From positions 1 to 64,000 of the forward strand of contig CALFVF010000006.1 of assembly GCA_937928735.1 (NCBI GenBank): 64,000 nt of DNA, written 5' to 3'. Positions 1 through 64,000 of the stretch are shown here, piece by piece. The notes under the pieces are model-generated. The model made no database searches, was not told the origin of the DNA, and saw nothing but the letters and a program-made list of their open reading frames with translations. Every line of letters starts with the position of its first letter. Position 1 is the stretch's first letter. The position numbers and the translations under genes were made by a program. The stretch comes from an uncultured Verrucomicrobiales bacterium. Its GTDB lineage: Bacteria; Verrucomicrobiota; Verrucomicrobiia; Verrucomicrobiales; Akkermansiaceae.

Positions 1-1
1 A

Positions 2-316
2 TACCTCCGCGAGGTACTTTGTTGCCTACTGCAAGCTTACAGAAATTACCGAAATGTACTCAAACCAGCCAATTATAACCATTTCACTCATCAGATTATT
101 GGCCAAGCAGCATGATGGGATAGTTTTTCAGGAAGCTCTAATTTTACCTTTGATACAGCGGGATTTTTATTTGGTAATGGAGTTGATGCAAGCGGAGTTG
201 GTGATGGAGCTATTTTTACAAATATCGAAGCCATCGTCACAGATCCTATTCCTGAACCTTCTTCTCTCCTGTTAGGCTTGCTTGGTGTTTTCACGATGAT
301 GCGCCGTCGCCGATAA
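2..316 (+). pseudogene. 3' end of a broken PEP-CTERM protein gene
   Basis: The last 67 codons (116-316) read as a Ser/Gly/Asp-rich exported-protein end followed by a PEP-CTERM sorting signal: a PEPSS motif, a short hydrophobic helix (LLLGLLGVF) and a terminal RRRR before TAA at 314-316. Such tails anchor proteins for exosortase processing. Upstream, this frame meets an in-frame TGA at 113-115. The better-looking protein sequence at the far left lies in another frame (about 3-71, containing LTEITEMYS), so at least two lesions separate the parts. The segment around 116-240 resembles the SFSYNSAGFLMGG region of the next gene, so the two are probably paralogs. No usable start codon follows the TGA. 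The gene runs off the left edge. Sequencing error is an alternative to a true pseudogene. Confidence 0.55.
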
Positions 317-384
317 ATTCTTTTCACTGTCGATGGGCTTGGCTCCTTAGACATTTATTTTTAATCAGAACAAAAAATGATCTT

Positions 385-1737
385 ATGCGTGTACTGCTCT
401 TCCTTCCCTCAATAACCTTTGTTCTGTCTACAGTTCATGTCTATTCAGACCCTGTCTCAAGCTGGGTAGCAGTGAATGGTGACGCTAGCTTTACTGCTAA
501 CAGCCAAACAACAAACTCTCCGACAACCACTGACGCCAGAGCGGATACCATCATGGGGAGCTTCCCCGAGGTCACTCTGTCTATTGGCGACTCCGCTGAA
601 TTTTCTGGGTCTGTGACAATTCATGGTCCAGCGGGGGAGTTACCTTCAAATCAATTGCGCTGGGGGCTCTTTCATACACCGAACCCACCAGTGGGTGGTG
701 TGGGGAGCAACTATGTTGGCCTCTGGTCAGCAGTGTCACAAGGTGCCACGAGCCTCAGGCGAGCCAATGGCTCGACTTCAAATCCGTTTAACTCGAGTGC
801 TGCGACTAATATTATCTCTGCCTCCTCAGGGGCAGGGGCTGCTGAGTATAATGAGGCACTCACGTTTTCGATCCACGTGACTCGCATCAATGATGCTCAG
901 ATGAGAGCTTCTGCTAGTCTCACAGATGGGGATCAATTTCTTGTGCAATGGCCAGAGAGCGTGACCTCAGCGTCACCTGATAATTTTAGTTATAATTCGG
1001 CGGGATTCTTAATGGGAGGGACTCTGGATAATTCTGCTACTGCATCGATATCTAATGCGAATGTCGAGGTGACACGTTCAACGATTCCCGTGACGCCCAC
1101 CTTTGACCTAGAGACTCGATTGTTCGGCGTAGACTTTAATTCCTCCGAAGTCCCTGGTTCTCCGACATATTCGAGAGTTCGTGTTATTTCTGGGAGAGAA
1201 ACAACACCTTCACCTCTGACGAAACAAATTGGTGATGTCTCAATCACTGTGGCTACCAACGATGGTAGTGCATTCGAATTCCGCGGTGCTAATGGTGACT
1301 CTAGCCGTGTGATTCCAGGTGGAGATATTTCTCGCTCATTTCTCGTTTCTGACTTTATCGGTTCGCAAACTGCGTCAGTTCTAGTGACAATCGAAGGACT
1401 TGAGACAGGCACTTACACTTGGGCTTCTTATCATTTAGACAGCATTGTTGGAAATAGCTTAGGCTTTGCCAGTGGGACTTCAAACACATCAGCAAATAGG
1501 ATTGAGGCGAGTATCGATGGTGAATCTCAAGCTACCATTGTTCCTACTTCTTTAGGGTTACCGGGACTCAATACGACCTCGATTGCTGACTCTGACATTC
1601 CCACTTTAGCCTTCACATTCTCTCACGATAGCACTCAACCAACAACTATAGAGCTCTCAGGCACTCTAAGTAATGGCTCAAATCGCCATGTTTTCTTCAA
1701 TGGCTTTGAGATCTATCAAAACGCCGACACCCCATGA
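385..1737 (+). CDS. exported beta-rich protein of unknown function
   Basis: 450 residues with a signal peptide (residues 1-21, hydrophobic LLFLPSITFVLS, cleavage likely near VYS-D). The rest is Ser/Thr/Asn/Gly-rich with few charged residues and alternating hydrophobic positions, as in beta-sandwich cell-surface proteins. Two blocks are visible: residues about 25-245, similar in style to the tail of the broken PEP-CTERM gene upstream, and residues about 255-445, starting near LFGVDFNS. No PEP-CTERM or other sorting signal was found at its end, and no enzyme motif. Its stop overlaps the start of the sulfatase gene (ATGA at 1734-1737), so the two are translationally coupled and probably act in the same place, outside the cytoplasmic membrane. 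A binding or accessory role for sulfated polysaccharide is only a guess. Confidence 0.85.
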   Translation: MRVLLFLPSITFVLSTVHVYSDPVSSWVAVNGDASFTANSQTTNSPTTTDARADTIMGSFPEVTLSIGDSAEFSGSVTIHGPAGELPSNQLRWGLFHTPNPPVGGVGSNYVGLWSAVSQGATSLRRANGSTSNPFNSSAATNIISASSGAGAAEYNEALTFSIHVTRINDAQMRASASLTDGDQFLVQWPESVTSASPDNFSYNSAGFLMGGTLDNSATASISNANVEVTRSTIPVTPTFDLETRLFGVDFNSSEVPGSPTYSRVRVISGRETTPSPLTKQIGDVSITVATNDGSAFEFRGANGDSSRVIPGGDISRSFLVSDFIGSQTASVLVTIEGLETGTYTWASYHLDSIVGNSLGFASGTSNTSANRIEASIDGESQATIVPTSLGLPGLNTTSIADSDIPTLAFTFSHDSTQPTTIELSGTLSNGSNRHVFFNGFEIYQNADTP

Positions 1738-3572
1738 AACACTCTATTTTTACCCTCCTTGGCTTTATTGGCCTCACTGTATCATCAGCAGCAGCTCCCA
1801 ATGTCCTCTTTATTGCACTGGATGACTTGCGCCCAGAGCTTGGCAGCTATGGTGAAACGCATATGCAAACACCCCATATTGATGCTCTAGCTAATTCTGG
1901 TAGAGTGTTTAGAAATCATTATGTCTCTGTTCCTACGTGTGGAGCCTCTCGCTATGCACTTATGACGAGTCTACGCCCGACAGCTGCTAGTGATGGCAAT
2001 AATGCCTTTAATGCCATGCCTACCACGGAGACTGCGGCTCCTGAGAGCTGGGTGCATTTATTGAGACAGAACGGATGGTACACGGCTTCTATGGGGAAGG
2101 TGACTCATGAGCCAGATGGCTTCCGCTGGTCGTTTCCCAATAACTTCGATGATGGACGATTCCGCGGCAATAATGCAGAAATGCGATTTTCTTTTGATGA
2201 AATCATCTACGATCATAGTAGTTGGGGTGCTCGGCGCTACCCGCTCTTCGCCTATGCCGATGGGACAGGGCGAGTTAGGCGCAATACACCAGCCTTTGAA
2301 ATTGGCGTGGATGCCGATGGAAATTCACTTCCCGATGACGCCTATCCCGATGGTCAGTTAGCACTTGCAGCTATTGAGAAGCTTCGCGAGTTCAAGCAAG
2401 ACGGTACACAGTTCTGCCTCACGTTAGGTTTCTTTAAACCTCACCTTCCCTTTAATGCACCAAAGGCGTATTTTGATTTGTATGATCCTGCCGCATTACC
2501 AGCGCCAGATCCAGTTTCTGCACCTACGGGGGCCAATTCATCTACGGGTAACTCTGGAGAGCCGAACTCTTACACTCAGAATTCTGATCGCGCTCAGCTC
2601 CGCTATGCTTATGTGGCCTGTATCTCATACGTCGACGCTCAGGTTGGAAAGGTGCTCGACGAACTCGAAGCTCTTGGTATGGCGGATAATACCATTGTTG
2701 TTCTTTGGGGCGATCATGGATGGTGTTTTGATGATTATGGACGTATCGGGAAGCATTCGGTACTCGAGCGGGCTGTTCAGTCGCCATTGATTATTCGTGC
2801 CCCTGATAACAGCGCTAACCCTGAGGCTTTCCGTGGCCTTGGCACCAAAGGTATCGTTTCATCCATCGATATCTATCCCACTATAGCTGAGTTGTGCGGT
2901 CTTTCCTCACAGATTCCATCTTCTGTCGATGGTGAATCTCTCGTGCCGATGCTACAAAACCCATTCTCTCCAGGCAAATCACAAGCATTCTCGAGATTCG
3001 GTGATGTGACATCCATTCGCACAGATACTCACAGGTTGATTCGCTCAGGTGGTGGTGCCAATGACCTCTACGATTTAACGGCGCATCCCTACGAACTCGC
3101 AGATGTTTCTGCAAGCAATGGCCCATTGACAACACAGTTAGAAAACCGTCTGACAGTCAGAGGTACGAGACCAGGGAACACCTACGAAGACTGGGCACTG
3201 AATGTTCCAGAACTCGCCGACCCTTTGACGGATGCCGACTCTGATGGATCGAGTAATCTTTTAGAATACCTAGCGGGCACAGACCCTACAAATGACCAGT
3301 CGCTAGTGAACACGGAGTTGAGCTTCGAGGATCTAGGCGCAGGTAGCGAACCTGTTTTCACCTACCAGCTCTCTAACATAGCTAATGACGCTTCTTTAAT
3401 TCCAACTTCTTCCACAGACCTGTCTCAGTGGTTTAGTTCTTCACTACGGTTCTACGAAGCGAATCCCATTACTGGCAGTACTAATACCGAGCTGCGGTTT
3501 CGAGTTGCCACGCCTTCAGCAGCACCCTTAGGTCTGAGACGTTTCTTCCGTGTGGAAGCTAGTGATAATTAG
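1734..3572 (+). CDS. secreted sulfatase, iduronate-2-sulfatase-like
   Basis: 612 residues. Residues 1-21 form a signal peptide (LLGFIGLTVSSAAA). The alkaline-phosphatase-superfamily core starts at NVLFIALDDLRPELGSYG, whose DD pair binds calcium. The formylglycine signature is CGASR (within VPTCGASRYALMTS), so the Cys is expected to be converted to formylglycine by a maturase. WGDHGW (about residue 325) supplies further metal ligands. The LDDLRPELGSYG form is typical of iduronate-2-sulfatase-like enzymes that desulfate polysaccharides. After the catalytic core, a DADSDGSSNLLEYLAGTDP stretch (about residues 500-520) is the Ca-binding, thrombospondin-3-like tail common on verrucomicrobial secreted enzymes, followed by a beta-rich C-terminal domain. 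It overlaps the upstream exported protein by 4 bp. The substrate cannot be told from sequence. Confidence 0.93.
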   Translation: MKHSIFTLLGFIGLTVSSAAAPNVLFIALDDLRPELGSYGETHMQTPHIDALANSGRVFRNHYVSVPTCGASRYALMTSLRPTAASDGNNAFNAMPTTETAAPESWVHLLRQNGWYTASMGKVTHEPDGFRWSFPNNFDDGRFRGNNAEMRFSFDEIIYDHSSWGARRYPLFAYADGTGRVRRNTPAFEIGVDADGNSLPDDAYPDGQLALAAIEKLREFKQDGTQFCLTLGFFKPHLPFNAPKAYFDLYDPAALPAPDPVSAPTGANSSTGNSGEPNSYTQNSDRAQLRYAYVACISYVDAQVGKVLDELEALGMADNTIVVLWGDHGWCFDDYGRIGKHSVLERAVQSPLIIRAPDNSANPEAFRGLGTKGIVSSIDIYPTIAELCGLSSQIPSSVDGESLVPMLQNPFSPGKSQAFSRFGDVTSIRTDTHRLIRSGGGANDLYDLTAHPYELADVSASNGPLTTQLENRLTVRGTRPGNTYEDWALNVPELADPLTDADSDGSSNLLEYLAGTDPTNDQSLVNTELSFEDLGAGSEPVFTYQLSNIANDASLIPTSSTDLSQWFSSSLRFYEANPITGSTNTELRFRVATPSAAPLGLRRFFRVEASDN

Positions 3573-3633
3573 TACACAGTAGAGCCTCTTTGTTGGACTC
3601 CTTGGTCATCCCATTAGATCTGATTCTTGATCA

Positions 3634-4311
3634 TCAGGGGCTCAAGCGCTTGAGCTGCCACTGCTCTTCCTCAGTTTCTGATTCTGACTCAGCAGTTCGC
3701 TCGTAGCAGATACGATCATGGAGGCGGCTGGGACGCCCTTGCCAGAATTCGATGCTGCTAGGCTCGACACGATAGCCACCCCAGAAGTCGGGTAGGGGAA
3801 TCGTAGTGCCCTCGGGATATTCCTTGAGGAGCTCTTCCTCGCGATTGGCCAGCCATTCTCTGGAGGGGATTTCGTGGCTCTGTACCGAGGCAAGAGCTCC
3901 GATCTGGCTGCCATGCGGGCGCATATGGAAGTACGTCTCAGATTCCTCGTGAGTGGTTTTCTCCACGTGGCCTTTGATAATAATCTGGCGCTCTAACTCC
4001 TCCCAGGCAAAGACGAGGCAGGCGTAGGGATTCTGGGCGAGATCTTGCCCTTTCTGTGAGGTGTAGTTAGTGAAGAAACAAAAACCATGCTCATCGTAGT
4101 GTTTGAGTAATACTGTTCTTGCAGTTGGTACACCTGCTGCATTCGCAGTCGCCAACGTCATGGCATTGGGCTCGGCGATTCCTGAGTGAATGGCTTCATC
4201 GATCCAGAGCTTAAACTGCAGCATGGGGTCTGGACTCACTTCTTTGAGCTCTAGCCCTGCGCGTGTGTAGTTTTCTCTGAGATCTGCTAGAGTTGGTTTG
4301 GATAAAGACAT
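3634..4311 (-). CDS. pdxH: pyridoxamine 5'-phosphate oxidase
   Basis: 225 residues, the usual length. PdxH uses FMN and oxygen to oxidise pyridoxine or pyridoxamine 5'-phosphate to pyridoxal 5'-phosphate in the cytoplasm. FMN-binding segments are visible at about 65-90 (RTVLLK, FFTNYTSQKG), and the family signature lies at residues 186-200 (SSIEFWQGRPSRLHDR). The last ten residues (LKRLSP) match the normal PdxH end. The C-terminal part carries an unusual acidic run, ESESETEEE, between ICYER and the LKRLSP end. It is convergent with the sulfatase gene upstream in coordinates and stands alone, with the next minus-strand gene starting beyond 5.8 kb. Identification is firm. Confidence 0.96.
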   Translation of the reverse strand: MSLSKPTLADLRENYTRAGLELKEVSPDPMLQFKLWIDEAIHSGIAEPNAMTLATANAAGVPTARTVLLKHYDEHGFCFFTNYTSQKGQDLAQNPYACLVFAWEELERQIIIKGHVEKTTHEESETYFHMRPHGSQIGALASVQSHEIPSREWLANREEELLKEYPEGTTIPLPDFWGGYRVEPSSIEFWQGRPSRLHDRICYERTAESESETEEEQWQLKRLSP

Positions 4312-4393
4312 GGTTCGGATAGATGAAGGTTCGCGTTACAGAGAATGAGTGCGCTCTGTTCGGAGATTTCCGTTTTTAGAATGCTCACTCGGG

Positions 4394-5800
4394 CTATTTT
4401 GTCGGCTCTTTGGTGAAGAAATCACCTCCTAGAGCGAGGTGTAGATCAATGCGGTTCTGTATCCTGTTATTTTGGAGAATGATCAGTGAGGATCTCGCCA
4501 CGTTGGCTCTACGTTGAGATTCTAGCACAGAAATAATATCAATACCATCCACTCCTTCAGAGAAATCTTGCTCGGCCTGCTTTTCTGCTAAACTCGCTTG
4601 TTTGACTTCTGTATTAAGGTGAATGGCTTGATTTTTCAGAGATTCTTCCGCGTGAAGTGCGTCTTCGACCTCACGGTAGGCATCGAGGACAATTTGTCGG
4701 TAATCGAGAAGCACGGCTTCATTCAGTGCTAAGTTCGCGGCGATATCGGCTCTGAGAGTCCCACCACTAAAGACGTTTTGGGAGAGTGAGACGGCGATAT
4801 TAGCCACGAGATTCTGTGGGTCTAGGAGTTCACGCAGGCGCTCTTGGTTACTTGAGCTACTGCCTGTGAGGTTAATGGAGGGCAGAAGGGATTTCTGGGC
4901 GGCATCCGCTAGTTTAGCGGCGGCATAGATATCATGGCGTGCCGCGGCGATGTCTGGGCGCCTCGCTAGTAGCTGGGCGGGGAGTCCTGCCGGGACGCTG
5001 CTCTTCATCACAGGGAGAGCGGGCATCGCTTTGAGCTGATTGGAAGGGTAGCGGCCTAACAAGACCTCGAGGTCTCTGGCGGCTTCTCCGCGATTTAATT
5101 TACTCTGCTCGAGCACACTCTCCGCAGACGCGACATTAGTACGGCTTAGCTGTACGGCGAGGGCTGGTGTGCCTGGAATCCCTGCTTGGTAGTTTCTCTC
5201 GATGATATTGAGGTTTTTTTGAAAGCCATCTACAGTTCTCTGGGCGAGCTGGAGCTGTTGCTCAGAGGTGATGAGGTTGGACCAGGCTCTCGCGGTATTT
5301 GCTGCTAGTGAGAGTCGAGCCCCTCGGTAGTCTTGTATGGCAGCGCCTAAGTTATGGCGAGAGGCATCATTGAGGTCTCTGAGGCGTCCCCAGAGGTCTG
5401 GTTCCCACGAGGCATTCAGGCTGAGGTTGAGATTTGTTGAGAAGTCAGCGGAGTCATCTCCTGCTAAATTTACGGCGCGAGAACCGCCCAGACTACTACG
5501 AATCGAGGGGAGCAGTGCAGCGCGTGTGCCTATAGTACCACGCTGGGCGGCGCGCAGACGTGCAGCAGCAGCACCGATAGCTGGATTATTATCAAGAGCT
5601 TCGACCACGAGGCGCTTCATCACGGCATCATCAAACTCATCGAGCCAGCCTGCTGAGATCTTGCCGTGATTGCGCTCTGAGGCCTGCACCCAGCTGCTAG
5701 GTGGCCTGAGTGTCTGCTGGGTGCGGCTTTTTGTTTGGACAAATTGAGCGCAGCCACTGAGGACAAGTACAGGAAGGAGGCGAGTTAAGGTGTGTCTCAT
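4394..5800 (-). CDS. RND efflux outer-membrane lipoprotein, NodT/OprM family
   Basis: 468 residues. A lipoprotein signal peptide ends in the lipobox LSGC (Cys17), followed by a typical outer-membrane-factor start (RPPSSW, then GWLDEFDDAVMKRLVVEALDNNPAIGAAAARLRAAQ). The duplicated long-helix repeat of TolC-type channels is visible, including LPSIRSSLGGS and later LPSINLTGSSSS, the ARRPDIAAA motif of the NodT subgroup, and VFSGGTLRADI. Such trimeric channels carry substrates across the outer membrane for an RND pump and its adaptor. Neither partner gene lies next to it here. It follows the DinB-like gene by 15 bp and may be co-transcribed with it. Confidence 0.92.
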   Translation of the reverse strand: MRHTLTRLLPVLVLSGCAQFVQTKSRTQQTLRPPSSWVQASERNHGKISAGWLDEFDDAVMKRLVVEALDNNPAIGAAAARLRAAQRGTIGTRAALLPSIRSSLGGSRAVNLAGDDSADFSTNLNLSLNASWEPDLWGRLRDLNDASRHNLGAAIQDYRGARLSLAANTARAWSNLITSEQQLQLAQRTVDGFQKNLNIIERNYQAGIPGTPALAVQLSRTNVASAESVLEQSKLNRGEAARDLEVLLGRYPSNQLKAMPALPVMKSSVPAGLPAQLLARRPDIAAARHDIYAAAKLADAAQKSLLPSINLTGSSSSNQERLRELLDPQNLVANIAVSLSQNVFSGGTLRADIAANLALNEAVLLDYRQIVLDAYREVEDALHAEESLKNQAIHLNTEVKQASLAEKQAEQDFSEGVDGIDIISVLESQRRANVARSSLIILQNNRIQNRIDLHLALGGDFFTKEPTK

Positions 5801-5815
5801 AAGTGAATCTTCTTG

Positions 5816-6406
5816 CTACTTCGTGCCAAAGTGAGAGGAGGCTTTGAGAATCGCCTCGATTTGCTTACGATGAATACGGTTGTGAATGCCATTTAGTTTC
5901 ATCCATTTCGCCGCACTCAAGGCGCCAAACCACGGGTGCCTGTGAGTGGGTAGGTCAGAATACTGCAGAGCCTCTGTCTGCTCACGGTAGCTACTTAGGA
6001 ATTCAGCATATTGTTTGAGCAAATCATGGCTTTGCTCCCTCTGAGGCTTGAGGTCTTCGATTCGTATGAGAATGTCTGGTTTTTGACCTTCTGAGAGTTG
6101 TTTGGAGAGTGTCAGTATAGACGTGCCGACCTGGAGTAAGTGGGCGATCACCATGTTGATAGACCAGTATCGTGAACTGTCCTCTATACCGACAAAGCGC
6201 TTGATGAGAACTGGCTCTTGCCTGTTCTCTGGAGATACTATTTGGGCAAGTCTCAGACATTCTTTCCCTTCTCCAAGAAACAGGTCAATAGCACGCTCGA
6301 CGGGTAGACGGCGAAACGCCATAGGGATAAACCAGTATCGAGCGAGCAGGTTCTCAGGGAAGGGTAGGCCTTTTCCCGCAGGGGCAAGTCGAGGTGTGTC
6401 ACTCAT
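5816..6406 (-). CDS. DinB/DUF1569-like protein
   Basis: 196 residues, no signal peptide, mostly helical. Spaced histidines fit the four-helix-bundle DinB superfamily, whose members often bind a metal: NMVIAHLLQVG (around residue 85) and HPWFGALSAAKWMKLNGIHNRIHRKQI near the C-terminus, which resembles the DUF1569/DinB ending. DinB-fold proteins include thiol transferases and stress proteins of unknown role, so no reaction can be assigned. The outer-membrane factor gene follows after 15 bp on the same strand. Family assignment is moderate and based on the pattern of the last third. Confidence 0.7.
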   Translation of the reverse strand: MSDTPRLAPAGKGLPFPENLLARYWFIPMAFRRLPVERAIDLFLGEGKECLRLAQIVSPENRQEPVLIKRFVGIEDSSRYWSINMVIAHLLQVGTSILTLSKQLSEGQKPDILIRIEDLKPQREQSHDLLKQYAEFLSSYREQTEALQYSDLPTHRHPWFGALSAAKWMKLNGIHNRIHRKQIEAILKASSHFGTK

Positions 6407-6445
6407 GAGTCTATATTGTCCTTCTATTAGATGAAATAGTGATTA

Positions 6446-6461
6446 CTTAAGGGCCCTTAAG
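6446..6461. terminator. perfect 16-bp palindrome after the flavoprotein gene
   Basis: CTTAAGGGCCCTTAAG is self-complementary and sits 1 bp beyond the stop codon of the minus-strand flavoprotein gene (stop at 6463-6465). An RNA copy could fold as a short hairpin. No T-run follows in either direction, so a rho-independent terminator is doubtful, and it could equally be a protein-binding site for the DinB-like gene that begins 40 bp further on. Confidence 0.3.
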
Positions 6462-6462
6462 C

Positions 6463-7800
6463 TTAGATGTTCGTCGCCATAAGACTCAGTGCCATGTGCT
6501 GGCCTGCATGATAGCCACTGCACCAAGCATTCTGGAAATTAAATCCACCAGTAATTCCGTCAATATCCATCACTTCTCCAGCAAAATAGAGATCTGGGAG
6601 GATCTTACTCTGCATGGTTTTCATCTGGATTTCCTTCAGTAGCACACCTCCACAGGTGACAAATTCGTCTTTATTAAGACTCTTGCCAGTGACTGGGAAA
6701 TGAGCTTCTGAGAGCTCTCGCACAAGTGCCTGGGTTTGTGGCTTCGTGAGCTGAGCCCAAGTGGTCTGCTCCTCGATACCTGCTGCGAGAACAAGACTCG
6801 TCCACAAGCGCTTCGCCAGTTCGGGAAAGGGTGAGTGCGCCTGGAGTGTGCGCTTGCCCCAGTTAGTGCGTGTGTTTTCTAACTGTGTGGCGACGTCTTG
6901 ATTTGGTAGCCAGTTGACGATGAGTTCAAACTGATAGTCTCTCTCATGCAGCTCACGCGCGCCCCACGCGGAGAGCTTAAGAATAGCCGGGCCACTGAGC
7001 CCCCAGTGGGTGACGAGTAATGGCCCCTCTGAGCGTAGTTTACTGCCTTTCACTCGAAGCAAGGCGCGCTCCACAGAAATTCCTGGAATATCACTAAGGC
7101 GCTCATCTTCTATATTCATTGTAAACAGAGAGGGGACGGCGGGTGCTAGCGTGTGGCCAAGCTGGGTAGCGAGCTTCGCCCCAGCAGCGAGACGCGTACC
7201 ACCTGTGGCAATCAGTAATTTCTGACAGGTGAAAACGGAATCATTCGCTGAGTCACCCCTACCACTAGAAGCTGTTAGTCTGAAGTTCACCTGAGAATCT
7301 CCTTCTTCCTCTTCTCTGGAGTTCTTAGAGTCGACAGAAGACGGAGTTTCCTCGACACTCTGAATACGACTAACACCCACAGAGGTGCGAATCGTGACAT
7401 TTGCGCTCCTCGCCGCCTCTAGTAAGCACTTAATAATGGTGTTAGAATCATCTGTGATGGGAAACATTCGGCCATCTTTCTCCACCTTTAGACTCACGCC
7501 TCGATCCTCAAACCACTGGACAGTCTGCTCCGCTCCCCAGCGGTGAAAGGGGCCAATGAGAGACTTTTCTCCACGAGGGTAGTTCTTCGTCAGTTCTTTA
7601 GCCTGATAGCAATGGTGGGTGACATTACAGCGCCCTCCACCTGAGATTTTGACTTTGCCCAGTAGTTTTGAGGATTTTTCTAAAATAAGAATCGAGCTGC
7701 CAGCAGGAGCCTGTTGTCCGCACTCGATCGCCGCAAAAAAACCTGCAGCACCACCACCAATCACGATACAATCCCAATGTTCCCCCATGAGAAAAGGCAT
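6463..7800 (-). CDS. FAD-dependent oxidoreductase, HI0933/BaiN family
   Basis: 445 residues. The N-terminus carries the dinucleotide-binding motif CIVIGGGAAGFFAAIE (residues 11-26) and an acidic residue ending the second strand (LILEKSSKLLGK). The family hallmark SGGGRCNVTH is at residues 53-62, and the C-terminal hallmark FAGEVMDIDGITGGFNFQNAW with GYHAG is present. A central segment (about 150-185) is a longer Ser/Glu-rich insertion. Members are cytosolic flavoproteins of uncertain substrate, and some were linked to bile-acid dehydroxylation (BaiN), which is not implied here. A start four codons later (MGEHWD) is equally plausible. It precedes the DinB-like gene on the same strand by 56 bp. 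Confidence 0.92.
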   Translation of the reverse strand: MPFLMGEHWDCIVIGGGAAGFFAAIECGQQAPAGSSILILEKSSKLLGKVKISGGGRCNVTHHCYQAKELTKNYPRGEKSLIGPFHRWGAEQTVQWFEDRGVSLKVEKDGRMFPITDDSNTIIKCLLEAARSANVTIRTSVGVSRIQSVEETPSSVDSKNSREEEEGDSQVNFRLTASSGRGDSANDSVFTCQKLLIATGGTRLAAGAKLATQLGHTLAPAVPSLFTMNIEDERLSDIPGISVERALLRVKGSKLRSEGPLLVTHWGLSGPAILKLSAWGARELHERDYQFELIVNWLPNQDVATQLENTRTNWGKRTLQAHSPFPELAKRLWTSLVLAAGIEEQTTWAQLTKPQTQALVRELSEAHFPVTGKSLNKDEFVTCGGVLLKEIQMKTMQSKILPDLYFAGEVMDIDGITGGFNFQNAWCSGYHAGQHMALSLMATNI

Positions 7801-7889
7801 AACAATGCACCATACGAAGGTCTAGCTCTATGTGAGATTCTCAGACCCTACAGAACTCAGATCACACACTCACCACCACACTGCCAGAG

Positions 7890-9197
7890 CTAGCGCCGAC
7901 TCAGCGGGAAGCGCAGAGTCAGAGTCGGCTCTAGCTCTTGGGTTGGTGCTAAGTAGCCTAGTGGTGAGGTTTCTCTGGCCGTGACCTGTGACTCAAGATC
8001 TGAGCCGATCGACCAGAGCAATCTCTCCGTTTCTGCATAGCCGAAGTTCTTACCAGTGTAGACCTCTCGTGGGAGCTCACTGAGGTAAGTCGGGGTGAGA
8101 GTTTCTAAGGTCTTAGGTAGCTTTCGATGCTGGAAATGGTAGCGCCTGAGGGCACAGTAGAGCTGAGTCATTCTGCGGTGAGTCTCTATGTGATCGAGGT
8201 CTCGCTCGAAGTACTGAGGAGTGTCCACGAAGTCCTTCAGCAAGGTCTCTCCTAGGTGATTAAGCGTGAGTAATTTGGGAGAATCTGCCTGAGGTGCCTC
8301 GCGCTGATTAGTCGGTACTGGGAGTTGAGAGAGGCGATTCTGGGTGGCTTTGAGAAACTCAGATGCTGTGAGATGAGGTTTCAGCGCGATTTGGCTGCGT
8401 AGCTTTGTCTTCGTACTGAGAGTCTCCGTGTTCAAAGCTCCTTCTTGAGCCTGTGCCTCACCTTTGTCTTTCTCAGCGAGCTGATAGACTCTTTGAATAC
8501 TCTTCGCTGTATGGTCTTTGAGTAAATTGCTGAAAATAGTGGAATTCTCACTTGGCTTCTCTAGTAAACTTGCGATCTGCTTGAGCTCTGATTCCTTAAG
8601 AGCTCTATCTTTAATAAACAAGTAACTAAGCTGGTAAAACATCTGCTGAGTCTGCAGCGCCAGACGCCATGAGGAGGACTCACTAACACCTTGGCTAAAA
8701 ATCTCAGTCATCGTGTGCACTGTCAAAAAATGCCGAAGCGCCACATCCGACTCATCGGCAAGTAAGTAAGCGATGACTCTGAGATGCAGAAGCTGAGCAA
8801 TAGGGGTAAGGGCTTGGTAGAGATCCAGCGAATCTGTGCCACAAAGGTGCGAATCCGCTAAGAGCAAGCTGTCTAGCTCCTCCAAGTTCTGGCGATTTGA
8901 GCTGATAATAGTAAGAAGAGCCTCGGGATCGACATTATGAGGGTCATAGAAAGCACTATGCAGTTGATCCTCGATATCATCGGGAAGAGTGATCACACGG
9001 GCAATTTCCAAGAAGGTCTTGAGGTGATTAATCTCACCCTCAGGCACGCCGAATTCTACCTGCAGAGGAGCTAGATCAGGAGCCTCACTATCCGCCCAGA
9101 TCGCCGTTTTTTTTGAAGCTGGTTCCTCAGCAACCACGCTTCCTACAAAAGACTCCAGGAGAAAACAAAGTGTAATGAGGTGGAAGCGACTAGCCAT
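7890..9197 (-). CDS. exported protein of unknown function
   Basis: 435 residues with a signal peptide (residues 1-23, LITLCFLLESFVGSVVA, then EEPAS). The mature part is rich in Leu, Glu and Gln and predicted mostly helical, with stretches such as LYQALTPIAQLLHLRVIAYLLA, ending in a beta-type tail (LEPTLTLRFPLSRR). A segment near residues 345-400 (LYCALRRYHFQHRKLPKTLETLTPTYL then YTGKNFGYA) resembles a motif seen in many planctomycete/verrucomicrobial exported proteins near pseudopilin-like or hypothetical genes, but I cannot name a family. It is a single gene, divergent from the TerC gene. Confidence 0.8.
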   Translation of the reverse strand: MASRFHLITLCFLLESFVGSVVAEEPASKKTAIWADSEAPDLAPLQVEFGVPEGEINHLKTFLEIARVITLPDDIEDQLHSAFYDPHNVDPEALLTIISSNRQNLEELDSLLLADSHLCGTDSLDLYQALTPIAQLLHLRVIAYLLADESDVALRHFLTVHTMTEIFSQGVSESSSWRLALQTQQMFYQLSYLFIKDRALKESELKQIASLLEKPSENSTIFSNLLKDHTAKSIQRVYQLAEKDKGEAQAQEGALNTETLSTKTKLRSQIALKPHLTASEFLKATQNRLSQLPVPTNQREAPQADSPKLLTLNHLGETLLKDFVDTPQYFERDLDHIETHRRMTQLYCALRRYHFQHRKLPKTLETLTPTYLSELPREVYTGKNFGYAETERLLWSIGSDLESQVTARETSPLGYLAPTQELEPTLTLRFPLSRR

Positions 9198-9353
9198 GAA
9201 GAAAGACTACCACAAATTAGGATGAAAAGACACGCTCAACATTACTCAAACCTGCTAAAACCCCCATGATCTCTCTATTCCCTGTATTTTTAACTGGTGA
9301 GACATGCAGATGGAATTTACAAAACTAATCAACTCAACTGATTTTTACTCACC

Positions 9354-10142
9354 ATGCTCGAAGTTCTCTTAACTCTACTCATGCTCGTCCTCCTCCAGGC
9401 TGTTCTTGGATTTGATAATCTACTGTATATTTCACTCGAGTCCAAACGGGTCGAAGGCGAGGAAGCTCAAAAACGAGTGAGAGTCTGGGGTATCGGAATT
9501 GCCGTTGCACTCAGAGTTGTGCTGCTATTTGTGATTCTAGCGATTTATAAGTCTCTAAAAGAACCACTCTTTAATCTCGATAGTAGCTTTATTTCAGGAG
9601 AGTTTAAGATCAGTGACCTGCTCGCCATGTTTGGTGGAGGCTTTATCCTCTACACCGCTGTTAAGGAAATCACCCACATGATGTCTCTGGAAGAAATCCA
9701 CGGTGAGAAACAAGAGGCGGCAAAGCCCTCTAAGGTCATTGGCCTCATCGTCTTTGTAAACCTCATCTTCTCCTTTGACTCGATTCTTAGTGCGATATCA
9801 CTCACAAGTAATGTCGCCCCAAAGACAGCCACTATTTTGATGGTAATCGCCATCCTCATATCAGGAGCCCTGATGATCCTCCTCGCAGACAACGTCGCTC
9901 GGTTCCTGCAAAAAAACAGAATGTACGAAGTCCTCGGCCTCTTTGTCCTCTTTGTTGTCGGCGTACTCCTACTGGGAGAAGGAGCCCACCACGCCCACAT
10001 GTACTTATTTGGCCATGAAGTGATCGCCATGAGCAAAGCCACATTCTACTTCGTCATCGCCGTACTCGTCATCGTCGACCTCGTACAAACAAGATACCAG
10101 AAGAAACTCCTCGCCCAGCGCGAGGCCCAAAAGCAGCTGTAG
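9354..10142 (+). CDS. TerC-family integral membrane protein
   Basis: 262 residues with about seven hydrophobic segments. The family hallmarks are present: LLQAVLGFDNLLYISLESKRV (residues 14-34, with the Asp-Asn pair in the first helix) and the mirrored second half VNLIFSFDSILSAISLTSN with FSFDS. These acidic helix residues are thought to handle a divalent cation. TerC proteins have been tied to manganese export and tellurite resistance, and to protein metalation in Bacillus. The C-terminus is basic. No clear Shine-Dalgarno sequence precedes the ATG. I looked for a yybP-ykoY manganese riboswitch in the 156-bp upstream gap and saw none. Confidence 0.93.
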   Translation: MLEVLLTLLMLVLLQAVLGFDNLLYISLESKRVEGEEAQKRVRVWGIGIAVALRVVLLFVILAIYKSLKEPLFNLDSSFISGEFKISDLLAMFGGGFILYTAVKEITHMMSLEEIHGEKQEAAKPSKVIGLIVFVNLIFSFDSILSAISLTSNVAPKTATILMVIAILISGALMILLADNVARFLQKNRMYEVLGLFVLFVVGVLLLGEGAHHAHMYLFGHEVIAMSKATFYFVIAVLVIVDLVQTRYQKKLLAQREAQKQL

Positions 10143-10226
10143 GCCGCTGGATATCTGACATAATGGAAGCGGCAAGCGTAATAGAGTTAACTATTTAATT
10201 TAAGTCGCTCGTATTAACGGATTCGT

Positions 10227-11369
10227 TTATCGCGGAAACCAAACACGAGCAGTAAACAAATTCCCGTCTCGATCTTCTTCGAAGTCTATAGTTGAGTATG
10301 AAGCCAAAGCCCGACGAATACCACTTCCAATCCCTCGATATGGAAGTATGCGGGTGGCAAATGAAGCCAAAATAGGATTCCGCATATTCGAATTTCCTCT
10401 CTTAATGTTTTCTATTGTGAGGTTGTTAGGTAAATGTCCGGGACTGATGATTTCTATACGATCCGAGAAAATGAATAATCTGACAGGAGCTGAAATGAAG
10501 TAGTCTCGATGAATGAAAGCATTCGCCAAAAGCTCTTCGAAAACAATATCTGGGATCTCAGGTTTTCCTATGGAATTAATAGTCTTACTACCCTGAGTCT
10601 TTTTCAGATTTCGCTTAATAAATGCCAGCGATTTTTCGAAGAGCGTCCCTAAATCGCCACCTAAATCTTCGCTGTCATCATAAACATTACTAACGATTGA
10701 ATCTTCTGGAAAAGCCACAGCCTTAACTATGAAACTTGGTAGTAGAAACTGAGGGCGAGAAGAGAAGAGTAGAACCCCTGCAACGTTAAGCATATTATCC
10801 CGCATAAGGTTCATATTTGTCAGGAGCTGGGGTGCTCCTACAGTCTCAAGCTCTTCGTTGTATTGGCTTCGCACAAATTCACTAAAGAGCTTCAAATCGA
10901 GATCAGAAACGCTACTGGTAGGAACGGGAACTTCGTCACCATGAATGAGCTTCGAGGCTTGAAACATTCTCTGCATTTCTTCCGGCGCGGTTACCTTCCG
11001 CTTATCCGATCCAGATTTTACGACAATGGTGCCCTTGTGAGTGTAAGGCTTCCTCATTCCGTCAGCCACCTTCACTAACAATACAAGTCCCTCAGGAAGC
11101 TCGAGGCTTTCGGTAGTAACAAGAGCTGGTGGACTTACGCTTTGTGAAGCAGTATTTGATACTAGCTGATTGAGACGGTCGACGTCTAAACTACTCAGCC
11201 CCGCGACTGCGCCATCGTTTGAAACTCCAATCACGATTAGTCCACCTCCACTGTTGCAGAATGCCACCATTTCCTCCGCCATGGAGTCCTGGTTCGTCAT
11301 GTTTCTTTTAAACTGACAATGTGAGGTCTCTCCCTTCGCTATAGTAGAAATCAGTTCGCTTATCTCCAT
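10227..11369 (-). CDS. Schlafen/AlbA_2 ATP-binding protein (partner of the PHP-ATPase)
   Basis: 380 residues. An AlbA_2 (Schlafen AAA_4-like) domain lies at about residues 10-130: GETSHCQFKRN, AFCNSGGGLIVIGVSNDG and a PYTHKG strand. A C-terminal region resembles the HATPase_c_4 module of the same family: EELLANAFIHRDYF (about 265), FSDRIEIISPGHLP, GIGSGIRRAL. Proteins of this build are called putative transcriptional regulators, but they also occur in phage-defence and toxin contexts. Its ATG overlaps the 3' end of the PHP-ATPase gene by 10 bp, so the two are translationally coupled. The pair sits alone between core genes (terC-like and nagZ), which points to acquisition by transfer. The fold call is firm and the role is unknown. 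Confidence 0.9.
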   Translation of the reverse strand: MEISELISTIAKGETSHCQFKRNMTNQDSMAEEMVAFCNSGGGLIVIGVSNDGAVAGLSSLDVDRLNQLVSNTASQSVSPPALVTTESLELPEGLVLLVKVADGMRKPYTHKGTIVVKSGSDKRKVTAPEEMQRMFQASKLIHGDEVPVPTSSVSDLDLKLFSEFVRSQYNEELETVGAPQLLTNMNLMRDNMLNVAGVLLFSSRPQFLLPSFIVKAVAFPEDSIVSNVYDDSEDLGGDLGTLFEKSLAFIKRNLKKTQGSKTINSIGKPEIPDIVFEELLANAFIHRDYFISAPVRLFIFSDRIEIISPGHLPNNLTIENIKRGNSNMRNPILASFATRILPYRGIGSGIRRALASYSTIDFEEDRDGNLFTARVWFPR

Positions 11370-14038
11370 AACTCGTAGATTTGTTTGCGGCGGTCAAAGG
11401 CGTCACGCCCACCTTCCATAATATTCACGATATGAGTTTGAATAGCAGGAGTGTCTATACCTCCCCAAACTACTTGGACACGGTCTTCAGAGCACTCAAA
11501 AGCGTGCACGAGTTCAGCATCGCCCAGAACTGGGAAATTTGCGTTATGAGTTGCAAAAATGAACTGGGTTGATGACTTCATGCGTCGAATCAATTTAATG
11601 ACGTCTTCGTAGATTGTCTGATTATCCAGATCATCTTCCGGCTGATCAACGATGACAACGTTGTTATCATGTTGACTCAACACAAATAAGATAAGTGCCG
11701 AAGCTCGTTGTCCCAACGAATGCTGAAGAAGAGGTTTTCCCTTGTAGGTAATCTCTATAAGATTGGGAACTTGGTATGAGAGGAGGTTCCTTAAGTTCCT
11801 TTGAAAGTATTCCTCAAACACTTGAGATGAACCACTGACGTGAGCAAGAACGGCATCCCAATTCTTGTAAATAGCTGCAAAATCAGGATATTCGTCTACT
11901 AGAGCTTTCAAGGTGTTCTCACGAATACGACTCCCCTTGTAGAGGGACTGAAAATATTTAAGAAACGCTTCTTTATCTCCTTTAAATACACCTTTAATTT
12001 GAAGTGCTTTTTGACTCTCATTAACGCTCTGTAGCGTTTGTTCAATGAGCTTGAATTCTTCTCTCCATAATTCGTTGAGCGAGCTAAGTTCAGCTAATAA
12101 ACAACTTTGAGCTTCTGCTCGCTTGTCTTGGTTCTTGGATAGAGCAGCGATGAGCTTTTCAGTATTCGCAACAATTTTGGCAAGCTGCGGGAATTGATCC
12201 AAATTGAGAGCCGATTGGCCTTTTTCTTTTAATTGTTCCTGTAGTTCCCGACGAGTTTCAGAGAACTCAGCCTTAGAAGCCTGCTTCAACTGGTCAAACT
12301 CCTGCTGCTTGGCTTTCAAAGCTTCATAACTGCTCCGGGTTTGCTTAAGGGCAGCGTTTAGTTGATTGAGACTGTCGACAATTGGCTGATGCAATTGGAA
12401 GTAGGATTCAAAAAAACCAGGATTTTCCTTCGAAGAATAATCGGTCAAATTTCGTAACTCGTCTTCGTATTCAGCTAGGATCTCCCTTATAGATGTGCCG
12501 TATTGCTTGATCAGGTCTTGAGAGGATTTAATCTTTCTTTCGTCAGCATCAAAATGTGTCTGACGCTTAAGTTTTTCCGCAACTCCTAACTCGGTGAAAA
12601 TTTTAATCTGATGTTCGGCATCCTGTTTTTTCTCTTTAGCCTCTTTGATTTCTTCGTCGATATTCGAAAGCTTCTGAACGAGCTCGAGCGCCTCGATTAC
12701 TTTCATCTTCTGGGCAGCGATTTCACGACGTTTGTGTTCGATTTTTTCGCCCACCAGCTTTTCTACTAGATCTGACTCAAATCCCTCGCCCTTCGCCGAA
12801 AGATCCTTTTGTCCAAAATAAACGGGAAGATGCACAACTGTCTCTCGGATCGAGAGACCAGGTTGAAGTTCCCCATGCTCGTTATATACTTCGGGGTTGT
12901 CACCAACCACTCGACAAACTTCGTAATGTTTGCCGAATCTGTCTGTCACTTTTAAAGTGACTTTGCCGCCGCTACCGAGCAGATGCTCGATAAGACCGTT
13001 CTTGTAGGGGGAGTCTTCTTTGGCTTCGAAGCCTAGCGCGAATCGGATAGCCTCGATGACGGACGATTTACCACTTCCTCGAATGCCGATTAAGCTATTG
13101 AACTCAGAGGAAAGGGGTAGACATTTTCCGTCTAGCATACCCCCATCAAAACTTACCGATGAAATACGTGAATGTTTAAATGGCTCCTTTTCCTCAAGGG
13201 TCACCCTAGCCAGTGGATCACTGAGGGCAAATTTCACCGCGTTGTAGGAAGATTCTCCGATCTTCAAGAAACACTTTTTACCCTTTCCTATCTCTTCGAT
13301 GGATTTGCAGTCACTTCCTTCGACTTCGGCAGGATACCACCCCTTGAGCAGATCCCTGACTTTTTTTCGGCATAAACGATCTGAGTATTCACTGTTAGCT
13401 GAGTCAAAAGTTCGAACCTTCTGAAAGGCGAGTAAGCGAGCCCGAACAGCTGAATAACGATCAGTCGTTAAGTCGCCAATTTTTCCGCCACCAAACTCGT
13501 ACCATAATCCGCTTTTTTGTTCAACGTGAGCAAAGATTAAAAAGTAATCTCGTCCCATTTTGTCTAGTTCCTCTACGACAGACAGAATATTTTTATCACT
13601 ACGTCCGTCTTCGTGTTGGTATTCTTCTACAGATCTCCCCGGAAACATTCCTGAAATCGCAGGATTTATATAGTCTTTTCCATCGGCAATCCACTCCTCG
13701 GAAAAGATCACCAAAACATGAACGCCATTGCTTCCATCGTTCACCGATAGCTCCACTCCCGGAAGAAGGTAAGAGCCTAGTTTTCTCGCACGTTTCCGCA
13801 GGTTTATAAATTCCTCTCTAACGAATTTATTGTGGTTTGTTACTGCTCCGATTTTGATTCCAGCGTCCGCTAACTTTTCTGCGTAAGTTTTCAGATATTC
13901 ATCGTCTTTCCCAGAATATTGGAACTGTTTATCTGCTCTTGTGTGTAAATGGAAATCAACTCGTACCCAGCAAGAACCAGACTCAAAATTGTGTTGTAGA
14001 GGTAATTGAGGCATTGGTTCTGAAAACATGGTCAACAT
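11360..14038 (-). CDS. PHP-domain plus SMC-like ATPase, TrlF type
   Basis: 892 residues. An N-terminal PHP phosphoesterase-like domain lies at about residues 24-240: metal motif HLH at 30-32, TNHNKF at 68-72, PGVELSV at 93-99 and IFAHVE at 168-173. An ABC/SMC-type ATPase head is split around coiled coil: Walker A GIRGSGKSS at about 318-326, long Glu/Lys/Gln-rich helices at about 425-680, and Walker B VVIVDQPEDDLDN at about 794-806 followed by the ATHNANFP H-loop segment. This order is that of TrlF-like ATPases. A PHP nuclease or phosphatase gated by an ATPase clamp is the natural reading. It is cotranscribed with the AlbA_2 gene (10-bp overlap, this gene first). Its AT-rich codon use differs from the neighbouring nagZ gene. 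Confidence 0.9.
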   Translation of the reverse strand: MLTMFSEPMPQLPLQHNFESGSCWVRVDFHLHTRADKQFQYSGKDDEYLKTYAEKLADAGIKIGAVTNHNKFVREEFINLRKRARKLGSYLLPGVELSVNDGSNGVHVLVIFSEEWIADGKDYINPAISGMFPGRSVEEYQHEDGRSDKNILSVVEELDKMGRDYFLIFAHVEQKSGLWYEFGGGKIGDLTTDRYSAVRARLLAFQKVRTFDSANSEYSDRLCRKKVRDLLKGWYPAEVEGSDCKSIEEIGKGKKCFLKIGESSYNAVKFALSDPLARVTLEEKEPFKHSRISSVSFDGGMLDGKCLPLSSEFNSLIGIRGSGKSSVIEAIRFALGFEAKEDSPYKNGLIEHLLGSGGKVTLKVTDRFGKHYEVCRVVGDNPEVYNEHGELQPGLSIRETVVHLPVYFGQKDLSAKGEGFESDLVEKLVGEKIEHKRREIAAQKMKVIEALELVQKLSNIDEEIKEAKEKKQDAEHQIKIFTELGVAEKLKRQTHFDADERKIKSSQDLIKQYGTSIREILAEYEDELRNLTDYSSKENPGFFESYFQLHQPIVDSLNQLNAALKQTRSSYEALKAKQQEFDQLKQASKAEFSETRRELQEQLKEKGQSALNLDQFPQLAKIVANTEKLIAALSKNQDKRAEAQSCLLAELSSLNELWREEFKLIEQTLQSVNESQKALQIKGVFKGDKEAFLKYFQSLYKGSRIRENTLKALVDEYPDFAAIYKNWDAVLAHVSGSSQVFEEYFQRNLRNLLSYQVPNLIEITYKGKPLLQHSLGQRASALILFVLSQHDNNVVIVDQPEDDLDNQTIYEDVIKLIRRMKSSTQFIFATHNANFPVLGDAELVHAFECSEDRVQVVWGGIDTPAIQTHIVNIMEGGRDAFDRRKQIYELWR

Positions 14039-14221
14039 TCATAAAATAAAGATTCTTAGGAGGAATTGGAAGGCTTATTTCCGACTCCCGCAAGAGTTTA
14101 ATTCAAAGCCATGATTTGAACTAGTTGAGCAAACATAAGCGTGATACGACTAGTTTTTTTGCTTATTTTTAGTAATGAACTCGTAATTACCTATATTTAC
14201 TACTCTGAAACAAAAGAATTC

Positions 14222-15319
14222 TCAATAATCCTCCACGGGGCTGCGTTTGCCTTCTGGGTAGATTGTGTCGGCATTGGCTCGTTCTTCACCCATGACGCGC
14301 ACTCGGAATTGGGCGGTTTCCTCATAGAGCTTGTCCCAGCGTTTTTGTTGGAAGGCTGGGGGGTATTTGATCTTCTTTTTGAGCTTATGGATTCTCTTTA
14401 GCGCATCTTCCACTGCATAGGGGGAGAGTTCACCAAGTGCGTCATAGGCTTGCTCGGCTGTCGCTGTCTGGTGGCAGATCATCACCATGTCATTGCCAGC
14501 TTCTATGGCTAATTTCACATCTTCGCCTCGGCCGTAGGTATTAATCATTGCTCCCATGTCGAGGTCGTCGGTGATGATGACACCTTCGTAGCCAATCTGT
14601 AATCGGAGTGTTTTATAAATTAATTGGCGGGAAAGTGACGCTGGTAATCCTGGCTGATCGGTATCGACTTTACTGAAATGTACATGACAGCTCATGATCG
14701 CATCTAGCTCAGGCGCGAGGGTGGTGTAGGGGAGGAGGTCTGAGCGAAACATCTCCTCGAGTGTCTTATCCACGACGGGGAGCTCATGGTGTGGGTCGAT
14801 GTTGGCGAGGCCACAGGAGGGGAAGTGCTTCCCACAGCTCAGTACCTTTCGCTTGCGCATGTAGCGATTGTAGTTGCCGGCGTGCGTTATGACTTCTTGA
14901 GAGTCACCCCCCCAGCAGCGCCCGCGCAGGGCGTTGTCAGCGTCATCATTATAGGAGATGTCGAGCACTGGGGCGAAGTTCATATTCACGCCTAACTGAG
15001 AGAGGACATCTGCGGTGATTTCGCCGTGTACGGCCATGAGGTTCACGTCTCCTTTTTCTCGCAGATCCTGGGCGGAAGGGGGGTCTGGTAAGATACCTCT
15101 GGTGCGTGAGACTCTGCCGCCTTCTTGGTCGATGCCGATGAGTGGCATTGTGTCACTGAGCTCTCGCAGGCTGTCTGTGAGGGCGCGTATCTGCTGGGGT
15201 GATTCTACATTTCTACCAAAGAGAATATAACCACCTGGCTGGATGCGTGTGAAGAGAGCTTTTTCTAACTCACTGAGTTGGGTGCCATGCACTCCTAGGA
15301 TAAGTAATTGACCGTGCAT
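14222..15319 (-). CDS. nagZ: beta-N-acetylhexosaminidase, glycoside hydrolase family 3
   Basis: 365 residues, usual NagZ size, cytoplasmic (no signal peptide). Family 3 motifs are present: IGIDQEGGRVSR (about residues 82-93), GKHFPSCG (162-169), PHHELP with the NagZ catalytic Asp/His loop, and IITDDLDMGAM (about 250), in which the Asp of TDDLDM is the nucleophile. NagZ removes GlcNAc from anhydromuropeptides during peptidoglycan recycling. It lies 9 bp after ppk1 on the same strand, so it is probably the last gene of a ppx-ppk1-nagZ transcript. A short basic tail (EGKRSPVEDY) ends the protein. Confidence 0.93.
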   Translation of the reverse strand: MHGQLLILGVHGTQLSELEKALFTRIQPGGYILFGRNVESPQQIRALTDSLRELSDTMPLIGIDQEGGRVSRTRGILPDPPSAQDLREKGDVNLMAVHGEITADVLSQLGVNMNFAPVLDISYNDDADNALRGRCWGGDSQEVITHAGNYNRYMRKRKVLSCGKHFPSCGLANIDPHHELPVVDKTLEEMFRSDLLPYTTLAPELDAIMSCHVHFSKVDTDQPGLPASLSRQLIYKTLRLQIGYEGVIITDDLDMGAMINTYGRGEDVKLAIEAGNDMVMICHQTATAEQAYDALGELSPYAVEDALKRIHKLKKKIKYPPAFQQKRWDKLYEETAQFRVRVMGEERANADTIYPEGKRSPVEDY

Positions 15320-15328
15320 TGAGAGTAT

Positions 15329-17446
15329 CTAGTCGTTGGCTGGAAGGTGTGGCTCAAAGGTGGTCGAGCGCTGATAGGCCTGTGCTTGGGCTTGTTTGAT
15401 CGCTTGTTTTTGTAAATAGCTCTGTAGGCGGAAAGGTTTCGCTGTCTTATTGCCTTTGTCCTTATCTATAGATTTGGAGACTCGCTGGGAGCTTCCATCC
15501 GGTAAGATCTCGTGTGCTTGGGCATTGTCTTTGAATCCTGCTTCGAGTATCTGGATGAGTTTTTTCTGACAGGCGCTGTCTTCAATGGGTATGAGTAGCT
15601 CGACGCGCTTTTCGAGGTTTCTGGTCATCCAATCGGCCGAGCCAATAAAGACCTCGGGCGAGCCTCCTTGGTGGAAATAAAAGATACGCGCGTGCTCAAG
15701 GTAGCGATCAATGATCGATACCACGCGGATATGTTTGGCCTCCTTGCGGTTGCCAACTTTTAGGCAGCAGATGCCGCGGACATTGAGATCAATGTTCACC
15801 CCTGCTTTTGAGGCTCTGTAGAGAGCATCGATAATGTCTTTATCCTGCAGGGCGTTGACTTTGGCTAAAATCTTCGCTTCTTCTCCTTGTTTGGCGCGTT
15901 CTGCCTCGCTGTGAATGCGCTCAATGAGAGCTTGTTTCATCTGCGTGGGGGCGGGGATGAGTTTATTTAACTTTGTGAGCTTCGAGCGGCCAGTGATCGC
16001 ATTAAAGAAAAGGGAGGCATCTTCTCCGTAGCTAGCCTTACAAGTTAGATAGGAGGCATCTGTGTAGAGCTTTGCTGTGGATTCATTGTAGTTTCCTGTT
16101 CCCAGGTGGCAGTAGCGCTTGAGGACTCCGTTTTCATTGCGAATCACCAGCGTGATCTTCGAGTGGGTTTTGAGTCCTTTGACCCCGTAGACGATTTGTA
16201 CACCAGCTCGCTGGAGCTCATCCGCGCGCTGGAGGTTGTGCGCTTCATCGAAGCGTGCCTTTAGCTCGACGAGTACTGTGACTTGTTTCCCATTGTGCGC
16301 TGCTTTGATGAGTGCATCGATAATGCGTGAGCGCTTGGCTGTGCGGTAGAGGACTTGTTTGATTGCTAGAGTCGCTGGGTCTTCTGCGGCTTCTTCCACG
16401 AGGCGAACCACGGGCTCAAAGCTATCGTAGGGATGGTAGAGTAAGATGTCTCCCTCAGCGATGTTTTCAAAAATACTTAGATGCGGGTCGATTCTCGCTG
16501 AGCGCTGTGGCTCCCAGCTTTCCTCTCTGAGGTCATCGTGCCCAGGAGCAAAGGCGATGGAGAAATAATCATTGAGCCGTAGTGGCCCCTTTACACTATA
16601 GATGTCTTTATTCGATGATTTGGTACAATGGCGAATCAGGTCTTTGAGGCTGTTAGGGCAGTCCTGTGGGATCTCTAAGCGTACAGAAACTCCATGATGA
16701 CGTGCCTCTAGCACCTCTTCCATCTCACCAGCGAGATCAATGGCGTCTTCCTCCTGGAGTACGATGTCGTTATTACGAGTGAGGCGGAAGCAAGTATGCG
16801 CGAGCACTTCCTCATCTGGGAATACTGTCTCTAGCTGTGAGGCTACTAATGTCTCTAGATGAATAAAGAGCGTCTCATCAGAGTCTGTCGGCACGTGGTG
16901 AAATCTTGGGAGCGAATCAGGGAGCGCTAGAAATACCGAGCGCTTTTCTCCTGAGCTGTCTTTGAGCTGGCAGGCGAGAATAATCGCCAGACTCGGGAGG
17001 TGATAGAGCAGCTCACCTTCTTCGTAGCTAAGTGGGGTGAGCAACGGGAAGATAGAATCGTGAAAACGCTTAGCGAGGTGCAGTGTCTGCTCTGTATTGA
17101 GAGTCTGAAATTCACTCACAAATCGGATGTCATTGGCCGCTAAGCTCGGCATGAGCTCCTCAGTGAGTAGGGTATACTGATCCTGCATCATCGTCGCCGC
17201 TCGCTTGCGAATCAGAGTGAGCTGCTGATAGGGGGTGAGTTCAGCAATACCGCGCTTGCGCGAGCCTGAGTGGTGCATCATCGTAAGGCCGCCGACTCGC
17301 ACTTGGAAGAACTCATCGAGATTAGACGCACTGATTGCTAGGAACTTCACTCGCTCTAGCAGAGCGAGGTCACTTCTCTGAGCCTCACTAAGGACTCTCT
17401 GGTTGAACTCTAACCAAGAGAGCTCGCGGTTCATATAATTAGCCAT
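15329..17446 (-). CDS. ppk1: polyphosphate kinase 1
   Basis: 705 residues, normal for PPK1. It makes inorganic polyphosphate from ATP at the inner face of the membrane. The N-terminal signature NRELSWLEFNQRVL is at residues 5-18. The paired phospholipase-D-like catalytic half has KTHSKITLVIR and HLGTGNYNESTAK in its first part, and FYFHQGGSPEVFIGSADWM in the second, which holds the second active-site histidine. The last 50 residues are Lys/Gln/Ala-rich. It is preceded by ppx (85 bp away) and followed by nagZ (9 bp). Having the synthase and the hydrolase together, with ppk2 divergent, makes this a compact polyphosphate locus. Confidence 0.97.
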   Translation of the reverse strand: MANYMNRELSWLEFNQRVLSEAQRSDLALLERVKFLAISASNLDEFFQVRVGGLTMMHHSGSRKRGIAELTPYQQLTLIRKRAATMMQDQYTLLTEELMPSLAANDIRFVSEFQTLNTEQTLHLAKRFHDSIFPLLTPLSYEEGELLYHLPSLAIILACQLKDSSGEKRSVFLALPDSLPRFHHVPTDSDETLFIHLETLVASQLETVFPDEEVLAHTCFRLTRNNDIVLQEEDAIDLAGEMEEVLEARHHGVSVRLEIPQDCPNSLKDLIRHCTKSSNKDIYSVKGPLRLNDYFSIAFAPGHDDLREESWEPQRSARIDPHLSIFENIAEGDILLYHPYDSFEPVVRLVEEAAEDPATLAIKQVLYRTAKRSRIIDALIKAAHNGKQVTVLVELKARFDEAHNLQRADELQRAGVQIVYGVKGLKTHSKITLVIRNENGVLKRYCHLGTGNYNESTAKLYTDASYLTCKASYGEDASLFFNAITGRSKLTKLNKLIPAPTQMKQALIERIHSEAERAKQGEEAKILAKVNALQDKDIIDALYRASKAGVNIDLNVRGICCLKVGNRKEAKHIRVVSIIDRYLEHARIFYFHQGGSPEVFIGSADWMTRNLEKRVELLIPIEDSACQKKLIQILEAGFKDNAQAHEILPDGSSQRVSKSIDKDKGNKTAKPFRLQSYLQKQAIKQAQAQAYQRSTTFEPHLPAND

Positions 17447-17531
17447 GGAAAGTTATCGTCGCGTTACGGTGAAATTGGAGTGTCAGTTTTTTAGAAAAAG
17501 TTCAGAACTTGAGTATTCGAGAACGACAGTG

Positions 17532-19085
17532 TTAGAGTTCTTCTTCATGCAGAATTAAGCTCATTCCAAAGATATCTTCAAACAGGTCCCCCTTAGATGC
17601 GAGGGCAATACGTTCTATCGATGCGTCATTGATACTGGGTAGGTAAATGTGGAGCTTTCGCCGGCGAAAGACAACTTCTAGGTCTTTCACTCTTCGGGAG
17701 TGACTACGATCCAGTGAGTCAGCGAGGCGTAGAATAGCAGCGAGTTTAGAAACTCGCATTCTATCCTTTTCACTCAGGTCTCGATAAACCGTGTGGTTAC
17801 TCTTCGGGGGTGACTGTCTATGGTAGCGAGCAACCAGAGAGATCACATCGATGTCTGTTTTGCCAAGACCAAAGATTTCACTATTTTGAATCAGATAGAG
17901 AGAATGCTTGTGATGCGCTTTGGGACTAACAAATCCACCACACTCGTGTAAGATCGCAGCTGTTTGGAGTAATAATGCATCGTGATCAGTGAGCTGATGG
18001 AGTTCTTGGAGATCGTGGTAGAGCTTGAGCGCGAGCTCAGAGACATGCTTAGCATGGCCTTCGTGGACTCGGTATTTCCTCGCCAAGATCCAGGCAGAAT
18101 TCACTACCTCAGCCTTAAAGCCCTCCGTAATGGCTGAGGAAATGGAGAGATCCTGGAGTAGTCCACGCTCAAAATGGCTCTGTGGAATACGCACTCGGTC
18201 GAGGTCAAATGCCTCTGCGATAGAGAGATTCATCTCCAGAGCTGCGACAATGGACTCGGCAGTGTGATAGTCGATGTGGAACTCACGCACTCGCTCATCA
18301 AGACTCATGCAGGCCACCTTTTTGGTGAAATCTCTGAGGTTCTTCACGGAGCAAGAAGAGTCTTTTTGAGATACAATTAGAGGGGCGACGTGCTGAACTT
18401 CATAGCCGATGAGTAGCAAGTCCTGGATCTTCTCTTCCTTGTAGTCTTCATACAAGCTACTCACAGAGCCTTGGTTCTGCTCATGGAGAATCTGCATGAT
18501 TTTCTCCGCAGAGGATAGATTCCGATCAAGCCGCTCAGCGGAGCGATAAGTACCTAGGCGGTAAGAATGGTACTCAACGATATTGCCATTGCGAAAGAGA
18601 AGAGAGCGCGTATTCCCGGGGCCAGCGTGCACGACAAGAGTTGTGCGCTTCTTCATCGAGGGTGTGTCCTTGAGGCGGCGCCTCGTCTTTAGATAGATGA
18701 GGCGCGTCATCTCCCCGTCATCGAGGACCTCCAGATCGAGACCGCAGCCCACTCGAATACGGTTCAGAAACGTCTCTCTATTCGCGGCCTCAGAGAGAAT
18801 GTTTGTGGTGACCATGCGTACCGTGGAGGTAGAGTTCGCCCCCAGTTCTCTGAGCGAATCTTGATACCCCCGAATGATGGTCACACATTTCTCAATGGTA
18901 GCGCGCGAGATCTTACCTTTACTAAAGATTTCGGGGGCAATGGGGGCGGATTGTTCTAAAAAATCAACTTCTGAGCTCACCCCTGATTCGGAGTGATTGG
19001 TAATAAGCATAGAGATCGAGCTCGCCCCGACATGTATCGTAGCACATAGATTTAGTGGCGACATCAATACAGACTCAATCATCAC
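17532..19085 (-). CDS. ppx: exopolyphosphatase/pppGpp phosphohydrolase with HD domain
   Basis: 517 residues. The N-terminal 300 residues have the Ppx/GppA actin-like ATPase fold: HVGASSISMLI near residue 18, ATVRMVTTN (the second-strand motif) and TTLVVHAGPGNTRSLLF (the second phosphate loop). The C-terminal 190 residues carry an HD phosphohydrolase-type helical domain (HAKHVSELALKLYHDLQ, AAILHECGGFV, KHSLYLI, LARYHRQ, ADSLDRSHS). Ppx hydrolyses polyphosphate or pppGpp. The TTVVH/DxGGGS phosphate loop is atypical here (VHAGPGN in place of IDIGGGS), so activity is less certain than the fold. It is transcribed toward ppk1 and is divergent from ppk2. Confidence 0.88.
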   Translation of the reverse strand: MMIESVLMSPLNLCATIHVGASSISMLITNHSESGVSSEVDFLEQSAPIAPEIFSKGKISRATIEKCVTIIRGYQDSLRELGANSTSTVRMVTTNILSEAANRETFLNRIRVGCGLDLEVLDDGEMTRLIYLKTRRRLKDTPSMKKRTTLVVHAGPGNTRSLLFRNGNIVEYHSYRLGTYRSAERLDRNLSSAEKIMQILHEQNQGSVSSLYEDYKEEKIQDLLLIGYEVQHVAPLIVSQKDSSCSVKNLRDFTKKVACMSLDERVREFHIDYHTAESIVAALEMNLSIAEAFDLDRVRIPQSHFERGLLQDLSISSAITEGFKAEVVNSAWILARKYRVHEGHAKHVSELALKLYHDLQELHQLTDHDALLLQTAAILHECGGFVSPKAHHKHSLYLIQNSEIFGLGKTDIDVISLVARYHRQSPPKSNHTVYRDLSEKDRMRVSKLAAILRLADSLDRSHSRRVKDLEVVFRRRKLHIYLPSINDASIERIALASKGDLFEDIFGMSLILHEEEL

Positions 19086-19235
19086 ACAAAAAGTGGATCA
19101 AAAAGAGGGGGTTTGCAATGCAGAATGTGGTCATGAATTTGATTCACCTTGCACCTTACCTCTACAGGGAATTGTTTTACCCTCATGCTGGATTGAGACT
19201 TGCCTCTGGAGCAGAAACTTGTCGATAGTGCTACT

Positions 19236-20057
19236 ATGCCAGTACAGGGAGCATTAGAACAATACAAGGTCAAGCCAGGGGACAAAGTCAAACTAGGCGG
19301 GAAAAACACAGAGGATAAATCTCTCTACGCAGGGACAAAAGAAGAGTCTCTGGCAGATCTAGATCTATTACGCGCAGAACTCAAAGAACTCCAGCACCAG
19401 CTCTATGCTCAGGATAAGAAAAGCCTACTTGTTGTGATACAAGCTATGGATACTGGTGGGAAAGACGGCTGCGTGAAGAGCGTCTTCGCCACAGTGGATC
19501 CACAGGGTATTATGGTGACTCCTTTCAAAAAACCCAGTGAAGAAGAACTCGCACACGACTTCCTCTGGCGCGTACACTCACAAGTCCCAAGAAACGGCCA
19601 GATCTCTGTCTTTAATCGCAGCCACTACGAGGACATCATTGCTGTGAAGGTGAAGAAACTCTATGCTGATAGTGTCTGGCAGAAGCGCTACAGACACGTT
19701 CAAGACTTCGAGCAGATGCTCGTGGACGAGGGAACAACAGTCGTTAAAATCTTTTTGAACATCTCAAAAAAAGAGCAAGGAGAGCGCCTTCAAGCTCGCT
19801 TGGATAATCCCGATAAGCACTGGAAGTTTAACCCAGATGACTTACTCGACCGTGCTCGCTGGGAAGAATTCATGGATGCTTATGAAGACCTGATAGAGAA
19901 GACCTCTACAGATGATTCTCCATGGTATGTCATTCCTTCTGATAGAAAGTGGTACCGTAACCTAGCAGTCACTCGTATTCTCGTGGACACGCTCAAAGGC
20001 ATGGGACTGAGCTACCCTCAGATAGACTGGAATCCCAGTGACATGAAAATCGAATAA
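19236..20057 (+). CDS. ppk2: polyphosphate kinase 2 family protein
   Basis: 273 residues from the ATG at 19236. A TTG 36 bp upstream is the other possible start, and neither has a clear ribosome-binding site. PPK2 moves phosphate between polyphosphate and nucleotides. The Walker A loop is AMDTGGKDG, the lid region is GQISVFNRSHYEDI, and the sequence FNPDDLLDRARWEEF with YVIPSDRKWYRN near the end matches the single-domain PPK2 family. The N-terminus (YKVKPGDKVKL) is the usual PPK2 lead-in. ppk2 is divergent from ppx-ppk1 across about 150 bp, which must hold two promoters, and an esterase gene follows 9 bp after its stop. Which nucleotides it prefers cannot be read. Confidence 0.93.
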   Translation: MPVQGALEQYKVKPGDKVKLGGKNTEDKSLYAGTKEESLADLDLLRAELKELQHQLYAQDKKSLLVVIQAMDTGGKDGCVKSVFATVDPQGIMVTPFKKPSEEELAHDFLWRVHSQVPRNGQISVFNRSHYEDIIAVKVKKLYADSVWQKRYRHVQDFEQMLVDEGTTVVKIFLNISKKEQGERLQARLDNPDKHWKFNPDDLLDRARWEEFMDAYEDLIEKTSTDDSPWYVIPSDRKWYRNLAVTRILVDTLKGMGLSYPQIDWNPSDMKIE

Positions 20058-20066
20058 CCACACCCT

Positions 20067-20996
20067 ATGAAACACATCATTCTCACAGCCTGCTACTTAG
20101 CCATCACAGCTCTCCCTGTCCTGAGCCAAGATAATGCCCAGAAGGAAAAGAAAATTCCCGCTAACTTCTCCTGGTTGAACCAAGAGTCAGAGAAGCGGCT
20201 CAATAAACTCGGCGTCCCGTCTGAACATCTAAGTCACCAGAGTTATGAGAGTGATCTACTCAAAACAAACGTCGGATACTACATCTACCTGCCCAAGGGA
20301 TATACAGAAGACACCCAAAAGCGCTACCCAGTCGTCTACTACCTGCATGGCGGCCGCCCTGGGAGAGAAGGGAAGAGTCTCGTCATCTCCAAATTCGTCC
20401 ACGAAGCCATAGAAAAAGATGTGATCGAGCCCACAATCTATGTCTTTGCCAATGGCGGGCCTGTGAGCTGGTATGATTTCTCAGGAGTAGATAAAGGGCT
20501 TGCTGAGTCGACTTTCACTCAAGAACTCATCCCCCACATTGACGCGCAATACCGAACAATTGCGAAGCGCGAAGGCAGAGGCATCGAAGGCTTTAGCCAA
20601 GGGGGGCGGGGCACGACACGCTTCTGGTTAAAGCATCCAGAGCTATTTATCTCAGCAGCACCCGGAGGCTCAGGATACGGGCCTGAGATGCACATTCGTG
20701 ACAATGAAGGCCTCGAGAAAAACGGCACAAGAATCTCTCCAAGTACCAATAATGCTTGGGACTTGCTAGACGAATACGCCAAAGACACATCTGGTGCCAA
20801 GATCGAGCCCTTATTCTGGGTAGGGTCAAAAGGCTTTAATTACGAAACCAACCTACTCTTCATGGAAACTATGAAAACACTAGGTTTAACCCACCAAAAG
20901 GTCATTGCAAAAGACATCGATCACAATGCCTCAAAGATTTATGAACTTCATGGTGAAACTATTATGAAATACCACCAAGCGCGCTTCCAGCGCTAG
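20067..20996 (+). CDS. exported esterase, alpha/beta-hydrolase fold
   Basis: 309 residues with a signal peptide (residues 1-20, ILTACYLAITALPVLS). The esterase-D/putative-esterase fold is shown by YPVVYYLHGGRPGREGKS (oxyanion region), the nucleophile elbow GFSQGGRGT (Ser in GFSQG) and DHNASKIYELHGE, which may provide the catalytic His. Such enzymes in Verrucomicrobia remove acyl or feruloyl groups from polysaccharides or cleave siderophore esters. It starts 9 bp after ppk2 and is convergent with a sulfatase gene. The 9-bp spacing says co-transcription with ppk2, but the two jobs seem unrelated. Confidence 0.87.
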   Translation: MKHIILTACYLAITALPVLSQDNAQKEKKIPANFSWLNQESEKRLNKLGVPSEHLSHQSYESDLLKTNVGYYIYLPKGYTEDTQKRYPVVYYLHGGRPGREGKSLVISKFVHEAIEKDVIEPTIYVFANGGPVSWYDFSGVDKGLAESTFTQELIPHIDAQYRTIAKREGRGIEGFSQGGRGTTRFWLKHPELFISAAPGGSGYGPEMHIRDNEGLEKNGTRISPSTNNAWDLLDEYAKDTSGAKIEPLFWVGSKGFNYETNLLFMETMKTLGLTHQKVIAKDIDHNASKIYELHGETIMKYHQARFQR

Positions 20997-21045
20997 ATCG
21001 TGCAGTAGCCTATTTCCACGCAGATTGTTTACCTCACTAGTGTTA

Positions 21046-22677
21046 TTACTTTTTCTTCTTTTTAGCTTTATGGCCAGGGAGCAGAGTATTGGATTTGATT
21101 CTCGGAGCTTGCTTGCGAGAGCCAAAGAACGGTGGCTCTTTACTGACATTCTCCGCAGGAACATCGTAGTACTCGCGTAATCTATAGAGTTCATTTGTGA
21201 GTTCCTTGCGAATCACCACACTCTCTTTGGCATCATAGATGTTCTTCATTTCTGAAGGATCCGCAACTAGATCATAGAGTTCCCACTCCTCATTATTGGG
21301 GACTCCGGGGCCATAGAAGCGGATCAGCTTATGTGTTTTTGTCGAGACACCTTCATGGCGGCGCACATGATGAGACCCCGGAAACTCATGATACTGGTAA
21401 TAGAGAGAGGTGCGCCAGTCCGCAGGAGTCTGCCCCTTCATGAGTGGCACTAAGCTCTCACCTTGCATATCTGCAGGTGCCTCTACACCAGCAAGGTCGA
21501 GGAATGTTTCTGCAAAATCAATATTCTGCACCAAATCAGAATTTCGCGTACCCGCTGGCACTTTGTCAGGCCAACGCACCACAAGAGGGGTACGGTAGCT
21601 TTCCTCATACATAAAGCGCTTATCAAACCACCCGTGCTCTCCGAGGTAAAACCCTTGATCAGAGGAATACATCACAATGGTATTCTTATCCAGTCCTTGG
21701 ACTTTTAGCTCCGCAAGAATGCGGCCGATATTTTCATCCACACCAGCAATACAGCCGAAATAATCACGCATATACGCCTGATACTTCCAGCGGATGAGTG
21801 CCTTACGATCCACAGGCTGAGGAGAAGCCTCAGCTCCTTCCAGTTCTCCGAACGGGTCTTTTCCAAACTGTGCCTCGAACTCCTTTGTTCTATGCTCCCA
21901 GAGCGTCACTTTCAGATCCCTCACCAACTGCATATCACCGTGAATTTCTAACCATTGGTCATTGGCTGCAGTGGTTCTTGTCGAATAATCATCGAATAAA
22001 TTCTCTGGCTCTGGAAATGTGACATCATTAAAACGGGCACGGAATCTCTCAGCAGGAATCCAGTTTCGATGGGGAGCCTTATAGTGCACCATAAGCATAA
22101 AGGGCTCTTCTTTCTTTCGCCCCTCTTGGAGCCACTTCAGTGAGATGTCTGTGATGATGTCTGTACTGTGGCCTTCAATCTGGCGCTCTGACTCAGCATC
22201 AATGAGAACTGGGTTTTCATACTGCCCCTGACCTGGCAGCACCCGCCAATCATGGAAGCCCTGCATCTGGCCTTTTAAATGGATCTTACCAAATAAAGCT
22301 GTCTGATAGCCATTACTCTGGAGTACTTTCTGAAACTGCTGCTGATCGTGGTTAAACTCATCGAGATTAGTGAGTTTGTTATTTTTATGGCTGTGTTTTC
22401 CAGTGAGCAGAGTCGCGCGAGATGGGGCACAGATCGAGTTGCCGACATAGGCACGATCAAAGATCATACCCTCTGCGGCGAGTTTATCGATATTGGGAGT
22501 CGGATTGAGTGGCTGGAAGCGGCTATTGTACGCTCCAATAGCATTCGGCGCGTGGTCATCGGTGAATATCCAGACAATATTAGGTGTCGTTGTTTCCTTT
22601 TCTGCCGCGCTTAGTGAGCTAGGTATGGCAAAGCAGGGTAGGAGTAAAAACCGAAACATTTGAGAATAGTGAAGCAT
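21046..22677 (-). CDS. secreted sulfatase (formylglycine type)
   Basis: 543 residues. A signal peptide is at residues 1-23. The metal-binding start NIVWIFTDDHAPNAIGAY is followed by the sulfatase signature CAPSRATLLTGKH (Cys to formylglycine). SSDQGFYLGEHGWFDKRFMYEES and NIDFAETFLDLAGV are further family motifs. The combination resembles the N-acetylglucosamine-6-sulfatase/choline-sulfatase-like group, and the substrate is not decidable. The last 20 residues are strongly basic (GHKAKKKKK). A single gene, convergent with the esterase upstream and read away from the alpha/beta hydrolase at 22780. Confidence 0.94.
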   Translation of the reverse strand: MLHYSQMFRFLLLPCFAIPSSLSAAEKETTTPNIVWIFTDDHAPNAIGAYNSRFQPLNPTPNIDKLAAEGMIFDRAYVGNSICAPSRATLLTGKHSHKNNKLTNLDEFNHDQQQFQKVLQSNGYQTALFGKIHLKGQMQGFHDWRVLPGQGQYENPVLIDAESERQIEGHSTDIITDISLKWLQEGRKKEEPFMLMVHYKAPHRNWIPAERFRARFNDVTFPEPENLFDDYSTRTTAANDQWLEIHGDMQLVRDLKVTLWEHRTKEFEAQFGKDPFGELEGAEASPQPVDRKALIRWKYQAYMRDYFGCIAGVDENIGRILAELKVQGLDKNTIVMYSSDQGFYLGEHGWFDKRFMYEESYRTPLVVRWPDKVPAGTRNSDLVQNIDFAETFLDLAGVEAPADMQGESLVPLMKGQTPADWRTSLYYQYHEFPGSHHVRRHEGVSTKTHKLIRFYGPGVPNNEEWELYDLVADPSEMKNIYDAKESVVIRKELTNELYRLREYYDVPAENVSKEPPFFGSRKQAPRIKSNTLLPGHKAKKKKK

Positions 22678-22779
22678 AGATAGAGCGTAGATAGAGAGTG
22701 TTACGTGTAAGTGTACGCAAGCCAGTCTAGTGCTATTTCACACGAATGAGCTAGAAGAATTATTTGTAACGTCACGCGT

Positions 22780-23619
22780 CTACTGCACAGCATCAGAGCG
22801 AGAAGCTGATACACGAGCAGTGAACCGCAGCATCTGGTCAAAAATCCGCGCGTGCTCGCGCACAAACATATCATTATGGCCTGATCCCTCCAGCGTAATT
22901 AGCTCCTTAGGGCCAGGATGGCGCTTTATCAGCTCTACACTATGTCGGTAGGGAATCACACGGTCTTCATCACCGTGAAAAATAAGTAAAGGCGAGCCTA
23001 TAGCGTGTATTTTCTCCTGATTGATGAACTGATCCCGCGGATAGATAGGAAAGCCGACAGCCACTCGGTAAATACTCGTAAATGGCGAGAGGAGAATGAC
23101 ACCAGATTCTTCGACCTCCCTCGCCAACTCAACGGCAGCCCCAGTACCAATGGACTGGCCAACGATGATAATGTTCTTAGCAGGAATTCCTTTATTCTCT
23201 GTCAAATCCCGCCAAGCTGCTCGCGCATTCTCGTAGCAGCCTTCTTCATCTGGAGAGCCTTCACTGAGGCCGTAGCCCGGATAATCGTAAGCATAAAGGC
23301 CCAAACCATATTCACTGAGTGCCTCTGCGTAATCAATCAGGGCACTGATATCATGCGCATTTCCATGATTCCACAAAAAGACAGCCTTACCAGACTGAGG
23401 GGCTGAGTAGATCGCCGCGACTTTCTGTCCAGTCGAATTCTTAGTGAAGCACAAGAGCGGGAGGTCACTTTGGTAAGGAGAGGGGGGTAAGAATAAAAGA
23501 TGATTGGAAAAGAAGAGAGCGATCACCCCCAGAGCGAGATAAATAAAGCCAATCGAGTAAAAGGGGCGCCTCCAGCTCCATGTACCAAACAGTAGGGTCT
23601 TCCATTTCATAGATACCAA
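22780..23619 (-). CDS. membrane-anchored alpha/beta hydrolase
   Basis: 279 residues. A single N-terminal hydrophobic helix (about residues 20-40, FIYLALGVIALFFSNHLLF) should anchor the protein or act as an uncleaved signal. The hydrolase core shows the HGNAHD oxyanion region (about 85), YDYPGYGLSEG, the nucleophile elbow GQSIGTG (Ser), the acid in HGDEDRVIP and the His in GSGHNDMF. It resembles the ABHD17/YfhR-like group of serine hydrolases. No operon partner: the nearest genes are a sulfatase in the same direction (103 bp beyond its stop) and pgi (134 bp before its start). Confidence 0.85.
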   Translation of the reverse strand: MVSMKWKTLLFGTWSWRRPFYSIGFIYLALGVIALFFSNHLLFLPPSPYQSDLPLLCFTKNSTGQKVAAIYSAPQSGKAVFLWNHGNAHDISALIDYAEALSEYGLGLYAYDYPGYGLSEGSPDEEGCYENARAAWRDLTENKGIPAKNIIIVGQSIGTGAAVELAREVEESGVILLSPFTSIYRVAVGFPIYPRDQFINQEKIHAIGSPLLIFHGDEDRVIPYRHSVELIKRHPGPKELITLEGSGHNDMFVREHARIFDQMLRFTARVSASRSDAVQ

Positions 23620-23663
23620 TAAGTTCTACAGGAAACTAACGTTTAGTGACAGACATTTATGAG

Positions 23664-23683
23664 TTATTCGCAGATTATTCACA
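23664..23683 (+). promoter_or_regulatory. two adjacent DnaA-box-like sites
   Basis: TTATTCGCA at 23664-23672 and TTATTCACA at 23675-23683 lie 2 bp apart on the same strand, in the gap between pgi and the hydrolase gene. The second fits the TTATNCACA consensus exactly, the first with one mismatch. They lie upstream of the hydrolase start codon (23619), downstream of pgi and its terminator. Confidence 0.45.
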
Positions 23684-23697
23684 GTTTATTTAACTGT

Positions 23698-23729
23698 AAA
23701 AAAGCGCACAAGTCACTTAACTTGTGCGC
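23698..23729 (-). terminator. rho-independent terminator of pgi
   Basis: Read on the minus strand, a perfect 10-bp stem (GCGCACAAGT at 23704-23713 paired with ACTTGTGCGC at 23720-23729), a 6-base loop and a run of six T follow the pgi stop codon by about 23 bp. This is a textbook hairpin-plus-T-run. Confidence 0.85.
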
Positions 23730-23752
23730 CTTGAGATTTGTTTAAAATTCAA

Positions 23753-25306
23753 TTATAGGCTAAAGGTATCCTCAGCAGGGCTAGAACCTTCTGACTGGAT
23801 CGCTTCACCATTATTGGCGAGGTGCACGAGGCAGTGATACACCTCCTCAGGGTCAGCACTTAGTGACTCAGCGACATCTTCTGAGCGTTTCGCACTACTG
23901 GTTAAATTACCGCGGACTTGATTGAGTAGCTCGAGGAAAGACCCCGCAGCCTTCTTGCCAGCTTCCACACCTGGCTGGTGATACGCATTGATATTCACCA
24001 ATGAAGCGTAGAATGAAACGGCACGCTCGAAGAGAGCAATCAGAGTCCCCAGTGAATGAGGTGTCACTTCCTGAATAGAAATAGTCACAGACTTACGGCC
24101 AGACTCGTAGAGAGCCTTACGGGTGCCTCTTAAAAATCCTTGGAGGAAATCTCCTGAGGAGAAAGAAGGTTCGACCTCAATACTTGAGCCATCACGGCCT
24201 TTTCTGACCTCAATAAAGGTCGCAAAGAAATTCGCCACACCATCGCGCAGCTGCTGCACGTAGGCGTGCTGATCTGTCGATCCTTTATTTCCATAAACAG
24301 CTATACCTTGGTGGACGACTTTTCCATCCAGATCATGCTCCTTACCCAGAGACTCCATCACAAGTTGCTGGAGATACTTAGAGAAGAGAACTAAAGAATC
24401 CTTGTAGGGGAGAACCACCATATCTTTCTCACCTTTACCATTTCCAGCGTGGTACCAAGCTAGAGCGAGCTCCATCGCAGCATTACCTGCATCACTGCTC
24501 ACTCTGGTTTTTTGATCCATCTCTCTGGCTCCAGAAAGAAACGCATCGATATCAATGCCTTGTAGAGCTGCTGGCACAAGACCGACAGTGGACATCACAG
24601 AGGTGCGGCCACCGACCCAGTCTTCCATAGGAAAGGTGGTGATCCAGCCTTTCTGCTGTGCGTAATTATAGAGCTTCGAGTCAGTCCCCGTAATGGCCGC
24701 CGCGTGCTTGGAGAAATCAAGCCCAGCTTGTTCAAAGGCATTTTGAGCCTCCAGCATACCATTTCTGGTTTCCGCCGTACCGCCAGACTTAGAAACGACG
24801 AGCACGAGAGTCTTTGCAAGACCAGCACCAATGTTGGCAAGAACTCGGTCACAGCCCTGTGGGTCTGTATTATCAAAAAAGTAAGTGCTCAACTTAGACT
24901 CGCCGCCCAATGCCTCATAGACCAGCTGCGGCCCGAGAGCAGAACCTCCGATACCAACAATGAGTAAATTCTCAAATCGAGCACCACTCGCAGGGGCGAT
25001 CTCACCAGAATGCACGGATGCCGCAAAAGCTTTTAGCTGAGCGATCGGCTCATCCACCTGGCGCTTCAGCTCATCATTGGGAGCGAGACTAGCATCACGC
25101 AACCAGTAATGACCCACCATGCGTCCTTCATCAGGATTGGCAATTTCACCATTTTCTAGAGCCACCATGTCGTCATAAGCCTTAGCCACTTGAGGGGCTA
25201 ATTGCTCACGAAATGACGAGCTGATATCCATAAGGGATGTATCGAGACTAAATTCGAGATCCGAGTAGCGAATCGCGCTCTTTGTGTATGAAGTCCAGTT
25301 TGACAT
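23753..25306 (-). CDS. pgi: glucose-6-phosphate isomerase
   Basis: 517 residues. Catalyses glucose-6-phosphate to fructose-6-phosphate interconversion in glycolysis. Sugar-isomerase motifs are visible: NLLIVGIGGSALGPQLV (about 110), VVSKSGGTAETRN (about 172, phosphate binding), GGRTSVMSTVG (about 227), MVVLPYKDSL and the QQLVMESLGKE segment with the catalytic Glu. VYGNKGSTDQHAYVQQLRDG carries the second signature (GSTDQHA). The C-terminal His/Lys region is present (INAYHQPGVEAGKKA). It follows apt on the same strand by 20 bp, suggesting an apt-pgi transcript that ends at the hairpin just downstream. Confidence 0.96.
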   Translation of the reverse strand: MSNWTSYTKSAIRYSDLEFSLDTSLMDISSSFREQLAPQVAKAYDDMVALENGEIANPDEGRMVGHYWLRDASLAPNDELKRQVDEPIAQLKAFAASVHSGEIAPASGARFENLLIVGIGGSALGPQLVYEALGGESKLSTYFFDNTDPQGCDRVLANIGAGLAKTLVLVVSKSGGTAETRNGMLEAQNAFEQAGLDFSKHAAAITGTDSKLYNYAQQKGWITTFPMEDWVGGRTSVMSTVGLVPAALQGIDIDAFLSGAREMDQKTRVSSDAGNAAMELALAWYHAGNGKGEKDMVVLPYKDSLVLFSKYLQQLVMESLGKEHDLDGKVVHQGIAVYGNKGSTDQHAYVQQLRDGVANFFATFIEVRKGRDGSSIEVEPSFSSGDFLQGFLRGTRKALYESGRKSVTISIQEVTPHSLGTLIALFERAVSFYASLVNINAYHQPGVEAGKKAAGSFLELLNQVRGNLTSSAKRSEDVAESLSADPEEVYHCLVHLANNGEAIQSEGSSPAEDTFSL

Positions 25307-25326
25307 AAGTTGTAATATATTTAAAT

Positions 25327-25845
25327 TTAGTATGTAAGAATAGATTTTACGTTATTATCGTGTAAATTTTTCCGACCATTGAGAGCCGTGAGCTCAATGA
25401 AAAAGCGCACTCCAACGACATCCGCACCAGCAGACTGCAGTAAGGACAAGGAAGCCGCCGCCGTGCCACCAGTAGCGAGCAAATCATCAACCAAGGCAAC
25501 ACGCTCGCCAGTATTGAGAGCGTCCTTGTGCATCTCGATGACGTTCTCGCCGTACTCAAGAGCGTAACTTTCACTGTAGCACTCAGCAGGTAATTTACCT
25601 TGTTTGCGAATCGGTACAAAGCCAACACCCAAAGCCAGTGCTAGAGGCGCGCCAAAGAGAAAGCCACGAGCATCAATCCCTGCGATTTTATCCACAGATT
25701 GAGATTTTAAGCTGTCAGCGAGCAGATCAATCGCTTCTTGGAAGAGCTCAGGCTGCGCCAAAACAGGAGTAATATCTTTAAAGAGAATTCCTGGTTTAGG
25801 AAAGTCTGGAATATCTCGGATCGCATTTTTGAGTGATACTGACAT
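25327..25845 (-). CDS. apt: adenine phosphoribosyltransferase
   Basis: 172 residues, standard length. Salvages adenine with PRPP to AMP. Family motifs: the N-terminal RDIPDFPKPGILFKDITPVL, GIDARGFLFGAPLALALGVGFVPIRKQGKLP, and the PRPP loop RVALVDDLLATGGTA (about residues 113-127). It starts the apt-pgi pair. An exact DnaA-box sequence (25688-25696) falls inside the coding region and is probably chance. Confidence 0.97.
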   Translation of the reverse strand: MSVSLKNAIRDIPDFPKPGILFKDITPVLAQPELFQEAIDLLADSLKSQSVDKIAGIDARGFLFGAPLALALGVGFVPIRKQGKLPAECYSESYALEYGENVIEMHKDALNTGERVALVDDLLATGGTAAASLSLLQSAGADVVGVRFFIELTALNGRKNLHDNNVKSILTY

Positions 25846-26176
25846 GTGCTAGTGAATGAAGCTAAAGAACGCCCAGATTGCACAGTAAAAATCCAACCAA
25901 GCCAACTTCTATTTGAGTCATACAAGCTCAGAGTATTGCAAGTGGGTATTTATTTACAAAATTTTGGTCCAATTCTGAAAACAACGTCATTTTGAGCATA
26001 TTAATAACTTCACACAATATATGTAATGCGTCGTTAAGTAATTTACTTCTAGCTCAGCTTATTTCTATTTCTGTCATTCAAATTTTACTATTTGTTCTAC
26101 CCTCTTTCTAATTTCCCCATTCTAAGACGCACACATCCCCTTGACCTTATCGAGAATTCTCCGTTTAGTCTCAGCA
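25846..26176. other. gene-free divergent promoter region
   Basis: About 330 bp between apt (minus) and the lipoprotein gene (plus). AT-rich, with several T- and A-runs. Both genes must be transcribed outward from here. I see no convincing sigma-70 box pair, inverted repeat, riboswitch or small gene. Confidence 0.5.
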
Positions 26177-26686
26177 GTGAATATCCGCCATCTTTTCTTA
26201 CTACCCATTCTTATCGCCTCTCTGAATAGCTGCGCACTCCAGAGTTCCTCTGTTCCCACGAATACACTACTTGGCGGCCCGACAAGTGCTGAACGTTCGG
26301 CACAAATTGCCGCAGAGCCCAAAGGCTCCTTTTACTACGGTCGCCGCTACTATGTGAAAAAAACACGCTTCTGGGGCTACTTACGCGAACCTGGGCAATC
26401 TGCACAAACAGCCAAACTCGTGATGATGAATGAGTCAAAAGTGCGCGTACCAGATCGCTTACCGGAGAAATCCACTGGAAAGAACTACGGCTATGATACG
26501 AACTATGAATACCGTATCTATGGTCGCTACACAGGAGCTCAGGCCTACGATCCGAACTCGAATCAAATATTACCAGAATTCCAGCCCACTAGATTCGAGC
26601 TATTAGAGAATAACCCCGGTTGGCTCTTTACACCCTCTGACCGCTATAATGATCAAGCGATCACAATGCGCCCAGGTCGATTTTAA
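26177..26686 (+). CDS. small lipoprotein, unknown function
   Basis: 169 residues from a GTG at 26177. A TTG 36 bp upstream opens the same frame, but the GTG gives a clean lipoprotein signal: NIRHLFLLPILIASLNSC with lipobox LNSC. No strong Shine-Dalgarno precedes either start. The mature protein is Tyr/Arg/Gly-rich: SFYYGRRYYVKKTRFWGYLREPGQSA and YGYDTNYEYRIYGRYTGAQAYDPNSN. It ends with RPGRF. The pattern suits a cell-envelope lipoprotein linked to secretion or to the peptidoglycan surface. I do not recognise the family. No operon partner, convergent with the next gene. Confidence 0.8.
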   Translation: MNIRHLFLLPILIASLNSCALQSSSVPTNTLLGGPTSAERSAQIAAEPKGSFYYGRRYYVKKTRFWGYLREPGQSAQTAKLVMMNESKVRVPDRLPEKSTGKNYGYDTNYEYRIYGRYTGAQAYDPNSNQILPEFQPTRFELLENNPGWLFTPSDRYNDQAITMRPGRF

Positions 26687-26737
26687 ACAAGCGCACACAT
26701 CAATGGTCAGTAGCTGTCTGAATATTGGCTCTATATC

Positions 26738-27718
26738 TTACTTAAGATTTAATGCGTGAGAGCGATTTTTTTCATCACGTCTGAAAATACGGCCCACTTT
26801 CACAATACACTGTTCTCCATCGGCAATTACATTAGCGCAATCAGGTGATAGACGCTCTTTTGGTCCTGGCTCGTGTGGCTCTGAGACTGTTTTAGGGTAA
26901 TACGCACTTGCCGCTTTTAAGGGTATTTTTTTTCCGTTAATTCGAGGCATGCCAAAGCCAACGTTAACTTCTGGAATATGAGAGTTAGGTAGTTTACTCG
27001 TTGCGTAGACTTCTACAAATGCGGACATACTAGCATCAAAAGTGAAATCTTCTCCTTCAAAAAGTAAGCTTCCAATCTCTGTTCGAGTGCCTAGCTGATC
27101 ATCCTTAATCCAACATGTAAACCAAGTTGCCTCCTGACCTTTGTGTTGAACAGATCTGCTTTTAGTGATGCCCCAAGTGTATTCCCCTTTCTCCCACTGA
27201 TAAGGCCGCCGCACACTAGCAAATTCACCTTCATACCCAGCACTCTCTACTAGATTAGCTTTAGTCACAGTCTGAACATGATCTAGACCGATAGGAGTTT
27301 TCTGGTCACGAGACCACCGCGAAAAAATGACTCCTTTTCCAGAGTGAACTCTCTTGCCTTTTCTCATATTTTTCCAGCCATTGATGTTAGTCTGAATACC
27401 TCCATAAAATTGCATGCCATTTATTTTTGCTGAACCGCATGGCGCAATATATAAATTGTAGCTTTCAGGGACATCTCTATCAATTGTGATGTCAATTTCA
27501 AGAGACTCAAAGTTCTCAATTTTATTTTCAAAATCCCACCATATATTCGCTAGGTGCCAAGGTCTGGAATTAAGTTTTACTCCTAATGCAGAAGCTAACT
27601 CTTCAGGTGACTTTTTTTCGTCTGCAGACACTGCACATGAAAAAATATAGCTTAACAGCAGCTTAATTAAAATAAACTGACCTAGTGTCTTTTTCTTATT
27701 TAAGAGCAACTGTTTCAT
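26738..27718 (-). CDS. exported protein, unknown (possibly DUF3472-like)
   Basis: 326 residues with a hydrophobic N-terminal segment (LGQFILIKLLLSYIFSCAVSA), which could be a long signal peptide or lipoprotein signal. The mature part is beta-rich with many aromatic residues: IAPCGSAKINGMQFYGGIQT, IFSRWSRDQK, FASVRRPYQWEKGEYTWGI. The pairing of an NGMQFYGGIQ strand, an FSRWS strand and a GEYTWGI strand recalls carbohydrate-binding domains such as DUF3472, but this is from memory and weak. A single gene, convergent with the lipoprotein upstream in coordinates, with only a short gap before the next minus-strand gene. Confidence 0.75.
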   Translation of the reverse strand: MKQLLLNKKKTLGQFILIKLLLSYIFSCAVSADEKKSPEELASALGVKLNSRPWHLANIWWDFENKIENFESLEIDITIDRDVPESYNLYIAPCGSAKINGMQFYGGIQTNINGWKNMRKGKRVHSGKGVIFSRWSRDQKTPIGLDHVQTVTKANLVESAGYEGEFASVRRPYQWEKGEYTWGITKSRSVQHKGQEATWFTCWIKDDQLGTRTEIGSLLFEGEDFTFDASMSAFVEVYATSKLPNSHIPEVNVGFGMPRINGKKIPLKAASAYYPKTVSEPHEPGPKERLSPDCANVIADGEQCIVKVGRIFRRDEKNRSHALNLK

Positions 27719-27946
27719 TTTCTAGCCATGATATTATAATTCATATTAAACACTCTCACAACTAGATCTTTAGTCAATGAAATCCTAAAGTGATCTATGT
27801 ATTCGTATGATCTTACTGACCTATACCAGGCTAGCAATGACATCCCCTCACAGATCCAGTAAATTTCACTAGATCCATTGCTAAAGTTAGAAATAGATCA
27901 GAGTATGCATAATGATTGAATACTCCTAACAAGGCGTAAACAGATA

Positions 27947-28339
27947 TTACCCTTTTTGAGCTAAATAAAGTAACCAGTCCCCATGCTCAATGGTCGTGAA
28001 ATGCTCATGGACATTAGAGTATTCCCAGATGAACACATCGAGCATTCCCTCAAGTGTATCGATTTTCACTGAAATCCTGTTGTACTCACGACCCTCATAC
28101 TTATCGAGTTCTCGGAGCGTATTCTCAGAGACTCTATAAATTTCACCGATAACTCGACCTGGAGAATGAACGTCATGTACCATTCCTGGGTACCAATCTA
28201 TCGCAAAGAGCTCACCTGCAAGTTCGACTTGCTGCACAAACTCACCACCACCTAATCGATGGTGGTTACTGGCACCAGATCGAAGTGTTCCGTAGACAAA
28301 GATAGGAATAGTACTCTGTAATGTGGTGGTTTGCTCCAT
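27947..28339 (-). CDS. gamma-glutamylcyclotransferase-fold protein (AIG2-like)
   Basis: 130 residues. The fold signature is the N-terminal YGTLRSGASNHHRLGG (substrate-pocket loop) followed by a Gly-rich beta-barrel with GEIYRVSENTLRELDKYEGREY, in which the conserved acidic residue (Glu in YEGREY) is the expected catalytic base. Family members release pyroglutamate from gamma-glutamyl compounds or modify aminoacyl-glutamates. It reads away from obg, which starts on the same strand beyond 28.4 kb, and is separated from it by about 50 bp, so co-transcription with obg is possible. Confidence 0.88.
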   Translation of the reverse strand: MEQTTTLQSTIPIFVYGTLRSGASNHHRLGGGEFVQQVELAGELFAIDWYPGMVHDVHSPGRVIGEIYRVSENTLRELDKYEGREYNRISVKIDTLEGMLDVFIWEYSNVHEHFTTIEHGDWLLYLAQKG

Positions 28340-28388
28340 AGGCCATTTTTCACGATAGAGCGTATCCCAGATAGTACTATTTCGGGCA

Positions 28389-29444
28389 CTATTTACTGAA
28401 CTGCTTACGCCCTACTTTTTCACAAATATGGGTCTTGAGTTCATCAAGGCCAGTTTGTGACTCTGCGGAAATCGGCAGAATCGGTACCTTCGGGAAACGT
28501 GTCTGGAGGTTCTTCAAGTTCTCCTCAGCACCTTCTAGATCCATTTTATTGGCGACAATGAACCAGTCAAATTTCGCGAGATCTTCGTCATAGAGGCTGA
28601 TCTCCTTTCTCAGAGTTTCGATATCCTCGATCGGATCTCTCATTTCACTCCCCGCAATATCAACCACAAACATCAGCACCTCACAGCGCGTAATGTGGCG
28701 TAAAAATTCATGCCCGAGCCCTCGATTCGCATGAGCTCCCTCAATGAGTCCTGGGATATCCGCCATCGTGCAGCGCATATGATCCTCAAACTCGATCACA
28801 CCCACTGAGGGCTTCAATGTCGTGAAAGGATAGTTGGCAACCTTAGGACTCGCTTTAGACAGAGTACCGAGAATCGTTGATTTGCCAGCATTGGGAAAAC
28901 CAACTAACCCTACATCCGCGATTCTTCGCAGTTCTAGATAATACACCCCCTCTTCGCCCTCTGTGCCCAAGGTATGTTCTTCGGGCGCACGGTTGACAGA
29001 GGTTTTGTAGTGCCAGTTCCCCTTTCCGCCCTTACCAGCTTGGCAAAGGACAAATTCTTGATCGTTCTCTGTGAGATCAATCACAGGCTGCAGGTCGATC
29101 CCTTCCTCAGAACGCTCCATTTCCACAGCTTCTGCAATCGAGAATGCAGGACTCTTATAGACCACAGTACCAGGTGGCACATGGGCAATAATCGTTTTCC
29201 CCTTCTTACCATGCTTGCGAGCTCCCGAACCATGGCCACCACCTTTGGCCACTAACTTAGGGTCATAGAAAAAGGCTCTTAAATTATCTGTATGGGGGCT
29301 ACAGCGCAGAATGACACTGCCACCGTCACCACCGTCACCACCATCAGGCCCGCCCTTGGGTAAATACTTTTCTCGGCGAAAATGGACTACACCATTCCCG
29401 CCATCACCCGCTTTACAATAGAGTCTAATGTGATCGACGAACAT
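28389..29444 (-). CDS. obg: Obg/CgtA GTPase
   Basis: 351 residues. The Gly-rich Obg fold covers residues 1-158 (GGDGGNGVVHFRRE, GGPDGGDGGDGGSV, GGHGSGA, PPGTVV), and the GTP-binding domain follows, with G1 GFPNAGKST, G3 DIPGLIEGAHANRG, G4 ANKMD, and SAESQTG as the G5 loop. Obg is an essential GTPase of 50S ribosome assembly and stress signalling. The C-terminal OCT domain of longer relatives is absent, as in many species. No upstream rplU-rpmA pair is visible here. It starts a minus-strand run and is followed by the gamma-glutamylcyclotransferase gene. Confidence 0.96.
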   Translation of the reverse strand: MFVDHIRLYCKAGDGGNGVVHFRREKYLPKGGPDGGDGGDGGSVILRCSPHTDNLRAFFYDPKLVAKGGGHGSGARKHGKKGKTIIAHVPPGTVVYKSPAFSIAEAVEMERSEEGIDLQPVIDLTENDQEFVLCQAGKGGKGNWHYKTSVNRAPEEHTLGTEGEEGVYYLELRRIADVGLVGFPNAGKSTILGTLSKASPKVANYPFTTLKPSVGVIEFEDHMRCTMADIPGLIEGAHANRGLGHEFLRHITRCEVLMFVVDIAGSEMRDPIEDIETLRKEISLYDEDLAKFDWFIVANKMDLEGAEENLKNLQTRFPKVPILPISAESQTGLDELKTHICEKVGRKQFSK

Positions 29445-29619
29445 AACAGCCCCCTGCCTAGCGCGATCTCACAAGGAATGCAACCCTTGGGTGAAGAAGG
29501 TAGTTAAAGAAAGTGGAATACAGTACAAAAAGCCTTAAATTCTTTCCATGTAAGCATTTATCGAATTATTAATATTAGGCAAATAATTATCCGAAAGATA
29601 ATCTCTTCATCGCCTCCCA

Positions 29620-30177
29620 TTACCAATTGGTGATATCGTCGCCATCACCCTTATTATCAATGCCATCAGGCCCAACTGACCAGAGGTCAAATCCACCTGG
29701 GAAGTTATTCTTACGTCCCATGCCTGTTGTGGCATCAAAGCGGTAGCGCAGAGGTCTGCCAAACCCATCTAGGATCACGTCTTTGCCATTGATAAGGCCA
29801 ATGTACTTCTGGTTCTTTTCTTGGAGTAAATCCGGTAAGTAGACCACACCGCCATTGTTCTCAAACTCATAGGTGTTGGCTAGGGCGACGAGTAAGTCTG
29901 CGGAACTTGTATCGCCACCGACTGGATCATCCGGGAAAGGGAATTCACCAGACTGAGCTCCCGAAATCGTTGTGAAAGGCACACCATCTGACCATTTCTG
30001 ATCCATGGCCGCACTGATATTTTCAATCAGGATATTGGTTTGCTTTTGTTTTGCTCCTAGAAGTACACCACGGAATGCGGAGAAGCTTACACCTGCTAAT
30101 ACGGCAATGATTGCCATAACAACAAGCATTTCCATGAGCGTGAAACCAGATCGACGTAATTTAGAATAATGTTTCAT
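29620..30177 (-). CDS. gspG: type II secretion major pseudopilin
   Basis: 185 residues. The prepilin cleavage site is GFTLMEM, with the hydrophobic helix MLVVMAIIAVLAGVSFSAF right after it (G-1/F+1 and Glu+5 kept). The C-terminal part is typical of GspG-type pseudopilins (FGRPLRYRFD, DLWSVGPDGIDNKGDGDDITNW), with the Asp-rich calcium-site tail. This is the main subunit of the T2SS pseudopilus. It sits downstream of gspF on the same strand, but a strong terminator hairpin in the 73-bp gap makes read-through partial and a separate promoter likely. Confidence 0.93.
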   Translation of the reverse strand: MKHYSKLRRSGFTLMEMLVVMAIIAVLAGVSFSAFRGVLLGAKQKQTNILIENISAAMDQKWSDGVPFTTISGAQSGEFPFPDDPVGGDTSSADLLVALANTYEFENNGGVVYLPDLLQEKNQKYIGLINGKDVILDGFGRPLRYRFDATTGMGRKNNFPGGFDLWSVGPDGIDNKGDGDDITNW

Positions 30178-30192
30178 AATTGATTTTAGGGT

Positions 30193-30224
30193 AAAAAAAG
30201 CCGGTAAGTCAATCTCACCGGCTT
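30193..30224 (-). terminator. rho-independent terminator between gspF and gspG
   Basis: On the minus strand, AAGCCGGT (30217-30224) and ACCGGCTT (30198-30205) pair with an 11-base loop, followed by seven T (the A-run at 30193-30199, which overlaps the foot of the stem). It lies 27 bp beyond the gspF stop and 16 bp before the gspG start. Confidence 0.8.
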
Positions 30225-30250
30225 AAGGTCTTCTTTCGGGAAAAGAGATT

Positions 30251-31510
30251 CTAGCCTGAAGCTTCCTTCATCATGGCAATCATTGGCAAGAAGAGCGCCA
30301 GAACGATTGTACCAACCACAACCGCCAAAAAGACAATCATGATGGGCTCCAAACTCGCCGTGAAGCGCCCCACCGCAGAGTCTACCTCATCATCGTACAC
30401 GTCTGCGACTTTTAGAAGCATGTCAGGGAGCTGACCTGTTTCCTCTCCCACATCCACCATGGAGACTACCATCGGTGGGAAAACGCCAGAGGCCTGCATA
30501 GGGGCGACAATGGATTCACCCTCTTTCACTGCAGCGTAGATCTTATCCACGGCATTGGCGATGACGACATTACCTGCTGTGTCTTTGGTAATACCAAGTG
30601 CCTGTAGGATAGGAACACCAGAGGTCACAAGAGTACCAAGAGTTCGCGAGAATCTAGAAATAGCACTGAGGCGCTGGATTTTACCGACACCTGGAATAAT
30701 AAGCTTATAGCGATCTACCTTCTCACGCCCTTTATCAGTAGAGGCCCATGATCTAAATCCAATCACGCCTATTGCAAAGATAATGAAGAGGTAGAGAGCA
30801 TTGGGCAAGAAGAGCGGATTATCTAACATGAAGTCTGAGAAGCCAAATACAGCACGCGATAGTGCTGGTAGCTTAGACTCACCATCAAACATTTCCTTGA
30901 AACGCGGTACGACAACTAGCATCAAGAAAATCAAAATCGCTATGGCAATAAACATCACAATTGCTGGGTAAATCATGGCGGAGACGATCTTGCTCTTTAG
31001 CTTATCGGCTTTTTCCATATACTCCGCGAGACGATCCAGCACCTTATCGAGTACACCACCCAGCTCACCGGCCTTCACCATATTGACAAAGAGACGATCA
31101 AAAGTTCTTGGATGCTGTGCTAAACTCTCTGAGAAAGTCGCACCACCTTGGACAGAATCTGATAGAGACGTGATGGTTGTTTTCACAATCGGATCAGGCT
31201 CTTGCTTTCCTAATACGGTAAGAGAGCGCAGCAGAGGCAGTCCTGATTCAATGAGAGTCGCTAGCTGACGTGTGAACACCATTAGTGGCTTTCTTTTAAT
31301 GACACCAACTTTCTTGGTGTTTGCCTTTTTTGCTTTGCCTTTGGCTGGTGCAGCTCCCTTCGCTGGGGCAGCTCCTGCTGCCACTACCTGAGTTGGGTAG
31401 AGGCCTTGGCTTCTTAGTTGTTGAATTGCTTCTGCTTCAGATGCTGCAGAGACAGTCCCTGTTGCCTGAATCCCTTTCGAATCGAGAGCCGTGTATTGAA
31501 AGTTTGCCAT
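30251..31510 (-). CDS. gspF: type II secretion inner-membrane platform protein (GspF/PilC)
   Basis: 419 residues. Residues 1-45 carry the short N-terminal FQYTALDSKGIQATG motif, then an Ala/Pro/Lys linker with repeated APAKG units (about 48-60), unusual in length, and a basic stretch. Two T2SSF domains follow, each with the family pattern LATLIESGLPLLRSL and LGTLVTSGVPILQAL. Membrane helices are near residues 175-210, 235-255 and 385-410. The product is the platform of the pseudopilus assembly motor, working with the two GspE ATPases just upstream (95 bp). A terminator follows the stop. Confidence 0.93.
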   Translation of the reverse strand: MANFQYTALDSKGIQATGTVSAASEAEAIQQLRSQGLYPTQVVAAGAAPAKGAAPAKGKAKKANTKKVGVIKRKPLMVFTRQLATLIESGLPLLRSLTVLGKQEPDPIVKTTITSLSDSVQGGATFSESLAQHPRTFDRLFVNMVKAGELGGVLDKVLDRLAEYMEKADKLKSKIVSAMIYPAIVMFIAIAILIFLMLVVVPRFKEMFDGESKLPALSRAVFGFSDFMLDNPLFLPNALYLFIIFAIGVIGFRSWASTDKGREKVDRYKLIIPGVGKIQRLSAISRFSRTLGTLVTSGVPILQALGITKDTAGNVVIANAVDKIYAAVKEGESIVAPMQASGVFPPMVVSMVDVGEETGQLPDMLLKVADVYDDEVDSAVGRFTASLEPIMIVFLAVVVGTIVLALFLPMIAMMKEASG

Positions 31511-31605
31511 TATCTATTATATTAGTATGTTAGCCAGTTTGCATAGATCTCCTCTGAGTGGAACGGAAATCTTATTAAAATTGTCTTTTTTGAAAGAATT
31601 TAAAC

Positions 31606-33273
31606 CTATGTGTACTTAAGAACCTCTTCGATTGTTGTCACACCATTGTATATGTTGCGCAGTCCGTCCTCTCGCAGAGTTGTCATTCCGAGTTCAATAG
31701 CCTTTTGTTTAATCACAACTGTGGGCGCTCTCTCAATAACAAGTTCTCGAATCGAATCATTCACCTTGAGTAGCTCAAAGAGTCCCTGTCTACCCTTATA
31801 GCCAGAGTTACCACAGACATCACAGCCGATACCGGTGTAGAATTCTTTATCCCCTAGCTCGTGTGGTGAGAGACCTAGTTGGTTGATGACAGATTCGTTA
31901 GGCTCATAAGCCGCTCGGCAGTCATTACAAATGGTACGCACAAGACGCTGGCCAAGTACTCCTTCCAGAGAAGCTGCTACAAGAAACGGTTCCACACCCA
32001 TATCAATGAGACGTGTGACAGCACCTGGAGCATCATTGGTGTGGAGTGTAGAGAGAACTAAGTGCCCTGTTAGGGAGGCCTGGATCGCAATCTGGGCCGT
32101 TTCCTTATCACGAATCTCACCCACTAGAATCCGATCTGGATCCTGACGCAGGAAAGCTCTTAGGATTCTAGAAAAATCAAGCCCAATAGACTCATTCACA
32201 GGAACTTGCACAATACCGTCAATGTCATATTCCACAGGATCTTCAGCTGTGAGAAGCTTTGAGTCAATCGTGTTAATCTTACGAAGGGCGGCATAGAGAG
32301 TTGTCGTCTTACCTGCTCCAGTGGGGCCTGTGACCACAAAAATTCCGTTTGGCTTGTGGATGGTTTCATCAATGTACTCGTAGACAGGCCTAGGTAAGCC
32401 TAACACACTGAGTTCCACGCTGACGTTACCCCTGTCCAACACACGAAGAACGACACTCTCGCCATGTTGAGTGGGTAAGGAGGAGACACGCATGTCGACT
32501 TGCTTATCCCCTACTTGTTTCACGATACGTCCATCTTGTGGGACGCGGTTCTCAGCGATATCCATATTGGACATCACCTTGACACGAGAAATAATCGGTA
32601 AGCCTAAGTGCTGAGGAGGTGGAGACATTTCATAGAGCGCCCCATCCACTCTGTAGCGGATCTTAAATTCATTCTCAAAGGGCTCAAAGTGGATATCTGA
32701 GGCCTTTTCTTTCACAGCCTGGTGAATCACGAGATCCACATAGCGGATGATCGGGGCAGAATTCGCCTCGTTCTCCACGTCTGCTTCTGACATGTTTTCT
32801 TTTGGCCCTAACTGAGAGAGTAGCTCATCCATGCCTGAGCCATCATCACCGTAGAGCTCATCAATCTTTGACTCGATGATCGAGGAAGGTGCGACAGCAA
32901 CTTGTACATCGTGGCCAATCGCGAAGCGTAAATCCTCTGATGTCTGTGGATTCAGTGGATCTGTAAAAGCCACTGTAAGCCCATTTGCTCCAAATGTAAG
33001 AGGCAAGGCACCGTGTAGACGAGCAAGACCAGCCGGCACGAGAGCTAATACATCCGGTGTCGGTGTGAAATTTGCGAGATCCACTAAGTCAGAGCCTAGC
33101 TCCATAGCGATCACCTGCCACACAGCATTCTGATCAGGCACTACCTCGAAATCCACGAGAACTTCCTCAATGGTTTTGCCACTTACCTCGAGTGACTGGA
33201 CGATATCTTGTGAGAGCACACGATCGATCATACCGCGCCCAATGAAGATCTCTAAAACTTGTTTTGTATCCAT
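31606..33273 (-). CDS. gspE: type II secretion/type IV pilus assembly ATPase (GspE/PilB), copy 2
   Basis: 555 residues. Residues 1-150 contain the N-terminal MshEN-type domain (FIGRGMIDRVL, VPAGLARLHGALPLTF). The motor domain has Walker A VTGPTGAGKTTTLYAAL (about 310), the Asp box, Walker B DPDRILVGEIRD and the HTND motif LSTLHTNDAPGAVTRLIDMG. A zinc tetracysteine is present (CNDC, then CDVC separated by about 45 residues). The DNA-sized spacing to the partner copy is 34 bp, so both belong to one transcript ending in gspF. A hexameric ATPase that drives pseudopilus or pilus assembly. Confidence 0.94.
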   Translation of the reverse strand: MDTKQVLEIFIGRGMIDRVLSQDIVQSLEVSGKTIEEVLVDFEVVPDQNAVWQVIAMELGSDLVDLANFTPTPDVLALVPAGLARLHGALPLTFGANGLTVAFTDPLNPQTSEDLRFAIGHDVQVAVAPSSIIESKIDELYGDDGSGMDELLSQLGPKENMSEADVENEANSAPIIRYVDLVIHQAVKEKASDIHFEPFENEFKIRYRVDGALYEMSPPPQHLGLPIISRVKVMSNMDIAENRVPQDGRIVKQVGDKQVDMRVSSLPTQHGESVVLRVLDRGNVSVELSVLGLPRPVYEYIDETIHKPNGIFVVTGPTGAGKTTTLYAALRKINTIDSKLLTAEDPVEYDIDGIVQVPVNESIGLDFSRILRAFLRQDPDRILVGEIRDKETAQIAIQASLTGHLVLSTLHTNDAPGAVTRLIDMGVEPFLVAASLEGVLGQRLVRTICNDCRAAYEPNESVINQLGLSPHELGDKEFYTGIGCDVCGNSGYKGRQGLFELLKVNDSIRELVIERAPTVVIKQKAIELGMTTLREDGLRNIYNGVTTIEEVLKYT

Positions 33274-33307
33274 CTGTTTATTAAAAAGTTAAAACTATTT
33301 TTAGTGA

Positions 33308-34966
33308 TTAATCTTCATCTCCCATAGTGACACCGATGACCTCTGCGGCAGAGGTCATGCCTGAGAGAACCTTACGAATCCCGTCTTCTCGCATTGTGCG
33401 CATCCCAAGTTCCCGAGCTCTCTTGCGAAGTTGCGGTGAGCTAAATCCTTGGTTCACACAGTGGCGAATTTCATCATCAATTTCAAAAATTTCAAAGATA
33501 CCAGCGCGGCCTTTATAGCCTCCATCACGGCAGATCTCACAGCCTCCAGGGCCGAAGATATTTCCACCCATAGCACGTGCTGAGTCTAGCTTTAGAGAGC
33601 GCATTTCGCGTTCACTGAGTTCCACAGGGATCTTACATTTGCAGAGCTTACGAATAAGGCGCTGTGCAAGCACCGCCCTGAGAGCAGAGGCAATCAAGAA
33701 AGGCTTCACTCCGATATCTGCTAGACGGGCGACCGCACTTGGGGCGTCATTGGTGTGGAGTGTGGAGAAAACTAAGTGCCCTGTTAGTGAGGCGTTAATG
33801 GCGATATTGGCAGTTTCGGCATCACGAATCTCACCGATCATAATGATGTTAGGCGCTTGACGAAGCATGGCTCTCAGAGCGGCACTAAATGTCATACCAA
33901 TATCGCTCTTCACCATCACCTGATTGATACCACCGAGCTGGTATTCCACAGGATCTTCTACGGTGATAATCTTCCTATCTGGTCGGTTGATCGTGTTTAA
34001 ACTCGCATAGAGAGTAGTCGTCTTACCAGAACCTGTGGGGCCCGTTACGAGAATAATGCCATCAGGAAGTCCTAGGAAATTTTCAAATTTTTCCTGATCA
34101 TCACTGAGGAAACCTAACTCTGGCAGACCGAGCGAAAGGGATGATTTATCGAGAATACGCATCACAATACTCTCACCGTGGTTAGAGGGGACACTAGAGA
34201 CACGAAGGTCAACTTCCTTCGTCCCCATTTTGATCTGAATTCGACCATCCTGAGGCAGGCGTTTCTCAGCGATACTCATGCTACCACTCATGACTTTTAG
34301 ACGAGCAATAATTGCTGGGAGTAGCTTCTTAGGATGATTCGCCCCAACCACTAACTTGCCGTCAATTCTGTAGCGTACCCGCAGTGAAGTCTCTAGTGGC
34401 TCAATGTGAATATCACTTACCCCTAACTTAACAGCATCAGTCAAAAGACCATAAACAAGCTTAATAATCGGTGCATCGGCGTCATCATCATCACCATCGC
34501 CAAAGGTAATGGAATCATCTGCGATAGAGACATCCCCGCCTCCATAGTGATTCTCGATAGTATGATGAATTGCACTTGGAGTCGCGGCATAGATAGTAAT
34601 CTGTCTACCTAACACATGTGGCAATGAATCTAACACCTCAAAATCTAGGGGGTCTGCCACGGCAACAGAGAGGAAATTACCATCATCGGCTACCGGTACT
34701 GCACGAAAACGGCGTGCTGTCTCCTCTGTCACTGCCTGGAATAATTCAGGTGCCAGTGTAATGCCGCTGAGGTCGACAAAATCCGAACCGGAATTCATAG
34801 CGCATACTTGAGCTACTTGTTCCTCTGAGACCATGCGATCAATAATGAGTTTCTCCACGACACTTTCCATTCCGGAAATGTTCTGGCGGGCGTAGTCTAT
34901 GTTTTCCTGGGCAGTAACACCTGCTTCAAGGAGTAATTCTAGTAAATAGTCTTCGTTGGAATACAC
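33308..34966 (-). CDS. gspE: type II secretion/type IV pilus assembly ATPase (GspE/PilB), copy 1
   Basis: 552 residues. Same architecture as the following copy: an MshEN domain in the first 150 residues (MVSEEQVAQVCAMNSGSDFVDL, EETARRFRAVPVA), then an acidic linker (ITFGDGDDDDADAPI), then the motor with Walker A VTGPTGSGKTTTLYASL, Walker B APNIIMIGEIRD and the LHTNDAPSAVARLAD motif. The first zinc pair reads LCKC, a CxC instead of CxxC, while the second (CEIC) is normal, so the zinc knuckle may be altered. First gene of the gspE-gspE-gspF run; its promoter should lie in the 257-bp gap before the rpsD terminator. Confidence 0.94.
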   Translation of the reverse strand: MYSNEDYLLELLLEAGVTAQENIDYARQNISGMESVVEKLIIDRMVSEEQVAQVCAMNSGSDFVDLSGITLAPELFQAVTEETARRFRAVPVADDGNFLSVAVADPLDFEVLDSLPHVLGRQITIYAATPSAIHHTIENHYGGGDVSIADDSITFGDGDDDDADAPIIKLVYGLLTDAVKLGVSDIHIEPLETSLRVRYRIDGKLVVGANHPKKLLPAIIARLKVMSGSMSIAEKRLPQDGRIQIKMGTKEVDLRVSSVPSNHGESIVMRILDKSSLSLGLPELGFLSDDQEKFENFLGLPDGIILVTGPTGSGKTTTLYASLNTINRPDRKIITVEDPVEYQLGGINQVMVKSDIGMTFSAALRAMLRQAPNIIMIGEIRDAETANIAINASLTGHLVFSTLHTNDAPSAVARLADIGVKPFLIASALRAVLAQRLIRKLCKCKIPVELSEREMRSLKLDSARAMGGNIFGPGGCEICRDGGYKGRAGIFEIFEIDDEIRHCVNQGFSSPQLRKRARELGMRTMREDGIRKVLSGMTSAAEVIGVTMGDED

Positions 34967-35157
34967 GGTTTAAGTAGAGTGTAAGGTACAGATTGCCACG
35001 CCTCATACAGTAAGGGATAACTGCATTCGCTTCTGGCAGATTAGCACACTGGACAAACCGTTTCGCTGAGTCAAGCTGTCAGGCGAAAAATCAAAAAAAA
35101 CTAAGTAAATTCTTATAATCCCTCATACTTAAAGGACTTCTCACTGAGAAAAGGCAC

Positions 35158-35194
35158 AAAAAAGCCACCTTATCACTCGGACAAGATGGCTTTT
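35158..35194 (-). terminator. rho-independent terminator of the rpsM-rpsK-rpsD transcript
   Basis: Read on the minus strand, a stem of AAAAGCCATCTT with AAGGTGGCTTTT (one G-T pair) and an 11-base loop is followed by six T (A-run at 35158-35163). It lies 30 bp beyond the rpsD stop codon. Confidence 0.85.
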
Positions 35195-35223
35195 GGAAAT
35201 CAATCGGAGAACGAAGTCGTTCT

Positions 35224-35835
35224 TTATCTTGAGTAAAGTTCCACCACTAGCTGTACGTTGACGCCGTGATCGAAATCTTCTGGCTCAGGTAAGCGTGCGA
35301 TGGTACCTTCTAACTTTTCGCGATCAATCGCGAGCCACTCCTTATCAGGAACAGCTTGAGTGAGATCAAGTCCGCGCAGAGCGAGCTGCTTGGATGTTTC
35401 TTTTTCAATGATTTTCACCACATCACCAGGCTTAGTCTGAGCGGATGCGATGTCTGTCTTCACACCATTGAGAAGAACATGACCGTGGTTCACAAGCTGG
35501 CGAGCTCCAGCACGTGTGCTGGCGAAACCGAGACGGTAAACTACGTTGTCGAGACGAGTCTCGAGTAAGCGTACAAGAGTGTCACCTGTGATACCGCGCT
35601 GGCGAGCTGCCTCTGCGTAGTACTTACGGAACTGCTTCTCTAGCACTCCAAACTGGAAACGAAGTTTCTGCTTCTCACCGAGAGCGATGGAGTAATCAGA
35701 CTTCTTGCGGCGCCCAGCACGAACACCGTGCTGACCTGGTGGGAAATTGCGGCGCTCCAGAGCTTTGGAAGGACCAAATAGGGCGACACCAAAACGGCGG
35801 TTGATCTTGTCTTTAGGGCCAATGTAACGAGCCAT
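35224..35835 (-). CDS. rpsD: 30S ribosomal protein S4
   Basis: 203 residues, normal length. The start MARYIGPKDKINRRFG, PPGQHGVRAGRRKKSDY and the S4 RNA-binding domain (RLDNVVYRLGFASTRAGARQLVNHGHVLLNG) are all present. The N-terminal zinc cysteines of some S4 proteins are absent, so this is the zinc-free form. S4 binds 16S rRNA early in 30S assembly. Last gene of the rpsM-rpsK-rpsD run (30 bp after rpsK). The rpoA and rplQ genes that usually follow are not here; a terminator follows instead. Confidence 0.98.
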   Translation of the reverse strand: MARYIGPKDKINRRFGVALFGPSKALERRNFPPGQHGVRAGRRKKSDYSIALGEKQKLRFQFGVLEKQFRKYYAEAARQRGITGDTLVRLLETRLDNVVYRLGFASTRAGARQLVNHGHVLLNGVKTDIASAQTKPGDVVKIIEKETSKQLALRGLDLTQAVPDKEWLAIDREKLEGTIARLPEPEDFDHGVNVQLVVELYSR

Positions 35836-35865
35836 AATAAAATAAAGTAAATATAGAAATTAGAA

Positions 35866-36462
35866 TTAAACGCGACGTGCCTTCTTAGGGCGGCAGCCGT
35901 TATGAGGAATAGCAGTCACATCTTTAATGGTTGTGATTTCTAGACCAAGACCTTGTACAGCACGAGCTGCTGACTCACGTCCAGCACCCGGGCCCTTCAC
36001 ACGCACCTCGACCTGCTTGAGACCATGCGCCATAGCTTGGCGGCAGGCATCTTGTGATACGACCTGAGCGGCATAAGCTGTGCTCTTACGAGATCCCTTA
36101 AAGCCCATCTTACCGGCGGAAGACCAGCCAATAGAGTTACCGCTAGCATCTGTCACACTCACGAGAGTGTTATTGAATGTTGCTGTCACGTGGACAATGC
36201 CAGAGTGAACGTTCTTGCTGCCCTTGGCCTTAAAGACCTTCACGGGAGCTTCTTCTTCGCCACCAATTTCAGCGAAGATGTCACGCTTCTTCTCGTCTTT
36301 CTTAGGAGCTTCCTCCGCAGAACCTTCTTCTTTCTTGGCTTCAGTAGCCTCAGAGCTCTCAGTGGTTTCTTCTGCTGCAGCTGGAGTTTCCTCAGCCTTA
36401 GGAGTTTCCGCCTTTACTTCCTCAGGAGCTTCTTCTGTGTTTTTGATTTCTTCTTCAGACAT
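35866..36462 (-). CDS. rpsK: 30S ribosomal protein S11 with long acidic N-terminal extension
   Basis: 198 residues, against about 130 for a typical S11. Residues about 77-198 are canonical S11 ([46 protein letters not shown], ending [14 protein letters not shown]). The first ~70 residues are an added low-complexity region rich in Glu, Ala, Lys and Thr, with a short basic-acidic junction ([15 protein letters not shown]) before the S11 fold. The extension is in frame from a good ATG and no internal start with a Shine-Dalgarno is obvious. S11 forms part of the 30S platform near the mRNA exit. What the tail does is unknown. Confidence 0.97.
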
Positions 36463-36483
36463 CGTGTAAAACTAAGTTAAGTG

Positions 36484-36858
36484 TTATTTTTTAGCTGCTG
36501 CACCGACTGTACGCTTCTTACCCTTACGAGTACGAGCATTTGTCTTAGTACGCTGACCACGGACAGGAAGTCCACGCTTATGGCGCTGACCACGATGGCA
36601 GTTAATGGATGTCAAACGCTTGAGCGCGCCTTGGCGCTCACGGCGAAGGTCACCTTCGATAGCGATACCCTCACCTGTAATAACTTGGGCAATCTTGACG
36701 AGTTGTTCTTCGGTCAATTGACCGGTGCGGATATCGGCATTCACACCTGCTTGCTCGAGAATGCGAGCAGCGGTAGAACGACCAATACCATAGATGTATG
36801 GAAGCGCAGCTTCGATGCGCTTTTCATTGGGAATTTCGGTTCCGAAAATTCGAGCCAT
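36484..36858 (-). CDS. rpsM: 30S ribosomal protein S13
   Basis: 124 residues from the ATG at 36858 ([14 protein letters not shown]), which is the true S13 start; the same frame stays open 26 codons further upstream without S13-like sequence. [59 protein letters not shown] and a basic tail are standard. S13 contacts 16S rRNA and the large subunit at the head of the 30S. First gene of the rpsM-rpsK-rpsD run (21 bp before rpsK). rpmJ, often just upstream of rpsM, is not seen. Confidence 0.98.
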
Positions 36859-37041
36859 AATGATCAGTAGTTTTCTAGTTAATAACTGTGCTCCGCAGGA
36901 ATTTGCACCATCTTGGCGCAGCGCGGGATGGGTCATTTATCAGCTAAGCGAGAGTAAGCAAGCAGAATTCAAAGATATTTCAGAACTCTTAGAGAGTCAC
37001 AGTACTGGTCTTTTCCTCACCTCTCTGTAGTTTCTCTTCCT

Positions 37042-38085
37042 GTGAAGGTAGAAGCAGATATCGCGAAACGAAATATCCAATACATTGCCAAGCAACTCGG
37101 CTTTAGCGACTGCCGTATTGCGAGTGCCCACGATGCGACACATGCCCAGCGCTATAAAGAATGGGTGGCAGAAGGCTGTGCTGGTGACATGAAGTGGCTG
37201 GAGCGCGGTGTCGAGCGCCGTACCAAGCCGACTGAAGTCGTCCCTGGAGCGAAGGCTATTGTGACACTAGCGCTGAATTATTTCCCCGGGAATCAAGAGG
37301 AATCCGATGACTACAGGATCGCGCGCTACGCCTGGAATGATGACTACCATGATATTATCGAGGAGAAGTTAAGTGATTTGCACTCAGCGATGTCTGATAT
37401 GGGAGGTGAGCAGCGCTACTATGTGGACACAGGGCCAGTCCTTGAGCGCGACTACGCCTCAGACGCTGGACTTGGCTGGAACGGGAAATCAACCGTGCAG
37501 ATTCACCCGAAGCTCGGAACTTGGTTTTTCCTCTGTGAACTCATTACCACACTTCCCCTAGAGCCTGATGAGCCCTTTGGCAATAAATGCGGTAAGTGCA
37601 CGCGCTGTATCGACTTCTGCCCCACTCAGGCTATCACCGCTCCTCACCGCATGGATGCTAGGCGCTGTATTTCCTATCTCACTATCGAGCATAAGGGTTC
37701 TATTCCGCTAGAGCTTCGCCCTTTGATGAGTGATAAGATATACGGCTGTGATGTCTGTCTGGAGGTGTGCCCATGGAATCGTTTTGCTAAACTCAGCCAA
37801 GAATCCCAATTTCACGCTCGAGAGGAAATCTTTGAGCATAGTCTGCGAGATTTCCTAGATCTCACAGTGGAAGACTTCCGCCGCGTGTTTGCGAAGTCCC
37901 CCATCAAGCGCATCAAGCGTGAGCGTTTCCTAAGAAACGTGTGCGTCGCTCTTGGCAATACTGGCAAAGCGGAAGATATAGTGCGTCTCAAAAAACTCGC
38001 GCAGCAAGAAGATGAACTTGTGGAGGAGCACGCACTCTGGGCGATCGAGCAGATCCGAGCACGCTGCGCACTGAGTGAAATATGA
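37042..38085 (+). CDS. queG: epoxyqueuosine reductase
   Basis: 347 residues from a GTG. QueG reduces epoxyqueuosine to queuosine on tRNA, using cobalamin and two [4Fe-4S] clusters. The N-terminal DUF1730 part holds GCAGDMKWLERG and DTGPVLERDYASDAGLGWNGK (the catalytic Asp is in this segment). Cluster motifs follow: CGKCTRCIDFCP and CDVCLEVCPWN, each with an added Cys. A C-terminal HEAT-like helical part (RFLRNVCVALGNTG, LAQQEDELVEEHALWAIEQI) recognises tRNA. Divergent from rpsM, so the ~180-bp gap holds two promoters. Followed by hisS. Confidence 0.95.
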   Translation: MKVEADIAKRNIQYIAKQLGFSDCRIASAHDATHAQRYKEWVAEGCAGDMKWLERGVERRTKPTEVVPGAKAIVTLALNYFPGNQEESDDYRIARYAWNDDYHDIIEEKLSDLHSAMSDMGGEQRYYVDTGPVLERDYASDAGLGWNGKSTVQIHPKLGTWFFLCELITTLPLEPDEPFGNKCGKCTRCIDFCPTQAITAPHRMDARRCISYLTIEHKGSIPLELRPLMSDKIYGCDVCLEVCPWNRFAKLSQESQFHAREEIFEHSLRDFLDLTVEDFRRVFAKSPIKRIKRERFLRNVCVALGNTGKAEDIVRLKKLAQQEDELVEEHALWAIEQIRARCALSEI

Positions 38086-38183
38086 CTCTAGAAATCACTG
38101 TTATAGCGGCTCTATCAATCTCGAGGCTGATGCGGGGATTTCAGCCTTGAAACTTCCCCACTTCTCGCCATTCTGCCGCCCTT

Positions 38184-39452
38184 ATGGCTGACAAGCGTTT
38201 TCTATCACTACCCGGTTTCCGCGATTTCGCTCCCAAGGAGTGCGCTCTGCGAAATTACCTCTATGCTCAGTGGCGTGGTGTCGCTCAGTCATACGGATTT
38301 GTGGAGTACGAAGCACCCTTGTTAGAATCTACAGAGCTCTATCTGAAAAAAACGGGGGATGAGCTGCCTGGTCAGCTGTTTCGCTTCGAGGATAAAGGTG
38401 AGCGTGATGTTACGCTGCGGCCAGAGCTCACAGCGTCCTTAGCGCGCATGGTGGCAGGTCACCAGCGTGACTACCCGAAGCCCATGAAGTGGTTTGAGAT
38501 CGGTTCTTGCTTTCGTTATGAGGCTCCTCAGAAAGGACGCACCAGAGAGTTCATCCAGTTTAATGCTGATATCATTGGCGAAGACTCAGCCAGCGCGGAT
38601 GCCGAGCTTCTCGCTCTCGCTATAGATACAATGCTCGCACTCGGTTTTCAAGAAGGTGATTTCATCCTACGCGCCTCAGACCGCCAGTCTTGGCTGAAGT
38701 TCTGTGAAGAGCACAGCATCAGTGATGTCTCAGGTTTTCTACAAATCATTGATAAGATAGAGCGCGATCAACCAGAGGTGCTTGAGCAGAAACTCAGTGC
38801 CCACAATGTCTCTCTCTCCACGGTTCAAGCTTTCATCAGTAACCCTGAAAATGCCTCTGAGCGCTACACGGAAGTGGCTAAGAACCTGGAGGCACGAGGC
38901 CTTGGCAAGTATATCGAGCTAGATCTCACCATTGTCCGTGGACTCGCCTATTACACCGGCTTAGTCTTTGAGATATTTGACACGCGCCGTAGCATGCGAG
39001 CGATTGCTGGTGGCGGTCGATACGATAATTTACTTAAGGCACTTTCTAACGATGTCGTAGATCTACCCTGCACGGGCTTTGCGATGGGAGATGTGGTGAT
39101 TGGAAACTTCATTGAAGAGACTCCACACGCTGCACAGAAGCGCGATGCTTGGCTCGCCCAGCAGAATGCCTGTGATGTCTACTTTGTCATCGCTGATGAA
39201 GAACAGCGCGCGCATGCATTGAGACTTGTTACCGAGCTTCGCCAAGCAGGGATCAAAGCAGACTATCCACTCTCCTCTGCTGGATTCGGCAAACAGTTTA
39301 AAAAGGCAAGTAGTCTAGGGGCGAAGATCGTCGTTATCTTGGGTGCTGAATACCCCCAGCTTCAGCTTAAAATTCAGTCCACACGAGAAGAAATCACCTT
39401 ACCAGACACTGAGAACTTACTCGCTACTCTCAAGGAATATCTCGCGCAATAG
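38184..39452 (+). CDS. hisS: histidyl-tRNA synthetase
   Basis: 422 residues. Charges tRNA-His. Class II synthetase motif 1 is in the first 80 residues (PGFRDFAPKE, VEYEAPLLES), with motif 2 GSCFRYEAPQKGRTREFIQFN, the histidine-A motif LDLTIVRGLAYYTGLVFEIFD, and motif 3 IAGGGRYDNLL near residue 275. The C-terminal anticodon domain is present (VYFVIADEEQRAHALRLVTELRQAG to the end), which separates it from HisZ. It lies 98 bp after queG. The gap after its stop holds a MITE-like repeat. Confidence 0.95.
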   Translation: MADKRFLSLPGFRDFAPKECALRNYLYAQWRGVAQSYGFVEYEAPLLESTELYLKKTGDELPGQLFRFEDKGERDVTLRPELTASLARMVAGHQRDYPKPMKWFEIGSCFRYEAPQKGRTREFIQFNADIIGEDSASADAELLALAIDTMLALGFQEGDFILRASDRQSWLKFCEEHSISDVSGFLQIIDKIERDQPEVLEQKLSAHNVSLSTVQAFISNPENASERYTEVAKNLEARGLGKYIELDLTIVRGLAYYTGLVFEIFDTRRSMRAIAGGGRYDNLLKALSNDVVDLPCTGFAMGDVVIGNFIEETPHAAQKRDAWLAQQNACDVYFVIADEEQRAHALRLVTELRQAGIKADYPLSSAGFGKQFKKASSLGAKIVVILGAEYPQLQLKIQSTREEITLPDTENLLATLKEYLAQ

Positions 39453-39472
39453 AGGGTTCTTTTTGGAGAATA

Positions 39473-39633
39473 AGGGCACTTCTGAAAACCTGCTTTTGGT
39501 ATAAAATGTAGCCAGATTGTTTCATATCAAGGCAAACACAATCACTTTTGAATGCATTCATAAGGATTGTGGACAACGCAGAGATGGAGCAATCTGGTGG
39601 TATTTTCAAAAATGAGGTTTTTAGAGGTGCCCT
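39473..39633. repeat. MITE-like repeat, copy A
   Basis: About 160 bp with imperfect terminal inverted repeats: left AGGGCACTTCTGAAAACCTG, right (reverse complement) AGGGCACCTCTAAAAACCTC. No coding potential that makes sense. The internal sequence matches copy B (61155-61316) in opposite orientation, with long shared blocks (for example CTCCATCTCTGCGTTGTCC). TAA flanks the GGGCAC ends on both sides, suggesting a short target-site duplication. Lies in the hisS to ABM-gene gap. Non-autonomous: no transposase in this window. Confidence 0.72.
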
Positions 39634-39679
39634 AAAGAAACGCACTTGAAGTTTATGCCAGCTATGCGTTTGTGGTGCT

Positions 39680-40054
39680 ATGCATTCTTCACTTTCTAAC
39701 GCTGTTAGCATTCACCCTTATTTTAAGATTAAAGAAGGCAAGCTCGATGCTTTTCGCTCCCTAATTCGCCAGTTCACTAAGGCAACAGAAAGCGAGGATC
39801 TCTGCCTCTACTACGATTTCTTTCTGAAAGAAGACGTCAGCCAGGCCTACTGCCGTGAGGGTTATGTAGGAGCTAAGGGTGTTCTCACGCATTTAGAGAA
39901 TGTCGGCAGCTGTATCGAGGCAGCTCTAGAAATCTCAGACCTCTACCGATTAGAGATCCACGGTCCCGCTGAGGAAATCGCTCAACTCGAAGCACCACTC
40001 GCGGGTCTGAATCCTGAGTTCTACATCCATAGTGCTGGCGTCTCAGCATCCTAG
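39680..40054 (+). CDS. ABM-fold (antibiotic biosynthesis monooxygenase-like) protein
   Basis: 124 residues. The dimeric ferredoxin-like ABM pattern is present: PYFKIKEGKLDAFRSLIRQFTKATESEDLCLYYDFF, then AYCREGYVGAKGVLTHLENVG and DLYRLEIHGPAEEIAQLEAPLAGL. Members of this fold are small quinol monooxygenases or heme-degrading enzymes, or have no known enzyme role. No signal peptide, cytoplasmic. It starts 46 bp after MITE copy A, which may carry or disturb its promoter. Confidence 0.75.
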   Translation: MHSSLSNAVSIHPYFKIKEGKLDAFRSLIRQFTKATESEDLCLYYDFFLKEDVSQAYCREGYVGAKGVLTHLENVGSCIEAALEISDLYRLEIHGPAEEIAQLEAPLAGLNPEFYIHSAGVSAS

Positions 40055-40241
40055 TTGCTCTTTCAAGGCTCCTTGTTTTATGGAGTCATAAGTCCACCCA
40101 GTACGCTCCACCTGAGCACACGACTCAGGTGGATGATATACTGTGCCTTTCCTCCTAGATTGGGCTGGACATTTTACCTCAGCTGCCTTTTATCCACCCT
40201 TCTAAGGACGATCAGAGACGATCCGACTCACCACTGTACTC

Positions 40242-42059
40242 ATGAGAACTCACACTTGTAACGAAATTAGCCGCGCCGATATCGGTAACACCGTCACTCT
40301 GATAGGTTGGGTAAAATCAAAGAGAGACCAAGGCGCTGGCCTGATCTTCATCGACTTACGAGACAGAGAAGGCGTCACCCAAATCGTCTTTAAACCAGAG
40401 ATTTCCCAGCAGAACTCCGAAGTTGCTGACTCACTGAGAGCTGAAGACGTGATTCAGGTCACAGGCACTGTCGGTGATCGCCCAGAGATCGATGGTCAGT
40501 CCACGGCCAATCCTGATATCGCCACAGGTGAAGTCGAGCTTGTTGTTGAGACAGTGAAAGTCGTCAACAAATCCGAAGTTCTCCCCTTCCCGATTGATAA
40601 AGACATCAATAACGAAGATCTACGCCTCAAGTACCGCTACCTCGACATGCGCCGCCCGACCATGGCGCGCAATATGAAGCTTCGCCACCGTATTACGAAG
40701 ACCACTCGTGATGTCCTTGATGAAGACGGTTTCCTTGAGATCGAAACCCCGATTCTTTCCAAGTCCACTCCCGAGGGTGCGCGTGATTTTCTCGTGCCTT
40801 CTCGTATGCACCCAGGGAACTTCTACGCACTACCTCAGGCACCTCAGCAGTACAAGCAGCTCCTGATGGTCGGAGGTATCGAGAAGTACTTCCAGATTGC
40901 GCGCTGCTTCCGTGATGAAGACCTCCGCGCAGACCGCCAGCCCGAATTCACTCAGATCGATATCGAAGCTTCCTTTGTGCAACAGGATGACATCATTGGA
41001 CTAACAGAGACGCTACTGGGTAGAATTTTTAGAGAATCTATAGACGCAGACATCCCCGCTAAGTTTGAGCGCATCACATATGCAGATGCTCTCAACACCT
41101 ACGGCTCTGACAAGCCGGATCGCCGCTTCGAGATGCATCTCACAGATCTCGGAGAGGTCTTTGCGAATTCTCAGTTCAAAGTCTTCTCAGGAGCTCTGAA
41201 ATCAGGTGGTTGTATCAAAGCCATTAACGCCAAAGGACTCTGTGGCGCGACAACTGGCCAAATTGACAAACTCACTAAGGCAGCAATTGAGGCAGGTGCC
41301 AAAGGTCTCGCCTACATCCAAGCACGTGGCCCAGAGCCCAAGGACTGGCGCTCACCAATCACCAAGTTCCTCAGTGAAGAAGAACTCACCGCTCTCAAGG
41401 AAACTCTCAACATCGAAGAAGGTGATCTGATTCTCTTTGGCGCTGGTGACTGGGATCTTGTTTGTGACGTGTTAGGTCGTGTACGCCTCATGTGTGCTGA
41501 GTACCTTAACCTTCTCGAAGGAAACACCGAGCTCGACTTCCTCTGGGTGACAGAGTTCCCACTACTCCACTTTGATAGGGAAGAAGGCCGCTGGCACGCC
41601 GTGCACCACCCATTCACGCGCCCGATTCCTGAAGACGAAGAAAAGCTCAAAAACGGCGAGTACGAGGGACTGCGTGCCCAAGCCTATGACGTCGTTCTCA
41701 ATGGCTTTGAACTCGGTGGAGGCTCTATCCGAATCCACGAAGCTGATCTCCAAGACTCCATGTTCACAGCCCTCGGCGTGACAGAAGAGCAGAAATCCAC
41801 GATGTTTGGTCATATCCTAGATGCCTTTAAGTTCGGTGCTCCTCCACATGGCGGCTTAGCACTCGGCTTGGATCGAATTGCTATGCTCGTGACTGGCTCT
41901 GAGTCGATTCGTGAAGTCATCGCCTTCCCGAAGAACAACCGCGGTAGTGATCTGATGTCTGACTCACCAGCAGAGGTTGACTTCAAGCAGCTCAGAGAGC
42001 TCTACATCCAATCGACAAAGAAGAAGGAGAAAAAGGAAACTACTTCGGCAGAGTCGTAG
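40242..42059 (+). CDS. aspS: aspartyl-tRNA synthetase
   Basis: 605 residues, normal for bacterial AspRS. Charges tRNA-Asp. The N-terminal OB fold is in the first 110 residues (GNTVTLIGWVKSKRDQG, IDLRDREGVTQIVF); motif 1 is ETPILSKSTPEGARDFL; motif 2 RCFRDEDLRADRQPEFTQIDIE; the bacterial GAD insertion follows at about 290-420; motif 3 is GGLALGLDRIAMLVTGSESIREVIAFPKN. The tail is Lys/Glu-rich. The two tRNA-Asp genes lie 4.3 kb downstream. Convergence with none; a small membrane-protein gene follows in the same direction by 28 bp. Confidence 0.97.
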   Translation: MRTHTCNEISRADIGNTVTLIGWVKSKRDQGAGLIFIDLRDREGVTQIVFKPEISQQNSEVADSLRAEDVIQVTGTVGDRPEIDGQSTANPDIATGEVELVVETVKVVNKSEVLPFPIDKDINNEDLRLKYRYLDMRRPTMARNMKLRHRITKTTRDVLDEDGFLEIETPILSKSTPEGARDFLVPSRMHPGNFYALPQAPQQYKQLLMVGGIEKYFQIARCFRDEDLRADRQPEFTQIDIEASFVQQDDIIGLTETLLGRIFRESIDADIPAKFERITYADALNTYGSDKPDRRFEMHLTDLGEVFANSQFKVFSGALKSGGCIKAINAKGLCGATTGQIDKLTKAAIEAGAKGLAYIQARGPEPKDWRSPITKFLSEEELTALKETLNIEEGDLILFGAGDWDLVCDVLGRVRLMCAEYLNLLEGNTELDFLWVTEFPLLHFDREEGRWHAVHHPFTRPIPEDEEKLKNGEYEGLRAQAYDVVLNGFELGGGSIRIHEADLQDSMFTALGVTEEQKSTMFGHILDAFKFGAPPHGGLALGLDRIAMLVTGSESIREVIAFPKNNRGSDLMSDSPAEVDFKQLRELYIQSTKKKEKKETTSAES

Positions 42060-42087
42060 GTCTTTCTAGTTCTGGTAGTCTTAGGAG

Positions 42088-42552
42088 ATGAAAACATTCG
42101 CTTGGACAGTTCCAGAACCAAAGCATCCACGCTCAGCTAAAAAACTCCCTTCCCAATTACAGCTTCCTACAAGAAGAGATCGGCTACGCCATCCACTCTG
42201 GATAGCTTCAGCGATTCTGTTTGGCCTCACATTCTTATTCACTATCGTAAAAACAGGGATTGATTCTGAATTTCTGAGCATTGTGTTATCCACCTTTAGC
42301 CCAATGATAGTGAGCCTATTATTGGGAACTGTGGTAGCATCAAAAAGGAGCATGGTGATCCTACTTATTTCCAATGCTCTTTACTTTGCGTGGTTTCTCT
42401 ACGCCTACATTCCAGTCTTTTACGTAGATCCAGATCCACTTGCAGGCATCGTTTTTATAGTAGTTGGATTCATATCACTACCAGTCATGATACCTCTCTG
42501 GATCCTTGCTCTCTGCTTACGGCACCACGGATCTTATCAAATCAGTGAGTAG
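42088..42552 (+). CDS. small four-helix membrane protein
   Basis: 154 residues with a hydrophilic start (about 40 residues, PKHPRSAKKLPSQLQLPTRRDR) and four hydrophobic segments: about 45-62 (IASAILFGLTFLFTIV), 70-93 (SIVLSTFSPMIVSLLLGTVVA), 98-120 (MVILLISNALYFAWFLYAYIP) and 126-145 (IVFIVVGFISLPVMIPLWIL). No recognised family. It starts 28 bp after aspS and ends at a likely terminator. Confidence 0.78.
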   Translation: MKTFAWTVPEPKHPRSAKKLPSQLQLPTRRDRLRHPLWIASAILFGLTFLFTIVKTGIDSEFLSIVLSTFSPMIVSLLLGTVVASKRSMVILLISNALYFAWFLYAYIPVFYVDPDPLAGIVFIVVGFISLPVMIPLWILALCLRHHGSYQISE

Positions 42553-42561
42553 ATATCATTT

Positions 42562-42590
42562 CTTGGGAGCTCTCCCCCAAGCTTTATTTT
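42562..42590 (+). terminator. likely terminator of the aspS/membrane-protein transcript
   Basis: CTTGGG (42562-42567) and CCCAAG (42576-42581) pair across an 8-base loop and are followed by the T-rich CTTTATTTT. Its right end overlaps the trkA stop codon (42584-42586, minus strand), so it may serve both convergent genes. Confidence 0.6.
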
Positions 42591-43930
42591 AAGAGTTTAA
42601 GGAAGTCTTTTCTCACCTTGGCTGTCACCATGGCATAGACTGTGTCTCCAGGTTCTAGGATATCATCGGCCTTGGGTACATCTCCATGCATTCCACGCAT
42701 CTTGGCGACAAGTACGCAGCCTTCTGGCCACTGGACTTCCCCGACCATTTTTGAGGCCACGATGGAAGCTTTATTCACAGAGGCCTCAATGATTTCTAAC
42801 TGGCCCAGCTTTCTCACAACATGAAATCTATCAGAAGTGATAAAACGCTCCAGCTCTCTCCTTGTCGCGTTTTTAGGGCTCACTGCTGCAAGTATTCCGA
42901 AGTGCCTACCACTACTACTGATCGCCTGAGCGTAGTCAGCACGGTGAATGATAGTTAGGCAGTTTTTGGCACCTAGATTATGTGCCTGAAGACAAGTCAT
43001 GACATTATCTTCATCACTTTCTGTGGTCGCCACAAAAAAGTCCACCTCTCCCACTCTCTCTTCCTCTAGCTCCGCTAAGAGCGTGGCATCTGTGTTAATC
43101 ACAGTTGTATTAGACAAGCGGTCGGTAAGAGACTGAGCGATCTCAGGATTCTTTTCAAATATACGCACGCGACAGCCCCAGCTCTCTAACATCTGCGCTA
43201 GAGAAAAACCATATTCTCCCCCTCCAAAAATCACCACCCGTGTGTCACTGTGAAGCGACTTCGTGTACTGGATTCTCTCCGCAAGCTTAATTAAGCGTCT
43301 GGGCTCCCCAAAGATCGTCACCAAATCACCAACTTGGAGAACATCATCCGCTGTCGGCACAAAGTGCACCCCCATTCTTGTAATGGCTGCCACTCGTGTG
43401 CGATCTGGCACTTTAATATCTTTGAGAGAGACGCCTACAGTTTCGCTTTTTTCATGCACATTGATTTGCTGGAGCTCGATACGACCTCTAGCGATTTCCT
43501 CAACAGTAAGGGAATCTGGATTACGCACAAATTTAGCAAGTTCAATCGCACTGAGGCGCTCAGAGCTAAAAATATGGTCAATACCGAAATGACTACGATA
43601 ATCAAACAACCACTCCTCACGCTGTAGTGATGGGTGGACTCGAGCAATCACCTTCTTCGCATCCAGTTTCTGCGCCATCGAACACGCCATCACATTGATT
43701 TCATTGTCACTAGTGAGAGCGAGAAAGAGCTCACACTCACCCACACCCGCCTCTAGTAGCGTATTCACACTCGTCCCACTACCGTGAATCACATTGGCAT
43801 CGAGCTGCTCTGCTAAATCATTGGCTAATCCCTCACTGCTCTCAATCACAGAAATACTGTGCGCTTCACGTGATAGGGATATCGCTAAGTGACGACCCAC
43901 TTCTCCAGCTCCAACAATAATAATTTTCAT
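42584..43930 (-). CDS. trkA: Trk potassium-uptake regulatory subunit
   Basis: 448 residues from the ATG at 43930 (MKIIIVGAGEVGRHLAISLSREAHSISVIE). The same frame is open 30 codons upstream, but the sequence there is not TrkA-like. Two RCK units are visible, each a Rossmann nucleotide-binding half plus an RCK_C tail: residues 1-225 (GAGEVGRHLA) and about 227-448 (RVVIFGGGEYGFSLAQMLE). TrkA binds NAD(H) or ATP on the cytoplasmic side of the TrkG/TrkH potassium channel. No trkH/trkG lies here. Its promoter would be in the AT-rich gap to its right. Confidence 0.93.
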   Translation of the reverse strand: MKIIIVGAGEVGRHLAISLSREAHSISVIESSEGLANDLAEQLDANVIHGSGTSVNTLLEAGVGECELFLALTSDNEINVMACSMAQKLDAKKVIARVHPSLQREEWLFDYRSHFGIDHIFSSERLSAIELAKFVRNPDSLTVEEIARGRIELQQINVHEKSETVGVSLKDIKVPDRTRVAAITRMGVHFVPTADDVLQVGDLVTIFGEPRRLIKLAERIQYTKSLHSDTRVVIFGGGEYGFSLAQMLESWGCRVRIFEKNPEIAQSLTDRLSNTTVINTDATLLAELEEERVGEVDFFVATTESDEDNVMTCLQAHNLGAKNCLTIIHRADYAQAISSSGRHFGILAAVSPKNATRRELERFITSDRFHVVRKLGQLEIIEASVNKASIVASKMVGEVQWPEGCVLVAKMRGMHGDVPKADDILEPGDTVYAMVTAKVRKDFLKLLK

Positions 43931-44020
43931 AGATCTTGTGCCCAGGCAACAGCTGTATTTTCCACAGCTGCTCAGAGACTGCCAGAAGAAACGAACCCTT
44001 ATAGACCTTGTCAATACCAC

Positions 44021-44626
44021 TCAGAGTTTCTTTAAAATTCCAGTAAACTCTATGAAATGACTGGAGGTGAAAATGAATTTATCTTTTGGGTCAAGACCTT
44101 TTTGATATCTTACTGAACTGTCACACAACACTTTAGTCACAAGTTATTCACATCCTTTCCACAGCTCTCTGACGGCTCGATTTTTCAGGCTTTGAGGCTT
44201 GTCAAATTATTGTACTAACAAATTTTCAACCTTACTTTCTGATTGTGAATAACTTGTGAGTACTTTTTTGAAATATGACACCAATCATCATATAATGCTG
44301 TAAATGAATAAATTATGAATAATTTGAAACTGCTTTCATCATCTAACTTGTCCACAACATACACACCAAAGCTAACTAGAGACATTTCTGCTCTACGTGA
44401 AAATGCTTTCGTTGGAAAAATAAGTTCTTACGGACAGATTTTAGAAATTTTCACACTTTTACCCAAGTTATTCACATTGCTTTTTCGCCCTCGGAAATAC
44501 AGTTAATAGCCTCTGATCCTTATTATTCTTTGAGACTATACCCCGATCACCAAATTCACGCTTTTGTAAAAACCGATTTGACAGAGCACCTTTAAAAGAT
44601 GAATATTTCAGTAGTTACTGAAAATA
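44021..44626. other. AT-rich gap with clustered DnaA boxes, oriC candidate
   Basis: About 600 bp without a credible gene. Three exact TTATTCACA sites (44144-44152 plus, 44244-44252 minus, 44468-44476 plus), each inside the longer AAGTTATTCACA, and a near-match TTGTCCACA (44348-44356). The first two extend to a shared CACAAGTTATTCACA. A very AT-rich run follows (about 44285-44335: TATAATG, AATTATGAATAATTT). Genes on either side read outward (trkA left, SRPBCC right). No dnaA gene is near, and no base-composition skew could be computed. Replication origin or a DnaA-regulated site are both possible. Confidence 0.45.
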
Positions 44627-45088
44627 ATGATTCACACAATACACCAGAAGCAAGTTTTGCCAATATCGAGACAGGAAGCATGGAGCTTCTTCTCACGCCC
44701 AGAGAATCTTGCTGAGATCACGCCTCCGGACGTTGGTTTTCAAATCATGCACAATCATGGTGATGGCACATTCCAAGGAAAAATTATTAGCTATAAAATC
44801 AAAGTTTTCCCGTTTGTCACGATGACTTGGGTCACAGAAATCACAAGTGTAAGAAACGAGTACAACTTCGTGGATGATCAAAGAATAGGCCCTTATGCAC
44901 TCTGGCATCATCAGCATCATTTCCATGACCATCCAGATGGTATCGAAATGGAAGACCTCGTTCACTACACTCTCCCCTTTGGCTGGTTTGGCCAGATCGC
45001 GCACATGTTCTTTGTGAAGAATAAACTCAAACAAATTTTTGAATTCCGACGTGGTGCGATCGCTCAGAAGTTTCTCGCAGCGAGCTAG
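44627..45088 (+). CDS. SRPBCC-fold ligand-binding protein
   Basis: 153 residues. The START/Bet v1 helix-grip fold pattern is present: IHQKQVLPISRQEAWSFFSRPENLAEITPPDVGFQI, then strands such as FPFVTMTWVTEI, DLVHYTLPFGWFGQIAHMFFVKNKL and the long C-terminal helix KQIFEFRRGAIAQKFLAAS. This is the polyketide-cyclase/CoxG-like group, often encoded near redox genes. A likely small hydrophobic ligand, not identified. First gene right of the AT-rich gap, followed by fabD 84 bp later in the same direction. Confidence 0.85.
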   Translation: MIHTIHQKQVLPISRQEAWSFFSRPENLAEITPPDVGFQIMHNHGDGTFQGKIISYKIKVFPFVTMTWVTEITSVRNEYNFVDDQRIGPYALWHHQHHFHDHPDGIEMEDLVHYTLPFGWFGQIAHMFFVKNKLKQIFEFRRGAIAQKFLAAS

Positions 45089-45172
45089 GTCACAGCGTAA
45101 ACTTGAACTTCTACACAATATTACTGCTCTCAGACTTGCCTGCATACGCGCTTAAGGGTAAAGAGCTCTTCT

Positions 45173-46102
45173 ATGAACGAAGTTGTCATCTTATTTTCTG
45201 GTCAAGGCGCGCAAAAAGTCGGCATGGGGAAAGACCTCGCTGCTGCCTATCCACAGACAAAACAGCTTTTTGAAGAAGCCGATCAGACACTTGGTTTCCC
45301 CCTGAGCGAAATCATGTTCGAGGGCCCTGATACGGAGCTCACAAAAACCTCACGCTGCCAGCCCGCGCTCTACTTACACGGCCTAGCATCTTTAGCGGCT
45401 CTTCAAACAGAGCTCCCTGAACTAAAGCCCGTAGCTGCCGCTGGTCTCTCACTAGGTGAATTCACAGCTCACGCGGCTGCTGGAACCTTTAGTATCAATA
45501 GAGGCTTAGAGATAGTCGCCCAAAGAGGCCAATTTATGGAAGAAGCCTGTGAGGCGACAGTAGGTGCTATGGCTGCCATGATTGGTGGTGATGAAGATGC
45601 AGTCGTGAAACTCGCAGCAGATTGTGAAGTCGATGTCGCTAACTTCAATGCCCCTGGTCAAATCGTCTTATCAGGAAGTGTTGAGGGGGTCGATAAGGCT
45701 GTCTCAGAGGCCAAAGAGCGCGGCATCCGAATGGGCAAAAAACTCAAAGTGGCCGGTGCCTACCACTCTAAGCTCATGCAGAGCGCACAGGATAAGCTCG
45801 CTACTGTCTTATCCAGAACAGAGATAGGAACACCAGAGATTCCTGTCATCTGTAACTACCGCGCAGAGCTAGTCTCCAGTGCCACAGAGATTCGAGAAAC
45901 TCTCGAGCAGCAAGTCACAGGCTCCGTACGCTGGACAGCTTCCATGCAGGCTCTGATCGCACAAGGTCACACCACATTTATCGAACTCGGCCCAGGTAGA
46001 GTGCTCGCAGGTCTCATGGGACGTATTGATAAGAGTGTCCGAGTTATTTCGATCGATGACATGGATAGCCTTCACGCAGCAGTGGCTGAGCTGAAAGCTT
46101 AG
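45173..46102 (+). CDS. fabD: malonyl-CoA:ACP transacylase
   Basis: 309 residues. Transfers malonyl from CoA to acyl carrier protein in fatty-acid synthesis. The N-terminal FSGQGAQKVGMGKDL, the nucleophile GLSLGEFTAHAAAG (Ser in GLSLGE), QRGQFMEEAC, KVAGAYHSKLM (catalytic His) and GPGRVLAGLMGRI are all present. No other fab genes adjoin. Genes right of it are tRNAs. Confidence 0.96.
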   Translation: MNEVVILFSGQGAQKVGMGKDLAAAYPQTKQLFEEADQTLGFPLSEIMFEGPDTELTKTSRCQPALYLHGLASLAALQTELPELKPVAAAGLSLGEFTAHAAAGTFSINRGLEIVAQRGQFMEEACEATVGAMAAMIGGDEDAVVKLAADCEVDVANFNAPGQIVLSGSVEGVDKAVSEAKERGIRMGKKLKVAGAYHSKLMQSAQDKLATVLSRTEIGTPEIPVICNYRAELVSSATEIRETLEQQVTGSVRWTASMQALIAQGHTTFIELGPGRVLAGLMGRIDKSVRVISIDDMDSLHAAVAELKA

Positions 46103-46316
46103 ATAAGAGGATAGAGACTAAGGGGCGTAGCGGTGACCTAAATTCATTTCCCCCATCCGATCAGGTTTCCAGATGAACCCTTTAAGATGGCTGAAATACA
46201 TTTTCTTCAAAAAAGAGCTTGCACGTTGATTCGAATTGATTAGTTTCTCGCCGCCTGCACGGAGAAAGTTCTTCACAGAACAGCTCACTGTCTCAGGCAG
46301 CAACTCAGACTGAAGT

Positions 46317-46393
46317 GGAGCGGTAGCTCAATTGGTTAGAGCACCGGCCTGTCACGCCGGAGGTTGCGGGTTCGATTCCCGTCCGCTTCGCCA
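46317..46393 (+). tRNA. tRNA-Asp (GTC), copy 1
   Basis: 77 bases. Acceptor stem GGAGCGG with CCGCTTC (G-U at the second pair), D arm TAGCTCAATTGGTTAGAGCA, anticodon stem CCGGC/GCCGG with loop CTGTCAC (anticodon GTC, Asp), T arm GCGGG-TTCGATT-CCCGT, discriminator G and encoded CCA. The gene is identical to copy 2. A T-rich stretch (CTCTTTTTTTATTC) follows about 15 bp beyond the CCA and may end transcription. Confidence 0.97.
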
Positions 46394-46753
46394 CTTCTTG
46401 TTGCTCTCTTTTTTTATTCGTCTTTCTTTCTCTGTTTTTGTTTAGTACTTCTATTGCGGTTTTTTCGTTTTTGGAGCCCTCTTTGAAGTTGGTGTACACA
46501 TTGAATGGTTCTTTCTCTCTGAAGTCTTGGGGTATGAGTTCATCAGCATCTGTCTGATCACAGGGTAACTCGTTTCTGCTGTATGACTTAATTCTTGTGG
46601 CATGACTCCTGTTTGTCCCACCTGCTAATAAAAGCAGGATAAATAGTGAAAAGATCTTGCACTGAATCTAAAATTAGTTACTTTTTCGCCGCCTTCACAG
46701 AGGATGCTCTTTCAGAGCAGCTTACTGTACTAGGTAGCAATTCAAACTGAAGT
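46394..46753. other. spacer between the tRNA-Asp copies
   Basis: 360 bp. No gene is apparent. The ~85 bp before copy 2 repeat the ~85 bp before copy 1 at reduced identity (shared blocks include TCGCCGCCT, CAGAGCAGCT-like and CTGAAGTGGAGCGG). CTTGCAC is found 50-90 bp before both tRNAs and is a candidate -35 element. The end of copy 1 (CCACTTCTTGTTG) also recurs after copy 2. Confidence 0.5.
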
Positions 46754-46830
46754 GGAGCGGTAGCTCAATTGGTTAGAGCACCGGCCTGTCACGCCGGAGG
46801 TTGCGGGTTCGATTCCCGTCCGCTTCGCCA
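46754..46830 (+). tRNA. tRNA-Asp (GTC), copy 2
   Basis: 77 bases, the same sequence as copy 1, including CCA. It lies 360 bp downstream. A tandem duplication of one transcription unit (upstream region plus gene plus first ~13 bp downstream) explains the arrangement better than independent gain. Confidence 0.97.
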
Positions 46831-47002
46831 CTTCTTGTTGTTCTCTTAGGTTGCATTTTCTTTGTTTTATTTCTTAAAGCTCCTTTGCTCTTCTCTCAGA
46901 TTTGCGTCTTCATACTACTCAGAGGCTTCGTTGGTGAATCCGATGACTTTTTTACAAACTTGATACAAAGTCACGTATTAGCTGGTGTATACTTTGGGAG
47001 CT

Positions 47003-47440
47003 ATGAAAATTCGGACTATCACATTCCCATACCTTGTTACTTGTTTCGCCCTGCTCACTCACTTCTGCCGTGCTGATCTAAAACATAGTGAACCTATTAT
47101 TGCTTCCGTTACTAAAGTCATTCACCCATCGCGTAGTATGGCTCATAGCGTGACGCTCTGGATGACGATTCATAATCCAGAACGCTTTGGTGGATTTCAG
47201 TTCATAGTAGTGACAGACTTTACTGATCGAGCAAAAGCTAGAGCCCGTTTTCCATTTGGGAGTTTATATAAAATGGAATTACCTCTTGAAGTGGCACAAG
47301 AGCTAGAGACACACATACGTGCCCGTCTAGGCGTGGAAAATTCTCTGGATGGTGGGGTCGATCCTAAGATGATTTCTCAAATTTTTATTGTTCCTTCGCT
47401 ACCACTTGCAGAGCTTTCGATGGAACCCATTTCCTATTAA
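47003..47440 (+). CDS. small exported protein, unknown function
   Basis: 145 residues from ATG 47003, which has GGGAG just upstream. Residues 1-24 are a signal peptide (IRTITFPYLVTCFALLTHFCRA). The rest is a compact domain with SVTKVIHPSRSMAHSVTLWMTIHNPERFGGFQFIVVTD and a C-terminal PSLPLAELSMEPI. No family recognised. An alternative start 18 bp upstream is less likely. Convergent with the DUF58 gene. Confidence 0.8.
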   Translation: MKIRTITFPYLVTCFALLTHFCRADLKHSEPIIASVTKVIHPSRSMAHSVTLWMTIHNPERFGGFQFIVVTDFTDRAKARARFPFGSLYKMELPLEVAQELETHIRARLGVENSLDGGVDPKMISQIFIVPSLPLAELSMEPISY

Positions 47441-47475
47441 GAACATTAGTCCAATAACTCAATAAGCAAGTAGCC

Positions 47476-48876
47476 CTACACTCCAAGTGCCAATAAGTCA
47501 TTCTCAACACTCTGGCTGCCTATAGGGATGGTGCGAAACGGTAAGGGACTTTCATCGAGTTGTTGCCTTGCTTCCTGTTTGGTCTCCGCTATGAGAAGGA
47601 CAACTATGTCTATGCCCGCTGCACGCCATGTTTTTAGTGTCTTAGCATGCTCTTCTGTCAAGTGAACGAGGACAACGATGCATGAGCTCAGCAGTTCACT
47701 CTGGCTTCTGACGGTAGCTTCTAGATCCTGGAAGCACCCCTCATTCTGCCTGAGAACACCTGCGAGCAGCTCTAACATAGAGCTCACTTCCGCTATGTTT
47801 TTACCCAGTGTGTGTACTTCCACACCTTGTTGAAAAAAGACCACTTCGAGTAGACAGCGGCGTGTATCGATAGCGCAGGAAAAGGAAGCGGCCACAGACA
47901 CGGCGATTTCAAAAAGATGATCTTTCTCACCTCTCACTTGCGTGTCTAACACTAGCCCATACCGTGGGAAAAACTCTTCTTCCACTTCTTTCACGACTGG
48001 AGAGCCTACTTTAGCCCAGCTCTTCCAGTGAATCATTCGCCGACTATCCCCTGGTCGATAATCTCGTAGGGAGACAAATTCCCCTGACTGCCCTGAGATC
48101 CGACTGAGAGCTTCGCCTCCAAACTGATTTCTAGAGCTCCCTCCCATATGCAAATCAGGAATCGGGTAGCGCTTCGGCAGCACTATCACTTTATCCGTAC
48201 TTTGCTGAGCTTTTCTATAGCGCTGGAGTAGCCCCAGCGGCTCGGGTGTGATGCAATAGGCATTGAGTAATTCTAACACCCCGCGTCTTAGGGGCGTAAT
48301 CTCAAACTGGAGCTCTATGTTGTCTTTGTTATGGAGTGAGAGCATGGAGCTCTCTTTTGCTCGAAAAAATTTCCGTTGCTGAATAATCCACTGCCACCGG
48401 TAAAAGGCAAAGCGTCTATCAAAGCTATTGCGCAGTTCTTCCCCCGGTTCCCGACCATAGTAGAACTCAGCGACAGTGGGTAAATACACGGCTGGATGTT
48501 CGACAATCTGGAAGTTCGCAAGGCGCTTCTTAAGCTTCTGGACTTTCACCCTGTAGACGAGAGGCTGCCCCACAGAAGCTGTGCGTGGTAATTCACGCTC
48601 GATTTGTACTCGACCCCCAGAAAAAGCGAGTCCCACAAGAGCCACCAGCCACATCGCCACAATAAGCCCGATCACATGAATCATGGAAAGAAACACTCCA
48701 AGGCCTGAGAGGAGAGTCAGCAAGACTAAACCTATCGCTGAGCTCCAGGCAAGAGCCGTGAGACGATAGCGCAGCCAGTATGAGCCATAGCCTAGGCGGC
48801 TATAAAGCGCGTGAGTTCTCTGGTAGAACTGGGGTATACTCTCTCTGTCTTGCTTCTGCGCCATAGGAGGAATCAA
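47476..48876 (-). CDS. DUF58 domain protein, MoxR partner
   Basis: 466 residues. Two hydrophobic segments lie near residues 47-92 (LALAWSSAIGLVLLTLLSGLGVFL, MIHVIGLIVAMWLVALVGLAF), followed by a beta-rich periplasm- or cytosol-facing region and the DUF58 signature GEFVSLRDYRPGDSRRMIHWKSWAK (about 265-290). The C-terminal ~150 residues resemble a von Willebrand A-like domain. These proteins pair with MoxR ATPases in envelope stress or protein maturation. It overlaps the MoxR gene by 4 bp (ATG/TGA), so the two are coupled. The transglutaminase-like gene that often completes the set is not present here. Confidence 0.9.
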   Translation of the reverse strand: MIPPMAQKQDRESIPQFYQRTHALYSRLGYGSYWLRYRLTALAWSSAIGLVLLTLLSGLGVFLSMIHVIGLIVAMWLVALVGLAFSGGRVQIERELPRTASVGQPLVYRVKVQKLKKRLANFQIVEHPAVYLPTVAEFYYGREPGEELRNSFDRRFAFYRWQWIIQQRKFFRAKESSMLSLHNKDNIELQFEITPLRRGVLELLNAYCITPEPLGLLQRYRKAQQSTDKVIVLPKRYPIPDLHMGGSSRNQFGGEALSRISGQSGEFVSLRDYRPGDSRRMIHWKSWAKVGSPVVKEVEEEFFPRYGLVLDTQVRGEKDHLFEIAVSVAASFSCAIDTRRCLLEVVFFQQGVEVHTLGKNIAEVSSMLELLAGVLRQNEGCFQDLEATVRSQSELLSSCIVVLVHLTEEHAKTLKTWRAAGIDIVVLLIAETKQEARQQLDESPLPFRTIPIGSQSVENDLLALGV

Positions 48877-49826
48877 ACAGGAGCTGGGACTGTATCAAGC
48901 AACTCGCGAACACAGGCTCTGGCATCTCGGCCACTAAATTTCGCCTCTGGATCCATTACGAGTCGGTGAGCGATCACGTCCTCTGCCACTGCCTGAACAT
49001 GGTCTGGCGTGACGAATTGTTTCCCTTCAAATAGGGCTATGGCTTGGGACACCTTCATGAGTGCCAGTGAAGCACGTGGACTTGCTGGAAGCTGTACGTC
49101 CTTGTGCGTTCTTGAAGCAGACACGAGAGTGACGATATAGCGCTGCACTTCCTCACAGACTTCGATGCTCTGTGTGACCTTTCGTAGCAGAAGAATATCG
49201 TCCAGACTGACATTGGCTTCTAGATCATCCAGGGGATGATTGTACTGCTGGGCAGCAAGCACGTTCATCTCAGATTCCACATCCAAGTAGCCCAGTGAGC
49301 ACTGCATGGTGAATCGATCCATCTGCGCTTCTGGTAATGGGTAGGTACCGCGGAATTCCACAGGATTCTGAGTCGCTATGACTAGAAACATCGTATCCAT
49401 GCTATAGCACTGCCCTTCTACTGTCACTTGTCCTTCCGCCATCACCTCTAACATCGAACTCTGAGTTCTGGGAGAAGCGCGGTTAATCTCATCCGCTAAG
49501 AGCACATGACAAAACACAGGGCCTTTCTGAAACTCAAACTGGTGCGTCTTAGGGTCGAGAATAGAGACTCCTAAGACATCTGAGGGCAATAAATCTGGTG
49601 TGAACTGAACGCGCTGAAACACAGCATTCCCCACTGAATGCGCTATGGCCTTCGCCAATGTCGTCTTTCCAGTTCCTGGATAGTCCTCAAGTAGTAAGTG
49701 CCCTCCCGAAGCCAGGCAGCATAACACTCTATCAATCACTCTATCTTGCCCTTGAACCACTGAGGTCACTGATTTCCTGAGTCTCTCGATCACTCCTCTT
49801 GCCTGCTGAAACAACGCATCATCCAT
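48873..49826 (-). CDS. MoxR-family AAA+ ATPase
   Basis: 317 residues. AAA+ core: Walker A EDYPGTGKTTLAKA (about 50), Walker B VLLADEINRASPRTQ (about 110), sensor 1 VIATQNPVEFRGTYPLPEAQMDRF and the arginine-finger region. C-terminal lid with SPRASLALMKVSQAIALF and VQAVAEDVIAHRL. MoxR proteins act as chaperone-like ATPases that assemble or activate other proteins, here probably through the overlapping DUF58 gene. Confidence 0.93.
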   Translation of the reverse strand: MDDALFQQARGVIERLRKSVTSVVQGQDRVIDRVLCCLASGGHLLLEDYPGTGKTTLAKAIAHSVGNAVFQRVQFTPDLLPSDVLGVSILDPKTHQFEFQKGPVFCHVLLADEINRASPRTQSSMLEVMAEGQVTVEGQCYSMDTMFLVIATQNPVEFRGTYPLPEAQMDRFTMQCSLGYLDVESEMNVLAAQQYNHPLDDLEANVSLDDILLLRKVTQSIEVCEEVQRYIVTLVSASRTHKDVQLPASPRASLALMKVSQAIALFEGKQFVTPDHVQAVAEDVIAHRLVMDPEAKFSGRDARACVRELLDTVPAPV

Positions 49827-49984
49827 TATTGTTTTATTAGAAAGCAGCTTCTATTTCTGTCAACCTCTGAAATCACCGAAACACCGACCTGATTTACGCT
49901 CCACCACAGCTCTCAAACACGCTAATGAACTCCGCTTCTGCGCTATTGCATGGACTTTTTTTCTCCCTCCCTTAGTAGATAGAC

Positions 49985-50899
49985 ATGATAGATTCTAGGA
50001 CGACTCCACAAGAGCCGCAGACTGAGCCCTACTTTTCGGAGTTTATCCAAGGGTTGTGGAGAATGGATGCTTGGGCACAGACGCCTCAGCAGAACTTAGC
50101 CTTTATGGAGCAATGCCTCGAGCTAGGTGTTAGTAGCTTTGATCAGGCTAATATCTATGGCTGGCAGCCATCCTGTGAAGAAATCTTTGGCAAAGCTCTC
50201 GCTCTTAGCCCTCATTTACGAGATCAGGTGCAGATCATCTCTAAGTGCAATATCCGAGCCCACGGCCTCCCAGAGGGCCAAGTCGCACACTATGAGACGA
50301 CCTATGACTCCATCACTCAGTCCGCTGAACTCTCGCTCAAACGTATGGGTATCGAGCATCTTGACGCTTTACTTATACACCGCCTCGATTATTTGATGCA
50401 CGCGGATGAGGTGGCGCGCGCCTTTGCTGACCTAAAAGCGGCCGGGAAGGTCTCCCACTTTGGCGTTTCTAACTTCACACCCTCCCAGTTCTCTCTGCTC
50501 CAGTCTCGCCTGGATGAGCCTCTCCTCACCAATCAGGTCGAAATGAATCCTCTGCGCTTCGGAGTCATAGAAGACGGCACCCTCGATCAGCTCCAGCAGT
50601 TCAGAGTCCGCCCCATGGCGTGGTCCCCCTTCGCAGGTGGTGAAATATTCTCAGCCACCCCCTCTCCTCAGGTCAGTCGAGTGCAGACGACTCTCAGAGA
50701 ACTGAGCCAAGAACTAGACGTGAACACTGACCAAATCACCCTCGCATGGATCCGCCAGCATCCATCTCAGCCAAGGATCATTCTCGGCACCAAGCAAATC
50801 CAGCGCGTGCAAGAGGCTCTCGAAGCCACATCCCTCACCCTTAGTCATGAACAGTGGTACAGACTCTGGGTCGCCTCAAAGGGACATGGTGTCCCCTAA
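49985..50899 (+). CDS. aldo/keto reductase, YdhF-like
   Basis: 304 residues, (beta/alpha)8 barrel NADPH oxidoreductase of the aldo/keto reductase family. The catalytic tetrad is visible: Asp in SSFDQANIYGW and Tyr in IYGW, Lys in QIISKCN and His in LLIHRLDYLM. NADP-binding stretches: HFGVSNFTPSQFSLLQ, QVEMNPLRFG and RIILGTKQIQRVQEALEA. Resembles E. coli YdhF-type enzymes. Substrate unknown. Divergent from MoxR; a purL start is 177 bp further. Confidence 0.92.
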   Translation: MIDSRTTPQEPQTEPYFSEFIQGLWRMDAWAQTPQQNLAFMEQCLELGVSSFDQANIYGWQPSCEEIFGKALALSPHLRDQVQIISKCNIRAHGLPEGQVAHYETTYDSITQSAELSLKRMGIEHLDALLIHRLDYLMHADEVARAFADLKAAGKVSHFGVSNFTPSQFSLLQSRLDEPLLTNQVEMNPLRFGVIEDGTLDQLQQFRVRPMAWSPFAGGEIFSATPSPQVSRVQTTLRELSQELDVNTDQITLAWIRQHPSQPRIILGTKQIQRVQEALEATSLTLSHEQWYRLWVASKGHGVP

Positions 50900-51075
50900 A
50901 TTTCTCCTCAGAGGCTCCTTCACATACACCCAAAAGGGAGATTTTCGACAGAATCAAATAGCTCTCTTAGCTAGAGAGGCCTCTCAAAACTAGCCCCATT
51001 GGCGTGGTCTCAGAAAATGAGTTCTCCCCCTCAAAAACCATTGCCTCAGAGGCTCCTTTCCTCTACCCCGTTTCT

Positions 51076-54000
51076 ATGCACCGCGTCTTTGTCGAGAAAC
51101 ATTCCGAATTTAACTCTGAAGCGAGAAGTTTACTCGCTGACCTGCGAGAAAACCTCAATCTCGACCTCTCTCATGTCCGTGTCATCCAGCGCTATGATGT
51201 CGAAGGTCTCAGCTCCGAGCAGTTCCAAGAAGCCGTAAAACTCATTCTCTCCGAGCCCCAGATCGCGGATGCTTCCGAGAGTTTTTCCATTCCTGCAAGT
51301 GCTAGTACAAAAAGTGCTAGTACAAATACACGTGCTTTTGCCGTCGAATACCTCCCCGGTCAGTTTGATCAGCGCGCCGACTCCGCCGCCCAGTGCGTGC
51401 AGATCCTCACTGGAGAAGAACAGCCGCGTATTGCCTCAGCTCGAGTGATTGTACTCGAAGGTGAACTTTCCGAGGAAGAATTCACAGCTGTTAAGACATT
51501 CTGTATCAATGCAGTAGACTCTAGAGAAGCCTCTATGGAGCAACCAGAAACTCTCGCTCCTAACACATCGACTCCGGGAGACGTCGCCGTTCTCACAGGC
51601 TTCTGCCAAGATTCTTCCGAAGACCTCGCCCAGCGTCGCTCCCAGCTTGGCCTCGCGATGAGCCAGCTCGACCTCGAGTTCACCCAGAGCTACTTCCGTG
51701 ATGAAGAAGAGCGTGATCCGACAATCACTGAGATCAAGATGCTCGACACCTATTGGTCAGATCACTGTCGTCACACAACATTCGCCACGAAGTTAGAGAA
51801 TGTTTCTTTCGACCCAGGGACTGAGTATATTCAAGAAGCTTACCAGAGCTACAAAGACACACGCTCAGCGGTCTACGGTGAAGTACTCGAGACTCGCCCA
51901 GAGACTCTCATGGACATTGCTCTAATCGGCATGAAAGAGCTCCGCAAAACTGGCGAGCTCGATAACGTCGAAATCTCTGAGGAAATCAATGCCGCTTCCA
52001 TCGAAGTTTCTGTCGATGTCGATGGTGAGTCTCAGGACTGGCTAGTGATGTTTAAGAACGAAACTCATAACCACCCCACTGAGATCGAGCCCTTCGGTGG
52101 GGCAGCGACCTGTCTGGGCGGCTGTATCAGAGACCCACTCTCAGGCCGCTCCTATGTCTATCAAGCCATGCGAGTCACTGGTGCGGCAGATCCGCGCACT
52201 CCATTTGCTGACACACTACCTGGTAAGCTCCCTCAGCGAGTGATTTGCCAAGGAGCCGCAGAAGGCTACTCTTCCTATGGAAACCAGATTGGTCTCGCCA
52301 CTGGCCAAGTCTCAGAGGTCTATCACCCGAACTATGTCGCCAAGCGCATGGAGATCGGGGCTGTCGTCGCTGCTGCTCCTAAAGAAAACGTCTTCCGTGG
52401 TAGCCCTGCGAAAGGAGACGTGATTCTTCTCATCGGCGGCCGCACTGGCCGAGACGGCGTCGGTGGTGCCACAGGTTCTTCTAAGGAACACACAGATACC
52501 GCTCTCGAAAACTCCGCTGAAGTCCAGAAAGGCAATGCCCCCACTGAGCGCAAGATCCAGCGACTCTTCCGCCGTGCTGAATTCGCTAAAAAGATCAAAG
52601 TCTGTAATGACTTTGGCGCTGGTGGTGTCTCTGTAGCGATTGGAGAAATCGCGCCTTCACTCGACATTAATCTCGATGCTGTGCCTAAGAAATACGCTGG
52701 TCTCGATGGTACAGAGCTCGCTATATCAGAGTCCCAAGAACGTATGGCGATTTGCGTGGATCCAGTGGATGTTCCATTTCTCCAGTCAGAATGTGATGCA
52801 GAAAACCTCGAGTGCAGCTATGTCGCTGATGTCACCGACTCAGGCCGACTCGTGATCCACCATCAGGGAAAGACCATTGTGGATTTCTCAAGAGCCTTTC
52901 TCGATACCAATGGAGTCGTCCAGTCGAACTCCGTGCATGTGAATGCACCTGCGCCAACTAGCCCTCTCGAGCAGGCGATCCCAGCTGTCACTCAGTCTCA
53001 GACTCTGAAGGAAAAATTCAGCGCCGTACTTGGTGATCTCAATACAGCATCACAGAAAGGACTCATGGAGACATTTGATGGCTCTATCGGAGCAGGAAGT
53101 GTGCTCAATCCCTTCGGAGGAGCACACCAGCTCACACCGACAGATGCGATGGTCGCAAAAATCCCACTTCTCAAGGGAGAAACAAACACAGCGACTTATA
53201 TGAGCTGGGGCTTTAACCCTAACATTGCTAGCTGGTCGCCCTATCATGGTGCCGCCTACGCACTCACTGAGTCAGTGTGCAAAATCATTTCTTCAGGAGC
53301 GCACCTCAATGACATCCGCTTCACCCTTCAGGAGTACTTCGAGCGCCTAGGCACTGACCCTGCACGCTGGGGTAAGCCCTTTGCCGCTCTCCTCGGCGCC
53401 TACCACGTCCAGCACGAGCTCAGACTCGGAGCTATCGGTGGCAAGGACTCTATGTCTGGTACTTTCCACGACATAGATGTCCCGCCGACATTAGTCTCCT
53501 TCGCACTCGCTCCAGGGCTAGCTGACCGAGCTCTTTCTCCCGAGTTCAAACAAGCTGGCAGCACGATATCTCTGATCTCAGTACCTAGAGACGCGCAAGG
53601 ACTCCCTGATTTTGAGAAGCTCAAAGAAATTGCGGATATCTTCTACGCGCTCAATGGCGAGGGCAAGATCCTTGCGGCACACAGTCTCGCAGAAGGTGGT
53701 ATCGCTGCCGGTCTGGCGAAAATGGCCTTTGGTAATCTCATTGGCGCGAAGCTAGACACCTCCACAGATAGTCTTGATCTATTCAGAGAGCGCTACTTCC
53801 ATTTCCTCATCGAGACTTCTGCTGATACAGTTCTCCCAAGTGCGCTAAACGCACAAGTCATTGGCCAGACAACAAATGAGCCAAGCATCACACTAGATGA
53901 TGAAGTTCTCACCCTAGCGGATTTGTTAGAAGCGTGGACGACACCTCTCGAAAGCACCTACCCCTCTCGCACAGAGCCTCAGAACTCTGCGATAGAGACC

Positions 54001-54846
54001 TTCGCATACAGTGGTCAATCGCAGAGCTACCAAGGCACTTCTATCGCCAAGCCAAAAGTCATTATACCAGTATTTCCAGGGACTAATTGCGAGTACGATA
54101 CAGCGCGAGTCTTCCAGCAAGCAGGAGCTGAGACAGAGACCCTTGTCTTCCGTAATCTCACTCCGCAGGCAATGGAGGAGTCTCTCCAGCAGCTTGCTCG
54201 CTCTATCACAGACTCTCAGATCCTCATGCTTCCGGGTGGATTCTCCGCTGGTGATGAGCCAGATGGATCAGGTAAATTCATCGCCACAGTTCTGCGAAAT
54301 CCACAGGTCGCTGAGGCACTCATGAAGCTACTTAAAGACCGAGACGGTCTCGTACTCGGTATCTGCAATGGTTTCCAAGCCCTCATTAAGACAGGTCTTG
54401 TGCCTTATGGTGAAATTCGTGACCCTCAACCTGGAGCCCCTACCCTCACCTTCAATGACATTGGCCGCCATGTCGCCTGCTATGCGAACACAAGAATCGC
54501 CTCCACCCTCTCGCCATGGCTCGCTAACACCGAAGTTGGTGACGTGCACAATATCCCATTCTCACATGGAGAAGGGAAATTCTTCGCCTCTGAGGCAGAC
54601 ATACGCGCTCTGGCCGAGGCAGGACAGATCGCGACACAATACACAGACCTAGATGGTCAGCCGAGCATGGAGAATGCCTTTAACCCGAATGGCTCTCTCT
54701 ATGCGATTGAGGGCATCACCTCTCCCTGTGGTAAAGTATTCGGTAAAATGGGTCACACAGAGCGTAGAGGTCAGAATATCGCTCGCAATATTTCAGGAAA
54801 CAAGCATCAGCCACTCTTTAAGGCTGGGGTCGATTATTTCTCTTAG
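51076..54846 (+). CDS. purL: phosphoribosylformylglycinamidine synthase, single chain
   Basis: 1256 residues from ATG 51076 (MHRVFVEKHSEFNSEA); a GTG at 51004 lies in frame but precedes the usual family start. PurL makes FGAM from FGAR, glutamine and ATP in purine synthesis. Domains in order: N-terminal PurS-like part, linker, two AIRS-type halves (LDTYWSDHCRHTTFATKLENV, FKNETHNHPTEIEPFGGAATCLGGCIRD, GIGGKDSMSG-like GAIGGKDSMSGT), and a C-terminal class I glutaminase (Cys in LVLGICNGFQALIKTGL, His/Glu in FSHGEGKF). The linear PGGFSAGDEP form matches the large-type family found in Bacteroidetes and some others. The 5' flank is about 170 bp. Confidence 0.97.
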   Translation: MHRVFVEKHSEFNSEARSLLADLRENLNLDLSHVRVIQRYDVEGLSSEQFQEAVKLILSEPQIADASESFSIPASASTKSASTNTRAFAVEYLPGQFDQRADSAAQCVQILTGEEQPRIASARVIVLEGELSEEEFTAVKTFCINAVDSREASMEQPETLAPNTSTPGDVAVLTGFCQDSSEDLAQRRSQLGLAMSQLDLEFTQSYFRDEEERDPTITEIKMLDTYWSDHCRHTTFATKLENVSFDPGTEYIQEAYQSYKDTRSAVYGEVLETRPETLMDIALIGMKELRKTGELDNVEISEEINAASIEVSVDVDGESQDWLVMFKNETHNHPTEIEPFGGAATCLGGCIRDPLSGRSYVYQAMRVTGAADPRTPFADTLPGKLPQRVICQGAAEGYSSYGNQIGLATGQVSEVYHPNYVAKRMEIGAVVAAAPKENVFRGSPAKGDVILLIGGRTGRDGVGGATGSSKEHTDTALENSAEVQKGNAPTERKIQRLFRRAEFAKKIKVCNDFGAGGVSVAIGEIAPSLDINLDAVPKKYAGLDGTELAISESQERMAICVDPVDVPFLQSECDAENLECSYVADVTDSGRLVIHHQGKTIVDFSRAFLDTNGVVQSNSVHVNAPAPTSPLEQAIPAVTQSQTLKEKFSAVLGDLNTASQKGLMETFDGSIGAGSVLNPFGGAHQLTPTDAMVAKIPLLKGETNTATYMSWGFNPNIASWSPYHGAAYALTESVCKIISSGAHLNDIRFTLQEYFERLGTDPARWGKPFAALLGAYHVQHELRLGAIGGKDSMSGTFHDIDVPPTLVSFALAPGLADRALSPEFKQAGSTISLISVPRDAQGLPDFEKLKEIADIFYALNGEGKILAAHSLAEGGIAAGLAKMAFGNLIGAKLDTSTDSLDLFRERYFHFLIETSADTVLPSALNAQVIGQTTNEPSITLDDEVLTLADLLEAWTTPLESTYPSRTEPQNSAIETFAYSGQSQSYQGTSIAKPKVIIPVFPGTNCEYDTARVFQQAGAETETLVFRNLTPQAMEESLQQLARSITDSQILMLPGGFSAGDEPDGSGKFIATVLRNPQVAEALMKLLKDRDGLVLGICNGFQALIKTGLVPYGEIRDPQPGAPTLTFNDIGRHVACYANTRIASTLSPWLANTEVGDVHNIPFSHGEGKFFASEADIRALAEAGQIATQYTDLDGQPSMENAFNPNGSLYAIEGITSPCGKVFGKMGHTERRGQNIARNISGNKHQPLFKAGVDYFS

Positions 54847-54866
54847 TGCTGAGCTCTAGAGAAGAC

Positions 54867-55703
54867 TTAGAGACTCTCTTTTTTCGTCACAAGCGAGGCA
54901 AGAGAGTCACTCATCGAGATCGTCATTCCACCGTCTAACAAATTTGATTTTTCTTGGGAAACCCATTGGCTCACATGATAGAGAGTCGTGAAGTGGCACG
55001 TACTCGCTTGCGCTCCTTTGCCGCCAATCAGCTCTGTCCCCCGCCTTGTATTATCCAGCATCCATGCAGGTAGAGAGAGGTGGTAGGGATTTCGCGAGAC
55101 TTCTCCATGGTGGAGTGACAGCGCAGCGATTAGCTCTGCAAGAGTAGCAGAATCCCCTTCTAACATAAGATTAGGGTTCTCCATCGCCCTCCAGAATTCG
55201 GTTTCGATGAGCAGGCACTCGAAGTTCTCTGGCATTTGGCCTAAAGCTCCTTCTACCAGAGCATGCACAGCTTCATGCGTCCGATGACCATCTAACTTGT
55301 GCGGGTAGACGATGACACTGGGCTGAAATACACATAGAGTCTCAGCAATGTCTTCGACATCTAAATCACTGAGATCTGACCTGGCGACGTGATTGCTCCA
55401 GCCTAGGTAGGCACAGGCTCTTTCTAACTCATCGAGTCGGCGCTCTCTCGATGCTCTATCGCTACCAAATGTCACCGGCACATTGATGACTTCTACATCC
55501 AGCTCCTGCATAGCACGCAGGGCAAAGAGACCAGTGATGCACTCATCATCTGGATGCGGTGAAAACAGAAGTAATTTACTGGCTCTAGACTCTACACTGG
55601 GCTCTGTGCTAGGCTCTACGGGGTGAGCACCAGTGACAGTGTAGCTTTCTGCTTTCTTATATGCGAGCTCCAGACCCTCCACATAATCTTGATAGGGGTT
55701 CAT
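54867..55703 (-). CDS. PIG-L/LmbE-family deacetylase
   Basis: 278 residues. The zinc-dependent N-acetyl hydrolase motif LLFSPHPDDECITG (His-Pro-Asp-Asp-Glu) is at about residues 46-59, followed by the distal YPHKLDGHRTHEAVH with the third ligand His. The family removes acetyl from GlcNAc-type sugars in mycothiol, bacillithiol or antibiotic biosynthesis, or from other amides. Its start codon overlaps or abuts the DUF2459-like gene (3-bp spacing), and purU follows upstream of that by 2 bp, so the three are one transcript (purU, DUF2459-like, PIG-L). Confidence 0.9.
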   Translation of the reverse strand: MNPYQDYVEGLELAYKKAESYTVTGAHPVEPSTEPSVESRASKLLLFSPHPDDECITGLFALRAMQELDVEVINVPVTFGSDRASRERRLDELERACAYLGWSNHVARSDLSDLDVEDIAETLCVFQPSVIVYPHKLDGHRTHEAVHALVEGALGQMPENFECLLIETEFWRAMENPNLMLEGDSATLAELIAALSLHHGEVSRNPYHLSLPAWMLDNTRRGTELIGGKGAQASTCHFTTLYHVSQWVSQEKSNLLDGGMTISMSDSLASLVTKKESL

Positions 55704-55706
55704 AAC

Positions 55707-56426
55707 TTATCTGTTTCTTACTGGTGCCGTGTTACGAGCCATACTCTCAGTGAGCTCTAGAGAAGGATACTTCGCATCCAGCTGCTCAAAGAGTGCGGGG
55801 GCAAAGATAGCATGCACCTTATATCCAGCTTTTCTCAGCAAAAGAGCTGTCCAGCGATTACAGCTACGACTTATAAAGTAGCGCTCACGACCTCGAAAGT
55901 AGACTTCTTGCGCACGTGCTCCCTTACCTAAACACATGAGCTTAGAACTCGCCTTCTCCCTCTGTATGGAGTCCACCACAGGACAGAGTAGCTCACCAAG
56001 TTGATCTTTTGTGATGTCATAGGTTCTTAGCAATTGCTCGGCGTAGTGCTTGGGTGGTTCTTCCCTCACAGCGGCTACTCGGATGACAGTCGCTGTCGGC
56101 AGAAATAGTGCGGAGAAGATTAACCATGGTGTGAGCTTTTTGCTACGGAAGAGTGCCTCATCACCCCAGCTAAGTTCTAAATACTCACTCTCCTTGAAAT
56201 CTAAATAACGATACCATTCTGCGTGAGACACATCCTCAGACTTCAGAACAATCCCTGTATGCCAGCCCTCACTATAGACCGTGATGCGGCAAGTCTCTAC
56301 TGCCTCAGGTGGGTAGTAGAGTTCTGAGTTCTTCATCTCTGGAGCTACGGTAAAAAGTCCGCTCTTCGCCCCTGGCCATAGCGTTCTAGCTAGTGCTGGA
56401 AATCCAGTTTTTAAGTCCTTCCACAC
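55707..56426 (-). CDS. DUF2459-like protein
   Basis: 239 residues. Pattern of the TIGR02117/DUF2459 group: ITVYSEGWHTGIVLKSEDV near residue 48, YLELSWGDEALFRS, and RSCNRWTALLLRKAGYKV with a conserved Cys-Asn-x-Trp-Thr near residue 190. The group is a cysteine-peptidase-like fold (NlpC/P60-related) of unknown target. N-terminus mildly hydrophobic but no clear signal peptide. Middle gene of a purU to PIG-L cluster. Confidence 0.8.
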   Translation of the reverse strand: MWKDLKTGFPALARTLWPGAKSGLFTVAPEMKNSELYYPPEAVETCRITVYSEGWHTGIVLKSEDVSHAEWYRYLDFKESEYLELSWGDEALFRSKKLTPWLIFSALFLPTATVIRVAAVREEPPKHYAEQLLRTYDITKDQLGELLCPVVDSIQREKASSKLMCLGKGARAQEVYFRGRERYFISRSCNRWTALLLRKAGYKVHAIFAPALFEQLDAKYPSLELTESMARNTAPVRNR

Positions 56427-56428
56427 AA

Positions 56429-57328
56429 CTAGCGGAAAATCACAGTGCGGTTATTCTTCACAAGAACCTTGCGCTGAGTGTGCCACCATATCGCTCTAGC
56501 AAGAACGATTTTCTCAAGGTCTTTTCCTTTTCTAACAAGATCTTCAACGGAGTCTTTATGAGACACGTGAATGGTGTCCTGCTCAATAATCGGCCCTTCA
56601 TCGAGCTCAGGAGTCGCATAGTGGCTTGTCGCTCCCACGATCTTCACACCGCGCTCATAGGCTTGGTGGTAGGGTCGTGCACCTGCGAAGGCAGGCAAGA
56701 AGGAATGATGAATATTAATGACATTGTTAGGAAATTCACGAATAAAGCTATCACTGAGAATCTGCATGTAGCGCGCCATAATCACAGTATCCACCTTATG
56801 CTCTCGCAGTAGCGCAATTTCTTTCTGCTCTTGCTCGGCCTTACACTTAGCATCAATGGTAAACACTTCAAAAGGAATGCCAAAGCGCTGACCGACCTTC
56901 TCCAAGTGCGTGTGATTACTTACAATGAGCGGTATCTCCACATTCCCCAGCTCACCAGCCTCATAGCGCGCCAAGATATCATAGAGGCAGTGCGCATCTT
57001 TAGACACAAAGAGCGCGAGACGAATCGGCTCATCAGAGAAGTAAACTTCCGCGTGCAAATCCTCACCCAGATTAAGCTTCATCACTGCCTCTCCGATGTG
57101 CTCACGTGGAATGAGAAAATCATCCATCGTCCACTCCACACGCATAAAAAAGAGATCTTCACGCAGATCCACATGTTCATCTAGATGAACAATATTTCCC
57201 TGATTATGATGAATGAATTGAGTCACCAAGGTCACCAAGCCTGGGCGGTCTTTACAAGAAATCAGAAGTACTGCTGAATGATCCGTTTTCACACCTGTGA
57301 GGTGACAAAATTCTCCTCCAAAAGGCAA
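56429..57328 (-). CDS. purU: formyltetrahydrofolate deformylase
   Basis: 299 residues from a TTG at 57328; the GTG at 57292 (VKTDHSAVL) is the other choice and fits the usual start. A GGAGGAG motif lies between the two. PurU splits 10-formyl-THF to THF and formate for purine synthesis and balance of C1 units. An ACT domain covers about 15-100 (LLISCKDRPGLVTLVTQFI), then the formyltransferase-type catalytic half: IPLIVSNHTHLEKVG, VDTVIMARYMQILSDSF, INIHHSFLPAFAGARPYHQAYERGVKIVGATSHY and DEGPIIEQD (catalytic Asp). First gene of the purU/DUF2459/PIG-L run. Confidence 0.95.
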   Translation of the reverse strand: MPFGGEFCHLTGVKTDHSAVLLISCKDRPGLVTLVTQFIHHNQGNIVHLDEHVDLREDLFFMRVEWTMDDFLIPREHIGEAVMKLNLGEDLHAEVYFSDEPIRLALFVSKDAHCLYDILARYEAGELGNVEIPLIVSNHTHLEKVGQRFGIPFEVFTIDAKCKAEQEQKEIALLREHKVDTVIMARYMQILSDSFIREFPNNVINIHHSFLPAFAGARPYHQAYERGVKIVGATSHYATPELDEGPIIEQDTIHVSHKDSVEDLVRKGKDLEKIVLARAIWWHTQRKVLVKNNRTVIFR

Positions 57329-57355
57329 GCTTAGGAAACACTATGTCACTCAGCT

Positions 57356-60100
57356 TTACTGTCGCCACAGCAGACGCAGCGTATCTAACCTGAGTCTCGC
57401 AGAGTCAATGGCTGCGAGCAGATCTTTCTCCTGCTCTTCGAGCAACTGAATCTCTTCCTCAGGGACTGTACCATTCTTCTCCGCAAGCAGTCTCAAGCGC
57501 GCAATCTCCGCATCCAAGGTCTGCTTCACTTCGCTATTTGCAGTATCAACCAGAACACTCAGAGTCTCCTTCGCGTGCTCTTCGATTTTTCGTAGCATAC
57601 CTGGGATCACCTGTGTTTTCACCACAGGCTTACTCATTAACTTTCTGATTCCACCTGCTCTGAGTTCAGCCTCTGCGATCTCTGTGCTCCCTGTGAGAAT
57701 CTGATGACGATGATCCAGGATAACTTGAATCGGTACTGGTGGGAAGAATCGATCGACTTCAAGTGCAGCTGGAGCAAGCACTTCAGCGACAACTTCTGCA
57801 TCCAGTATCATCTGCTTCACCCCGGACTCATCTTCCCAGACATTGAAGTTCGTATTCCCGAGCTCGGTACCTAGAATACTATCCATGGCTGCTCGTGCTA
57901 GCGGGTGATCACTGGTGAGCAGAGTCAGATCATCTCGGCTCAGCGCCTTACTGCGATCAAAGGTGATTGATAGGCCTTCTTCTGGTAAATTCGGAAACGC
58001 ACTGGTCACAACATTACCTTGCTGAATCAAGTAACTACGGTTTTCTAGATCTGTCACAGCGAGACCTAACACATCGAATAGACGAATTAAGAATTTCTCA
58101 AAGCCACTGTCACTATCCGCTTCCTCAATACCCTCAATCACACGCTCTGCCTGCGCAGATAGGTTCGAGTTCATTTCCAGAAGCTTATCATAGCCATTGT
58201 TAAGCCGCGCTCCTACTTGCTGCGCACAAGCCTTTGTCTCAGAAATCAAATCCGCAAGCTCACCTTCTCCAGAGAGAGTGGCTACGAGCTTATCCCCGAC
58301 TTCTGCTAGAATCTCAGGGACTCCACCCACGCACTCAGAGAGCGCACCCAGCCCCTCATGATACCAGAGAGCGAGTAGTTCCTCACGCTCACCCTTACTG
58401 TAGGGCACATGAATTTGAATGTCTTCTGTCTGCCCGATACGATCTAGTCGGCCAATTCTTTGCTCAAGTAACTCAGGATTGAGCGGTAAATCATAGAGCA
58501 CGAGATGATGGACAAACTGGAAGTTACGCCCCTCACTGCCAATTTCTGAACACAGCAGAATCCTTGCGCCATCTGGCTCCGCGAAGTAAGCGGCATTTCT
58601 ATCTCTCTGAATCAGAGAAAGCTCTTCATGGAAAACAGCGACATTGAGCTTCACCCTCTCCTGAATGCCCTCGGCAAGTTCTTCGACGAGTTCTTTATTC
58701 TCACAAATCAGCAGAACCTTCTCTTCTCCTAAGTCATCGAGCGTATCCACTAGCCAGTCCAGCTTCGAGTCTTCGAGTGGATAAAGCTTAGGAATGCGTT
58801 TCGGAAAACCTTTGAGGCGCTCACGAGTATTACGAAACATCACCCTCCCCGTACCAAAACAATCCAGCAAACCAGAGACAACATTCTCTGCAGTCTTACT
58901 CTCGCCTTCGGCTGCTGTTCCTGATTCTTTGCTTAACTCTTTCTGGGATAACTGAGCACTCAGAGCCGCGACTTCTTTCTCATGGATCCCTGATTTTTGC
59001 CAGTCTTCCTCTGTAATAGGATCACCCTTTTGCACTCGCTCTATCAGAGCCGCTATTCCCTCATAGCGCTGTGTTTCTTCTTGAAACTGCGCTAGACTGG
59101 AAAACCTCTCAGAATCTAACAATCGCAATCTAGCATAATGCCCTGATTCGCCCAGCTGCTCAGGAGTCGCAGTTAGCAGGACGAGTCCCGCTGTCTTCTG
59201 CGCGAGCTCCTCGACCACTTGGTACTGTGAACTCACCTCCTCTTCGCTCCACTCCAAATGATGCGCTTCATCCACAATGAGCAAATCCCATCCCGCAGCG
59301 ACAACTTGCCCAGCTCTACGGCTATTTTCTGCCAGAAGCTCCGTACTGCAGATGACTAACTGACTATCTAAAAACGGATTATCCTCACTATGCGCCTCAA
59401 TAGAGGCACAGCGTTCCTCATCAAAGACACTAAAGAGTAGATTAAACTTTCTCAATAGTTCCACAAACCACTGATTCATCAGAGGCTCAGGCATAAGAAT
59501 AAGCACACGATCCGCACGCCCCATCAGGTGCAAGCGGTGCAGAATCAAACAAGCCTCAATGGTTTTTCCAAGACCCACCTCGTCCGCCAGAAGAACCCTC
59601 GGCTTTCTGCGCGAACAGACCTCATAGGCAATGCCTAACTGATGCGGAATCAAATCAATCTTACCTCCAATAAATCCTCTGACCTCAGAGCGCTTCAGCT
59701 CCGCGTTTCGGCGCAAGGCCTCCACTCTGAGAGCATGCACCAAGTCCTCATCCACCTGCCCACCATACAGGCGATCCTCAGGCTTGAGAAATCCGATGTT
59801 ATCGGATAGCTCAGCCTCAGCCACTTCCCCCTTATCGGTCTGGTATATCAATAGCCCCTCATCCTCATGACTAGATTGCACCATATGCACGACACCTTCG
59901 TGCGTCTCGATACTATCACCCTCGCGGAACTCGACACGTCTGAGAGGTGCCGACTCTATGGCATAGACGCGAGTCTCCTCGACAGCGGGAAAGAGCACCT
60001 CCACTCTAGGGTGCTCCACCTTCAGTAACATCCCGAGCCCTAGTTCTGGCTCCGAATCACTCACCCATCTCTGCCCTGGTATCATTGCTTGTATCCCCAT
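57356..60100 (-). CDS. rapA: RNA polymerase-recycling helicase RapA
   Basis: 914 residues from ATG 60100; an ATG 15 bp downstream (MIPGQRWVSDSEPELGLG) with GGGGA ahead of it is also plausible and matches the E. coli RapA start best. The Swi2/Snf2 helicase core has motif I LLADEVGLGKTIEACLILHRL, motif II VDEAHHLEW, motif III LLTATPEQLGESGHYARLRLLD, motif V GSEGRNFQF and motif VI QRIGRLDRIGQ. RapA releases stalled RNA polymerase from nucleic acids. The N-terminal Tudor-like domains are present in outline. The C-terminal region has helical coils (EEIQLLEEQEKDLLAA). Confidence 0.92.
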   Translation of the reverse strand: MGIQAMIPGQRWVSDSEPELGLGMLLKVEHPRVEVLFPAVEETRVYAIESAPLRRVEFREGDSIETHEGVVHMVQSSHEDEGLLIYQTDKGEVAEAELSDNIGFLKPEDRLYGGQVDEDLVHALRVEALRRNAELKRSEVRGFIGGKIDLIPHQLGIAYEVCSRRKPRVLLADEVGLGKTIEACLILHRLHLMGRADRVLILMPEPLMNQWFVELLRKFNLLFSVFDEERCASIEAHSEDNPFLDSQLVICSTELLAENSRRAGQVVAAGWDLLIVDEAHHLEWSEEEVSSQYQVVEELAQKTAGLVLLTATPEQLGESGHYARLRLLDSERFSSLAQFQEETQRYEGIAALIERVQKGDPITEEDWQKSGIHEKEVAALSAQLSQKELSKESGTAAEGESKTAENVVSGLLDCFGTGRVMFRNTRERLKGFPKRIPKLYPLEDSKLDWLVDTLDDLGEEKVLLICENKELVEELAEGIQERVKLNVAVFHEELSLIQRDRNAAYFAEPDGARILLCSEIGSEGRNFQFVHHLVLYDLPLNPELLEQRIGRLDRIGQTEDIQIHVPYSKGEREELLALWYHEGLGALSECVGGVPEILAEVGDKLVATLSGEGELADLISETKACAQQVGARLNNGYDKLLEMNSNLSAQAERVIEGIEEADSDSGFEKFLIRLFDVLGLAVTDLENRSYLIQQGNVVTSAFPNLPEEGLSITFDRSKALSRDDLTLLTSDHPLARAAMDSILGTELGNTNFNVWEDESGVKQMILDAEVVAEVLAPAALEVDRFFPPVPIQVILDHRHQILTGSTEIAEAELRAGGIRKLMSKPVVKTQVIPGMLRKIEEHAKETLSVLVDTANSEVKQTLDAEIARLRLLAEKNGTVPEEEIQLLEEQEKDLLAAIDSARLRLDTLRLLWRQ

Positions 60101-60195
60101 AAATCGAGGAGCGGACAGTATATGCCCAGCACCCAGCAGCAAGCACCAATAGTCTGTTTAAGAACAATACTCCATAGATAACACCCTTACCCAGA

Positions 60196-60981
60196 CTACT
60201 TCACTGGAGAATAGTCAGTCGGGACGAGTAAGGTAGACTTAATCCCCTTCTTCTTCAGGATCTTTCCAGAGACTTCAGAAGCCTTGCGCACCTTCTTCCA
60301 CTCTGCATCCACCTTAAAGCTATTCCAGCTAGCATCTTTCGCCGCAGCGTCCTTGTGCGCCACAATATAGGTCATCACCTGACCCTTCCCATCTTTAGCT
60401 TCTGTCGGGAAAAAATACGCATAGTTATCGATCCCGTGTTTCTCAAATAGAGCCAGAGTATGATCTCTAAAACGCGCATTCAGCGCATCCAGCCTCCCCT
60501 CCAGAGTCGTGTAGGTGCGCAGCTCAAACAGACGAGGTGCTTTATCACCTATCTCTACATCTTCACTCGGCTGCTTTGAGTAATCTGTCATCTCAAGAAA
60601 CACATTCTCAATCTTCGCCACTAACTTACCGTTCTGAGTGGAAGCAGCATAGACTTTCTTCCACTCCTCATCAGCTATGAAATCCTTCCAGCTCTGCTCA
60701 CAGCTCTCCTTATCTGCAAAACCTAACAAATAGATCAAAGTATCAGGTTGATCCTTCGGCGTCCAGTAGCCCAAGTTCTCCATCCCATGCTTCGCAAACA
60801 GCCCACAAGTATGATCCCTAAACCGAGCATGCAAATCATCTAACTTCCCCTCATGCGTGTAGTAAGTCCTTAGCTCAAAATACCGCGACTCCGCAGCCCT
60901 AGACTCTGCCCGCAGAGAACCAACAGAACTAGAGAGCAGAAAAAGAGCGAGTAGAGAGAAAAAGGTAGCACGGACTTTCAT
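60196..60981 (-). CDS. exported NIPSNAP-domain protein (tandem)
   Basis: 261 residues from ATG 60981 (MKVRATFFSLLALFLLSSSVGSLRA is the signal peptide). Two NIPSNAP ferredoxin-like domains: residues about 33-140 (FELRTYYTHEGKLDDLHARFRDHTCGLFAKHGMENLGYW) and about 150-255 (LFELRTYTTLEGRLDALNARFRDHTLALFEKHGIDNYAYF). Both carry the FELRTY start and HAR/NARFRDHT helix. Function of the bacterial members is unknown. A single gene next to accessory DNA. Confidence 0.9.
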   Translation of the reverse strand: MKVRATFFSLLALFLLSSSVGSLRAESRAAESRYFELRTYYTHEGKLDDLHARFRDHTCGLFAKHGMENLGYWTPKDQPDTLIYLLGFADKESCEQSWKDFIADEEWKKVYAASTQNGKLVAKIENVFLEMTDYSKQPSEDVEIGDKAPRLFELRTYTTLEGRLDALNARFRDHTLALFEKHGIDNYAYFFPTEAKDGKGQVMTYIVAHKDAAAKDASWNSFKVDAEWKKVRKASEVSGKILKKKGIKSTLLVPTDYSPVK

Positions 60982-61458
60982 AACTACCATATTAAGAAAA
61001 TACAACATACGAAGTCAAGGCAGTGGGTTAAGCTTCTTAAGTAATTCTCATGAAAACTTTCTTTGTCTCTGCCTCTATTTACCAACCGTTTTAGCCTTAG
61101 ATTAAAGGGCCGAGAAATACTGGTTTGAATCCAAGGATACAAAGCGAAGTATTAAGGACACCTCTGGAAACCTCATTTCTGAAAACGCCATCAGATTCCT
61201 CCATCTCTGCGTTGTCCACGATCCTTTATAATTCATTCATAAGAAATCACGTTTGCCTTGATCTGAAAAAACCTGAAGGCCTTTTTAAATCAAAAACAGG
61301 TTACAGGAGGTGCCCTTAAAAGAGTTCAGTAACCTAACATCTCTTAATTGAGCAGTTTTTGCATTTCTCTGAACTTCACACTTTTTCTTTCACCCTGATA
61401 GTTCATACTATCTTGTAGAGTCTTTCAAACAAGTTAGCTCAACGCCCACTTCACCTAC
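60982..61458. other. gene-free border before the restriction/SIR2 block
   Basis: About 475 bp with no supported gene. It holds MITE copy B at 61155-61316 and AT-rich flanks with T-runs. The coding style changes sharply at its right end (GC-rich, GAG/CTC/AAG-heavy codons in the HsdM-like gene), which marks the edge of the accessory block. Confidence 0.6.
61155..61316. repeat. MITE-like repeat, copy B
   Basis: About 160 bp, terminal inverted repeats AGGACACCTCTGGAAACCT and (reverse complement of the right end) AGGGCACCTCCTGTAACCTG, in opposite orientation to copy A. The element is flanked by TTAA on the left and TTAA on the right, consistent with a short target duplication. Lies directly between the chromosomal NIPSNAP gene and the accessory restriction/SIR2 block. 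Confidence 0.7.
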
Positions 61459-61794
61459 ATGCCCGCCAAAAAGAAGACGACCGCCCGAAAGGCTACCAAA
61501 AAGCCCTCAAAATCCTTCGAGGAAACCCTCTGGGACACTGCCAACAAACTCCGCGGCTCCGTCGAGTCATCGGAATACAAGCACGTCGTCCTCTCGCTGA
61601 TCTTCCTCAAGTTCGTCTCCGACAAGTTCGAGGAGCGCCGGGCCGAGCTCGTGGCCTTGGAGGATGATGGCATTCCCTTTGAGGCCAAGATGACCGAGCT
61701 GAGTCAGACGCTCTACGCGCAGATGGACGAGGCCAAAGCCCTAGATCAAACCATCACCGAGAACCTCAAATCCCTAGGCTATGGCAGAAAGTAA
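61459..61794 (+). CDS. internally deleted HsdM-like protein (type I methyltransferase remnant)
   Basis: 111 residues where HsdM is about 500. Residues 1-65 are a normal HsdM N-terminus (KKTTARKATKK lead, LWDTANKLRGSVESSEYKHV, LSLIFLKFVSDKFEERRAEL). Residues about 70-111 are a normal HsdM C-terminus (DDGIPFEAKMTELSQTL, MDEAKALDQTITENLKSLGYG). The SAM-binding and catalytic core (NPPY motif and the rest) is missing with the frame kept. The product cannot methylate DNA. GC-rich relative to its neighbours, so horizontally acquired. The chimeric gene follows after about 60 bp. Confidence 0.82.
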   Translation: MPAKKKTTARKATKKPSKSFEETLWDTANKLRGSVESSEYKHVVLSLIFLKFVSDKFEERRAELVALEDDGIPFEAKMTELSQTLYAQMDEAKALDQTITENLKSLGYGRK

Positions 61795-61853
61795 CCTCAC
61801 TCTCGCTTCCAGGGCTCAGTCCTTTTCCTTCTACCTTTATTCCCTTCTACGCC

Positions 61854-62708
61854 ATGACTGATAACCGTCATTTTCTAGGCCGCTCAAAGAAGGATCTTGG
61901 CGCGCCAGTTCCTCCGCCCAAGAATGTGCTACCAACCGACTACGGGGACTTCCTTCAATCGGTCAAAACTCACATAGCGGGAGAGCGGCTCAAAGCGATT
62001 CTATCGGCTAATACCGCCCTCATTCTCCTCTACTGGGACCTTGGGAATCTCATTCTCGCCAAGCAAGACGCAGAACAGTGGGGCAGCAAAGTCATTGACC
62101 GGCTCTCACATGACCTCAAAGAGGCGTTCCCGGAAATGTCAGGATTTTCGCCCAGAAACCTCAAATATATGAGGAAGTTTGCAGGCGCTTGGCCGGATCG
62201 GGCTATTGTGCAACGCACCATTGCACAAATCCCATGGAGCTCGAACCTCTTGCTATTAGAGAAACTTCAAAATCCAGAAACCAGACTTTTCTACGCTGAG
62301 AAAACGCACGCACATAGGTGGAGTAAGGTGGTCTTGGCTCATCAAATCAGTGCCGGTCTTCATGAACGAGAAGGCAAGCTGACCAACAACTTCGGCGTAG
62401 CACTCCCACCAAAAGGCTCCGATCTCGCTGTTCAGAAAAAAGTATCGGAAATGATGACTTGGGCATCAGGTAGCGCTCGTTCATTTTTTAGGAAGGGCGA
62501 TTTTAAGACCCATGAAATATTGGCCCCCTCAGAAAACTTGCTGAAGGCTTTCGAAGATCAAGTAATCCCGATGTTTCTTGGGATCTCCAACAATTCATCA
62601 GAATCCGAAACCCTAGTAAAACTTCGCGACACCCTCCTCCCAAAATTCATCTCCGACGCACTCCGACTTGCAGAAACTGAACAACTACCTAAGGAGGCGC
62701 TGGCATGA
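61854..62708 (+). CDS. DUF1016-N/HsdS-C chimeric protein
   Basis: 284 residues. Residues about 25-190 match the DUF1016/YhcG N-terminal domain (ILLYWDLGNLILAKQD, WGSKVIDRLSHDLKEAFPEMSGFSPRNLKYMRKFA, AQIPWSSNLLLLEKL, HQISAGLHEREGKLTNNF). The PDDEXK nuclease half that normally follows is absent. Instead residues about 200-270 look like the end of a type I specificity subunit (ASGSARSFFRKGDFKTHEIL, PSENLLKAFEDQVIPMF, ESETLVKLRDTLLPKFIS). The junction is near residues 190-203, in frame. The stop overlaps the SIR2 start (ATGA). Confidence 0.8.
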   Translation: MTDNRHFLGRSKKDLGAPVPPPKNVLPTDYGDFLQSVKTHIAGERLKAILSANTALILLYWDLGNLILAKQDAEQWGSKVIDRLSHDLKEAFPEMSGFSPRNLKYMRKFAGAWPDRAIVQRTIAQIPWSSNLLLLEKLQNPETRLFYAEKTHAHRWSKVVLAHQISAGLHEREGKLTNNFGVALPPKGSDLAVQKKVSEMMTWASGSARSFFRKGDFKTHEILAPSENLLKAFEDQVIPMFLGISNNSSESETLVKLRDTLLPKFISDALRLAETEQLPKEALA

Positions 62709-63745
62709 GCTTTACTCTTCCGGAAATGCTACCAGGAATCGAAACTGGCTTAAACAGCGTGGGATTTCTCTTTGGTGCAGGAACTTCGAAGGGGGCTGGG
62801 TATCCCTTAATGGGCGATCTAACCAAAGACGTCGTTGCTAAACTCAGCGCTGAAGACCGAGGCACTCTTGAATCTATTTTAGCCCTGAGCGGACTGCAAT
62901 ATGACGAGAGTGAAGGGTCACCGAATATTGAGATCTTAGGAGATCTCGTTATCGAAGCCTCAGTTAACGCTCCCAAAGCTGAGCACAACCAACTCTCCTC
63001 GGAGATTCAGCGACTCATCACCGAGATCATACTGTCCGTAGAGAACCCAAATTTAGAAGGCCACGTTAATTTCCTAGACGCCCTGAAGAAAAGAAGTTCA
63101 GGCAGCTCAACTAAGGTTACAATTTTTACCACCAATTACGATATCCTATTTGAACTGGCTGCAGGCGAGGTCGGAGTCAGAATGGAAACGGGTTTTGACG
63201 GCAGTCTCAAACGCACATTCTCACCTGATGCATTTGGTCTTTCGAGAGGCAGCCTCTCGGCGGGCAGATTCTTAATCAAAAATGAACTGCACATCAATTT
63301 GGTTAAGCTTCACGGTTCGATCGCGTGGATGAAGCAAGATGAAACTCTCCACGAAACAGGCATCGACTTGGCAAATCTGACGCATAATCGGGCCATCATT
63401 CTTCCCCGCCGGAGGAAAGTTATGGATACCCTGGCACATCCATTCGACCAACTATTTACGAAAGCATCCCGCATTCTCGGCAATGAATGTAAGTATTTAG
63501 TGAGCTGCGGTTTCAGTTACGGCGACAAGCATATCAACGACGAGCTGCTGATACCGAAACTACGTGAAGGTAAGATCAGACTTACAGCGCTATGCGGTGC
63601 AGAGCCAGAAACGCTAAGCGAATTAACGCCCTTCCCATCATTTCAAATAGGGCTCCCAGACCGCTGCGAGTCCAACCTCTATTCAAAAACTGAGGGGACT
63701 GAATTCTGGAAATTCGACGCCCTTGCAGAACTATTAGCTCCCTAA
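62705..63745 (+). CDS. SIR2-like NADase (SIR2-HerA defence type)
   Basis: 346 residues. Sirtuin-like NAD fold: GAGTSKGAG at residues 24-32, FTTNYDILFE with the catalytic-site Asn at 144, KLHGSIAWMK with His203 (catalytic base position) and SCGFSYGDKHIND (about 268-280). The zinc site of deacetylase sirtuins is absent, as in defence-type SIR2 proteins that break down NAD when triggered by phage. Its ATG overlaps the stop of the chimeric gene, and the next gene begins 7 bp after its stop with a HerA-like N-terminus. Translational coupling on both sides suggests one unit. Confidence 0.9.
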   Translation: MSFTLPEMLPGIETGLNSVGFLFGAGTSKGAGYPLMGDLTKDVVAKLSAEDRGTLESILALSGLQYDESEGSPNIEILGDLVIEASVNAPKAEHNQLSSEIQRLITEIILSVENPNLEGHVNFLDALKKRSSGSSTKVTIFTTNYDILFELAAGEVGVRMETGFDGSLKRTFSPDAFGLSRGSLSAGRFLIKNELHINLVKLHGSIAWMKQDETLHETGIDLANLTHNRAIILPRRRKVMDTLAHPFDQLFTKASRILGNECKYLVSCGFSYGDKHINDELLIPKLREGKIRLTALCGAEPETLSELTPFPSFQIGLPDRCESNLYSKTEGTEFWKFDALAELLAP

Positions 63746-63752
63746 ATCAACG

Positions 63753-64000
63753 ATGTCAGAACAATACAAAATAGGCCGCATAACTGGCGTCTTGGCAGAC
63801 CGGCTCACAATTTCCCTTGATGATCATATTTCGGAAGACGGGGTAGATTCTGGAGTCCCAGAGAATATGACAGTGAACCTACCTGGGGAAGCTGGGCCTA
63901 CCCCGTTGCTCATCGGGCAGCCAGGAACCTTTGTCGCCGTATCGATCCCTTCGGGACAGCTCCTCGCGATGATTACTGGGATCGACATGAAAGAGACCAC
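63753..64000 (+). CDS. HerA-like ATPase, N-terminal part (runs off the window)
   Basis: The frame is open from ATG 63753 to the right edge (83 codons, no stop). The translation is a HAS-barrel-like N-terminus: YKIGRITGVLADRLTISLDD, GVPENMTVNLPGE, IGQPGTFVAVSIPSGQLLAMITGIDMKET. This is the known start of HerA/DUF87 translocase-type ATPases, which form the partner of SIR2 in SIR2-HerA defence. The Walker motifs would lie outside this window, so the assignment rests on the N-terminus and position (7 bp after the SIR2 stop). Confidence 0.75.
   Translation, partial: MSEQYKIGRITGVLADRLTISLDDHISEDGVDSGVPENMTVNLPGEAGPTPLLIGQPGTFVAVSIPSGQLLAMITGIDMKET

Follow-up and report, generated by a model that had tools for sequence, protein, structure and literature searches.

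The 284-residue open reading frame (ORF) on the forward strand at positions 61854–62708 raises the question of whether it encodes a new recognition or adaptor protein of a SIR2–HerA unit or is what a longer operon has left behind. A sequence-only reading of the window (the whole 64,000-nucleotide stretch analysed here) had favoured the former, describing the ORF as the front of a DUF1016/YhcG protein joined to the tail of a type I specificity subunit (HsdS), beside a similarly shortened HsdM. The features of the locus are collected in Table 1.

Table 1. Features of the locus, in window coordinates.
Feature	Positions	Strand	Evidence
Mini-HsdM, 111 aa: first ~66 hsdM codons joined in frame to the hsdM tail, without methyltransferase domain	61459..61794	+	Pfam; comparison with L155 hsdM
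GGCC at the hsdM deletion joint, common to both flanks (6 of 7 letters in 61650–61656)	61653..61656	+	Both ends of L155 hsdM
Last 46 nt of mini-HsdM, resembling partial hsdM-tail copies between hsdM and DUF1016 of L154 and L158	61750..61795	+	93.5% (L154) and 84.8% (L158) identity
DUF1016_N part of the chimera, residues 1–194	61854..62435	+	Pfam; PADLOC PDC-S02; tblastn end at residue 194
Chimera joint: stretch fitting both the DUF1016 and hsdS sides in the same frame, at most 14 nt	62422..62435	+	Comparison with L098 hsdS and the DUF1016 match end
HsdS C-terminal end of the chimera; stop codon overlaps SIR2	62422..62708	+	L098 hsdS DNA identity; PADLOC Specificity_I
AAGGAGG, likely SIR2 ribosome-binding site inside the retained hsdS end	62691..62697	+	Sequence; GAGGAGG at the matching place in L154, absent in L097
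SIR2 gene, 346 aa, complete	62705..63745	+	Pfam SIR2_2; PADLOC SIR2 PDLC04081 1–344/345, E = 3e-138; motifs
HerA gene start, 572 aa; gene runs on to contig position 65471, beyond the window	63753..63998	+	PADLOC HerA PDLC04105, E = 4e-169; Pfam DUF87; Walker motifs

A DUF1016–HsdS chimera beside a shortened HsdM

The ORF begins with a DUF1016 N-terminal domain, which gives way in frame, at about residue 190, to the C-terminus of a type I specificity subunit. DUF1016_N of Pfam matched residues 37–172 (profile positions 2–137 of 137, E = 7e-41) and the PADLOC model PDC-S02 (DUF1016) matched residues 25–194 (E = 7e-66), which bears out the earlier assignment of the first ~190 residues. YhcG_C, the PDDEXK nuclease half, gave no match at E 1 in Pfam, and residues 197–278 matched positions 360–441 of the 446-position Specificity_I profile of PADLOC, that is, the end of HsdS (E = 1e-18). 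The proposed replacement of the nuclease half by an HsdS tail is thereby confirmed, and the C-terminal third is not the normal DUF1016 continuation. The chimera thus belongs to the YhcG/DUF1016 family over residues 25–194 and differs from it in carrying an HsdS end where the C-terminal nuclease half would be. It resembles HsdS over residues 197–278 and lacks the rest, including the parts described by Methylase_S (no match at E 1 in Pfam) and the two target-recognition domains; only the last part of the Specificity_I profiles was matched in PADLOC. A new protein family was considered and rejected: each half matches a known family, with a sharp boundary between the two.

The AlphaFold model is confident for DUF1016_N only, with a mean pLDDT of 88–97 per block over residues 21–170. 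The HsdS part reached a pLDDT of 35–63, which is weak evidence about the tail because the alignment was poor there and gave it in effect one helper sequence (three HsdS rows, from L016, L010 and L134, were placed against the wrong part of alignment A1). Foldseek found no match in the PDB at E 0.001, and a phmmer search of the PDB with the chimera returned nothing meaningful (three matches, E 0.29 or worse).

The joint was located by comparison with relatives. The hsdS gene of locus L098, from the same-genus genome G008, is 82% identical in DNA to window positions 62422–62686 (265 bp). This identity begins, in register, at 62422, and the DUF1016 similarity runs to residue 194 (62435); matches of the best 80 of 250 relatives end at residue 202 or earlier, mostly at exactly 194. 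The joint is therefore placed between these two positions, at the start of the range of about 62,420–62,470 given by the sequence-only reading. Neither the direct DUF1016 parent nor the direct hsdS parent of the chimera was found, so that the 14 nt shared by the two sides are an upper bound.

The same fusion was sought in other genomes and did not turn up among the matches listed. It was absent as a recurrent architecture from the best 80 of 250 loci. Among 387 genomes of the phylum, 58 including its own matched the chimera at E 1e-20, none of the 57 others extended past residue 200, and the matches listed contained no DUF1016–HsdS fusion. A search of 260 genomes of the family for the 32 bases at 62427–62458, with up to three mismatches, returned the locus itself only; this segment is mostly hsdS, so the search tests for a near-identical hsdS end and not for the fusion. 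The exact 34-base joint did not occur in viral contigs, none of 25 plasmid records covered 80% of the query, and none of the open-licence PubMed Central papers listed by the literature searches showed a DUF1016–HsdS fusion.

The neighbouring mini-HsdM does have the in-frame internal deletion that had been claimed for it: an HsdM_N front and an HsdM tail with the middle missing. Its front matches only positions 2–55 of the 135-position HsdM_N profile of Pfam and its second half matches HsdM C-termini, and the N6_Mtase catalytic domain, present in the HsdM of L016 and L097, is absent from its 111 residues (Pfam). The closest hsdM is that of L155 (genome G050, of the same order and another family), which is 95.7% identical in DNA over 61496–61656 (161 nt) at the front end and 93.9% identical over 61650–61731 (82 nt) at the back end. 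The 1,245 nt of L155 hsdM that are absent in between amount to 415 codons, in frame. The front differs from L155 at seven positions, five of them synonymous and two in one codon (Thr to Ser or the reverse), and the back at five, three of them at third codon positions and the other two at first and second positions. The likeness of the last 46 nt to the hsdM-tail copies of L154 and L158 suggests that the DUF1016 gene arrived as a cassette.

This second fusion, too, was not seen elsewhere among the matches listed. Mini-HsdM was matched at E 1e-6 in 109 of 386 genomes of the order, and among the matches listed only its own was continuous over residues 1–111. Weak matches past residue 66 (22–43% identity) lay mostly in long HsdM frames, and short-frame ones were found, again among the matches listed, on contigs C108 of G600, C73 of G668 and C66 of G457; the G600 region (L151) gave no hit with the locus query set.

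The SIR2–HerA pair and its translation start

Both genes downstream of the chimera are full length. SIR2 retains the GAGTS, TTNYD and KLHGS motifs, in which the N and the H would be the catalytic residues, and HerA retains GQTGGGKS and DEAH (Walker motifs). Among solved structures, SIR2 best matched chain A of 8j4u, a SIR2-like domain-containing protein (E = 6e-17), and HerA best matched 8ziq, a HerA (E = 1e-91). According to PMC11559045, the SIR2–HerA system Nezha depletes NAD+, loses immunity upon active-site mutation and needs HerA against several phages; the same paper gives the N and H of the Nezha NADase motifs as catalytic. The window pair shares with Nezha the adjacency of SIR2 and HerA, full-length family matches, and the NADase and Walker motifs; it differs in its position, closing what is probably a gutted type I operon. 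By analogy, we infer that it acts by NAD+ depletion like Nezha.

HerA relatives were present at E 1e-20 in 19 of the 387 genomes including its own, and their surroundings were examined in 9 of the 18 others. At L134 (G159) the order is hsdS, SIR2, HerA, a DUF4062/HATPase gene and hsdR. At L136 (G104) the pair comes after what look like type III res and mod genes, named by reading and not by profile; at L138 (G033) a shortened RhuM (Pfam RhuM positions 3–134 of 252) lies just before a complete SIR2–HerA. In G055 and G194 the pair has a DUF1016 gene next to it or no more than about 2 kb away; in G229 such a gene lies about 6 kb upstream. G024 and G198 gave no further hit beside SIR2–HerA with the query set, and G386 had no SIR2 hit near its HerA relative, only a short hsdR-like hit. 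Among 57 other relatives searched, SIR2 matches at E 0.001 occurred in three (25–31% identity).

The SIR2 gene was rightly described as overlapped with the chimera: the two share 4 nt (ATGA) at the chimera stop. The cargo gene that follows hsdS in L154 has the same stop/start overlap, with GAGGAGG in the same place inside hsdS. In L097 the overlap is present and an AAGGAGG-like motif absent. Since both the start of SIR2 and its likely ribosome-binding site lie within the hsdS end, this end may have been retained because SIR2 starts from it, without any function as protein.

An undeleted relative, the hsdR start and the probable origin of the fusions

Locus L016, from a Deltaproteobacteria bacterium, carries in order hsdM, a DUF1016 gene with its nuclease domain (YhcG_C, E = 3e-64), hsdS, SIR2, HerA, a DUF6978 gene, two ORFs and, at the locus end, the start of hsdR. 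It is a distant relative of the window locus, with SIR2 27% (over 164 aa) and HerA 35% identical, the HsdM ends 54% and 62%, DUF1016_N 58% and the HsdS tail 37%. The two HerA proteins share their best-fitting PADLOC model, and the two SIR2 proteins do not. At the window locus, by comparison, hsdM, hsdS and hsdR are present as fragments only, which does not make a functional type I operon.

The hsdR fragment lies directly after HerA, at contig positions 65480–65535. Two partial hsdR-start copies in L098 resemble this piece, one at 93% identity over 56 nt and the other at 87.5%; the piece comprises the first ~20 codons, reads MKFTEAQLESAIIELL, and then diverges, and a tRNA-Tyr gene follows at contig positions 65609–65694. 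Three HsdR proteins detected nothing else in the window or the contig continuation L003 at E 1e-3, and no full hsdR. Since relatives carry partial hsdR-start copies at their cargo borders, the fragment may itself mark a cassette border and need not descend from a full hsdR that was deleted.

Eroded restriction genes also occur in relatives. G008 (L100), G031 (L149) and, twice, G639 (L150) contain short stubs of hsdM in which a similar peptide is inserted after residue ~38. In G005 (L097), hsdS is broken up by stops in all reading frames. Damage to hsd genes is thus not rare in this group.

We consider it probable (roughly 0.78) that the locus is a type I operon carrying SIR2–HerA that was gutted by short-homology deletions, leaving SIR2–HerA as the working module. 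The ancestral order would have been hsdM, DUF1016, hsdS, SIR2, HerA, hsdR. Comparison with relatives shows an hsdM without its middle, a chimera without the front of hsdS or the nuclease half of DUF1016, no more than a start of hsdR, and complete SIR2 and HerA genes. The deletions would have come about through recombination between short repeats or slippage at them. The locus would no longer restrict or modify DNA, SIR2–HerA alone would be the working system, depleting NAD+ as in Nezha, and mini-HsdM and the chimera would have no recognition role. Any importance of the leftover reading frames would be confined to translation into SIR2, by way of ATGA and the likely ribosome-binding site.

This reading is the simpler one because L016 has the undeleted order, only the start of hsdR is left, other broken hsdM and RhuM genes exist and the fusions were unseen elsewhere. 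Short homology at both joints (GGCC; at most 14 nt) and the presence of SIR2–HerA between hsdS and hsdR in L134 argue for it as well, as do the match of each ORF to two separate parts of intact genes, the full-length SIR2–HerA, the position of such a pair behind a type III mod-like gene in L136 and the L154 cargo start that overlaps its hsdS stop. Against it stand the two ORFs, still open, the two in-frame joints and a DUF1016_N domain without visible decay; moreover, L016 is distant and the hsdR start is possibly a cassette-border copy. If the reading is correct, the locus is a natural deletion map of a composite defence operon in which restriction, modification and the DUF1016 nuclease were lost while SIR2–HerA and its translation start stayed whole, suggesting that the pair can work without its carrier operon. 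It would also caution that a fusion ORF in a defence island may be the scar of a deletion, so that a comparison with an undeleted relative should precede any claim of a new protein.

The new fused recognition or adaptor protein of the sequence-only reading is not supported, in view of the undeleted order in L016, the lone hsdR start and the failure to see the fusions among the matches listed. In its fuller form, mini-HsdM and the chimera would be repurposed into a small complex that senses or recruits DNA for SIR2–HerA. Both fusions are indeed in frame and open, the conserved residues of DUF1016_N are mostly intact in a domain predicted with high confidence, and the pieces kept are the ends of HsdM and HsdS. 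However, L139 and L140 carry SIR2–HerA without such neighbours (within the query set), the HsdS part has a pLDDT of 35–63 under a poor alignment and no Methylase_S match, the fusions are absent among listed matches in other genomes, and the hsdR start together with the other stubs points to general erosion. We regard such an adaptor as very unlikely. There is an equally slim chance, if anything slimmer, that the two proteins form a minimal, catalytically dead complex made of methyltransferase ends that gates or recruits SIR2–HerA; a restriction enzyme would then have been turned into the sensor of an NADase system.

Retention of the two short ORFs could be explained without any protein function if they were selected as regulatory leaders that set SIR2–HerA expression by translational coupling. 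This is a stronger form of the gutted-operon explanation and compatible with it. The ATGA overlap and the AAGGAGG inside the retained hsdS end, the same layout before the cargo of L154, the same stop/start overlap in L097 and the in-frame joints all fit such leaders, but related operons share the layout, so that its retention may be passive, and L097 lacks the AAGGAGG-like motif. We hold this as a tentative possibility. That the joints are instead misassemblies or chimeric reads, and the real genome has intact genes, is very unlikely, about as unlikely as the dead complex. The genome is a draft (40 contigs, 93.9% complete), and a dispersed repeat with three copies at contig ends lies upstream of the locus; yet that repeat, at about 61146–61326, is away from the joints, the homology at the joints, 4 nt at one and at most 14 nt at the other, seems to us too short for merging by an assembler, a search of the genome found a single further DUF1016_N match, which belongs to another type I operon, and three separate relics would require three errors.

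Decay and selection were also compared in the retained parts. The chimera breaks 2 of 48 conserved DUF1016_N columns; 98 other sequences break a median of 1, and 30 of the 98 break at least 2. Loci entered this test through their similarity to the chimera, which is itself included when the columns are counted; of 109 loci, 11 were left out because they were incompletely covered or contained a stop. Differences of the HsdS tail from L098 are distributed 10/9/29 over codon positions 1/2/3, a divergence that may predate the deletion. Both results are compatible with recent deletions as well as with continued constraint. That both joints are in frame, expected about 1 in 9 times by chance, is weak evidence for selection.

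Cargo, fragments and repeats in related type I operons

Defence genes within type I operons have already been published. TgvAB is embedded in a type I cluster of Vibrio cholerae (PMC11411939), and DarTG2 lies between hsdS and hsdR at a site that the authors call a potential recombination hotspot (PMC12255303). Like both, the window has defence cargo within a type I operon, in this case immediately following the hsdS end; unlike them, it combines a complete cargo with mere pieces of the host restriction genes. No gutted type I operon with an intact SIR2–HerA was seen among the open-licence PubMed Central papers listed by the literature searches.

In five of seven related type I operons (L097, L098, L154, L155 and L158, and not L156 or L157), protein searches found a partial hsdR 5′ end upstream of another hsdR start, with cargo between them. 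Both hsdR copies are partial in L098, where the contig ends, and L156 has only hsdR-start pieces of 29 and 27 nt at the DNA level. Partial hsdM-tail copies lie before DUF1016 in L154 and L158 and after RhuM in L097. Cargo may thus be swapped as cassettes bounded by gene fragments. L098 (positions 1163–4624) has Septu-like PtuA and PtuB followed by a TIR-domain gene between hsdS and a partial hsdR start, and L097 (4543–8168) has AbiJ-like, PDC-S19 and SoFic-like genes between hsdS and hsdR. In L150 (5263–5930), two broken 5′ stubs of hsdM stand in tandem, separated by about 200 bp; an hsdR-like gene and an hsdM-like gene lie downstream.

By ORF reading, restriction genes of L097 (G005) also carry in-frame inserted peptides that appear to be repeat-encoded (526–4527, 8368–9075 and 10837–12510), GSNGAPAPL-like in hsdR and hsdM and a related one in hsdS. 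L097 contains repeats of 72–78 bp, and the peptide inserted after hsdM residue ~38 in L149, L150 and L100 is a different one.

The locus is flanked by genes that we take to be rapA-like and rsmI-like. Of 10 other same-genus genomes that have both, nine carry them on different contigs; in G005 they are about 64 kb apart, and an hsd operon adjoins the rapA-like gene. The window's own genome has a second type I operon on contig C27 (L004, 1216–10583), complete-looking by ORF reading, with RhuM, an ATPase-like gene and a 350-aa DUF1016 gene. The dispersed repeat of ~165 bp occurs in the window at about 61146–61326 and at 39471–39636, and on contig C6 at 75145–75305; at least 24 further matches in the genome (with 25 of 47 candidates scored) span 58–174 bp at 72–91% identity, three of them at contig starts.
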